From Candidatus Cloacimonadota bacterium (GTDB lineage: Bacteria; Cloacimonadota; Cloacimonadia; Cloacimonadales; Cloacimonadaceae): a stretch of DNA of 39,290 nt. The notes beneath the pieces were generated by a model. The model searched no databases. It saw only the letters and a program-made list of their open reading frames with translations, and was not told where the DNA came from. The first letter of the stretch is position 1, and each line of letters opens with the position of its first letter. The stretch covers positions 1-39,290 of the forward strand of contig JAQVIX010000015.1 of NCBI GenBank assembly GCA_028695495.1, read 5' to 3'. Both the position numbers and the translations under genes were made by a program. Shown here in pieces: positions 1 through 39,290 of this stretch.

Positions 1-1588
1 CGGAATCCGTATCCGGCTCTTCGATGGTGCTATAAATGCGGTTTCCCTCCAGTTTGCGGCTAAAAACCCAGTATTTGCTGGCTAAGGCGCGAATAAAATG
101 GCGGTCGTGCGATACGAAGATAAGGGTGCCCTTAAACTCCTGTAAAGCCTCCAACAGCGCATCCCGCATGGGGATATCCAGGTGGTTTGTAGGCTCGTCC
201 AATATCAGTAGATTCGGCTTTTCATGAATTAAAAGGCAGAGATAGAGCCGGGATTTTTCGCCGCCGGAAAGTACGCTCACCCGCTTTTCCACCTCATCAC
301 CGGTGAAGCCAAAACGGGCTAACCAGCTGAGTACATAGCCTTTGGGTTTCAGCGGTTCCAATGCCCAGAGGCTTTCTAATACCGTAAGCGATTCATCAAT
401 CAGGTTTTGATATTGGTCGTAATAGCCAATCTGCAGGCTGGCGCCTATCTTTAGTTCGCCTAAAAGGATGTCGTGCTCATCACGCAGTACCTTGAGCAAG
501 GTAGATTTACCGCAGCCATTGGGACCTATCAAAGCGATGCGATCCCGGTAGTGTGCGCTTATATTTACATCCTCCGCCAGGATGCGGCTCTCGCCAATCC
601 CAAAGCTAAGTTCCTTTAAGATAAATACATCGTTTCCGCTGCGGCTGCTTTCTGCCAAATGCAGCTTTCTTTGTTTCTGCTCTTGCGGCTTCTGCACTAT
701 CTCCATGCGGGAAAGCATCTTGAGGCGAGATTTTGCCTGTGCGGTTTTCTGTCCGGCGATATTCTTTTGAATGAATGCCTGGGTTTCGGCAATGAACTTC
801 TGTTGCCTTGCGTATTGCCGCATTTGGCTCTTTTGGGCAATCTGAAAGGCTTCGTAAAATGAGCTGTAATTGCCCTTACTAATGCCCAAGGTTCCGCCAT
901 CCAGGTAGAAAATGGTGCTTACGGTATTGTCCAAAAAGATGCGGTCGTGAGAAACTACTAAATAAGGGCGCGGGTTTTCCCACAAATAGCGTTCCAGCCA
1001 ACGCGTCATCGCCAAATCCAGATGGTTAGTAGGCTCGTCCAGTATTAAGAGGTCATAATCCGTAAGTAGTATTGCCGCCAGGCTAATGCGGGTGCGTTCG
1101 CCGCCGCTGAAAGCGTGGATGCGTTTCTGCCAATCTGTCTCGCTAAAACCCAATGAACTAAGCACATACTTTATCTGATTTTCATGTTCAAAAGCGCCAA
1201 TGGCGTGCATCTTTTCAATGCAGGCATTTAGCTTGGTTTCGGTAGCTTCGGTATGGCTTTGGGATAGTAAGGCGCTTAAGTGTTGCATTTCCAAGTTTAA
1301 TTGATAAATATCCGGACGCGCTTTTTGGATATAGTGGTAAAGCACTTCATCTTCGGCAAATATGGGGGATTGCGAGAGATAGCCTATATTTAGCTTTTTG
1401 GCGCGCTGCACAGTGCCCGCAGAAGGGGGAAACTCACCTAACATCAGTTTGATTAGGGTGCTTTTGCCCGAACCATTGGCGCCCACAAGCCCAATCTTGC
1501 TATTGTGTTCTATACTGCAAGAGAGCTTGCTAAATATCTGGTTTCCGGCAAACTCCATGCCGAGATCAAGGCATTGAATCAAACTCAT
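1..1588 (-). CDS. ABC-F family ATP-binding protein (C-terminus beyond window)
   Basis: Soluble duplicated ABC ATPase of the ABC-F type, a family that acts on ribosomes in translation regulation or antibiotic protection rather than in transport. Translating the minus strand from the ATG at 1588 gives two nucleotide-binding domains: Walker A GANGSGKST then GPNGCGKST, signatures FSGGERTR and LSGGEKSR, and the motif LLILDEPTNHLD twice. A charged linker lies between the domains and no membrane segments are seen, which is the ABC-F signature. The frame runs off the left edge, so about 529 residues are visible and the C-terminal tail is missing. The start is supported by a GAGAAG sequence just upstream; the overlapping ATG at 1592 is out of frame. 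The ABC-F subfamily (Uup, YdiF/YfmR, EttA) cannot be fixed without the C-terminus. Confidence 0.93.
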   Translation of the reverse strand, partial: MSLIQCLDLGMEFAGNQIFSKLSCSIEHNSKIGLVGANGSGKSTLIKLMLGEFPPSAGTVQRAKKLNIGYLSQSPIFAEDEVLYHYIQKARPDIYQLNLEMQHLSALLSQSHTEATETKLNACIEKMHAIGAFEHENQIKYVLSSLGFSETDWQKRIHAFSGGERTRISLAAILLTDYDLLILDEPTNHLDLAMTRWLERYLWENPRPYLVVSHDRIFLDNTVSTIFYLDGGTLGISKGNYSSFYEAFQIAQKSQMRQYARQQKFIAETQAFIQKNIAGQKTAQAKSRLKMLSRMEIVQKPQEQKQRKLHLAESSRSGNDVFILKELSFGIGESRILAEDVNISAHYRDRIALIGPNGCGKSTLLKVLRDEHDILLGELKIGASLQIGYYDQYQNLIDESLTVLESLWALEPLKPKGYVLSWLARFGFTGDEVEKRVSVLSGGEKSRLYLCLLIHEKPNLLILDEPTNHLDIPMRDALLEALQEFKGTLIFVSHDRHFIRALASKYWVFSRKLEGNRIYSTIEEPDTDS

Positions 1589-1625
1589 TCATCTTCTCAT
1601 CGTGATTTATCATATTTATGAGCAA

Positions 1626-1651
1626 AGTATAAAAGCAGGATTTACTGTCAA
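1626..1651 (-). promoter_or_regulatory. Possible promoter of the ABC-F gene
   Basis: On the minus strand TTGACA (1651-1646) is followed 14 bases later by TATACT (1631-1626). Both boxes are close to sigma-70 consensus but the spacer is short, so this is tentative. It lies about 40 bases upstream of the start codon. Confidence 0.3.
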
Positions 1652-1699
1652 ATACAATTTTATTCATAAAGCTTTTGTAGGAACGCCAAATAATTTTAC

Positions 1700-1728
1700 T
1701 TGCCAAAAAGACGCCCGTCAAATCTATG
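1700..1728 (+). promoter_or_regulatory. Possible tRNA-Pro promoter
   Basis: TTGCCA at 1700-1705 and TCTATG at 1723-1728 are separated by 17 bases and placed so that transcription would start a few bases before the tRNA at 1744. The -10 box matches consensus at only three of six positions. Confidence 0.3.
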
Positions 1729-1743
1729 GTCTTTACATCCGGT

Positions 1744-1821
1744 CGGGATGTAGCGCAGTCCGGCTAGCGTACCTGAATGGGGTTCAGGTGGTCGCAGGTT
1801 CAAATCCTGTCATCCCGACCA
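1744..1821 (+). tRNA. tRNA-Pro (anticodon GGG)
   Basis: Complete cloverleaf. The acceptor stem CGGGATG pairs with CATCCCG at 1811-1817, followed by A and an encoded CCA (1819-1821). The anticodon stem CCTGA/TCAGG encloses the loop ATGGGGT, giving anticodon GGG, which reads the proline codon CCC. The T-arm carries GGTTCAAATCC. The first pair is C1-G72, as in bacterial tRNA-Pro. It stands alone, 18 bases from the convergent methylase gene. Confidence 0.95.
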
Positions 1822-1839
1822 TTTCTTTTACCCATCTAC

Positions 1840-2946
1840 TCATCCTTTCTTCAATAAATAGAGGTATTCCTTCACCCGCTTATCCCGTTTATGTAAATTG
1901 CGTGAAGCTCGGAAGGTATTGTAATCTGTAGCAAATACCTGCACTTCGCCTAAGGGCTGTAGCATATCCTGCATCTGCTCTGGCGCGATAAATCCTTCGG
2001 AATTGTAAGAAATCAGGATGTATTTGGCTTTCAGTAGATTTACCACTTCACTTAGTGCCCTAAAAGCCTCGCTCCGGCGGTTATAAGCAGATTTATTCCA
2101 TACTCGCGGGATGCCCGCCACCTGGCTTAATTCCTGCGGCTCCTGGTAATCCACCAAGAGGTTTAGCATAAAGTAGTTAGAACCATACGGATGCTGATTG
2201 TATGGCGGGTCTAAATAGGCAAGATCAAGCGTATCCAGATGCTTAACCAGTTCATTTGCATCGTTTTGATACACCTCATAAGCGCATTCAAAGTTGCTAA
2301 ATACCGGCTTTTGCAGAAGGATGGGGCTGGTAATACGGCTTAAAGCATCGCGCTTGGTGCCGCCATATTGCCCCACTTTGCTCAGCTTATTCTTGTAAAA
2401 GCCCTTAAAAACCCCCGCGGTATTGCTATGGATAGAAGCTTCACTGAGCAACGGCGCCAGGAAATAGGTCTTTATTACTTCGGGTACCTGCTCTATGTAA
2501 TCACTCATTGTATCCAGTATCAGGGCGTTTTCCACGGTATAAAAGACCCGCTCCCCTGGCTGGATATCCGTCTCACTTTGCGGGGCATAGAGCCTGCGGA
2601 TAAAGCCTTCGCGGTAGTCTTTGCTTTTTAGCCTTGCTTCTACTACTGAATAGTATCTAAGGTAATCGCTTTGGGTAAAGGCTTTTGCCGAACTAAGATA
2701 GCAGTTATTTATCACCCTTGAATAGGGTTCAAGATCGTTTGCGATGACCAAACTGGAATGCTGTTTCAGGTATCTCGCCACCACGCCGGAACCGGAAAAG
2801 AGGTCTAAAGAGCGGAGTTTCTTGCCGCCCTCTTTAGCGCGTATCTGTTTGATAACGCTATCAATAAAGGGCAGCAGCCGGCGTTTATTGCCAATACAGG
2901 TAATAAGCTGTTCACTGAGGTATTTCGGGTTTTCTTCAAAGTGCAT
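1840..2946 (-). CDS. D12-class DNA adenine N6-methyltransferase
   Basis: Predicted to transfer a methyl group from S-adenosylmethionine to N6 of adenine in a specific DNA site. The 368-residue protein has the MethyltransfD12 (Dam/DpnIIA-like) order: IGNKR near residue 18, the SAM-binding motif LDLFSGSG ending at residue 54, and the catalytic DPPY at 246-249 inside LDLAYLDPPYNQHPYGSNY. No restriction endonuclease or specificity subunit is adjacent, so it appears to be an orphan methylase; the target site cannot be read from sequence. The ATG at 2946 lies inside the last codons of the upstream amidohydrolase gene (11-nt overlap), and an in-frame TAG just upstream rules out a longer start. Coding sequence ends 18 bases from the tRNA. 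Confidence 0.88.
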   Translation of the reverse strand: MHFEENPKYLSEQLITCIGNKRRLLPFIDSVIKQIRAKEGGKKLRSLDLFSGSGVVARYLKQHSSLVIANDLEPYSRVINNCYLSSAKAFTQSDYLRYYSVVEARLKSKDYREGFIRRLYAPQSETDIQPGERVFYTVENALILDTMSDYIEQVPEVIKTYFLAPLLSEASIHSNTAGVFKGFYKNKLSKVGQYGGTKRDALSRITSPILLQKPVFSNFECAYEVYQNDANELVKHLDTLDLAYLDPPYNQHPYGSNYFMLNLLVDYQEPQELSQVAGIPRVWNKSAYNRRSEAFRALSEVVNLLKAKYILISYNSEGFIAPEQMQDMLQPLGEVQVFATDYNTFRASRNLHKRDKRVKEYLYLLKKG

Positions 2947-4471
2947 TATGCACTATATCTCCATTGATCATGGTGAGGAAGCTCTCGGCTTCCAACCAGT
3001 ATTCCGGCGGCAGTGTTCGGTAGTCTTCTATTACAAAGAGGTCTGCCAGTGCGTCGGCTTGCAGCCTGCCTTTATTTGGGCTTTGCTGGCTGTAAGCGCG
3101 GATCGCTTCTTCGGCACTGATACGCTCTTTAGGGCAAAAGGCTGGGTTATCGGGATTTAACCAGGCTCTACGTTGGGTGGCACTATAGATGCCCCAGAAG
3201 GGATTTAGCGAAACGATAGGGGCGTCGCTGCCGAAGCATAAGGGAATCTTATTATCCAGTATCGTCTTAAAGAGATAGGCGCCTTGGGTATCTAACTGAT
3301 AATCGTGTAAGAGCTCTATATCTCCCGCTAAATGCAGGGGCTGCATTGAGACTTGGATATTGAGTTCATTAAGTAAGCTTATATCTCTTAAATCAATCAA
3401 TTGCAGGTGTTCTAAGCGCAGCTTGAGTGGGGTATTATTCCCGCTTTGCTGATAGCGTTTTGCAGCATTTAGTGCCTGCTGGATTGCCGCATCGCCAATG
3501 GTATGAATACTAATGCCAAAGCCGTCTTTTGCAGCCTGGTGCATTAAACAATATAGTTCATCGTCCTTATAGCGCAGGATACCTTTATTATCAGGCTCCA
3601 GCGGGTAAGGTTTCAGCATCGCAGCAGTGCGCGAGCCTAAGGTGCCATCGCCAAAGAGCTTTAGCCCGCCCAATTGATACCAATCGTCCTTTTGCTCATG
3701 ATATTCCTTATTGGCAAGCACTTGCTCATAGTCTTCTGTAAAGAAATGCCAAACAAAGCGGAACCGGCTGCCTTCTGCCTGAGCGCTGCGCAGCAAATCT
3801 CTACTAATAATACTTTCCATGGTGTGAAAGCCGCAAAGCCCATAACGATACATATCCTGAACGCTATCTTTGATAGCAGAGATAATCATCTCATCCGAAG
3901 GGGATTGGATAAAGGGTTCCAGTAGTAGCGTGGCGCTTTCAAAGAGTATGCCTGTGGGTTCTTGATGCGTGTCTCTTTGAATAAAGCCGCCTTCGGGATT
4001 GGGTGTATTTTTGCTAATATCCGCTATCTCCAGAGCCTTGCTATTGCAGCACTTGGCGTGATAATCCTGGCTAAAAAGCGCTACGGGTATATCTTTCCAA
4101 ATCTCATCTAAAAAGTGGCGGTTCAGGCTCTGGGCAAAACGGTTATCCCAGCCGCCACCCAATATCCAGGCTGCGTCCCACTTTAGATTTGCCTTATAGC
4201 GTAGCAGATAGTCCCGTATCGCCTCCACGCTTGTGCAATCCGCAAGGTTAACCAAGATGCGGGATTTGGCGTATTCCACAAAGTGAGTATGCGCATCGGT
4301 AAAGGCAGGCAGCAGCATTCGCCCCTTAAGATCGATAAGATCAGGGCTTTGGGTTGCGAGACTTTTACACTCATTCAGGCTGCCTAAATGCCGTATTCTC
4401 TCCCCTTCCACCAAAAGTGCTTCCGCCTCTGGCTGGTCAAAGAAGCTACCATTAAAGAATATGTAACTCAT
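2936..4471 (-). CDS. YtcJ-like metal-dependent amidohydrolase
   Basis: 511-residue member of amidohydrolase family 3 (YtcJ/exoenzyme-regulator type), a TIM-barrel hydrolase acting on C-N bonds of unknown substrate. Seen: the early metal ligands H61 and H63 in AFTDAHTHFVEY, then SIHTIGDAAIQQAL, LEHLQL, and the late aspartate in CFGSDAPIVSLNPFWGIYSATQ. No signal peptide, so probably cytoplasmic. It follows dapD by 9 nt and overlaps the methylase start by 11 nt. No good Shine-Dalgarno precedes the ATG, so translation may be coupled to dapD. Family membership is secure; the substrate is not predictable. Confidence 0.85.
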   Translation of the reverse strand: MSYIFFNGSFFDQPEAEALLVEGERIRHLGSLNECKSLATQSPDLIDLKGRMLLPAFTDAHTHFVEYAKSRILVNLADCTSVEAIRDYLLRYKANLKWDAAWILGGGWDNRFAQSLNRHFLDEIWKDIPVALFSQDYHAKCCNSKALEIADISKNTPNPEGGFIQRDTHQEPTGILFESATLLLEPFIQSPSDEMIISAIKDSVQDMYRYGLCGFHTMESIISRDLLRSAQAEGSRFRFVWHFFTEDYEQVLANKEYHEQKDDWYQLGGLKLFGDGTLGSRTAAMLKPYPLEPDNKGILRYKDDELYCLMHQAAKDGFGISIHTIGDAAIQQALNAAKRYQQSGNNTPLKLRLEHLQLIDLRDISLLNELNIQVSMQPLHLAGDIELLHDYQLDTQGAYLFKTILDNKIPLCFGSDAPIVSLNPFWGIYSATQRRAWLNPDNPAFCPKERISAEEAIRAYSQQSPNKGRLQADALADLFVIEDYRTLPPEYWLEAESFLTMINGDIVHNAL

Positions 4472-4480
4472 TGAGTGAGA

Positions 4481-5302
4481 TTAGTCTATCAAAGTGCGGA
4501 TATCCGCTTCCAAGGCTACCGATACCTCAGTCTTGGCATCGCGGTATTTCACGATGATCGGGCAATAAAGCTGGAAGCCGGCATGTCCGCTTAGGTTTCG
4601 CGAACCGGGCACCACTACCGCCCCTGCCGGAATAATGCAGGCACCATGGGGTTGCTTGGGCAAATAAGCTCCATGCACGCTATCATATACCGGAGTGGAG
4701 GCAGTAAGGATGGTGCCGGAAGCGATCACGGCACAGCTGCCGATAATTACCCCCTCATAAATGCCGGTATTGCCGCCGATAAAGGCATTATCTTCTATAA
4801 TTACCGGATTCATGCCAATGGGTTCCAATACCCCGCCCAGCATGGCTCCGGCAGAAAGATGCACGTTTTTGCCCACCTGTGCACAGCTGCCCACCAAAGC
4901 GTGGGAATCGATCAAACTACCCGAATCTATATAAGCGCCAATATTTACGAAAGCAGGCGGCATAATTGTAACGCCAGATGCGATATAGCAGCCACTGCGG
5001 GCGGATGAACCGCCGGGCACTATGCGGATATTATCTTCTAAACGAAACGCTTTGGGGGGCAGCGTGGATTTATCAAAATATTGGCTATCACCATTGGGAA
5101 ATGCCGCCAATATCCCCATCCTGAAACCCAGCAGGATGCCCATTTTTACCCAGGCGTTTGCTTGCCAAGTGCTATTAACGCACTCTGCCGAACGCACATT
5201 ACCGCTATTTAGTAAGCCAAGAAACTCTTTAAAGAGCGCAAAATGCTCTTCGCTGTAGCTCTTGGGTGGGTTTTGATAGAGTTCTGTTATCTTAATCTGC
5301 AT
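4481..5302 (-). CDS. dapD: Tetrahydrodipicolinate N-succinyltransferase
   Basis: Catalyses succinyl-CoA + 2,3,4,5-tetrahydrodipicolinate to N-succinyl-2-amino-6-oxopimelate in the succinylase branch of lysine/diaminopimelate synthesis. The 273-residue length is normal for DapD. After an alpha-helical N-terminal domain come left-handed beta-helix hexapeptide repeats: RIVPGGSSARSGCYIASGV, PPAFVNIGAYIDSGSLIDSH, LEPIGMNPVIIEDNAFIGGN. AGGAG lies 7 bases before the ATG at 5302. It sits 10 nt downstream of a PLP-dependent enzyme gene. The product feeds murein synthesis, so this fits a Gram-negative envelope with DAP. Confidence 0.93.
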   Translation of the reverse strand: MQIKITELYQNPPKSYSEEHFALFKEFLGLLNSGNVRSAECVNSTWQANAWVKMGILLGFRMGILAAFPNGDSQYFDKSTLPPKAFRLEDNIRIVPGGSSARSGCYIASGVTIMPPAFVNIGAYIDSGSLIDSHALVGSCAQVGKNVHLSAGAMLGGVLEPIGMNPVIIEDNAFIGGNTGIYEGVIIGSCAVIASGTILTASTPVYDSVHGAYLPKQPHGACIIPAGAVVVPGSRNLSGHAGFQLYCPIIVKYRDAKTEVSVALEADIRTLID

Positions 5303-5312
5303 TGTTTATCTC

Positions 5313-6461
5313 CTAAAAGGCGCGTTTGAGCCGGGATATCGCTTCCGTAAGTGTGGCGCGGGGACAGCCAAAATTCAGCCTTACAAAGCCTTCGCCTTCG
5401 CTGCCAAAAGTGCTGCCGGCATTTAGTGCCAAGCGGCATTCTTCTTTGAGTTTGCGTATGATTTCGCTTTCGGAGATGTCGTAATCCCGCATATCCAGCC
5501 ATGCTAGGAAAGTACCTTCCAGAGGGCTTAATTTGATGCGCGGGAACTTGATAGCCATCTGTTCAAAGAGATAATCGCGGTTGGCTTTGAGATATCCAAG
5601 TAGTGCTTCCAGCCAGCTTTCACTTTCCGAGTATGCAGCCGTAAACGCCGCAATACCAAAGCTATTGCCCATAAAGGTATGCAGCAATATATTATAGTGA
5701 TCCACGGCTTTTAAAAGCTGCTTATTCTGGCTGATCAAGGCTGCGGTTCCCATACCTGCGAGGTTAAAGCTCTTTGCCGGCGAGATGCCCGTAAGCGTTA
5801 TCTCCTCAGCCATTTGCGCAATTGGGTTATGTTTATTATCGTCAAATACCAAATCCGCATGAATCTCATCGCTAAAGATGATTAACTTATGCTTTTGGCA
5901 GATTTCCGCTATGGTCTGTAGCTCATCCTGCGTAAATACCCGCCCTACAGGGTTATGCGGGTTGCAGAGGATAAAGAGCTTTGCCTCACGCGCTTTGGCT
6001 TCAAAATCTTCAAAATCAATGCGGTAGTAGCCATTATCATTGATTAATGAATTGATCAATAGCTTGCGCTGCTGTTCTTTAACCGAATTGTGGAAGGGAG
6101 GATATACCGGCGACTGGATTAGGATTCCCTCGCCCGGCTGGGTATGCGCCATAATGGTATATGCCAGGGCGGTCATCAAACTGGGCAAAACGCTTAAGTG
6201 GTGGTCTTTTACATCCCAGCCATGGCGTTGCTTCTGCCAATAGACCAAAGCTTCTTGAAGCGCTGGCAAACGGAAATTGTAGCCAAAGATGGGATGGGAG
6301 GCGCGGCGGGCAAGCGCCGCCTGAATCTGGGGGCTAACGGCAAAATCCATATCTGCCACCCAAAGCGGCAGGAGCTCGCTTTCACCGTAAATCTGTTTCA
6401 AGCCATCGTATTTGAAGCAGCCCGTGCTGCGGCGATCTATAAGTGTATCAAAATCATACAT
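5313..6461 (-). CDS. PatB/MalY-type PLP-dependent enzyme (cystathionine beta-lyase/aminotransferase)
   Basis: Fold-type I PLP enzyme of about 382 residues, closest by motif to the PatB/MalY C-S lyases, which cleave cystathionine or cysteine to pyruvate and ammonia. Seen: LPLWVADMDFAVSP near the N-terminus, CNPHNPVGRVF, FSDEIHADLVF, and the Schiff-base lysine K230 in ISPAKSFNLAG. I start it at the ATG at 6461, eight residues inside the longest frame, because AAGG lies 9 bases upstream and family members begin near MYDFD. The gene sits directly before dapD and overlaps the upstream gene by 8 nt. An N-succinyl-DAP aminotransferase role is a possible alternative from that neighbourhood, but the sequence looks more like the lyase. 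Confidence 0.85.
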   Translation of the reverse strand: MYDFDTLIDRRSTGCFKYDGLKQIYGESELLPLWVADMDFAVSPQIQAALARRASHPIFGYNFRLPALQEALVYWQKQRHGWDVKDHHLSVLPSLMTALAYTIMAHTQPGEGILIQSPVYPPFHNSVKEQQRKLLINSLINDNGYYRIDFEDFEAKAREAKLFILCNPHNPVGRVFTQDELQTIAEICQKHKLIIFSDEIHADLVFDDNKHNPIAQMAEEITLTGISPAKSFNLAGMGTAALISQNKQLLKAVDHYNILLHTFMGNSFGIAAFTAAYSESESWLEALLGYLKANRDYLFEQMAIKFPRIKLSPLEGTFLAWLDMRDYDISESEIIRKLKEECRLALNAGSTFGSEGEGFVRLNFGCPRATLTEAISRLKRAF

Positions 6462-6975
6462 CGGTATTTGCCTTAAGGTAATCAAGTAAGGTTTTCATGT
6501 TTTCAGGTACCACCGCCTGTGTAGCCAAATCTGCAATATTCACAATGATCTCCAGAATATGCGGGAAGGATGCCGGCGTGGTATAATATTGCTTATTGCC
6601 CGCGGCATCATTATAGACGATAGTGAAATACATGCTTATCTTCTTCTTTAAGTCCATGCTAATGATCTCGTCATAAGGAATGATAATCGCTCTTTTTGCC
6701 AGAAAGCTGAGCTTGAGATAGTCCTCTTCAAATATCACTTTGTTCAGGCTGGTGAGTTTGCGAAAGATATTATCCAAAGCGATAAAGCTAATCGCCAGCG
6801 GGAGCAGCTTGGCAAACATCGGAGTATCTGCATTTACTTTATTTACAAGTATATAAAGCCCGTAAAAGAAGATTAGAAAGAGCAAAAGCAGAGTAAAGCT
6901 GCGCACATAGGTATTGTATTTATATACGATAGGGCGGGCATCCCGAATTAACTGGATCTTGTGTTTAAGCGCCAT
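6454..6975 (-). CDS. Small membrane protein with a PH-like C-terminal domain, unknown function
   Basis: 173 residues. Two hydrophobic segments in the first half (about residues 26-45, FTLLLLFLIFFYGLYILV, and 53-70) are followed by a soluble region of beta-rich character (EEDYLKLSFLAKRAIIIPYDEIISMDLKK) resembling the bacterial PH-like domains found after paired transmembrane helices; that resemblance is inference. AGGAG lies 5 bases before the ATG at 6975. The start overlaps the end of the upstream PHP gene by 28 nt, indicating co-transcription. No specific function is proposed. Confidence 0.7.
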   Translation of the reverse strand: MALKHKIQLIRDARPIVYKYNTYVRSFTLLLLFLIFFYGLYILVNKVNADTPMFAKLLPLAISFIALDNIFRKLTSLNKVIFEEDYLKLSFLAKRAIIIPYDEIISMDLKKKISMYFTIVYNDAAGNKQYYTTPASFPHILEIIVNIADLATQAVVPENMKTLLDYLKANTDV

Positions 6976-7817
6976 TTATACTCCTGCCATAAGGCATTGA
7001 TACTATCCAAAATCTCCTCGCTTACCTGCACGTAATCTAAAAGGCTGTTGCGCTCGCTATCGCCATGGTAATCGCTGCCGGCAGTCATTAGCAGCCCATT
7101 CTTTTGGGCTATAGTGATGAAGTTTTCCACCTCGGTGGGATAGTGATCCGGATGCCACACTTCCAAGCCATCGATCCCCATATCGATAATATCGTAGATA
7201 AAAGCGGCATTGGTAAGCTTGCCGGGATGCGCAATAAGGGCAAAACCTCCGGCATCGTGGATGAGCTTAATTACGCTCTCTACCTTCAGCTCCGGCTTGG
7301 GCACAAAGGCAGGCTTGAAATTGCCGATATACTTATCAAATGCTTCGTTTTTATTCTGCACAAAGCCTTTCTTGATCATTACCTGGGCGATGTGGGGGCG
7401 CACGATAAGCTCACGGCTGCCAGCAACGGCTATTACCTCTTGCAGGCTGATCTCCAGCCCCATCTGGGCTAAGAGCTTCAGCATCTTTTGGGCGCGCTCG
7501 CGGCGACCGACCAAATACATCTCTGTCATCTCAATTAAAGCTTGATTGTCAAAATCGCAACCGTAAGCCAAGATGTGTACATCATGCCCCTTGTGCATGG
7601 AACTTATCTCCATGCCGGGCAGGATATTAAGCGGCGTAAGGGTGGGCGGCAACATCTTGTAGGCATCTGCGCTATCGTGATCTGTAATGGATATAAGCTC
7701 CAAGCCTTTAGCTTTGGCCTCCTTAACCAGCTCGGCGGGGCTTAAAATTCCATCGGACACATTGGTGTGCAGGTGCAGATTGATGCGCCTGAAACTATTT
7801 ATCTCTTTTTTAATCAT
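6948..7817 (-). CDS. PHP-domain phosphoesterase
   Basis: Metal-dependent phosphoesterase of the PHP family, related to the RNase AM/YciV (3',5'-nucleoside bisphosphate phosphatase) group. Seen: INLHLHTNVSDG (HxH at residues 15 and 17, D22), ISITDHDSADAY, a GMEIS motif, IAHPGKL and SDYHGD, which together supply the metal ligands. The frame is open upstream to 7919, but homologous proteins start just before the HLHTNVSDG motif, so I chose the ATG at 7817; ATG 7859 or 7919 cannot be excluded and no site has a strong ribosome binding sequence. It is the first gene of the minus-strand run that leads to dapD, and it faces the divergent methyltransferase gene. Confidence 0.83.
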   Translation of the reverse strand: MIKKEINSFRRINLHLHTNVSDGILSPAELVKEAKAKGLELISITDHDSADAYKMLPPTLTPLNILPGMEISSMHKGHDVHILAYGCDFDNQALIEMTEMYLVGRRERAQKMLKLLAQMGLEISLQEVIAVAGSRELIVRPHIAQVMIKKGFVQNKNEAFDKYIGNFKPAFVPKPELKVESVIKLIHDAGGFALIAHPGKLTNAAFIYDIIDMGIDGLEVWHPDHYPTEVENFITIAQKNGLLMTAGSDYHGDSERNSLLDYVQVSEEILDSINALWQEYKWRLNTRSS

Positions 7818-7930
7818 ACCATTATTTAATTTGCCCGCACCGGGTATGCTATCTGCCATTAAACGCCAAACCCGATTCAGGCAAGGGGATAAGCTTTGAG
7901 TAAACGGATATATGCGCACTCAAACTTATC

Positions 7931-7967
7931 TATTGACGAAATTGCATAGTGCCAAAAATAGTCAATA
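7931..7967. promoter_or_regulatory. Inverted repeat in the divergent intergenic region
   Basis: TATTGAC at 7931-7937 is exactly mirrored by GTCAATA at 7961-7967, 23 bases between arms, upstream of both divergent genes. It could be an operator or overlap a -35 box; it may also be chance. Confidence 0.25.
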
Positions 7968-7993
7968 CTTATTTTTGAATGATAGGAGATAAG

Positions 7994-8776
7994 ATGCGTT
8001 ACGATCCACTAAAAGATAGAATATTTGGCGTTATCCGCCTTTTCCCCGGCTTGCGGGATATCTTCTTTGCGCTCTTAGACCGCCTGCTCTTGCGCCAAAG
8101 GTATGTAAAGCGCGAGATAGTGGCGTATGCCAAGGAAGGGATGAGCTTTTACGATGCCGGTGCCGGCTTTTGCCAATACAGCAGTTTTGTGCTAAAGAAA
8201 TATCCGCTGTCGCGTGTATTTGCCACCGATCTCAAGACGGATTACCTAAAGTCCTTCGCCGCTTTCAGTTCCGGCAGCTTTAGCTATCAGAGTGCAGACT
8301 TACAGAGTTTCACCCCCCGCAGCCGCTACGACATGGCAATCGCAATAGACATCCTGGAGCATATTCAGGATGATGTAGCGGCTATTCAAAACCTCTATAC
8401 CGCGCTAAAGAAAGAGGGTATTCTGATAGTTTCTACCCCCAGCGATCTGGATGAAGCAGCACGCTTTACCGAAGAACACGTACGCGCCGGCTACCGGAAA
8501 GAGGAGCTGGAAGAGAAGCTGGTTTCAGCGGGCTTTGAGATAGAAAAGAGCCTGTATAGCTATGGCATCTTTGGTGCAGCAAGCTGGAAACTGATGATCA
8601 AGTATCCTCTGCAATTTTTAGGGAAATCCCGGCTGAATATCATCCTACTGCCCTTTTGGTATCTTTTGGTGTATCCCATCTGTGAAGTGCTGATGAATTG
8701 GGATTTGAAGCGTAATAACCATAAAGGCAATGGCATCATTATCGTAGCGCGCAAACACAATAGTATCGCTACCTGA
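7994..8776 (+). CDS. Class I SAM-dependent methyltransferase
   Basis: About 260 residues. The SAM-binding motif I is YDAGAGFCQYSSF, followed by the acidic loop FATDLKTDYL and motif MAIAIDILEHIQDD, the pattern of Methyltransf_11/12/31 small-molecule methylases. A hydrophobic, aromatic stretch near residues 215-232 (IILLPFWYLLVYPICEVL) could attach it to the membrane, hinting at a lipid or isoprenoid substrate; this is inference. An in-frame ATG occurs at 7979, but AGGAG at 7984-7988 sits 5 bases before the ATG at 7994, which decides the start. Single gene, divergent from the PHP gene. Confidence 0.8.
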   Translation: MRYDPLKDRIFGVIRLFPGLRDIFFALLDRLLLRQRYVKREIVAYAKEGMSFYDAGAGFCQYSSFVLKKYPLSRVFATDLKTDYLKSFAAFSSGSFSYQSADLQSFTPRSRYDMAIAIDILEHIQDDVAAIQNLYTALKKEGILIVSTPSDLDEAARFTEEHVRAGYRKEELEEKLVSAGFEIEKSLYSYGIFGAASWKLMIKYPLQFLGKSRLNIILLPFWYLLVYPICEVLMNWDLKRNNHKGNGIIIVARKHNSIAT

Positions 8777-8803
8777 GCTGCTATTCAGCTGCCAGATCGC
8801 GGG

Positions 8804-8879
8804 TCACCCGTTTCTCTCCCTCACAATGCCCTCGTCTCTACCCGCTTTTTCTGGGGAGAGGTGAGGGCATTGCGAGGGC
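8804..8879. repeat. Dispersed 76-bp palindromic element, copy 1
   Basis: Near-perfect hairpin with arms of about 26 bases: CCCTCACAATGCCCTC on the left pairs with GAGGGCATTGCGAGGG on the right, and pairing continues inward to a T-rich loop (GCTTTTTCT). A second copy in the same orientation lies at 22040-22115. Copies differ at about seven positions, mostly in the outer left flank and the inner stem; two inner-stem differences keep G-U pairing here where copy 2 has G-C. It lies in non-coding DNA after a gene end, as REP or MITE-like elements do. No transposase is nearby. Confidence 0.85.
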
Positions 8880-8977
8880 GGCTAACGAGGAAGAAACGAA
8901 AATGGAAGCGGCATCATGTAGCTTTTCTTAATAAGAGAGAGGTCTCTTGAATAGAAGAGTGGCTCAAGCTCAAAAGA

Positions 8978-8998
8978 TTATTCTACCCGCAAGAATAA
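8978..8998. repeat. AT-rich stem-loop upstream of the TetR gene
   Basis: TTATTCT (8978-8984) pairs perfectly with AGAATAA (8992-8998) around a 7-base loop. Its right half is inside a 14-base direct repeat, CGCAAGAATAAGCG (8988-9001), which recurs exactly at 9111-9124 in the regulator's coding region. Confidence 0.5.
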
Positions 8999-9027
8999 GC
9001 GTTTGAAAGATGGTATTGAAAAAGTAT

Positions 9028-9048
9028 TTGACAAAACTAAGCGATAAA
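9028..9048 (+). promoter_or_regulatory. Possible promoter of the TetR operon
   Basis: A perfect TTGACA at 9028-9033 is followed 15 bases later by TAAACT (four of six -10 positions). The spacer is short, so the -10 assignment is uncertain. Confidence 0.4.
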
Positions 9049-9086
9049 TAAACTAAGTGAAATGCGATTTTTTGTAGGAGGATAGC

Positions 9087-9686
9087 TTGATAAAACAACG
9101 CAGTGCAACGCGCAAGAATAAGCGCCAACTCATCTTGGAAAAGGCGATCGAGATCTTTGCCGAGAAAGGCTCTCAGCAAACGACCATTGCCGATATCGCC
9201 AAAAACGCCGGTATCGCTCAGGGCACCGTATATGTTTATTTTTCCAGCAAAGAAGAGCTCTTGAATGAATGTATGCAGGAGATTATCGATTACGAGATGG
9301 AGACCATTATCCAGGCAACGGCGGGCATAGCCGATACCATGGACCGGCTTTACAGCTTCTTTGTGGCGCATGTAAATCTGGTAATAGAAAAGCCCTTTGT
9401 GGCACGTTTCCTCACCATGGAAGCGCGTCAAAACGACGACTACTACACCCTGTATCCGGATTTCAATCCGCTTAAACGTTATTTGGATTATGTAAAGGGA
9501 ATTGCGCGGGAGGCGATAGCAGAAAAGCGCATCCGCGAGCTGGATATCGATGCCTTTGCCTATATGGTGGTAGGAATGATGGATTTTGCCATGGCGCAGT
9601 GGCTGGTTTACAAGGATAAACTGGATATCCTCAAGCTGGCAGCTTCCGTGCGCGACATCCTGAAATATGGTGTAAATGAAAGCTAA
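9087..9686 (+). CDS. TetR/AcrR-family transcriptional regulator
   Basis: 199-residue DNA-binding regulator, expected to repress its own unit until a ligand binds the C-terminal domain. The N-terminal helix-turn-helix is clear at about residues 10-57: LILEKAIEIFAEKGSQQTTIADIAKNAG followed by GTVYVYFSSKEELL. It starts with TTG at 9087, fixed by AGGAGG at 9076-9081 with a 5-base gap; no ATG is placed as well. The stop overlaps the next gene's start by 11 nt, so it probably controls the barrel and deacetylase genes downstream. A long antisense frame over it is a shadow. Confidence 0.92.
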   Translation: MIKQRSATRKNKRQLILEKAIEIFAEKGSQQTTIADIAKNAGIAQGTVYVYFSSKEELLNECMQEIIDYEMETIIQATAGIADTMDRLYSFFVAHVNLVIEKPFVARFLTMEARQNDDYYTLYPDFNPLKRYLDYVKGIAREAIAEKRIRELDIDAFAYMVVGMMDFAMAQWLVYKDKLDILKLAASVRDILKYGVNES

Positions 9687-10695
9687 ACTGCTTTTTTCGC
9701 TGCTGCTCATCTGCTGTGGATTAGGGGCAATAGAGCTCCCCATATATGCCCAATGGCAAGCCCGGCACTACATCTATTACGATACTCTGCAAAAGGGCAA
9801 AGAACTAAGCTGGGACGAGCTATACCGGGCAGAGATAGGGATAGAGCAGGCGCGTTGGAAAGACTGGGCGCTTAGCTTTGCTTTGGAGAGCGAGGAGTTC
9901 TTTAACGAAGCTTTGGTGAAGCTAAAGAGCTTTAACTTGGGGTATCAGCTGCCCGATGAGCGCTTTACTTTGGGGGCGGGTACGAAACTGCATGGATATG
10001 GTAGTGGCTCTGCCATAGATACCCTGCCCGTATTGGAACGGGGATACATTCCTTACCGCTTTCAGCCAAGGCGCATGAATGCGGTGGCATTAGGTTTTGA
10101 ATATAACCCAGCCAGCCTCTGGGAGCTAAAGGCAGGCGGTAATAAACACAATCAAGCCAGTATGTTGCTATCCTATCAGCACCAGAAAGATAAAGGGCAT
10201 TACGCCTTTAGCTTAGATGCACGGGCAATGGATAATCACTGGCGCACTCCTGTATTGATTCCGGCATTTGAATACTACGACAATTGGAAGCAAGTATCTT
10301 GGGATATGAGTGTAGCAACGGCGCTATTCCCTGAATGGGACGCAACTGAAAGGCATAACGATTACTTCGCTTTGGGGGAATTACGATATAATGCTGAGAG
10401 GCTGCCGGATATGGGTATCGCCGCGGCATATAAGAAGCAGAATTACGCCCCTTTTGAGGAGCATGAATACCGCGTGTATCTGGCGCAAGAGCTGGGCGCC
10501 TTTCGCTTTACGCCGATAGCAAGCTTGCAGGAAGTAGATAAGGAGAGGCTCTGGAAATATACTTTCCTAAGCCAATATAAGCTATTAAATAACAGCACGT
10601 TCGGTGCATATTATGAATACAGCCATTTTGAAACAAACAAGCCGCGCCATACCCTGGGTTTGGCTGTTGATCTTAAGTTTGAGCCTGCTAAGTAG
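9676..10695 (+). CDS. Predicted outer-membrane beta-barrel protein, unknown function
   Basis: 339 residues with a signal peptide (MKAKLLFSLLLICCGLGAIE, cleavage around residue 18-20) and no further hydrophobic helix. The mature part has alternating polar/aromatic strands (QARHYIYYDTLQ, WALSFALESEEFF, FTLGAGTKLHGYG) ending in HTLGLAVDLKFEPAK, the usual look of an outer-membrane barrel. I do not recognise a named family. It overlaps the TetR gene by 11 nt with no separate strong ribosome binding site, so translation is likely coupled. Its last 83 nt also encode the signal peptide of the next gene in another frame. Confidence 0.7.
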   Translation: MKAKLLFSLLLICCGLGAIELPIYAQWQARHYIYYDTLQKGKELSWDELYRAEIGIEQARWKDWALSFALESEEFFNEALVKLKSFNLGYQLPDERFTLGAGTKLHGYGSGSAIDTLPVLERGYIPYRFQPRRMNAVALGFEYNPASLWELKAGGNKHNQASMLLSYQHQKDKGHYAFSLDARAMDNHWRTPVLIPAFEYYDNWKQVSWDMSVATALFPEWDATERHNDYFALGELRYNAERLPDMGIAAAYKKQNYAPFEEHEYRVYLAQELGAFRFTPIASLQEVDKERLWKYTFLSQYKLLNNSTFGAYYEYSHFETNKPRHTLGLAVDLKFEPAK

Positions 10696-11383
10696 CAGCG
10701 GCTGCAGATTCACAAGCCCCTCTCCCTCCTCGGAACCGATCATCGTATTCACCTTTGACGATCAGCATGAATCCGTGTATCAGGTGGCTTTTCCGATTAT
10801 GCAGGAATATGGCTATCGCGGCACCAATTTCGTTAATACCGCAGCTTTGGGTAAACCGCGGCTCTTTGGCAGAGATGAACTAATAGAGATGACACTAAGC
10901 TATGGCTGGGAAGCGGGTGGACACACCCTGAACCACGAAGCGCTAAATCAACTTAGCTATAGCGAAGCGATAAGGGTAATCCTTGAAGACTATCAAAACC
11001 TGCAAGAGATGGGCTTGAACCCCCTCTCTTTTGCCTTACCCAAAGGGCAATGCCCCAGCGGAGTATATCCTTATTTACAGGGGCTATACCCCAATATCCG
11101 CGGCAGTAGCGATTTTGCCATGTACTGCCCCATTAACCGCCAGGCTTTGGGCTATTTAGCCTTTCAAACGGGCTGGAACCAGCAAGTGATAAAGCAGCGC
11201 ATTGTGCGGGGCATTGCGGCAGGGGAAGCGCTCATCATCATTGGTTTCCATCGCTTTAATGCCGAAGACCAGAGTTATACGGATTCCTGTTCAGATACCG
11301 TATTCCGCGAAATCTTAAGCTTTGTAAAAGAGAAAAACTTGAGGGTATTACCACTCGCTGAAGCGGTTAATACCCTTAGATAG
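10613..11383 (+). CDS. Polysaccharide deacetylase-like lipoprotein (NodB homology)
   Basis: 256 residues. The N-terminus (positive K7 and R11, hydrophobic 15-26, then SSSGC with Cys31) looks like a lipoprotein signal, though serine at -3 is not ideal. The NodB domain begins with the metal/catalytic motif TFDD (D49, D50) and has HTLNH (H104, H108); the third motif appears as FALPKGQCPSG, close to the FAxPxG form. It is expected to remove acetyl groups from an extracellular or periplasmic polysaccharide or murein. The ATG at 10613 is chosen over the in-frame GTG at 10604; no start later than this keeps a usable signal peptide, so an 83-nt overlap with the barrel gene seems real. Confidence 0.8.
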   Translation: MNTAILKQTSRAIPWVWLLILSLSLLSSSGCRFTSPSPSSEPIIVFTFDDQHESVYQVAFPIMQEYGYRGTNFVNTAALGKPRLFGRDELIEMTLSYGWEAGGHTLNHEALNQLSYSEAIRVILEDYQNLQEMGLNPLSFALPKGQCPSGVYPYLQGLYPNIRGSSDFAMYCPINRQALGYLAFQTGWNQQVIKQRIVRGIAAGEALIIIGFHRFNAEDQSYTDSCSDTVFREILSFVKEKNLRVLPLAEAVNTLR

Positions 11384-11398
11384 TTCGCTATTATACTA

Positions 11399-12166
11399 TT
11401 ACGCCATTAGTAAATCGCAATATTCCTTGCGCTCTTCCTGTTTGAAGATACCCAGATAAATATGTTCTTCATCTTTTGCCAAAGCTCTGGCAGTCTCTTC
11501 ATCAGGGGGAATAGTATCCAAAATCTGGCAATGCGCATTGTAGAGCTCGTAAGTATTATTGTAGCTTACGCAGGGTTGCAAGACCTCGATAAAGCTAAAA
11601 CCTTTGTGCTGCACCCCCTTGATAATAAGCTGCTGCAGATGCTCCATTTTGGCGCTATAGCCACGGGCTACAAAGCTGGCACCAGCTTCCATGAGCAGAT
11701 TTACAGGGTGGAAGGGTCTTTCGATATTGCCTTGCGGGGTGGAAAGTCCTTTGAAACCGATCTTGGAGAGCGGTGAAGCCTGCCCGGTGGTAAGCCCGTA
11801 ATTGCCATTATTGTGCAGGATTAGGGTAAGATCAATATTGCGTTTGGCAGCAAAGAGCGTATGCTCCAACCCCTCCCCCATGCTATCGCCATCGCCGCCA
11901 AAGCTGATTACTTTTAGGCGTGGATTTGCCAGTTTGATACCCTCTGCCGTAGCCAGCGCCCGCCCGTGCAAACCATATATTCCGCTGATATTTAAGTAAT
12001 CAAAGATCTTGCCATGGCAGCCAATGCCGCAGGTAATAACGATATCTTCCAAGGGGATGCCGCCGTCAGTAAGGCTATTAATCGCTTTTTTAACGGTGGC
12101 TAAAATGCCAAAATTGCCGCAGCCGGGGCACCAGGTATTCTCTTTTCCAGTATTGAAATTACGCAT
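11399..12166 (-). CDS. 2-oxoacid:ferredoxin oxidoreductase, beta subunit
   Basis: Thiamine-diphosphate subunit of a ferredoxin-dependent 2-oxoacid dehydrogenase (KorB/PorB/VorB type), which decarboxylates a 2-oxoacid and forms an acyl-CoA while reducing ferredoxin. Seen: TWCPGCGNFGIL near the N-terminus, the TPP/Mg motif GGDGDSMGEGLEHTLFAAKRN with downstream NNGNYGLTTGQASP. 255 residues, as usual for two-subunit enzymes that lack their own ferredoxin-like delta chain. GAGGAG precedes the ATG by 7 bases. It overlaps the alpha gene by 8 nt. Substrate (pyruvate, 2-oxoglutarate or branched-chain oxoacids) cannot be settled from sequence alone. Confidence 0.9.
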   Translation of the reverse strand: MRNFNTGKENTWCPGCGNFGILATVKKAINSLTDGGIPLEDIVITCGIGCHGKIFDYLNISGIYGLHGRALATAEGIKLANPRLKVISFGGDGDSMGEGLEHTLFAAKRNIDLTLILHNNGNYGLTTGQASPLSKIGFKGLSTPQGNIERPFHPVNLLMEAGASFVARGYSAKMEHLQQLIIKGVQHKGFSFIEVLQPCVSYNNTYELYNAHCQILDTIPPDEETARALAKDEEHIYLGIFKQEERKEYCDLLMA

Positions 12167-13841
12167 CTTGCAGCTCCTCTATGACATTTAGCAATTCAAA
12201 AGTATCCCAACTGCGCCCATCATAACGCAGGATATTGCCACGGCTAATAATACCCAATTTCTGCCGCAGGAACTCCGCAAAATGCGGCTGCGCAGCGTGT
12301 TCCACCACGATTGCTTCCTGCCCGCGATACCATGCCAATTCGTCATAAGGAAAAGGCTCCAGATAGATGGGCACCACCAGGCGCAGGGGATAGTATTTCA
12401 TTAGTTCCCGCAATTCCAGTGCAGTAGAACCGTAAGCAAAGACCAAAGGTCCTTCGGTGCCGTAAAAAGCCACTCGCTGATACTTCTTTGTGCCTTCGAT
12501 AAGGCTTTGCCCTTTGCAGAGGCGCTTATCCTTCATGGCAATCATGGCATCCGGTTCATCGGTGCGCACACCCGTTTCCAGATGTTCATGGCTGCACCAC
12601 TTGATTACATCATCCGGACTGCAATTTCCTTTGCCGGGGAACTTCAGGGGGGATATTCCGGATTCTGTAATGGCATAGCGCTTATATACAGCTTCCGATT
12701 CTGAAGGCTGCTCAAAAGGTTTTGGCAAAGCTATACTCGTAAGATCAATATTAGCCGAACACTCACTCAGATGCTTTTCGGTAAGCAGGATCGCCGGACT
12801 TTGATACTCCCAGGCTAATTCCATAAGCTCGGCACTTAGCGAATAGGCGCGCTCGAAGCTATCTGGCGAAGCAACGATGCGGGGAAAGATGCCATGCCCC
12901 TGATTTAGCGCAAAAAAGAGGTCTTCCTGTGCTGTATAGGTAGATACCCCCGTAGCGGGACCAGGGCGCGAGGAGAGGAAACACAGAAGCGGTGCCTCTG
13001 CCATGCCGGCAAAGGAAAAGGCTTCCTGCATAAGCGCAAAACCGCCACCACTGCTGCCCACCGCCGTCCGTGCACCGGCAAAGGCGGCACCGATAGCCAT
13101 ATTCGCCGCTGCCAGCTCACTTTCGGCATGCACGGCATATACTTTGTGGCTCTCTTTCTTGAGCGCCAGATAGTGCAGGATGGAGGAAGCGGGCGTCATG
13201 GGATAGCTAAAGTAGTGAGTTAATCCTTGCGCCAAAGCTCCCAGGGCAATGAGCTGATTTCCGCTATGGAAAGTGCCGATAGCTCCTTTTGCATAGTTCA
13301 GCTTCAAGGCAAACTCATGCTTCTGGGTGATACACAAATCATATATAGCTATAGCAAAACGCAGATTCTCTTCGGTATTATTGCGGTATTCTTTACGCAC
13401 TATGGCTTCCAGCTCTGCCTGAGAAATACCCGTAAGTGCAGCAAAGATGCCCGTTGCAGCCAGGGATACATTTGCCGGATTGCTATAGAGCTTCTTCATT
13501 AGCGAGCTAAGCGGCAGGGAAATCATGTGCTCATCTTTGGATGCGGCATCATCTTGATTTACAAAGTGCAAACCGCCGGGCAGGAGTTTATCCCGATGGG
13601 TGCGGATGCTGCGATCATCGAAGCTGATGATGATATCCACTTTGAAATAGCTATTATAGATGGGGTTATCCGAAATGCTCACCAGGCTGAAATTGTGTCC
13701 GCCTTTGATGAGCGATTGATAGTCATCGTTTTGAAACACATACTTTCCGGCAGCCATGGCGATGTGCGCTATTACCTGCGCCGCTTTCTTTACGCCTTCA
13801 CCGGCTTTGCCGCCCACTATGATGTTATACACTTTTTCCAC
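12159..13841 (-). CDS. 2-oxoacid:ferredoxin oxidoreductase, fused gamma-alpha subunit
   Basis: 560 residues with the gamma domain first (about 1-180, YNIIVGGKAGEGVKKAAQVI) and the pyrimidine-binding alpha domain after it (MTPASSILHYLALKKE, EAFSFAGMAEAPLLCFLSSR). The gamma-alpha fusion is the common form of the KorAB type. Together with the next gene it makes a complete catalytic unit; electrons go to an external ferredoxin. The start is GTG at 13841, immediately after the TAA of the upstream gene, with GGAG 9 bases before it. The position after an aminotransferase in the same gene run suggests oxidation of amino-acid-derived 2-oxoacids. Confidence 0.9.
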   Translation of the reverse strand: MEKVYNIIVGGKAGEGVKKAAQVIAHIAMAAGKYVFQNDDYQSLIKGGHNFSLVSISDNPIYNSYFKVDIIISFDDRSIRTHRDKLLPGGLHFVNQDDAASKDEHMISLPLSSLMKKLYSNPANVSLAATGIFAALTGISQAELEAIVRKEYRNNTEENLRFAIAIYDLCITQKHEFALKLNYAKGAIGTFHSGNQLIALGALAQGLTHYFSYPMTPASSILHYLALKKESHKVYAVHAESELAAANMAIGAAFAGARTAVGSSGGGFALMQEAFSFAGMAEAPLLCFLSSRPGPATGVSTYTAQEDLFFALNQGHGIFPRIVASPDSFERAYSLSAELMELAWEYQSPAILLTEKHLSECSANIDLTSIALPKPFEQPSESEAVYKRYAITESGISPLKFPGKGNCSPDDVIKWCSHEHLETGVRTDEPDAMIAMKDKRLCKGQSLIEGTKKYQRVAFYGTEGPLVFAYGSTALELRELMKYYPLRLVVPIYLEPFPYDELAWYRGQEAIVVEHAAQPHFAEFLRQKLGIISRGNILRYDGRSWDTFELLNVIEELQDA

Positions 13842-16562
13842 TTAATTCTGCTCCGAGATCATCATATTCAAATCACTTATATAAGGTGCAAGCTGATAGC
13901 TTACACGGCTTTCCAGGCGTAGCAACAGATCTTTGATTTCATTGTATTTATCTGTACTAATAGCATAATGCAGTGCCGATTTGGCAAAGTATTCCTGCGA
14001 GGGATAGGCAAGCATGCCTTTTTCTAAATAACGCAATACCACTGAGCTATGGTTTTCCTCCAGATAAGGCATTACCATTCTGAGATAGATACTCCAGCCC
14101 TGCGGATGCTTAAATACCACATTTTCCAGGAAGTGATCCAGCTCATTCCAATCGTTTATGCCGCTATAAAACTTGGTATAGAAATCCGTAAGACGAATCT
14201 CATCCGCAATAAAGACTTTGGCGCGCTGGATATAACCGCGTGCTTTGTCGTAATCGCCTTTTTCTGCCAAATAGGTAGCGGCGCGCACAAAGCCGGCTCC
14301 GTAGTTCATCACCAGCCGCATCATGTTATCATCTTTAAATACCTTTTCATCCTCAATGGAGCGATATTCATAGATTTCATCCAGGTTTTGGATGAGTCTG
14401 GGTCCATTCACGCGCTCTGGCTCGGGAGTAGATACCACCCGCGCTACCATCCCTTCATTTTGGGTATAGTCTTCAAAACCAACATAGTTTTCGCAGGTGA
14501 CGGCAAAGTAGATAGGACGATGCCCAAAGTTTTCCTTGATAATCTGCATTACTGCAAGGTCTGCCACGCGATAGAAGTTTTCGCCCTGACGCCAGTTTGG
14601 AACGGGGTCCAGCTCCAGGGTAAAGCCGAGCGCAGCCTCGGTGCCAGCCACCGGTAGATGCTTTTGCAATCGGCTAATCCGCAGGGCGTCTATCATCTCA
14701 TCTGTAAAGCCAAACTGAATCCCCTCGCGATCCCGCAACTGCTTGATATACCAAGGGGTATTTAGTAGAGAGAGATTCGCCACGGATACATCCTTGCGGA
14801 TTCCTTTTAGCTCGCGATTCTTAAACTCCATTGCCCGCTCAATAGCAGCCAAAGCCTCTTCCGAAGGCGCAATATCGGTAGCGGGATAAACATGCTCTTT
14901 GGCATAAGGATCGTACACTGCCTGCGCATACCACAAGGGGAAGGTATCATTATCCCCATTGGTAAAGATGATGGCGTTCTCTTCCAGAGAGTTCAGGAAG
15001 TTCACCCCATAATCCAGCGCAATAAACTCTTTGGAGCGATCATGCACGTGGTATTGGCTTAACATATTGCCGAGGGGCAAAAGCAGCATGAGAGCCGCTA
15101 CTATCACCTTCGCATATTTACCCTTTAGCAGATTGCAAAGCGCCATTGCTCCGATACCCATCCACACTGCCCACATGTTATATGCCGCCACAAAGAAGTA
15201 ATCGCGATCCCGCACTTCCTGATTCGATAGATTGATCACAAAGACCATGATAATGGAAGTAAAGAGCAGGTTAATGCCAAAATAGAAGAAGCTATGCCGG
15301 TTGCGTTTGGCTTGAAACCAGCCTCCTATCGCACCTATAACGGTGATAAATAGTGCAGATACGCTGGTAGCGATGATCCCAGTAGAGCGTACCAAAGGCG
15401 CCAAAAGCCCTTCCTGGAACCACTGGTCATACAGATAGCGCAGGAAGTGATAGCCCATCTGCTCTTTGAAAAAGGTAGCGCGACGGATTACAAAGCTGGT
15501 ATTGCCATACTGTTTACGCAGTACATAGTCCTTAAACGCCTCCAGGGTAGCGGGGTGCCCTTCGTTGATAAAAGGTCTATCCTGCGCGCGAATCATCAAA
15601 AAGAGATGGCTGGATATACCCAAGATTACAAAGAGGATAGCCAGCGCCCAGAAGCGTTTACCAAATACTTCACGCAATTCTATCGCCAAGATGATGATAG
15701 TAATAAGCGCAAAGCCCCATTTATCAAAATCATCCACGCCTACCTTTTCACCAATACCGCCGGCGATGAAATACCCTGCCAGAATCGCCACAGTATAACC
15801 CACCACCTTGATCCAAAAGCTATCGCGTTTATAGCTGCCAATAAGGAGCGGATAGCATACGATAAAGAGCACTGCTGGCGCTATTTGCAGGGCGGTTTGA
15901 TGCACCGAAAAGCCCACAAAGAAGAGGTAGATAATAAAGAGTAGGATGTACTGATGGCTAAAATCCTCACTCTTTTCCACCCACACCAGGGTAAGCCAGA
16001 TGATGATATTCAAGAAGAAGACCAGCCCCGAATATACCTCCGCCTCTACGGCATTCATCCAAAAGGTAAAGGAGAAAGCAGTATAGAGTCCTGCCACCAC
16101 TCCGGCAAGGATTGCTTCCCAGGGCTTTACCTTGAGCATGCTTACCAGTTTTACGGTAAAGAGATAGGTAAACATTACTGCCAAAGCGGAACTAAGCCCC
16201 GAAATAAAGGCAGCTAATATGCCATGGGGTATAAAGCCGCCAAAGATAGCCATGATGGCTCTGCCAAATACCACGTAAAAGGGGTTTCCGGGAGGATGTG
16301 GTACGCCCATAATGCTGGCACAGGTAGCATATTCGCCACTATCCCAAAAGCTCATGGTGCGCGCCTGCGTAAAGATATAGATTGCCAAGGTAAAGGCAAA
16401 TACCACAAACACCACCAGGCTATTTAGTTTGAACGGCACTACAGCCTGCGGTTTTAGATAGGCTTGATCTATAACCCGGCGGGGCTTAAGCGGCACCTGA
16501 TACTCTTTGCTTTCTTTCTTTTGACTTTGCAGTTGTCGTTTTATTTCTTTGGTTTTAGACAT
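13842..16562 (-). CDS. DUF2723 (TMEM260-like) polytopic membrane protein
   Basis: 906 residues. A basic N-terminus is followed by roughly a dozen transmembrane helices to about residue 510 and then a soluble C-terminal half with helical-repeat character (EKGDYDKARGYIQRAKVF). The first luminal loop has the family hallmark RTMSFWDSGEYATCASIMGVPHPPGNPFY, matching DUF2723, a GT-C-like family common in Bacteroidetes and related phyla; the human homologue TMEM260 is an O-mannosyltransferase. It may therefore glycosylate exported proteins. AGGAG lies 7 bases before the ATG. It directly abuts the oxidoreductase gene but no functional link to it is evident. Confidence 0.88.
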   Translation of the reverse strand: MSKTKEIKRQLQSQKKESKEYQVPLKPRRVIDQAYLKPQAVVPFKLNSLVVFVVFAFTLAIYIFTQARTMSFWDSGEYATCASIMGVPHPPGNPFYVVFGRAIMAIFGGFIPHGILAAFISGLSSALAVMFTYLFTVKLVSMLKVKPWEAILAGVVAGLYTAFSFTFWMNAVEAEVYSGLVFFLNIIIWLTLVWVEKSEDFSHQYILLFIIYLFFVGFSVHQTALQIAPAVLFIVCYPLLIGSYKRDSFWIKVVGYTVAILAGYFIAGGIGEKVGVDDFDKWGFALITIIILAIELREVFGKRFWALAILFVILGISSHLFLMIRAQDRPFINEGHPATLEAFKDYVLRKQYGNTSFVIRRATFFKEQMGYHFLRYLYDQWFQEGLLAPLVRSTGIIATSVSALFITVIGAIGGWFQAKRNRHSFFYFGINLLFTSIIMVFVINLSNQEVRDRDYFFVAAYNMWAVWMGIGAMALCNLLKGKYAKVIVAALMLLLPLGNMLSQYHVHDRSKEFIALDYGVNFLNSLEENAIIFTNGDNDTFPLWYAQAVYDPYAKEHVYPATDIAPSEEALAAIERAMEFKNRELKGIRKDVSVANLSLLNTPWYIKQLRDREGIQFGFTDEMIDALRISRLQKHLPVAGTEAALGFTLELDPVPNWRQGENFYRVADLAVMQIIKENFGHRPIYFAVTCENYVGFEDYTQNEGMVARVVSTPEPERVNGPRLIQNLDEIYEYRSIEDEKVFKDDNMMRLVMNYGAGFVRAATYLAEKGDYDKARGYIQRAKVFIADEIRLTDFYTKFYSGINDWNELDHFLENVVFKHPQGWSIYLRMVMPYLEENHSSVVLRYLEKGMLAYPSQEYFAKSALHYAISTDKYNEIKDLLLRLESRVSYQLAPYISDLNMMISEQN

Positions 16563-16581
16563 TCAAGCACTCCTAAATTGT

Positions 16582-17565
16582 TTAATCTTTCAGTCCGGTT
16601 TTGGCATGGCTGGCGATGATCTGCTTTTGCGCCAGGAAGAAGAGGATAAGCACCGGCACAATGCTAAAGGTACTGGCAGCCATTAGCAGAGTAGTTTGGG
16701 TACTCGCTTCCTGATTGAAATAGCTAAGCCCCACCTGCAATACACGCAATTCCGGACGGTTTATCATCACCAATGGCCACATAAAGCTATTCCAGCTGGT
16801 AATAATGGAAAAGATGGAAGCAGTGGCGATTACTGGCTTGGAAAGCGGCACGATAATGCGCCAGAGCATACCAAAGGTGCTACAGCCATCGATGGACGCC
16901 GCATCAAAAAGCTCCTTGGGCAGGCTCTTAAAATGCTGCCTAAATAGGAAAATGGTAAAGATATTTACACACCAGGGAATGATGAGCGCATTGTAGCTAT
17001 CCAGCCAATTGATCTTATCCAATAGCACGTAAGATGAGATCATATAGATGGGCTGCGGCACCATCATCATGGATAAGAAGAGGTAAAAGAAGAAATCCTT
17101 GCCCTTAAACTCCATCCTGCCAAAAGCATACGCCGCCAGAAGCGAGGTGATAAGCACGCCCAAAAGGCTGGCGAAGGATACGTATAAGGTATTGGCGAAA
17201 TACAAGCCGAAAGGCACCTTATTCCAGGCTTTGGAAAAGTTTTCCCAATGCAGGCTGGGCTTCTTTTTATATAGCGCAAGCTCACCCGAAGGCACTTCCT
17301 TGTATTCTTCGGCGATATTCAGTTTCTCGTCCAAAAGGTGGATTACACTGGTTTCGCCCTTATCCATTACCAGAAGCGCGCGGGTCTCCTCTCCCCCATG
17401 TTTCCAAAGATAATACTCCTCTTTGGGAATAAAAAGGGTTTCCTGTTTGTTAAATTCAGATTGCGTCATCAGCGAGGTGGAAAGCATCCACACAAAAGGC
17501 ACCACCATGGTAAAGCCAAAGAGGGCGAGGATAATGTAAGTGATGATACTAAGGAATCTATTCAT
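16582..17565 (-). CDS. ABC transporter permease, MalG-like
   Basis: 327 residues, inner-membrane component of a carbohydrate-type (CUT1) importer. Six helices; the EAA loop appears as DAASIDGCSTFGMLWRIIVPLSKP and docks the ATPase. Between helix 1 and helix 2 there is an unusually long, charged periplasmic segment (about residues 33-118) before the conserved NFSKAWNKVPFGLYFANTLYVS. GGGAG lies 6 bases before the ATG. It follows the MalF-like gene by 10 nt. No ATPase or solute-binding protein gene lies in the window, so these must be supplied from elsewhere. Confidence 0.9.
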   Translation of the reverse strand: MNRFLSIITYIILALFGFTMVVPFVWMLSTSLMTQSEFNKQETLFIPKEEYYLWKHGGEETRALLVMDKGETSVIHLLDEKLNIAEEYKEVPSGELALYKKKPSLHWENFSKAWNKVPFGLYFANTLYVSFASLLGVLITSLLAAYAFGRMEFKGKDFFFYLFLSMMMVPQPIYMISSYVLLDKINWLDSYNALIIPWCVNIFTIFLFRQHFKSLPKELFDAASIDGCSTFGMLWRIIVPLSKPVIATASIFSIITSWNSFMWPLVMINRPELRVLQVGLSYFNQEASTQTTLLMAASTFSIVPVLILFFLAQKQIIASHAKTGLKD

Positions 17566-17575
17566 TCTGTACTCC

Positions 17576-18508
17576 CTAATAATTCACGTGCTTTTCCACG
17601 CGTTTTTGGAAAATGGTAAGCGCCAATATCAAGACAAAGAGCGCCAAAGATACAGCCGAGGCATAACCCATTTCCAGCATATCAAAGCCTTTTTCGTAGA
17701 TGTAATAAACCACGAGCTTGGTGGTATTTAGCGGTCCGCCCTTATCCGTCATTAGATAGATTTGGGCAAAGGTTTGGAAGCTTACAATGGTGGTCATAAT
17801 CAACACATAAAAAGTAGTAGGCGAGATAAGCGGCACCGTTACATGCCAGAATTGCTTGCCTTTGCTGGCGCCATCTATTTCTGCCGCTTCGTAATAGTCT
17901 TTGGAGATATTTTGCAGCCCTGCCAGATAGATGATGGTATTGTATCCCAAGGATTTCCATACCGTCATAATGATCACGGCAAAGAGCGCCTGCGAGGGAC
18001 CATGCAGATATTTGGGCAAATCCATCCCAAAGCTACTAAACATCAAATAAAATATCCCCCGCGATTCCGATAGCCAGGCTTGCGGCGAAATGCCGACATA
18101 GCCCAAAAAGGTATTTGCCAAGCCGGTCTGTTCGTTAAAGATAAGCTTCCACACGATGGAAACCGCCACCAGCGAGGTAACATAAGGCATAAAATAGATA
18201 ATGCGGAAAAAGCTTTTGAGGTATTTGATCTTATTTAGCATTACGGCAAAGAGCAGGGAAAATACGATGGTAGCCGGCACCTGTATGATTACCAGCCAAA
18301 AGGTATTGCGCATGGATTGCCAAAAGACCGGATCCACAAACATGTTGCGGTAGTTTTCCAGCCCGATAAAATTCCCCGTACCCTGAATAGACCACTCAAA
18401 AAAGGAGAGCACAAAACTCATTACAATGGGTATCAGCCTAAACGCCAAAAGCAGGATAAAGGCTGGCAAGATATACAGATAGGGAGATATTTTCCATTTC
18501 GGTTTCAC
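17576..18508 (-). CDS. ABC transporter permease, MalF-like
   Basis: 310 residues, partner of the MalG-like protein. Six helices are seen and the EAA loop is EAAEIDGASKGKQFWHVTVPLISPTTF. The start is GTG at 18508 with GGAG 7 bases upstream, inside the last codons of the sigma-54 regulator gene, which ends 2 bases away. Substrate unknown; the family imports sugars, glycerol-phosphate or oligosaccharides. Confidence 0.9.
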   Translation of the reverse strand: MKPKWKISPYLYILPAFILLLAFRLIPIVMSFVLSFFEWSIQGTGNFIGLENYRNMFVDPVFWQSMRNTFWLVIIQVPATIVFSLLFAVMLNKIKYLKSFFRIIYFMPYVTSLVAVSIVWKLIFNEQTGLANTFLGYVGISPQAWLSESRGIFYLMFSSFGMDLPKYLHGPSQALFAVIIMTVWKSLGYNTIIYLAGLQNISKDYYEAAEIDGASKGKQFWHVTVPLISPTTFYVLIMTTIVSFQTFAQIYLMTDKGGPLNTTKLVVYYIYEKGFDMLEMGYASAVSLALFVLILALTIFQKRVEKHVNY

Positions 18509-18510
18509 GA

Positions 18511-19920
18511 TTATTCTCCATCTTCAGCGCCGCTGGGCTTGCGGTACTCCCGCCAATCGATCCCCAGCTTCGTGCATTTTTTGTAAAAGTTTTCTCGCGT
18601 GATACCCGCTTTGGCGGCTGCCCGCAGGATATTTCCACCCGTTTTGCTTAGTAAACTGTGTAAATAGAAGCGGCTGAATTCATCCTTTGCCTTCGCCCAA
18701 TTCATTTCGTCGAAGCTAAGGACGCCCTCGCTGCTGCCCATGCTACCAGCGATGTTTTCCGGCAAATCGTCAGGTTGAATCACCTTATTTTCTGCCAAAA
18801 CCACCGCATGCTCGATGGCATTACGCAATTCCCGGATATTCCCGCTCCAATTGTGGTTAAGCAAGAGCGAGAGCACTCCCGGCGAAAGCTTAAGCTCCGT
18901 TTTACCGTATTTATTGCAAAACTCCTTGGCAAATGCCGTGGCAAAGAGCTTAATATCGTCCTTGCGCTCTCTCAAAGGCGGGATATGCAGATTTATTACA
19001 TTGAGGCGATAATACAAATCTTCTCTAAAAGTGCCCTCTGCCACCGTCTTTTTGATGTCTTTATTCGTAGCCGCCACAATGCGCACATCGCTACTGAGAT
19101 CGCTATCCGAGCCTACAGCGCGGAACTTCCCAGTTTCCAATACCTTCAGCAGCTTTACCTGAAACGCCAGCGAAGTCTCGGTAATTTCATCCAAAAAGAG
19201 GGTTCCGCCATTGGCTTCCTGAAAATAGCCCATCTTATCGCGGTGGGCATCCGTAAAAGCACCGCGTTTATGCCCAAAGAGCAGGCTTTCCAAAAGGGTT
19301 TCGGTAAGGCTGCCACAATTTACCGCTACGAATTTATTTGCCCGACGATTGCTATTTTGATGGATGAGTTCTGCAAATACGCTTTTACCCGTACCGGTTT
19401 CGCCGGTGATCAAGGCAATGGTATCCAAATTGGCAATCTTTTTTACCTTTTGAATTACGCTTTGTACCTTAGCGCTGTTTCCGATTACCAGATTCGTATT
19501 CAAATCCTTGCGTATCATGGCGTTTAGGCGCCGGTTTTCCGCCACCAGCCATTGCGTTTGCAGGATTTTCTCCACCAATATCTGGATCAATTCGAGATTG
19601 CGCACAGGTTTTACGATGAAATCCGAAGCGCCCAGTTTCATGGCTTCTACCGCGGTTTCGATGGACGCCTGTCCACTAATGGCAATTACGGCGGTATAGG
19701 GATGCTCCTCAGAGATTTCCTTGATCAAGTCCAATCCGTTTTCACCGGGCAATACCAAATCCACAAAGGCAATATGAAAGCGTTCTGTAGTCATCAGCAC
19801 GCGCGCTTCTTTCAAACTAATAGCGCTGCTTACATCGTATTTATCTTCCAGTTGCGAGGCGAGCAATTCCAGGCTTTCCAGGGAATCGTCCACCAGCAAG
19901 ATGCGGGCAGGCGTTTTCAT
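18511..19920 (-). CDS. Sigma-54-dependent response regulator, NtrC family
   Basis: 469 residues in three domains. Receiver (1-120): acidic pocket D11/D12, phosphoacceptor D54 in FVDLVLPGENG, and K104 in IVKPV. AAA+ domain: Walker A GETGTGKS at 173-180, sigma-54 contact loop GAFTDA at 220-225 (canonical GAFTGA; the D form is also found in the family), then GGTLFLDEI and ATNKDI. C-terminal Fis-type helix-turn-helix: GGNILRAAAKAGITRENFYKKCTKLGI. It should activate sigma-54 promoters when phosphorylated. GGAG precedes the ATG, which overlaps the kinase-like gene's stop as ATGA. Targets unknown; no -24/-12 promoter was identified by eye in the window. Confidence 0.93.
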   Translation of the reverse strand: MKTPARILLVDDSLESLELLASQLEDKYDVSSAISLKEARVLMTTERFHIAFVDLVLPGENGLDLIKEISEEHPYTAVIAISGQASIETAVEAMKLGASDFIVKPVRNLELIQILVEKILQTQWLVAENRRLNAMIRKDLNTNLVIGNSAKVQSVIQKVKKIANLDTIALITGETGTGKSVFAELIHQNSNRRANKFVAVNCGSLTETLLESLLFGHKRGAFTDAHRDKMGYFQEANGGTLFLDEITETSLAFQVKLLKVLETGKFRAVGSDSDLSSDVRIVAATNKDIKKTVAEGTFREDLYYRLNVINLHIPPLRERKDDIKLFATAFAKEFCNKYGKTELKLSPGVLSLLLNHNWSGNIRELRNAIEHAVVLAENKVIQPDDLPENIAGSMGSSEGVLSFDEMNWAKAKDEFSRFYLHSLLSKTGGNILRAAAKAGITRENFYKKCTKLGIDWREYRKPSGAEDGE

Positions 19921-20516
19921 GCTAATACTCCATAAATGCGGCGGGAAGCAGGTTCCCGCTCGGTTTTTACTTTGGCGCTTTGGGAAAGCTGCGGGCTATA
20001 GGAGAGATCGGCAATCTGCATAAGCTCTGGCAGCTCCGCTATATCATCGGGCAATTCCAAGTATAAGGCAGCGTGTTCCTGATAATAGCAAATACCGGTT
20101 TTAAGTTGCAGAGTTTGCTTAATTGCCATGAGCGCACCCAAAACGCTCTCATACCAGATAGATAAAGATAAGGGGGAAGCTAAAACAGTCGGCATATCTG
20201 CCTCATCCTCACGCACAAAGAGAATGTGGTGTTTTACAGGCAGATAGTGCTTAAGATATTTTAGCTCCCCCGAAAGCCAGAGCGCCAAATCCAGCTCGAT
20301 TGATAAATCAAAGGAATTGCTCCAAAGCTTCATGGTAAGCTCTTTTAAGATATCGTCAATGGCGATACCCGCTTTGTAAATGCGCTCCGCTTCGCTGCAT
20401 TCGGGATCAATCTGCCTTAAGCGCTGCGCATAGCCCAGAATCAGGTTCAGCGGGTTATTCAGGTTGTGAACCAAACCTTCCAGAATGTGTTTTAGAGCAA
20501 TTCGATCCGGATTCAT
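19917..20516 (-). CDS. Short histidine kinase-like protein with degenerate ATPase domain
   Basis: 199 residues. The dimerisation/phosphoacceptor region is recognisable (LEGLVHNLNNPLNLILGYAQRL, with H17), typical of NtrB-like kinases. The rest should be the ATP-binding domain, but I find no N-box asparagines (the region reads YESVLGALMAIKQ), no DxGxG and no G2 box. No sensor domain or membrane segment. It overlaps both neighbours by 4 nt (ATGA), placing it firmly with the response regulator. It may be a phosphotransfer or phosphatase partner rather than an active kinase; that is inference. Confidence 0.75.
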   Translation of the reverse strand: MNPDRIALKHILEGLVHNLNNPLNLILGYAQRLRQIDPECSEAERIYKAGIAIDDILKELTMKLWSNSFDLSIELDLALWLSGELKYLKHYLPVKHHILFVREDEADMPTVLASPLSLSIWYESVLGALMAIKQTLQLKTGICYYQEHAALYLELPDDIAELPELMQIADLSYSPQLSQSAKVKTEREPASRRIYGVLA

Positions 20517-21709
20517 TTTTTAATAAGCATATATTCTTTGAGGCCAGCCTTAAAGATTTTCATGGCTTTGGTGAGGTCGTCCTTATTCAGGATATAGGCA
20601 ATGCGCAATTCATCCCTGCCCAAACCGGGGGTGGCGTAGAAGCCTTCGCAAGGGGCAGCCATTACGGTTTCGCCATCCTTCCGAAAATCTTTCAGCAGCC
20701 AGATTACAAAATCTTCCGCATCCTCGATGGGCAATTTTACTATGATGTAAAAGGCGCCTTCCGGCTTTTTGCATACAACGCCTTCGATATCCATCAGGGC
20801 GTCGTAAACCAAATTGCGGCGAGATTCATATTCTGAGATTACTCCATCAAAATAGCTTTGCGGCAGATACACGCAGGCATTGGCAGCAAGCTGATCTACC
20901 GTGGGCGGGCAAAGGCGCGCCTGAGCAAACTTCAAAGTAGCTGCCATCAGTTCACTATTGCGGGATACAATGCAACCGATGCGCGCACCGCAGGCAGAAT
21001 AGCGCTTGGATACGCTATCCACCATAATGGCATTCTCTTCAAAGCCGGGGACTTCCAATACCGAGGTATGCTTCAAGCCATCGTAGATAAATTCCCTATA
21101 AACTTCATCCGAAATGAGATAAAGCCCGTGTTTCTTACAAAAATCTGCCAAGCGGAAGAGATCGTCTTTGCTATATACGGTGCCGGTGGGGTTGCCCGGA
21201 TTGCAGATCATGATCGCCTTGGTTTTGGGACTCAAGAGCTTCTCAAAAGCTGCGTCTTCCGGTAAGGCAAAGCCATCTTCGGCATAAGTGGTAATCGGCT
21301 TTAGCGTGATGCTCGCCATGGTGGCAAAGCCATTGTAGTTCGTATAAAAAGGTTCGGGAACGATGATCTCATCCCCTTCATTTGCCGCTACCATCATGGC
21401 AAAGGTAACAGCCTCGCTACCGGCAATGGTAACGATTATGTCTTTGGTGTTTAGCGGGATGCCCACGCTTTTGTAATACTGCACCAGCCCTTCCTGATAG
21501 ATTTCTAAGCCCTGAGAGGGTCCATAAGCCAATACTTTATCAGAAAATTCGTGATATACCTGTATCATCTCCGGCGGAGTAGGGATATCCGGCTGACCAA
21601 TATTGAGGTGATACACCTTGATTCCTTTTGCCTTAGCGCTATTGGCATAAGGCATTAGTTTCCGGATGGGGGATGCCTGAATGTTTTGAGCCCGTTTTGA
21701 AATCTGCAT
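20513..21709 (-). CDS. Class I/II PLP aminotransferase (aspartate aminotransferase-like)
   Basis: 398 residues, fold type I. Seen: NIGQPDIPTPPEM, LAYGPSQGLEIYQEGL, CNPGNPTGTVYSKDD, LISDEVYREFIYDG and the PLP lysine K235 in DSVSKRYSACGARIG. This is the aspartate/aromatic aminotransferase subgroup (AspC/AlaT-like of clostridia and archaea). It transfers the amino group of an amino acid to 2-oxoglutarate, producing a 2-oxoacid. As first gene of the long minus-strand unit that ends in a 2-oxoacid:ferredoxin oxidoreductase, it could supply that enzyme's substrate. AAGGA lies 9 bases before the ATG. Confidence 0.9.
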   Translation of the reverse strand: MQISKRAQNIQASPIRKLMPYANSAKAKGIKVYHLNIGQPDIPTPPEMIQVYHEFSDKVLAYGPSQGLEIYQEGLVQYYKSVGIPLNTKDIIVTIAGSEAVTFAMMVAANEGDEIIVPEPFYTNYNGFATMASITLKPITTYAEDGFALPEDAAFEKLLSPKTKAIMICNPGNPTGTVYSKDDLFRLADFCKKHGLYLISDEVYREFIYDGLKHTSVLEVPGFEENAIMVDSVSKRYSACGARIGCIVSRNSELMAATLKFAQARLCPPTVDQLAANACVYLPQSYFDGVISEYESRRNLVYDALMDIEGVVCKKPEGAFYIIVKLPIEDAEDFVIWLLKDFRKDGETVMAAPCEGFYATPGLGRDELRIAYILNKDDLTKAMKIFKAGLKEYMLIKK

Positions 21710-22351
21710 GTTTAGTATTCCTTTTTAATGTATTTTTTCTTTGTGCCCTTTATTTAGGACACTGTAAAAAAGACAAGGAAAATCTTTTGGGGATTTTTAA
21801 TTTGAGCGGTAATTATGTGGTAAACAGAGGATTAGAATATTCTGCCAAATATCTTGCGCCTAATACTGGAAAAGGGTAATTGGGGCAGGCGGAATAAGCG
21901 ATGATACCCATTTTGCTATTATGAGGTTGATATCGAATAGTCGTTCAAAGACAAAGCGAGCAAAGCTTTTTTATAGCCAGCTTATTCATCTTGGATAATT
22001 TTCGGTTCTTTCATATTCTTTTTGGATGATAGGTGTCTCTCACTGGTTTCTCTCCCTCACAATGCCCTCGCCTCTCCCCGCTTTTTCTGGGTAGAGGCGA
22101 GGGCATTGCGAGGGCAACAATACAGAAAGGAATGGCAAACAAGGTGGGAGTGCGGGGTTCATTTCCTCTTTAGCCCTGCCTCAAAACTGACGCAAATCCA
22201 CAATACTTTTTGGCAAATAGCCCGAAAACCTCTGATTATTTGCTACTTTTTTGCAGTATGGAATGGATATTGCTTTATCATTTTATAGAAAAAAGTGCCA
22301 ACTTTTGGTGCTCTTTTCCCTGCTGTAGCATGTAATATATAGAGGAAATAG
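21710..22351. other. 642-bp divergent non-coding region
   Basis: Separates the aminotransferase unit from pgsB. It must carry both promoters, but I cannot choose convincing boxes by eye. The only clear structure is the second copy of the dispersed palindrome at 22040-22115. Short open frames here lack ribosome binding sites or cross the palindrome and are not credible genes. Confidence 0.6.
22040..22115. repeat. Dispersed 76-bp palindromic element, copy 2
   Basis: Same orientation and length as the copy at 8804-8879. The core reads CCCTCACAATGCCCTCGCC, then a T-rich loop, then GGCGAGGGCATTGCGAGGG. The roughly 26-bp stem has only two internal mismatches, and both copies share the first of these. 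It lies about 240 bases upstream of pgsB in a divergent promoter region, so a terminator role for a preceding gene is unlikely here. Confidence 0.85.
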
Positions 22352-23575
22352 ATGACGACATTAAGCTTAGCGACAATGAGCTTTGCGATATTGAGCTTGG
22401 CGACTCTAATCCTGATCGTAAATTGGGCTTTGGAGTATCGCAGACACAGCCGGAATGTGGCTGCTATTCCCATCCGCATTCACGTAAACGGCACCAGAGG
22501 AAAATCCAGCGTTACCCGCTTGATCGCTGCTGGTCTTCGGGCAGGTGGTAAAAAGACCATCGCCAAGATTACCGGCACCTTGCCCCGCGTTGTGCTCAAG
22601 GACGGTCAGGAAGCTGCGATTATCCGGCTGCAAGGTGCCAATATTATCGAGCAAAAATATATCTTCCGCTATGCCGCCACAGAAAATCCAGACGCCATAG
22701 TTATTGAATGTATGGCAGTAAATCCTGTATTCCAATGGATTACAGAACGGAAGTTTGTAAAAAGCACGATTAGCGTGATTACGAACTGCCGTCCCGACCA
22801 TCTGGACCTCATGGGCAGCACGGTGCAAAGCGTTACCATGAGCCTTTCCAATACCATTCCCAATAATGGAGTATGCTACACGGCAGAAGTATCACAATAT
22901 CCCATCCTAAAAAAGGTGGCGCAGAGCCGCAATTGCCGCATTCACAAGATTGTACCTACGGATGTAACGGATGAGGAAATGGCAGAATTTAAGCATATTG
23001 AACATAAAGATAACGTGCAGCTGGCTTTGGCAGTATGTGCTGAGGCGGGGGTTCCGCGCCAGCAGGCTTTGAAGGGCATGCAGGCAGCGAATCCGGATCC
23101 GGGTGCATTACGCAAATATAAACTCGAAGATAGAGGCAAGACCATCCATTTTTACAACGTTTTTGCCGCAAATGACCCCGAATCTACGGTTTACATCATC
23201 AATATGGTAACGGGGCATTTGAACAATGTAGAAAAGATTATTATCCTAAATTCCCGCGCCGATCGTCTCTTCCGTTCACAGCAATTGGTGGATGCCGTAA
23301 AGCAAGTGGATTACAGTTATCTCTTACTTACCGGTGAGATTACCGAAAAGGTAGAGTCTTACGCCTTGAGCCACGGCATTCCCCGCAACAAGCTGATTAC
23401 TTTGGGGCAGCCGCTACCGGAAAAGGTTTACAATCAGGTGTGGGATATTACCAAGAATGAATCTCACGTATTAGGCGTGGGCAATATCGCCGGTCAGGTA
23501 AAATATGGCGCTCAGATAGTGGCGCATTTTAAGCATAAATCATCGAAAGAGCATAAAGGAGTTGCAAGTGATTGA
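22352..23575 (+). CDS. pgsB: Poly-gamma-glutamate synthase PgsB/CapB-like Mur-type amide ligase
   Basis: 407 residues. PgsB/CapB activates glutamate with ATP and joins it through gamma-amide bonds. An N-terminal membrane helix (about 4-26) is followed by the ATP-binding P-loop NGTRGKSS at 46-53, then NCRPDHLDLMG, the Mur-ligase-like metal/substrate motif. The length and the N-terminal anchor fit the family. AGAGGAA stands 4 bases before the ATG at 22352. The first helix is built from a threefold 15-base repeat (LSLAT/MSFAI/LSLAT). It overlaps pgsC by 8 nt. The actual monomer could differ from glutamate. Confidence 0.92.
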   Translation: MTTLSLATMSFAILSLATLILIVNWALEYRRHSRNVAAIPIRIHVNGTRGKSSVTRLIAAGLRAGGKKTIAKITGTLPRVVLKDGQEAAIIRLQGANIIEQKYIFRYAATENPDAIVIECMAVNPVFQWITERKFVKSTISVITNCRPDHLDLMGSTVQSVTMSLSNTIPNNGVCYTAEVSQYPILKKVAQSRNCRIHKIVPTDVTDEEMAEFKHIEHKDNVQLALAVCAEAGVPRQQALKGMQAANPDPGALRKYKLEDRGKTIHFYNVFAANDPESTVYIINMVTGHLNNVEKIIILNSRADRLFRSQQLVDAVKQVDYSYLLLTGEITEKVESYALSHGIPRNKLITLGQPLPEKVYNQVWDITKNESHVLGVGNIAGQVKYGAQIVAHFKHKSSKEHKGVASD

Positions 23576-24023
23576 CGCAGTCGTTCAAGCCGCTGTTGGT
23601 ATCGGCGTAATCATCTCTTTGATTTTCTCGGAATTATTAGGCGCATCGGCGGGTGGTATCGTTGTTCCCGGCTATATTGCGCTCTATTTGGATAGCCCCT
23701 TGCAGATATTGGGCACGCTGATTATTAGCCTGCTTACCTGGGGAATCATCCGCCTGGTAAGCCAATTTACCTTGCTATTTGGCAAACGCCGCATGGTGCT
23801 AAGCATCCTGGTGGGCTTCATTTTGGGGCTTTCTTCGCGGCTGCTTACCTTTCAGGGGCTTACCATCCATCAGCTTCAAATGCAATCCATTGGCTATATC
23901 GTGCCGGGCTTGATTGCAAACTGGTTTGAGCGTCAGGGTTTTTGGAAGACGATTTCCACCATCGTAATCGCCGCTTCCTTTGTGCGTCTGCTTTTGATGG
24001 TAATTTTTGGCGGGGAGGTGTAA
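23568..24023 (+). CDS. pgsC: Poly-gamma-glutamate synthesis membrane protein PgsC/CapC-like
   Basis: 151 residues, almost entirely four to five membrane helices, as in PgsC/CapC, the membrane partner of the PgsB ligase. Diagnostic stretches are FSELLGASAGGIVVPGYIALYLDSP near the N-terminus and LTFQGLTIHQLQMQSIGYIVPGLIANWFERQG. I choose GTG at 23568 because AGGAG (23557-23561) lies 6 bases upstream; an in-frame TTG at 23562 sits too close to it. The start lies within the end of pgsB. Confidence 0.9.
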   Translation: MIDAVVQAAVGIGVIISLIFSELLGASAGGIVVPGYIALYLDSPLQILGTLIISLLTWGIIRLVSQFTLLFGKRRMVLSILVGFILGLSSRLLTFQGLTIHQLQMQSIGYIVPGLIANWFERQGFWKTISTIVIAASFVRLLLMVIFGGEV

Positions 24024-24024
24024 G

Positions 24025-25143
24025 ATGATGTACCGTCCCAGTTTAAAGTCTTCCTGGAGTTTGATCCTGCTTAGCATATTGGCTTTGGGCTGCTACCTTA
24101 TCTCCGCCCACAGCTATGTAGAGATTAAGGGCACAAATTACGAAGAGAAAGTATTTGCCACGCAGCTTATGCAGGATTATCTGGACATTCTGAAAGATGA
24201 GATCGAAGCGCGCGGTATTGAAATTGATCCCATCAACGACCGCTGGCAAACTGGCTTGATCGGGCATCGCCTGTCCTCTATTACTACAGACCGCGGTTTA
24301 CTTTCCGAAAAGCAAGCCGCCATCAATCCCAATATCGCGGTAATCTTTGTAGATGAGCTTAGCCGCTTGAAAAAGGGAGATAAGATAGCCGTGGGTATCT
24401 CCGGCAGCAATCCCAGCGTAAATCTGGCATTATATGCCGCCATTACCGCGCTGGATCTGGAGCCGAAAATTATTACCTCGCTATCCTCAGCGTCTTATGG
24501 TGCAAATCGTGAAGAGCTTACCTGGCTGGATATGGAGAGCATCCTCATCGAAAATGACGTGCTTTCTTTTAGAAGCAATTTTGCCTCCATTGGCGGTGGA
24601 GAGGATTTGGGTATAGGTCTTTCCGATAACGGTATTGGCGCTTTGCAAGCCGCCATGCGCCGGAACAACGTGCCCTTGATCATGGGCAAAAGCCTGAATG
24701 ATAATGTAAACCTGCGTATGCACGCTTATGAGCAAATGCTAAAGTCTGGAGAGCGGTATCAGCTCTTTGTAAATATCGGTGGAGCGCTGGCAAATGTGGG
24801 TAGCGAACCCAATGCCCGCCTGATACCTGAAGGGCTGAATCTGAAATTAGCCGAACGGCAGTTTGAAAAAGAAGGCGTAATGATGAAGATGGCAAAAAAT
24901 AACGTGCCGATCTTCCACGTTCGCCGCATCCTGCGCTGGGGCAAGAAATATCATCTGAATATGAGTATGGAACACAAGCCAGTGGTAGGCGAAGGCTCCA
25001 TCTTTAGCACTACTATCCATAATGTAACCATCGCCGCCATCTGCCTCGCCGTGCTTTTGGCAGCCATCATTATCGTGATTGTATTTGACAGGCAGGATCG
25101 ACACTTTTTGGCAAATATCATCGATCCGGATGAGGAAATATAG
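24025..25143 (+). CDS. pgsW: Poly-gamma-glutamate system protein (PgsW-like)
   Basis: 372 residues with membrane helices at both ends (about 9-28 and 335-355) and a large domain between that should face the periplasm. It matches the protein I know as the poly-gamma-glutamate system protein that accompanies PgsB and PgsC (recalled, not searched): YEEKVFATQLMQDYLDILKDEI, KKGDKIAVGISGSNPSVNLALYAA, and FVNIGGALANVGSEPNARLIPEGL. The role is not established; it stands where PgsA/CapA would be expected. The ATG at 24025 follows the pgsC stop by one base and has GGGGAGG 7 bases upstream; the in-frame TTG at 24007 is not needed. Confidence 0.8.
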   Translation: MMYRPSLKSSWSLILLSILALGCYLISAHSYVEIKGTNYEEKVFATQLMQDYLDILKDEIEARGIEIDPINDRWQTGLIGHRLSSITTDRGLLSEKQAAINPNIAVIFVDELSRLKKGDKIAVGISGSNPSVNLALYAAITALDLEPKIITSLSSASYGANREELTWLDMESILIENDVLSFRSNFASIGGGEDLGIGLSDNGIGALQAAMRRNNVPLIMGKSLNDNVNLRMHAYEQMLKSGERYQLFVNIGGALANVGSEPNARLIPEGLNLKLAERQFEKEGVMMKMAKNNVPIFHVRRILRWGKKYHLNMSMEHKPVVGEGSIFSTTIHNVTIAAICLAVLLAAIIIVIVFDRQDRHFLANIIDPDEEI

Positions 25144-25147
25144 TTTT

Positions 25148-25981
25148 ATGTATAAGATGAAAAAACACTCTCTCTTGCTGATTCTCGTGCTATTTGTGTG
25201 CACTTTTCTGGCGGGGCAAAGTATCCGCACCAAGATTATGAACTTCGAAAATCCCGGAAACCGCAGAATACTGAAAACAGAGGAATACAGCCACTGGTAT
25301 TATCGCAGTTTGCCAGAAAAGACCCTGAAGCTAAACGTGGAAGGTGTGGAAAAGCTGGAGCTGCGCAGCTTTGGCATCGAAGCTTTGCGCAAGCCGCAGA
25401 TTACCCTGATTATAAATAAAAAGAAAACTACTTACGATCTAAAAGTAACCCACCGTTTGGAAGGCTATTATATGTATGAGCCGCTGGTATTTGAGATTCC
25501 TGAAGGCACCAAAAGCCTGGAGCTGCTCTGCTATCCCCGCAGCATCTATATGCGTCCTTTCCAGATGATTACCATCAAACCCAAACCCAAAAAGGTGGTA
25601 ATACCCAATCTGGAGCTAAAAGCGCATGCAGGCATGATCGATGTAAGCCACAATTCCACTACCAATGAGTATTTTAGCTTCAATCCCACCCAGTCTTTTA
25701 AGTTCCGCATCAATAACCAGCGCGATGCCGATCTTTATATCCGAGTTCAGCTTACAGACCGCAGTGTGCCCATCTTTGCGCTATATAAAAATGGAGAGAA
25801 GGTGCAAAGCTTTGAGTTTGGGCTTTCCCGCACCATCAAATACAGCGCTACTGGAGTGCGCTACCTTAGCATTGGTAAAAAGCTGAATCTGCTGGCGGAT
25901 GGCGCTGCCAGCGAATACGAGCTAAGAGCAGAAAGCGATCATCTCTTTATGGCGCGACCGGTGATCCTGAAAAAGAGGTAA
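25148..25981 (+). CDS. Exported protein of unknown function in the pgs cluster
   Basis: 277 residues from ATG 25148 (ATG 25157 is an alternative). A signal peptide (KKHSLLLILVLFVCTFLAG, likely cut before QSIRTK) precedes a beta-rich, basic mature domain with no membrane helix, so it is probably periplasmic. I recognise no family. It starts 4 nt after pgsW and ends 4 nt before the barrel gene, so all five genes look co-transcribed. A role in handling the polymer between inner and outer membrane is plausible from position and its high lysine/arginine content, which could bind a polyanion; this is inference. Confidence 0.75.
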   Translation: MYKMKKHSLLLILVLFVCTFLAGQSIRTKIMNFENPGNRRILKTEEYSHWYYRSLPEKTLKLNVEGVEKLELRSFGIEALRKPQITLIINKKKTTYDLKVTHRLEGYYMYEPLVFEIPEGTKSLELLCYPRSIYMRPFQMITIKPKPKKVVIPNLELKAHAGMIDVSHNSTTNEYFSFNPTQSFKFRINNQRDADLYIRVQLTDRSVPIFALYKNGEKVQSFEFGLSRTIKYSATGVRYLSIGKKLNLLADGAASEYELRAESDHLFMARPVILKKR

Positions 25982-25985
25982 ATAG

Positions 25986-27116
25986 ATGATAATAAACCCC
26001 AACCCCGAACAAGAAAAGGTAAGGGAGATTTACCCCGATGAGCTGGATTATGCCAAGCGCGATGAAAACAAAAGCAATAAAGATAAACGCCGGACTCCGC
26101 AGATGAAACGCATCCGCCCCATTATATTGATGCTGGCGCTAATACTGCTAATAGTAGTAAATATCGAGGCAAAAATAGAGGGCGAACTGAGCTTGGGCAT
26201 GAATTATACGGATAATGTGTTTCAGCTTTCGGATTACGATTTTGCACGATTTAAGGCAGAGCATCCCAATCTGGATTATGTAAAAACCACGGATGATCTA
26301 AAGCTGAGCACCACGGTGGATATCGCCTATCCCATCCATTACAAATGGTGGAAGTTTACGCCCAGTGTATCTGGCACCCTTAGCCAAAACATGAGCAATA
26401 CGGATAAACGCCGTATGGATTCCACCCTGCGCCTGAAGGTGGATAGATACTATTGGAGTGTGCATACCCTGTATTCTTACCATCCTTATGTATATTACCG
26501 CCACTATGTGGATAGCGATGGCAGCGGGAGGCTGGAAAAATATTCTTACGCTTATGACCTCTATCGGGCGGAGCTTCAGGTGCGTCCGGTGGAGGATTTG
26601 CTGATTTTTGGTAATATCCGCTATGAGGATCAGTATTACAATGAACACTTTCAGGAAGCTGATGGTAATGCCCTTACTACCGAGCTGGGGGCGCGCTACA
26701 GCTTTCCCACCTTTAGCCTGAAAGCCGCTTATGCCTACAAGGAGTTCGATAATACCGGCTATAAAAAGCTGAGTGCGGCAAACGGCAGCTACGAGAGCGA
26801 TATTTACCGCTTCAGCCTGCGCGGCAAGCAAATGCCCCTCAAAGGCGAGAGCATCAAACAGCAAAGCTGGCAGCCTTATCTCGACCTGCGTTTTGAGAAT
26901 AGATTCTATCAGGCAGATGATGCCTGGAATGGCGGTAGAACTTACGATATCCTCAAGGTAAATAGTGGTTTTGATATCAAGCTGGCGCCAAATTGGAAAT
27001 TATCTCTTGACTATAGCCATGGTTTTAGAAATGTAGATTCACCAAACGAAAGCGTGGTAAGACTAAAAGAATATATCGAAAATAGCTTCTCCGCTTTTGT
27101 AAAACATAAGTTTTGA
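25986..27116 (+). CDS. Predicted outer-membrane beta-barrel protein in the pgs cluster
   Basis: 376 residues. After the hydrophobic segment MKRIRPIILMLALILLIVVNIEA (residues 40-62) the protein is a run of aromatic-rich amphipathic strands with turns (LSLGMNYTDNVFQLS, YRAELQVRPVEDLLIFGNIRYEDQYY, WKLSLDYSHGFRNV) and ends in FSAFVKHKF, a C-terminal aromatic as in outer-membrane barrels. AGAGG lies 7 bases before the ATG at 25986, so translation seems to begin there, giving an odd 39-residue charged extension before the signal sequence; a start at 26103 would give a normal signal peptide but has a weak ribosome site. No named family recognised. Candidate pore for polymer export. Confidence 0.75.
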   Translation: MIINPNPEQEKVREIYPDELDYAKRDENKSNKDKRRTPQMKRIRPIILMLALILLIVVNIEAKIEGELSLGMNYTDNVFQLSDYDFARFKAEHPNLDYVKTTDDLKLSTTVDIAYPIHYKWWKFTPSVSGTLSQNMSNTDKRRMDSTLRLKVDRYYWSVHTLYSYHPYVYYRHYVDSDGSGRLEKYSYAYDLYRAELQVRPVEDLLIFGNIRYEDQYYNEHFQEADGNALTTELGARYSFPTFSLKAAYAYKEFDNTGYKKLSAANGSYESDIYRFSLRGKQMPLKGESIKQQSWQPYLDLRFENRFYQADDAWNGGRTYDILKVNSGFDIKLAPNWKLSLDYSHGFRNVDSPNESVVRLKEYIENSFSAFVKHKF

Positions 27117-27131
27117 TGAATTGAGGTGAAA

Positions 27132-27443
27132 ATGCAGTTCAAACAGACAGATAATAAGAAGAGTATCAAAGAGTTTCTCGACCTCGTGGAAAACCACAAA
27201 GTAGATATTCGCCGCTACAAAAACCCCATCCTGGTATGGGCTGTGGATGAAGGCGTTTGCTACTATTCCTTTTGGGAAGAAGAGATCCTGCAACGTTTTG
27301 GCTTGGACAATGTAGATGGCTGGGACTTTGAGGAAGACGTGCTCTTTTGCCCGGATTGGGTGGTGGAAGAAGAAGAGGAAGAGGATTTCGACGACGAAGA
27401 CGACGACGAACTCTGCGCCTATTGCAAAAAAATACAAGAATGA
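27132..27443 (+). CDS. Small, very acidic CxxC protein, unknown function
   Basis: 103 residues. GAGG stands 5 bases before the ATG at 27132 (in-frame GTG at 27126 is less well placed). The first 75 residues look like an ordinary small globular domain (FKQTDNKKSIKEFLDLVENH, ILVWAVDEGVCYYSFWEEEIL). The C-terminus carries a run of about 18 residues that is almost all Glu/Asp, then LCAYCKKIQE with a CxxC pair. It overlaps gpsA by 4 nt (ATGA). Third-position bias and a good ribosome site argue that it is real. I do not recognise the family. Confidence 0.7.
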   Translation: MQFKQTDNKKSIKEFLDLVENHKVDIRRYKNPILVWAVDEGVCYYSFWEEEILQRFGLDNVDGWDFEEDVLFCPDWVVEEEEEEDFDDEDDDELCAYCKKIQE

Positions 27444-28453
27444 AGATCGGGGTTTTGGGCGGAGGCGGCTGGGGCTTGGCTCTGGCTGGTCTGCTGGCAG
27501 AAAACGGTCATTGTGTATTAGTATGGGAATATAATCCCGCGCATTACCAATTATTAAAAGAGAATCACGGTAATCCCACCCTGCTCAAAGGGGTGCGTTT
27601 GCCCGAAAGTGTAAGCTATACCAATAGCTTTTGTGATCTGGCAGAATACGAAAGCGATATCCTTCTGCTGGCTACCCCTTCGCAATTTATCCGTAGTGTA
27701 ATCAAAAGCATCCCGCCCACGCTAATCCCGCCCCTATTTGGCACTCCGCAGGCTATTGTAAATGTGGCAAAAGGCGTGGAAGAGCAGAGCCTTAAGACTA
27801 TTGACCAAATATTGGCAGAGCTTTTACCAGCCGAGTATCAGGGCAAACTCTGCGCTTTATCCGGTCCCAGCCACGCCGAGGAAGTAGCCCGCAAAATCCC
27901 TACCACGGTAGTAGTGGCAGCCAGCGATGAGAAGCTTTCGCTACTTTTGCAAGAGCTTTTTTCCAATGCCTATTTTAGGGTATATCGTTCCCAAGATATT
28001 ATCGGAGTGGAGATCGGCGGAGCGGTAAAGAATATCATCGCTATCGCCGCCGGCATCGTAGCCGGATTGGGTTTTGGAGATAATACCATGGGAGCGCTTT
28101 TAACCCGCGGCATTGTGGAGATTGGCAGATTTGGTAAAGCTATGGGCGCCCAAAGCGATACCTTTATGGGTCTTTCGGGTATTGGGGATCTCATTACCAC
28201 CGCCATTAGTCCGCATAGCCGCAATCGCCATGTAGGCTTTGAAATAGGTAGTGGCAAGAAGCTAAACGAGGTTATCGCATCCATGCCCATGGTAGCGGAA
28301 GGCGTGGCAACCACCCGCAGCGTATATCTTTTGGCGCAAAAGCTGGGGGTAGAGATGCCCATCGTAGAACAGGTGTATTTGGTACTCTATCAGGATAAAG
28401 AACCGCTTCAAGCCATCAAAGACCTCATGCTTCGGGATTTGAAGGCAGAATAG
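27440..28453 (+). CDS. gpsA: Glycerol-3-phosphate dehydrogenase [NAD(P)+]
   Basis: Reduces dihydroxyacetone phosphate to sn-glycerol-3-phosphate for phospholipid synthesis. 337 residues. Rossmann motif GVLGGGGWGLALAG at the N-terminus, ALSGPSHAEEVARKIPT, the catalytic-lysine region IGGAVKNIIAIAAGIVAGLGFGDNTMGALLTRGIVEI, and GLSGIGDLITT. The frame is open upstream, but that extension is a poly-arginine shadow of the acidic gene; the ATG at 27440 overlaps that gene's stop and no separate ribosome site is seen, so translation is probably coupled. Confidence 0.95.
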   Translation: MKIGVLGGGGWGLALAGLLAENGHCVLVWEYNPAHYQLLKENHGNPTLLKGVRLPESVSYTNSFCDLAEYESDILLLATPSQFIRSVIKSIPPTLIPPLFGTPQAIVNVAKGVEEQSLKTIDQILAELLPAEYQGKLCALSGPSHAEEVARKIPTTVVVAASDEKLSLLLQELFSNAYFRVYRSQDIIGVEIGGAVKNIIAIAAGIVAGLGFGDNTMGALLTRGIVEIGRFGKAMGAQSDTFMGLSGIGDLITTAISPHSRNRHVGFEIGSGKKLNEVIASMPMVAEGVATTRSVYLLAQKLGVEMPIVEQVYLVLYQDKEPLQAIKDLMLRDLKAE

Positions 28454-28632
28454 TTTTTCATTTATTTATACTGATCCCATTGGCTTAGCATTTAATCGCT
28501 TATTTCCCCTGCTGCTTTGTGCTTTTGTATTAGAAAGGCAAATGTAGCTATCGCGTAAAGACCAAAAAGCCTTTTTTCTTGACAAATATCGCGTATTCAA
28601 ATACTAAGACTTAAAGTATAAAGTGAGATATT
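28454..28632. promoter_or_regulatory. Intergenic region with likely promoter for the acylphosphatase operon
   Basis: TTGACA at 28579-28584 is followed after 17 bases by TACTAA at 28602-28607. The -35 box is perfect and the spacing ideal; the -10 box is weak. It would drive the seven-gene plus-strand run that begins at 28633. No clear terminator for gpsA was seen. Confidence 0.45.
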
Positions 28633-28902
28633 ATGCCGCAATGGGAGATAACAGTATATGGTCGCGTCCAGGGCGTTGGCTTCCGCTATTTCGTGAAGCA
28701 AACAGCCCAGAAATGGAACGTAGAAGGTTTTGTAAAGAACCTTTACGACGGCTCGGTTTATGTCCTTGCCGTGGCAGATACCCAGGTTTTGGAAAGCTTT
28801 TGCCTGGAGCTGGAAAGGGGTAATACCTTTTCGCGGGTAAGAGATATCCAAATCTACAAAGAAGAAACAACGAAAAGATATCATGGTTTTGAAATTAGAT
28901 AA
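28633..28902 (+). CDS. acyP: Acylphosphatase
   Basis: 89-residue small enzyme hydrolysing the carboxyl-phosphate bond of acyl phosphates. The two catalytic residues are in place: R18 in GRVQGVGFRYFV and N36 in GFVKNLYDGSVYV. Normal length for the family. It overlaps the LysM/M23 gene by 20 nt. The ptb-like gene further along the same strand could make acyl phosphates, but a functional link is not demonstrated. Confidence 0.93.
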   Translation: MPQWEITVYGRVQGVGFRYFVKQTAQKWNVEGFVKNLYDGSVYVLAVADTQVLESFCLELERGNTFSRVRDIQIYKEETTKRYHGFEIR

Positions 28903-29998
28903 ACTTACCTGGCTGCTCTTAGCCATTTTGCTATTGCCGCTAATGGCTTTTGCGCAAGACCAGGTGCATATAGTAAAAAAAGGCGATACTCTTTATGCGC
29001 TTGGCATAAAGTACGGGGTTTCTGTCGCCCAAATCCAGCAATTGAACAATATGAGAGGCACAAACCTTTCTGTAGGGCAGCGCCTTGTTATCAAAAAGGG
29101 GGCGCCTCCGCCTGCGGCTTCCGAAAGCCGTGAAAGCGCTCCGGCACCCACTGTTACTCCCTCTGCCGATGAACTTTATACCGTAAAAAGGGGGGATAAC
29201 CTCTTTCAAATTGCCCGCGCACATGGGCTAAGCCTGCAAGAGCTATTGGATTTAAATAGCTATGACAATAGCTCGGTAAAGATCTTCCCTGGCACCCGCA
29301 TCCGCGTAAAAGAAGCTTCTGCCAGAACCGAAGCAGAGCTAAGTCCGGCTACAGATGCGGAACTACCGGTTATTAGCACAGCCGCCGAAGCGGATACTGT
29401 GGTAATAGAAAAGGTATATATCGTGCAGCCAAAGGATACCTTGTATAAGATAGCGCGGGAATACGACGTAAGTGTGGATGAGCTTAAACGCATCAATAGC
29501 CTTAGCTCCAATGATATCAAGGTGGGGCAGCGTATTTATATCAGCGGCAGTCCGCGAGCTGCAAACGCACCGGCAATCCGCCCCCCTATTACTGAAGAAG
29601 AACTACTCAAAATGGATAAGATTCGTGGCGACCTGATTATGCCCGTGGAAGCTAAAATCTTATCTGAATATGGGCTGCGAAATGGGCGCCCGCATAAGGG
29701 TATAGACCTGGGCGCCAAAACCGGAACGCCTATCTACGCCGTTTTGGATGGAACCGTGGTATATTCCGGAGTGCAAGGTGCTTATGGAAATGTGGTAGTA
29801 ATCGAGCATCCGGATTTTATCATGACGGTGTATGCGCATAATGAAAAGAACTTGGTAATCGTAGGTGATAAGGTTACCAAAGGACAGCAAATCGCTACCG
29901 TGGGCGCCACGGGCAATGCCACCGGTTCGCATTTGCACTTTGAGTATCGTATCAAGGGTAAGGCAATAAACCCTCGCAAGGTATTGCCGCTAAATTAA
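28883..29998 (+). CDS. LysM-M23 murein peptidase (NlpD-like)
   Basis: 371 residues, exported by a signal peptide (LLLAILLLPLMAFAQ). Three LysM domains bind peptidoglycan: about 29-71 (HIVKKGDTLYALGIKYGVS), 98-142 (YTVKRGDNLFQIARAHGLS) and 179-221 (YIVQPKDTLYKIAREYDVS). A LytM/M23 domain follows (253-365) with the zinc ligands HxxxD (H271, D275) and HLH (H350, H352) and YAH (H319). Unlike E. coli NlpD, whose site is degenerate, these ligands are intact, so it may cut murein cross-links itself. It is followed 10 nt later by a sigma-70 factor gene, recalling nlpD-rpoS order. Confidence 0.9.
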   Translation: MVLKLDKLTWLLLAILLLPLMAFAQDQVHIVKKGDTLYALGIKYGVSVAQIQQLNNMRGTNLSVGQRLVIKKGAPPPAASESRESAPAPTVTPSADELYTVKRGDNLFQIARAHGLSLQELLDLNSYDNSSVKIFPGTRIRVKEASARTEAELSPATDAELPVISTAAEADTVVIEKVYIVQPKDTLYKIAREYDVSVDELKRINSLSSNDIKVGQRIYISGSPRAANAPAIRPPITEEELLKMDKIRGDLIMPVEAKILSEYGLRNGRPHKGIDLGAKTGTPIYAVLDGTVVYSGVQGAYGNVVVIEHPDFIMTVYAHNEKNLVIVGDKVTKGQQIATVGATGNATGSHLHFEYRIKGKAINPRKVLPLN

Positions 29999-30008
29999 GG
30001 AGAACACT

Positions 30009-30902
30009 ATGGCAAGGAAGAGACCCAGAAGTGGTAGCAACGTCTTTCAAGACGAAGCATTGCAAGCATATTTGCAAGACATTTCAAAATTTGATAGTTT
30101 AAGTAAAGAAGAAGAATATGAACTGGGCATAAAAGCCAAAGAGGGGGATCAGGAGGCAATCAACCGCCTGATCCAATCCAACCTCAAGTTTGTAGCCAAA
30201 GTGGCTGCGAAATATCAGGGGCGCGGTCTATCCTTATCCGAACTCATCAGCGAGGGTAATATCGGTCTTATCCGCGCCATCGAGAAGTTTGATCCCTCCA
30301 AAGATGTAAAGCTTATCTCCTATGCTATCTGGTGGATCAAACAGCGTATTTTGCAGGCACTTTCCGAAAAGTCTTCCCTCATCCGCCTGCCTATGGGTAA
30401 GGCAAGCGAGGTAAACCGCATTCGTGCCACTCAGGAGCGGCATTTCAAAGAGACCGGCACCGAAGCCAGCATCGAAGAGATTGCCAGCAAAATGAATACT
30501 ACCGAGAAGGCAATTACCAGCGTAATGGACCGCACGCCCGATACCAGCTCCTATGACGACCTGATGTTTTCCAACGATTTTGATGATTTTAGCGCGCGCG
30601 ACATCATGGTGGACCCCACTGAGATGAGTCCGCAACAGCTTTACCGGCGGGAACGCCTTAGCGACCAAATCAATAATGCTTTGGATAAACTTGAAAAGCG
30701 GGAAGCGGATATTATCCGTAGCTATTTTGGGCTAAATGAGGATCGGGAAACCAAGAACTTTGCGCAAATAGCCGAAGTAATGGGGCTTTCCCGCGAACGT
30801 GTGCGCCAGATTCAAAAGGAAGCGCTCAAGAAAATAGTGGTGGAAATGCGCCCCGTAGAAGATAGCTTTGTAGATGAATTCTTAGATAAATACGATTATT
30901 AA
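30009..30902 (+). CDS. RNA polymerase sigma-70 factor (RpoD/RpoS type)
   Basis: 297 residues. Region 1.2 (DEALQAYLQDISKFDSLSKEEE), region 2 with RGLSLSELISEGNIGLIRAIEKFDPSKDVKLISYAIWWIKQRIL, region 3, and region 4 ending in FAQIAEVMGLSRERVRQIQKEALKKI. There is no long region 1.1, so it is either a short primary factor, as in some FCB bacteria whose RpoD is about this size, or an RpoS-like group 2 factor. AGGAG lies 6 bases before the ATG. Neighbours: LysM/M23 peptidase upstream, ptb-like gene downstream. Confidence 0.92.
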   Translation: MARKRPRSGSNVFQDEALQAYLQDISKFDSLSKEEEYELGIKAKEGDQEAINRLIQSNLKFVAKVAAKYQGRGLSLSELISEGNIGLIRAIEKFDPSKDVKLISYAIWWIKQRILQALSEKSSLIRLPMGKASEVNRIRATQERHFKETGTEASIEEIASKMNTTEKAITSVMDRTPDTSSYDDLMFSNDFDDFSARDIMVDPTEMSPQQLYRRERLSDQINNALDKLEKREADIIRSYFGLNEDRETKNFAQIAEVMGLSRERVRQIQKEALKKIVVEMRPVEDSFVDEFLDKYDY

Positions 30903-30915
30903 AGGAGTAATAGCC

Positions 30916-31817
30916 ATGTTCAAAGATTTTAACGAACTTATCAGCCATGTAAAAGAATCTCCCAAAGGCACTGTGGTATAGCCGCAGCACAAACCGAGAG
31001 TGTGCTTGATGCCGCCATCCTGGCAAAGCGCGAAAACCTGGCAGAGAGCCTTTTGGTGGGCGATAAAGCCGCTATCCTGAAATTGTTGGACAAAATGAGT
31101 CCAGACCTAATAGGAAGCTTTGAGATTATCGATACCGGCAATGATTTGCAAAAAGCTGCCAAAGTGGCAGTAGCCAGCGTGCGCGAAGGCAAAGCCCAGC
31201 TTATCCTCAAAGGCAAAACGGATACCTCCATGCTGCTCAAGGCGGTATTGGACAAAGAACATGGCTTGCGCAAAAGCGAGGTAATCTCAGACGTTTTGGC
31301 TTATGAACACCCCAGCGGATTGAAGCTGATGACCGATGGCGGAATCAATATCATGCCAGAGCTAAGCGAAAAGATCGCCATCGTAAAAAACGCCGTAGCC
31401 GTGGCGCATGCTCTGGATAATACCAATCCCAAGGTGGCATTGATCTCCGCCGTGGAAGCGGTAAATCCCAAAATGCCTTCAACGCTTGATGCTGCGCTTA
31501 TCTGCAAGATGAACCAGCGCGGGCAAATCTCCGGCTGTACCATCGAAGGTCCTTTGGCCTTTGATAATGCCGTGGATCTGGCTGCTGCAAAGCTGAAAGG
31601 CATTGAAAGTCCCGTGGGCGGCAATGCCGATATCTTCGTAGTGCCCAATATCGAAGCGGGCAATATCTTTGGTAAGATGCTTACTTACTATTGCCACTAT
31701 CGCGTAGCGCACGTGGTAATGGGCACCCATGCCCCCATCCTCATCCCCTCGCGGGCAGATGATGGCGAAACCAAGATGCTGTGCATGGCAATGGGTTTGG
31801 CAGCAATGCCCAAATGA
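30916..31817 (+). pseudogene. ptb: Phosphate butyryltransferase-like gene broken by a -1 frameshift
   Basis: The family swaps the CoA of an acyl-CoA for phosphate. Translation from the ATG at 30916 (AGGAG 8 bases upstream) gives MFKDFNELISHVKESPKGTVV and stops at TAG 30979-30981. The rest is intact in another frame from 30978: IAAAQTESVLDAAILAKREN through to MGLAAMPK, including LILKGKTDTSMLLKAVLD and VGGNADIFVVPNIEAGNIFGKML of the phosphotransacetylase/butyryltransferase family. One missing base near 30977 restores a full protein of about 300 residues. No homopolymer marks the site. The remainder is undamaged, so this is a very recent mutation or a sequencing/assembly error. A GTG at 31002 could start a truncated form but has no ribosome site. 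Confidence 0.85.
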
Positions 31818-32284
31818 AGCTGAAGATAATCCAGATAGGTAAAACCAAAGAGGCTTGGCTATCCGAAGCGCTGGCGGAATATCAGAAGCGGCTGAAACCC
31901 TATTGCGAAATACAATCTTTGCATCTCAAGGAGCGTAGCCTAAAAGAAGGGATTTCGCCCGCCAAGCTTAGAGATCTGGAATCCGAAGCGCTACTGGCAA
32001 AGCTAAGCCCGGATGATTATGTAATCGCTTTGGACGAAGCGGGAGATAGCCACTCTTCGCTTGAGTTTTCCCAGTATCTGATTAAACTATCTACTATAAA
32101 TAAAAACCTGGTCTTTGTGATAGGCGGAGCCTTTGGCTTGGGTGCTGCCCTTTTAGCGCGGGCAGATAAAATCCTTAGCCTCTCCCGGCTTACCTTTACG
32201 CATCAGATGGTGCGGCTGGTATTGGTAGAGCAAATCTACCGCGCCATGATGATCAAAGCCGGCAAGAAATACCACATAGAATAA
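31814..32284 (+). CDS. rlmH: 23S rRNA (pseudouridine1915-N3)-methyltransferase
   Basis: 156 residues, the usual RlmH length. This SPOUT enzyme methylates pseudouridine 1915 in helix 69 of 23S rRNA. Seen: MKLKIIQIGKTKEAWLSEALAEY at the start, YVIALDEAGDSHSSLEFS, the trefoil-knot SAM loop VFVIGGAFGLG, and LSLSRLTFTHQMVRLVLVEQIYRAMMIKAGKKYHIE. The ATG at 31814 overlaps the ptb stop (ATGA); the longer frame upstream is the end of ptb read in another frame. Confidence 0.95.
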   Translation: MKLKIIQIGKTKEAWLSEALAEYQKRLKPYCEIQSLHLKERSLKEGISPAKLRDLESEALLAKLSPDDYVIALDEAGDSHSSLEFSQYLIKLSTINKNLVFVIGGAFGLGAALLARADKILSLSRLTFTHQMVRLVLVEQIYRAMMIKAGKKYHIE

Positions 32285-32293
32285 AGAGGAACC

Positions 32294-32449
32294 ATGCTTT
32301 TAGCGAGTATAGCTACCACATACAACGTACAATATGCGCTCTGGCTGATGGGTCAGGGCATGCTGGGAATCTTCCTATTTATGGGAAGCTTCTATCTGCT
32401 TATCTACCTTTTGGAAAAGCTCTTTAAGCGCAAAGAGACGAAGCAATGA
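32294..32449 (+). CDS. 51-residue single-pass membrane protein, OadG-like
   Basis: Small gene between rlmH and the C25 peptidase. AGAGGA stands 3 bases before the ATG at 32294 and the stop overlaps the next start (ATGA), so the gene fits tightly in the operon. The protein has one long hydrophobic helix (about 15-40, LWLMGQGMLGIFLFMGSFYLL) followed by the basic tail EKLFKRKETKQ. That layout, with GMxGIF at the start of the helix, resembles the gamma subunit of sodium-pumping oxaloacetate/methylmalonyl-CoA decarboxylases, but no alpha or beta subunit is nearby. Function unproven. Confidence 0.6.
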   Translation: MLLASIATTYNVQYALWLMGQGMLGIFLFMGSFYLLIYLLEKLFKRKETKQ

Positions 32450-35400
32450 AGCGCCTGTTTTTGCTGCTAATTGCCCTTTGCTGGCTACCGCTGCTCTTTG
32501 CCGGAGTAAGGCTACTGGAATCGAGTGAAGGCAACCTTACTGTAGAGTATCTGGCAGATAGCTACCAGCTTTTAGATAGCGGAGATTTTGAGACTCTGCA
32601 GATGCCCGAAGCAAATTACTCCGGCACTGTATCTGCGCCCTCATTACCCTATCTGGAGTTCAAGATCGGTATCCCTGTGGGCGCCAAGGTAGAATACCAT
32701 ATTCTTTCCACTACCCAGGTAAATCTGCCCCTACAAAAACGCCTGGCGCCGGAGCCTGTAGTAAGCAGCGTTGATGGGCGTTCGCAATATCACTTCACAA
32801 TCGATGAAGCGCTTTACCGAGAGCAACCCCTGCCCTTATTGCAATATATGGGAGAAAGCAGCTACCGCTCCTACGCTTATGTATCCTTCAAGCTAAACCC
32901 AGCCCAATACGACGGCAATATCTCGCTTAATCTATATACTTCAGCCCTTATCCAAATCAAAATCAGTGGCAATCTAAAACAAAAGAGTGCACCCGCTACC
33001 GACTTCCTCAGCCGCCTTATGCTGGATACCTTCTTAAATACCGAAGATGCCCAATACTGGCAGCAGCAGAGTCGCAGCCATGTCCACTATGCGGATTTCT
33101 CGCGTAGCCCCTGGTGGATCAAGCTGGAAACGGATAAGAAGGGTATGTATCGCATCAACCCCTCGCAGCTTTCCTCTCTGCCTATATCCGAGATAGACCC
33201 CCGCAGCTTCCGCCTCTTTACTACTACCGGCAAGCCGCAGCCTGTTAATCCCAGCTTTGCTGGCAACGAGTTCAAAGAAGTGCCCATCTATGTAGCCGGT
33301 GAGGCAGATGGCAGCTTCGATTCCGGGGATTATATAGTATTCTACGGCGGCAACCGCATGGGCTGGGAACAAAATGCCTCCATTGCCTTTCAAAATAGCC
33401 TTATCTACCATGATATAATCTATCACAACCCCTATTCCGAGAACTACGTATATTGGCTTACCTTTGCCGGTTCTTTCGATAATCCGCCGCTAAGGATACA
33501 GGAGAATAACAGCTACGCCACTTTTCAGAACACCGTAAACTATCACCGGGAATATGTGCATCTGGAAACCGAAAGCCATAGGCGGGACAGAACGGGATTA
33601 ATCTGGTATATGACGCGCATGTTTGGCAGCAACACCCAAGAGTATAGCTTCGATATAGATTTACCGGATTTGGTAGTGGATGATGACAACAGGCTGCTAT
33701 TCAGAATTATTCAGGAAGATACCTCCTACGAGCAATACCACTACATCTCGGTATATGTAAATGGCGTGGTACTCCCCAGCAGCGAAAGTGAGGAGCGACA
33801 CCGTTGGTATTCCATCACAAACCTATACTTTTCCAAAACCAGCAGCGCCTTTAGGGCAGGGCAAAACAACATCAAAATCAAGGTATGGCGTAGCGGCCAC
33901 CCGGAAAACCTCTTCCTGGATTATATTCGGGTAGAATACAAGAAAGCACTGCACAAAGGAAACTCCCAATACGCAGTTAATGGCGGGCGTCCCGTGGCTC
34001 AGAAATATCACTTTAGCGGAGACCCCACCAATGCCAAAGTGTATAAAGTAAATAGCGATTACGATGTGGAGTTTCTCCCCATAAGCCCTGAAACTGACGG
34101 CTTTTCCTTTATCGGCAGTGCGGATGCGGATAACAGCTACTATGTATCAAAAGCCAATGACCTTTACAGTCCGGTCTCTATCAAAAAGCTGGAACCTACG
34201 GACATCGCCACCGTCAATTCGCCGGTGCAAAGCCTGATCATCACCCCTCCCCTATTTCTGGATAAGGCAAATGAATTGGCAGACTTTTACCGCACAGACC
34301 TGGGACTAAGCACCAAAGTAGTGCTTCTTGACGACATCTTTACCCAGTTTACAGGTGGGCATCCAGACCCCGTAGCCATCCGCCAATATATCAAACACCT
34401 TTACAACCATGCCCCTGCCCCCAAGATTCAATCGCTTAGCCTCATCGGTTTGGGTACCCTGGATTGGCGAAACTACTCTCGCCTTGCCACGCCCAAGAAC
34501 CATATTCCTCTTTACTTTTGCACGGAATCCGATCTAGGACTCTTTTCGGACGATTACTATGGGATGCTTAGCTCTTTGTTTCACCCGGATATTGCCATTG
34601 GGCGCTACCCCGTAAGCAACGTAAACGAGCTAAGCACCATGATTCAGAATCTTAAACGCTATGTGCAAAACCCCCTACCGGGTATGTGGCGCAATAGCAT
34701 GCTCTCACTGGCAGATGATTATATAAACGGTAATACCACTTATGAATTCCTCCATACCCGATATTTAGAAGAGCTTTCGCAACTCCTTTCCCCTGCCCTC
34801 TTGCACGAGAAAATCTTCGGTGAGGAGTGGGAATATGACCAGTTCCTGAATAAACCCAAGGTACGGGACGAGATGTTCCGGCACATCAATTTAGGTAAAC
34901 TGATTTGGTATTATGTAGGACACGGTGCCTTTGACTCGCTGGGGCAAGAGAATTACTATACCGGTTCCTTGGATATGGACCGCTTTCAAAATCCGGATAT
35001 GATGCCGCTCTTTATCGCCGCCACCTGCAGTGCATCCGCTTATGACCATTGGGCTTACCAAAGCCTGGGCGAAAAAAGCGTGCTACTGAACAATCGCGGC
35101 GCCATCGCCTCGGTATCTGCCACTACAGATAGCTACGGCGGTCCCAATCAGAGCCTTATGAAGCACTTTCTCCGCAATATCGTAAATAACTACCTCCCTA
35201 TAGGTGCAGCCCTTACTCTTGCCAAAACTCGCTTTCATGGTGAGAAAAATAACGACACCTACTGCATCCTGGGCGACCCCAATCTCTATGTTATCCCGCC
35301 TCAAAGATTCCCCAGCATTAACCTGCAAAACTACGCCGCATCGGACACCCTGCACAGCCGGGATATTGTACGGATGCAAGGAGATTATGCCCCGGAGCTT

Positions 35401-36318
35401 ATTTCTGGTGAAGCCACACAAAGCGTTTACGATGCCGGTAGTAGCCGCTATGTGCGCGAAGAACGAGTTACCAAACAGGGCAACATCATCTTCAAAGGCA
35501 AAGTTTCGGTAGATGATGGTGCTGCCTTTGAAAGCGGCTTTATCCTGCCCGATGACCTCAGCAGCGGCGCCGATGGCATGATACTTACATACCTCTGGGA
35601 TGAGCCTAATAAAGAGGATTACCTCGCCTATTATCACCCCATGCCGCTTTCGGATAGCGTATTGCCAGATTCCGCAGTTAATGATGGTCCCCCGCAGATA
35701 ACGATTTATCTGGGCACCTATGATTTTAGAGCCGGCGATACCGTAAGCAGCTCCCCCACTCTCTTGGTAAAGATAAGCGACGCCAACGGCATAAACCTAA
35801 GAGGTAAGATGGGGCACAACATCCTAATGGTATTGGATAATTCGCTTCAGCCCGTTTCTCTTACAGATTACTTTGAATACGATACAGATAGCTACACCAG
35901 CGGCACTTTGATATATCTCCTAAAAAACCTCTCCGAAGGTGCACACACCCTGCAGATCATTGCTTTTGACAATTACAACCTGCCCGCTGTAGCCAGCACC
36001 CACTTTACAAGTAGCAAGAGCACCAGCCTCTCGATCGAGAACTTCCTTATCTATCCAAACCCCATGCGCAAAGACGGCTACTTTAGCTTTATCATCTCCG
36101 AAGCCGCCGAGATTATCCTGGATATCTTTAGCCCCAGCGGCAAACGCATCCGCCGCATCAAAGAGCAGGTAAAGCCCGGCTTTCATGCCGTTGCTTTCGA
36201 TAGCAAAGATGCCTTTGGCAAAAGCCTGGCAAATAACACCTATTTCATTCGCCTGAAAGCCAAGAGCGCCAGCGGCAAGAGCTTGGAGAAACGCGAAAAA
36301 ATGGTAATTTACAAATAA
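32446..36318 (+). CDS. C25 (gingipain/PorU-like) cysteine peptidase with type IX-like sorting domain
   Basis: 1290 residues, secreted by a signal peptide (MKRLFLLLIALCWLPLLFAG). The long N-terminal half is beta-rich. The C25 domain (about 600-950) has the caspase-like dyad: H826 in IWYYVGHGAFDSLGQENYYTG and C861 in PLFIAATCSASAYDHW, plus FSDDYYGML and ILGDPNL. The C-terminal 90 residues (FLIYPNPMRKDGYFSF to REKMVIYK) form a FlgD-Ig-like/type IX sorting domain. Size and domain order resemble PorU, the sortase of the type IX system, but an ordinary secreted C25 peptidase is equally possible. No other Por genes are in the window. It overlaps the small membrane gene by 4 nt. Confidence 0.87.
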   Translation: MKRLFLLLIALCWLPLLFAGVRLLESSEGNLTVEYLADSYQLLDSGDFETLQMPEANYSGTVSAPSLPYLEFKIGIPVGAKVEYHILSTTQVNLPLQKRLAPEPVVSSVDGRSQYHFTIDEALYREQPLPLLQYMGESSYRSYAYVSFKLNPAQYDGNISLNLYTSALIQIKISGNLKQKSAPATDFLSRLMLDTFLNTEDAQYWQQQSRSHVHYADFSRSPWWIKLETDKKGMYRINPSQLSSLPISEIDPRSFRLFTTTGKPQPVNPSFAGNEFKEVPIYVAGEADGSFDSGDYIVFYGGNRMGWEQNASIAFQNSLIYHDIIYHNPYSENYVYWLTFAGSFDNPPLRIQENNSYATFQNTVNYHREYVHLETESHRRDRTGLIWYMTRMFGSNTQEYSFDIDLPDLVVDDDNRLLFRIIQEDTSYEQYHYISVYVNGVVLPSSESEERHRWYSITNLYFSKTSSAFRAGQNNIKIKVWRSGHPENLFLDYIRVEYKKALHKGNSQYAVNGGRPVAQKYHFSGDPTNAKVYKVNSDYDVEFLPISPETDGFSFIGSADADNSYYVSKANDLYSPVSIKKLEPTDIATVNSPVQSLIITPPLFLDKANELADFYRTDLGLSTKVVLLDDIFTQFTGGHPDPVAIRQYIKHLYNHAPAPKIQSLSLIGLGTLDWRNYSRLATPKNHIPLYFCTESDLGLFSDDYYGMLSSLFHPDIAIGRYPVSNVNELSTMIQNLKRYVQNPLPGMWRNSMLSLADDYINGNTTYEFLHTRYLEELSQLLSPALLHEKIFGEEWEYDQFLNKPKVRDEMFRHINLGKLIWYYVGHGAFDSLGQENYYTGSLDMDRFQNPDMMPLFIAATCSASAYDHWAYQSLGEKSVLLNNRGAIASVSATTDSYGGPNQSLMKHFLRNIVNNYLPIGAALTLAKTRFHGEKNNDTYCILGDPNLYVIPPQRFPSINLQNYAASDTLHSRDIVRMQGDYAPELISGEATQSVYDAGSSRYVREERVTKQGNIIFKGKVSVDDGAAFESGFILPDDLSSGADGMILTYLWDEPNKEDYLAYYHPMPLSDSVLPDSAVNDGPPQITIYLGTYDFRAGDTVSSSPTLLVKISDANGINLRGKMGHNILMVLDNSLQPVSLTDYFEYDTDSYTSGTLIYLLKNLSEGAHTLQIIAFDNYNLPAVASTHFTSSKSTSLSIENFLIYPNPMRKDGYFSFIISEAAEIILDIFSPSGKRIRRIKEQVKPGFHAVAFDSKDAFGKSLANNTYFIRLKAKSASGKSLEKREKMVIYK

Positions 36319-36331
36319 TGGGAGCCTCCAG

Positions 36332-37717
36332 ATGAAAATATACAATACCAAAACCCGCAGCAAAGAGGATTTCATCCCGCTGGAAGCCGGCAAGCTAAAG
36401 CTCTATGCCTGCGGCCCCACCGTATATAACTACTTTCATATCGGCAATGCCCGCGCCTTCATCTTCTTTGATGTAGTGCGCCGCTATTTTGAATACCTGG
36501 GCTATGAAGTTTCATACGTGCAAAATATTACCGATATAGACGATAAGATCATCGAGCAAGCCATCGCCGAAAACAAGGACTTCTCCCAAATAGCTGCCTA
36601 CTACGCCGATGCCTTTTTGGAAGATAGCCGGCGCCTGGGCATCAAGCCGCCCACCGTACAGCCCCGCGCCACCGAGGTAATGCAAGAGATTATTGCGCTT
36701 ATCAAGGAACTGGAAGATAAAGGCTTTGCTTACGAAGTAAATGGCAATGTTTACTTTGATACAGGCGTTTTGGATACTTACGGTAGCCTCAGCGGCAAAA
36801 AGATTGAAGAACAGCTCGCCGGCGCCCGCGTAATAGAAAATACCGAAAAGAAACATCCGGCGGACTTCACCCTCTGGAAAGCCAGCAAACCCGGCGAACC
36901 AGTATGGCAAAGCCCCTGGGGAGAGGGACGCCCCGGCTGGCATACCGAATGTGTAGTAATGAGCCAGCAGCATTTGGGCAGAAGCTTCGACATCCATGGC
37001 GGTGGCATCGACCTCGTTTTCCCCCACCATGAAAACGAAAACGCACAAGCCATGGCGCTTTCCGGCAAACCCTTGGCGCGCTATTGGATGCACAATGGCT
37101 TCCTAAATGTAGATGGCGATAAGATGAGCAAAAGCCTTAAAAACTTCTTTACCGCCCGCGACATCTTGAAAGAATACCCTGCCGAGGCAATCCGCTTTTT
37201 CTTCCTTTCCAAACACTACCGCAGCCCGATAGACTTTAGCAAAGAGCTGATGACAGAATCGCACAAAGCAGTGCAAAACCTGCATTCTGCATTGGCTTTG
37301 ATGGATGAATCCGCTGCACCTGAAAGCACCGAACACTCTGAAATACAGGCGATCGAGACGAAGTTCCGCGATGGCATGAATGACGACTTCAACACCGCCA
37401 AAGCCATCGCCAGCCTTTTTGAACTTGCCAGTATAATCCGCAATAGCAAGCTGGAAACCCCTTTGCGCCAGGCTGCTGCCAAGAGTTTACTGGAATTAGG
37501 CAGCGTCTTAGGCTTTTTCCAAGAGGAATTAGCCCCAGCAGAAACCAGCTTGCCAGACCTCAGCGCCTACCTGATTGAAATGATCTTACGCTATCGCAGC
37601 GAAGCCCGCGCCAATAAGGATTGGGCACTCTCCGACCGCATTCGCGACGAGCTTAAGGAACTTGGCATTGAAATAAAGGATAGCCCCGAAGGCACCAAAT
37701 GGAGTATTAATAAATGA
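36332..37717 (+). CDS. cysS: Cysteinyl-tRNA synthetase
   Basis: Charges tRNA-Cys with cysteine. 461 residues, normal length. Zinc ligand C27 in LYACGPTVYNYFHIGNAR, with the HIGH-class motif as HIGN (36-39); GWHTECVVMS and DLVFPHHENENAQ supply the remaining zinc-site residues; KMSKS at 264-268 in DGDKMSKSLKNFFT. GGAG precedes the ATG at 36332 by about 8 bases. The stop overlaps the next start (ATGA). Confidence 0.97.
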   Translation: MKIYNTKTRSKEDFIPLEAGKLKLYACGPTVYNYFHIGNARAFIFFDVVRRYFEYLGYEVSYVQNITDIDDKIIEQAIAENKDFSQIAAYYADAFLEDSRRLGIKPPTVQPRATEVMQEIIALIKELEDKGFAYEVNGNVYFDTGVLDTYGSLSGKKIEEQLAGARVIENTEKKHPADFTLWKASKPGEPVWQSPWGEGRPGWHTECVVMSQQHLGRSFDIHGGGIDLVFPHHENENAQAMALSGKPLARYWMHNGFLNVDGDKMSKSLKNFFTARDILKEYPAEAIRFFFLSKHYRSPIDFSKELMTESHKAVQNLHSALALMDESAAPESTEHSEIQAIETKFRDGMNDDFNTAKAIASLFELASIIRNSKLETPLRQAAAKSLLELGSVLGFFQEELAPAETSLPDLSAYLIEMILRYRSEARANKDWALSDRIRDELKELGIEIKDSPEGTKWSINK

Positions 37718-38535
37718 ATAAGAAGCTTAAAATTACCCTGATCACAGTAGTAATCCTCACGCTTTGCACCCTTGCCGCGCTTTTGATACTAAAGCTGAGC
37801 GGCAGCAAACTAAATAAACCCGAAAGCATTGTTTATGATCCAATTGGCGACCGCTTTTTGATCTCCAATGTAGGCAGCGGCAGCATTGTAGCCCTGGATA
37901 GCAAAGGCAAGTATATGGACTATATGCCCAAAGCCTTAAACTCCCCCAAAGGCATGGCGTTACGGGACGATATGCTCTTTGTATGCGAGCCTAACCGCAT
38001 TGCCGCCATCGACGTAAGCGAAGCTAAGATTGTAAGCTATTACGATATTGAAGGTGCCCGCGCGCTAAATGACATCGCCCTGGATGAATATGGCGTTATT
38101 TACGCCACCGATACCGAGATGAATTGCGTTTGGATTTACAATCCCAAAGACGGCAGCACGGAAAAGGTAATGAGTCAGCTTTTTAATAAACCCAATGGTA
38201 TCTATTACGACCGTCCGCGCTGGCAGATGTTTGTGGTAAACTTTGCCCAGCGTTCGCCCGTAATGAGCCTGGATGTGCGAGATAAAACGGTAAATATCTT
38301 TATGGATAGTGTTTATTCGCAGCTTGATGGCATTGCGGTGGACGACCTGGGGCGCATCTTTATCAGCTCCTGGGCAGAGCAGATGATTATCGAAATCCCG
38401 CAAGAACAAAACCGCTTTTTAGTGCGCAAAACCGGATTGAAATCCCCCGCCGATTTGTATTACCATTTGCCCACCAATGAGTTATTAGTTCCGCTCTTTA
38501 ATAAGAACAAGATAGAGCGGATACAGCTCGATTAG
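37714..38535 (+). CDS. Membrane-anchored NHL/SMP-30-like beta-propeller protein
   Basis: 273 residues. An N-terminal helix (about 7-27, ITLITVVILTLCTLAALLILK) anchors a repeat domain with roughly six propeller blades: KPESIVYDPIGDRFLISN, SPKGMALRDDMLFVCEPN, ALNDIALDEYGVIYATD, KPNGIYYDRPRWQMFVVN, QLDGIAVDDLGRIFISS, SPADLYYHLPTNELLVP. These match the SMP-30/NHL pattern, in which some members are lactonases and others only bind partners; no clear catalytic metal site was assigned. It is the last gene of the plus-strand run and overlaps cysS by 4 nt. Confidence 0.8.
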   Translation: MNKKLKITLITVVILTLCTLAALLILKLSGSKLNKPESIVYDPIGDRFLISNVGSGSIVALDSKGKYMDYMPKALNSPKGMALRDDMLFVCEPNRIAAIDVSEAKIVSYYDIEGARALNDIALDEYGVIYATDTEMNCVWIYNPKDGSTEKVMSQLFNKPNGIYYDRPRWQMFVVNFAQRSPVMSLDVRDKTVNIFMDSVYSQLDGIAVDDLGRIFISSWAEQMIIEIPQEQNRFLVRKTGLKSPADLYYHLPTNELLVPLFNKNKIERIQLD

Positions 38536-38719
38536 TATGTAATCAGTATAGTATAATAAGATTCCACCTCGATTAGATATTCCTTCGCTGCTTGCGGTGT
38601 GCGCTGCGCCTTGCCTGGATACAGCTTCGCCCCGTGGCTTAGGCACGCCACGCCTCACGCAGAGAATCAATGCACAATTCCATTATTTCCGGATCACGCA
38701 TTGCTCTCCAATATTACTA

Positions 38720-38740
38720 TAGTGGACAAGTAGTGGACAA
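38720..38740 (+). repeat. Tandem 10-base direct repeat TAGTGGACAA
   Basis: TAGTGGACAA occurs at 38720-38729 and again at 38731-38740, one base apart, so the period is 11 bases. That places both copies on nearly the same face of the helix, as for a dimeric regulator site; no gene to be regulated follows in the window. Confidence 0.6.
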
Positions 38741-38853
38741 AACGGGATTTATTTTTTGGTTATATGTGAAACTTATTGATAAATTGAATCTTACAAGCCT
38801 ATTTTTTTTGTTCAGTGTCAATTATGCCCATTCACCGAGCGCAGCGTCCAGGT

Positions 38854-38924
38854 TCTTGGAGTTAATGGCGCTTATCCGCCCTTTATCATACCAACGCCTT
38901 ATGCAAGCGCCATTGACTTCAAGA
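38854..38924. repeat. Long stem-loop with a 20-bp stem
   Basis: The left arm TCTTGGAGTTAATGGCGCTT (38854-38873) pairs over its whole length with 38905-38924; two of the pairs are G-U if it is RNA. The loop is 31 bases. A T-run of eight lies about 50 bases upstream, not downstream, so it does not look like a terminator. Confidence 0.75.
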
Positions 38925-38967
38925 GCCTTTCCCCATGCCAAAACACCATGCGTCAGCCCCCTCTGGT

Positions 38968-38991
38968 GTGCCAAACTCCGATTTGGCACAA
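38968..38991. repeat. Hairpin TGTGCCAAA/TTTGGCACA
   Basis: Nine perfect base pairs around a 6-base loop (CTCCGA). An inverted copy of the same core occurs at 39227-39247. The last base is shared with the next hairpin. Confidence 0.75.
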
Positions 38992-39017
38992 GCAGTGCAG
39001 CGAAGCGATACTGCTTA
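38991..39017. repeat. Hairpin AAGCAGT/ACTGCTT
   Basis: Seven perfect base pairs around a 13-base loop, directly abutting the preceding hairpin. Confidence 0.6.
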
Positions 39018-39174
39018 ATAATCTACCATTGCGAAGCTCGCGAGCAATTCCTTAAAGAACCCCGTCAGGGGTGACATTTCAGATAGCCCAGGGTGTTCTT
39101 GCCCAAAATGAGCTTGCGAGTTTTGTGCAGAGCAGGATAGCCTCATTTGCATCTTGCAGGATAGATAATAAACA

Positions 39175-39191
39175 AGCGACAAGATGTCGCT
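39175..39191. repeat. Hairpin AGCGACA-AGA-TGTCGCT
   Basis: Seven perfect base pairs and an AGA triloop. First of a pair with 39202-39218, offset by 27 bases. Confidence 0.75.
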
Positions 39192-39201
39192 GTTACATTT
39201 C

Positions 39202-39218
39202 TGTGGCAAGATGCCACA
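39202..39218. repeat. Hairpin TGTGGCA-AGA-TGCCACA
   Basis: Same size and loop as the hairpin at 39175-39191. Three of the seven pairs differ and every change is compensated on the other arm. Confidence 0.75.
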
Positions 39219-39226
39219 ACCACCTT

Positions 39227-39247
39227 CTGCCAAATCGGTTTTGGCAG
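39227..39247. repeat. Hairpin CTGCCAAA/TTTGGCAG
   Basis: Eight perfect pairs around TCGGT. Read on the minus strand it is TGCCAAA-ACCGA-TTTGGCA, nearly the same as the plus-strand element at 38970-38989. Confidence 0.75.
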
Positions 39248-39290
39248 CCCAGAACTAAGCGCAGATTTAAACATTTCCAGAAATGCGAAT

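Follow-up and report, generated by a model that had tools for sequence, protein, structure and literature searches.

Two hairpins near the end of a Candidatus Cloacimonadota contig share one loop and differ in their stems by paired changes, which raises the question of why a fold would be kept while its letters change. They lie in a stretch of 39,290 nucleotides, hereafter the window (G000:C43:1-39290, G000 being the window's genome), and the contig ends at 39290. The first-pass annotation had their letters and coordinates exactly right (AGCGACA-AGA-TGTCGCT at 39175-39191 and TGTGGCA-AGA-TGCCACA at 39202-39218), and the three pair changes that it described, A-T to T-A, C-G to T-A and A-T to G-C, are correct; its 27-base spacing runs from start to start and leaves a gap of 10 bases. 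Overall, we interpret the twin hairpins as two head-to-tail REP elements whose cognate enzyme is most likely a RAYT of the HUH/Y1 family encoded on contig C80, and we put the probability of this reading at about 0.88.

Both units are read on the minus strand. Unit 1 (39175..39191) has the 7-bp stem AGCGACA and the loop TCT on the minus strand (AGA on the plus strand), and its tag at 39193..39196 is degenerate (GTAA on the minus strand, TTAC on the plus strand). Unit 2 (39202..39218) has the 7-bp stem TGTGGCA, extended by a T.G eighth pair on the minus strand, and its tag at 39220..39223, GTGG on the minus strand and CCAC on the plus strand, is the REP tag tetranucleotide. A hairpin on the plus strand at 39148..39158 (TGCA-TCT-TGCA, 4-bp stem) may be the decayed remnant of a third, oppositely oriented unit, and a short hairpin resembling it precedes the dimer in locus L003. 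The twin hairpins sit within a mosaic of dispersed repeats at the contig end, and a query made of the window's last 331 bases had 85 genomic matches with E no greater than 1. Contigs of this genome stop at such repeats. Rfam at gathering thresholds returned nothing but a tRNA in the window.

The twin hairpins are real, are not a product of chance and belong to a dispersed family in this genome. The core GRCAAGATGYC was matched 165 times across the whole genome (88 and 77 by strand), compared with 2 matches for the reversed control, and the tagged pattern CARGATG-N6-CYAC, which ignores the 5′ arm and has CYAC, the tag complement, as part of its selection, was matched 148 times (75 and 73 by strand), compared with 1 for its control. 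We sampled 274,469 bases, combining the window with the first parts of 20 contigs (every seventh contig), and found 12 perfect 7-bp hairpins with an AGA/TCT loop compared with 0.3 per shuffle, while 7-bp hairpins with any 3-base loop were near expectation (26 versus 21.7 shuffled). Ten of the 12 lie outside the window, six of them at the RAYT locus on contig C80. The first-pass annotation would have taken the pair for a coincidence had the genome held no further members and relatives shown no conservation, and many more members exist. By crude ORF calls, 26 of 64 family places fall within ORFs of at least 100 aa, many of which are probably made by the repeats themselves. A literature search on the core string returned unrelated work only.

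On the opposite strand, the family unit consists of GTGG or GTAG, a 7-8 bp stem and a TCT or TCC loop, which is the form of a REP element. Among 100 distinct places of the 148, the tag is GTGG in 84 and GTAG in 16, CYAC being part of the selection. Several features that define the GTAG superfamily are present, namely a GTAG/GTGG tetranucleotide beside the palindrome, a short palindrome (stem 5-13 bp), a short loop, high copy number and dispersal. Pairing was scored on the GTRG strand at these 100 places, with positions 1-6 counted from the tag inward, and Watson-Crick pairs were found at 50, 82, 93, 59, 95 and 99 places, respectively. When the 46 distinct hairpins are taken alone, pairing holds in 237 of 276 cells compared with a shuffle mean of 195.4, and 42 cells show a double change compared with a mean of 14.8, neither value being reached by any of 2000 shuffles; all six pair positions show a double change (reached by 8 of 2000 shuffles) and 16 further pair types occur (reached by 91 of 2000), although these counts are not probabilities because the hairpin copies are related. 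The earlier claim that the stem, rather than the sequence, is kept is thus borne out by the double changes and by pairing above the shuffles. The likeliest reason for this conservation is recognition of the hairpin as single-stranded DNA by a transposase.

A candidate for this transposase is encoded in the genome. A search with Pfam Y1_Tnp pointed to two places, on contigs C80 and C68, and the C80 match scored above the cut-off. The C80 ORF (190 aa, L073:1959-2531) is of RAYT type and lies between arrays of hairpins of the present family, which we call class 1 (C80:14329-14418 and 15066-15157); these proximal arrays are direct, and an inverted block lies further 5′. The protein has the Y1 transposase domain with the HUH motif and the catalytic tyrosine that mark a RAYT, and all 12 aligned relatives retain H120, H122 (HxH) and Y180. 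With NCBIfam models, it scores closer to RAYTs than to the IS200 TnpA (54.5 versus 30.7 bits). The score with NF047646 (REP_Tyr_transpos), 54.5 bits, is below the cut-off of 80, which weakens that curated model's name for the protein, not its kind. A phmmer search with the C80 protein found no PDB chain; a structure model of its relative L172 (48% identical; mean pLDDT 87) gave 947 PDB matches, headed by the complex of a RAYT with its REP hairpin, 4er8_A (E 8.9e-7). The C80 protein is therefore RAYT-like. The C68 ORF (L074:1408-1824) is a short IS200-like Y1 transposase whose score with the IS200 model, 53.1 bits against a cut-off of 55, exceeds that with the RAYT model, and no class-1 hairpin lies there among the matches listed.

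The hairpins and the C80 type of RAYT also co-occur across genomes. When 124 genomes of the phylum were searched with the C80 protein, matches of 1e-60 or better were found only in the window's genome, in G013 (59%) and in G011 (54%), and exactly these three genomes hold ranks 1-3 of 124 in tagged motif counts (148 in the window's genome, 99 in G011 and 58 in G013). Rank 4 is G007 with 46 copies, and all of the remaining genomes have 20 or fewer. The RAYT match of G007 is distant (34% identity, two stops), and its hairpins are possibly REPs that have outlived their own transposase. The exact tandem core pattern was found in the window's genome only, one of the 124. The phylum assignment is backed by L189, a named Candidatus Cloacimonadota record, which matches G036, from the same genus as the window's genome, with 100% identity over 3001 bases. 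G011 and G013 carry other stems, and their doublets at RAYT loci are mostly inverted with the tags outside, as are most entries in the motif list of G011.

A scan of genome contigs with the C80 protein gave 25 named loci, mostly from Verrucomicrobia, the rest from Bacteroidales, Planctomycetota, Chloroflexota and, in one case, Cloacimonadota. GTRG-tagged hairpins cluster close to the RAYT gene both here (15 in 21.5 kb within 450 bp and 4 in 152.7 kb beyond) and at 30 RAYT loci of the phylum (37 in 26.0 kb and 0 in 56.0 kb, respectively), and a shuffle control for RAYT flanks, with 350-bp flanks and a slightly different rule, gave 8 in 1.97 Mb. A strict tagged-hairpin test was passed in just 10 of the 30 phylum loci (5 on both sides) and 5 of the 25 named loci (4 on both sides). 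Among hairpins with a 3-base loop at the two sets of loci together, the loop is TCY/RGA in 112 of the 158 that lie no more than 450 bp from the RAYT and in 5 of 34 farther away.

The TCY loop follows the relatedness of the RAYTs in part. Relatives of at least 36% identity have a TCY flank at 20 of 24 named loci and at 9 of 13 phylum loci (the window genome's own included), and those below 36% at 0 of 1 and 3 of 17, respectively. The hairpins flanking RAYT relatives in other phyla differ in stem and share the TCY loop. On a quick tree, the TCY label clusters, with 12 changes compared with a shuffled mean of 17.2 (3 of 500 shuffles as low); the label is not one clade on this tree, and the loop was set aside as a clean clade marker. 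The C80 RAYT groups with those of G013 and G011 both on this tree and in a first tree version (support 99 in the latter); in the first version it falls, beyond these, among Verrucomicrobial and other RAYTs, apart from most Cloacimonadota RAYTs. It is up to 48% identical to Verrucomicrobial RAYTs and about 30-37% to most Cloacimonadota ones. This placement hints at transfer between phyla or at old paralogues.

We next consider how the units are arranged. The 56 clusters with enough flank comprise 19 single, 25 double and 12 larger ones, and all 25 two-unit clusters have the same orientation and a spacing of exactly 27 bp; REPINs, by definition, repeat an inverted doublet, which none of these two-unit clusters is. 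Of 78 neighbouring pairs, 3 are inverted and 75 head-to-tail, with the 27-bp spacing in 69 of the latter. The window pair itself is outside the 56-cluster count, its right flank being too short, and because the same spacing and orientation dominate among the units counted, we regard it as an ordinary example of a head-to-tail dimer that recurs in this genome. The second unit of the 27-bp dimers is tagged GTGG in 24 of 25 cases, and the first GTAA in 12 and GTAT in 4. The stems are unlike in 24 of the 25; random pairing of first and second units would give about 94% by hand calculation, and we therefore claim no excess of unlike stems. Tandem arrays also exist, one of 5.9 copies at 100% identity and another of 7.7 nearly identical units, and ordinary duplication of repeats probably explains the growth of those whose units are identical. 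A CRISPR-like array was ruled out, as the spacers of the 27-bp arrays are repeated rather than unique. Such rigid head-to-tail pairing is unusual for REPs, whose dimers elsewhere are mostly inverted.

The family, its kept pairing, its tag, its RAYT neighbourhood and the co-occurrence are observed, and from these we infer that the RAYT recognizes, cleaves and mobilizes the hairpins. In the putative mechanism, the tag-carrying strand would become single-stranded during replication or under supercoiling, allowing the palindrome to fold. The RAYT would then read the tag, the loop and the stem's shape, and would cut and rejoin the DNA near the hairpin, causing the element to spread or rearrange. 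We propose that the stems drift by paired changes because shape and loop outweigh the stem letters, hence the unlike twins. Several points speak against the REP/RAYT reading: the NF047646 score below its cut-off, the lack of a PDB chain by phmmer, the minority of loci that passed the strict test, the exception of G007 and the direct orientation of the proximal arrays.

Alternatively, the hairpins may act in RNA within 3′ untranslated regions, as stabilizers, weak terminators or sites of processing, the paired changes keeping an RNA stem, which we consider improbable. G-T pairs do exceed A-C mismatches on the tag strand (71 versus 9 at the 100 places and 34 versus 8 in the 46 distinct hairpins); however, among the distinct hairpins this excess is confined to pairs 1 and 4 (14:1 and 18:0) and is reversed at pairs 2 and 3 (1:6), and single-stranded DNA forms G-T pairs too. 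The excess may be one inherited variant; it is a suggestive pointer to the functional strand, which we did not take as proof because it rests on two positions. Likewise, unit 1 was flagged on either strand as terminator-like (2 such calls, compared with 0.7 on average in shuffles), but unit 2 was not flagged in the same scan, and a terminator reading is weak and limited to unit 1. Of the 18 units scored for orientation, 13 have the tag strand in the sense direction of the upstream gene and 5 in antisense; these units are not independent, and their orientation to neighbouring genes gives no clear RNA signal. Moreover, an RNA function leaves the RAYT neighbourhood and the co-occurrence unexplained. 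The earlier hint of a transcribed RNA element was not supported; the GTRG tag, the arrays beside the cognate RAYT gene and that gene itself favour a REP that is recognized as folded single-stranded DNA.

We find it still less probable that the palindrome serves as a symmetric double-stranded binding site for a protein such as gyrase, an IHF-like protein or a repressor. Dimers bound in phase would be well served by a fixed core and a constant 27-bp spacing, and known REPs and BIMEs are reported in the available text of PMC2817692 as sites bound by several proteins. However, a protein reading double-stranded letters does not need pairing to be kept while the letters vary, and the tag makes the unit asymmetric. 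Chance resemblance or simple duplication with no selected structure is practically negligible: duplication does act, as the exact tandem array indicates, but copies are dispersed across many contigs, with stems that differ and still pair, and the match counts against reversed controls (165 versus 2 and 148 versus 1) refute it.

The REP/RAYT reading places the family among known systems, which we compare here on the available portions of the papers cited. Nunvar et al. 2010 (PMC2817692) define RAYTs and their REPs, describe the RAYT gene as flanked by REPs in inverted orientation, and note that the palindrome is preserved among REP variants, which suggests to them that complementary mutations are selected for. 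Di Nocera et al. 2013 (PMC3733652) likewise report stem variants with complementary residues. The GTAG-tagged REPs and REPtrons of these two papers share with our family a 5′ GT(A/G)G tag, a short palindrome, a loop of 2-4 bases, often at least 100 copies, a RAYT gene between copies and complementary stem variants. In contrast to them, the dimers of the window's genome are head-to-tail at 27 bp, and Cloacimonadota is not among the phyla named in those portions. The GTAG-20 repeats of O. terrae (Verrucomicrobia; PMC3733652) are tagged mostly GTGG, as here, and most of the C80 RAYT's named relatives are Verrucomicrobial. Bertels and Rainey 2011 (PMC3116915) argued that inverted doublets are the mobile unit, also mentioned tandem REP arrays and reported compensatory hairpin changes for REPINs; the RAYT-linked doublets are shared, inverted in G011 and G013, whereas neighbouring pairs in the window's genome are nearly all in the same orientation. 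According to the accessible text of Corneloup 2021, the E. coli enzyme still accepts hairpins in which the upper stem has been exchanged for its complement, while a mismatch in the Marinomonas stem is harmful, as are loop changes. The IS200/IS605 TnpA proteins (IS608, ISDra2) have the same fold and were solved with hairpin DNA, but the C80 protein scores closer to RAYTs.

Covariation is thus an already known property of REPs, and the new part here is the head-to-tail 27-bp dimer. Our literature search found no paper that combines REPs with Cloacimonadota, a looser one listed general REP papers and unrelated ones, and the present family, with its likely RAYT, adds this phylum to those with REP/RAYT systems; the kind is known and the organization unusual. 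Since the loop is constant while the stems vary, both within one genome and across phyla, what the RAYT reads in the hairpin becomes directly testable, and the head-to-tail dimers beside inverted-dimer relatives make the moving unit a testable question as well. We speculate, quite tentatively, that the mobilized unit is the head-to-tail pair of unlike REPs fixed at 27 bp, with the tags GTAA/GTAT and GTGG, and that it is handled by a clade of RAYTs common to Cloacimonadota, Verrucomicrobiota, Bacteroidota and Planctomycetota that read the TCY triloop and are blind to the stem letters. If true, the unit of transposition would have changed within one family, evolving from the inverted-pair relatives in G011 and G013.

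Other repeats lie near the hairpins. A second hairpin class, often beside the dimer, occurs in the window at 39227..39247 (CTGCCAAA-TCGGT-TTTGGCAG) and, in the other orientation, at 38967..38990 (TGTGCCAAA-CTCCGA-TTTGGCACA). Its form TGCCAAA-TCGG..-TTTGGCA was found at about 18 distinct places in the loci examined (36 on both strands), often abutting 27-bp dimers, and its letters resemble the Stenotrophomonas S_sp2 REP in the available text of PMC2817692. The Pfam Y1_Tnp search found no second RAYT matching this class in the genome, and it may therefore be an orphan family. Another dispersed repeat, of the CCCCGTCAGGGGTGACATTT... type, covers 39050..39129, and the corresponding part of the query (about 91-170) matched many genome places. 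A 24-nt inverted repeat at 38850-38928 has arms 31 nt apart that are 88% complementary, and letters akin to it follow the array in locus L031. A third hairpin class, CGACAC-GAG(GA)-CGTGTCG with varying stems (L033:1626-1644 and L037:597-616), directly precedes some class-1 hairpins.
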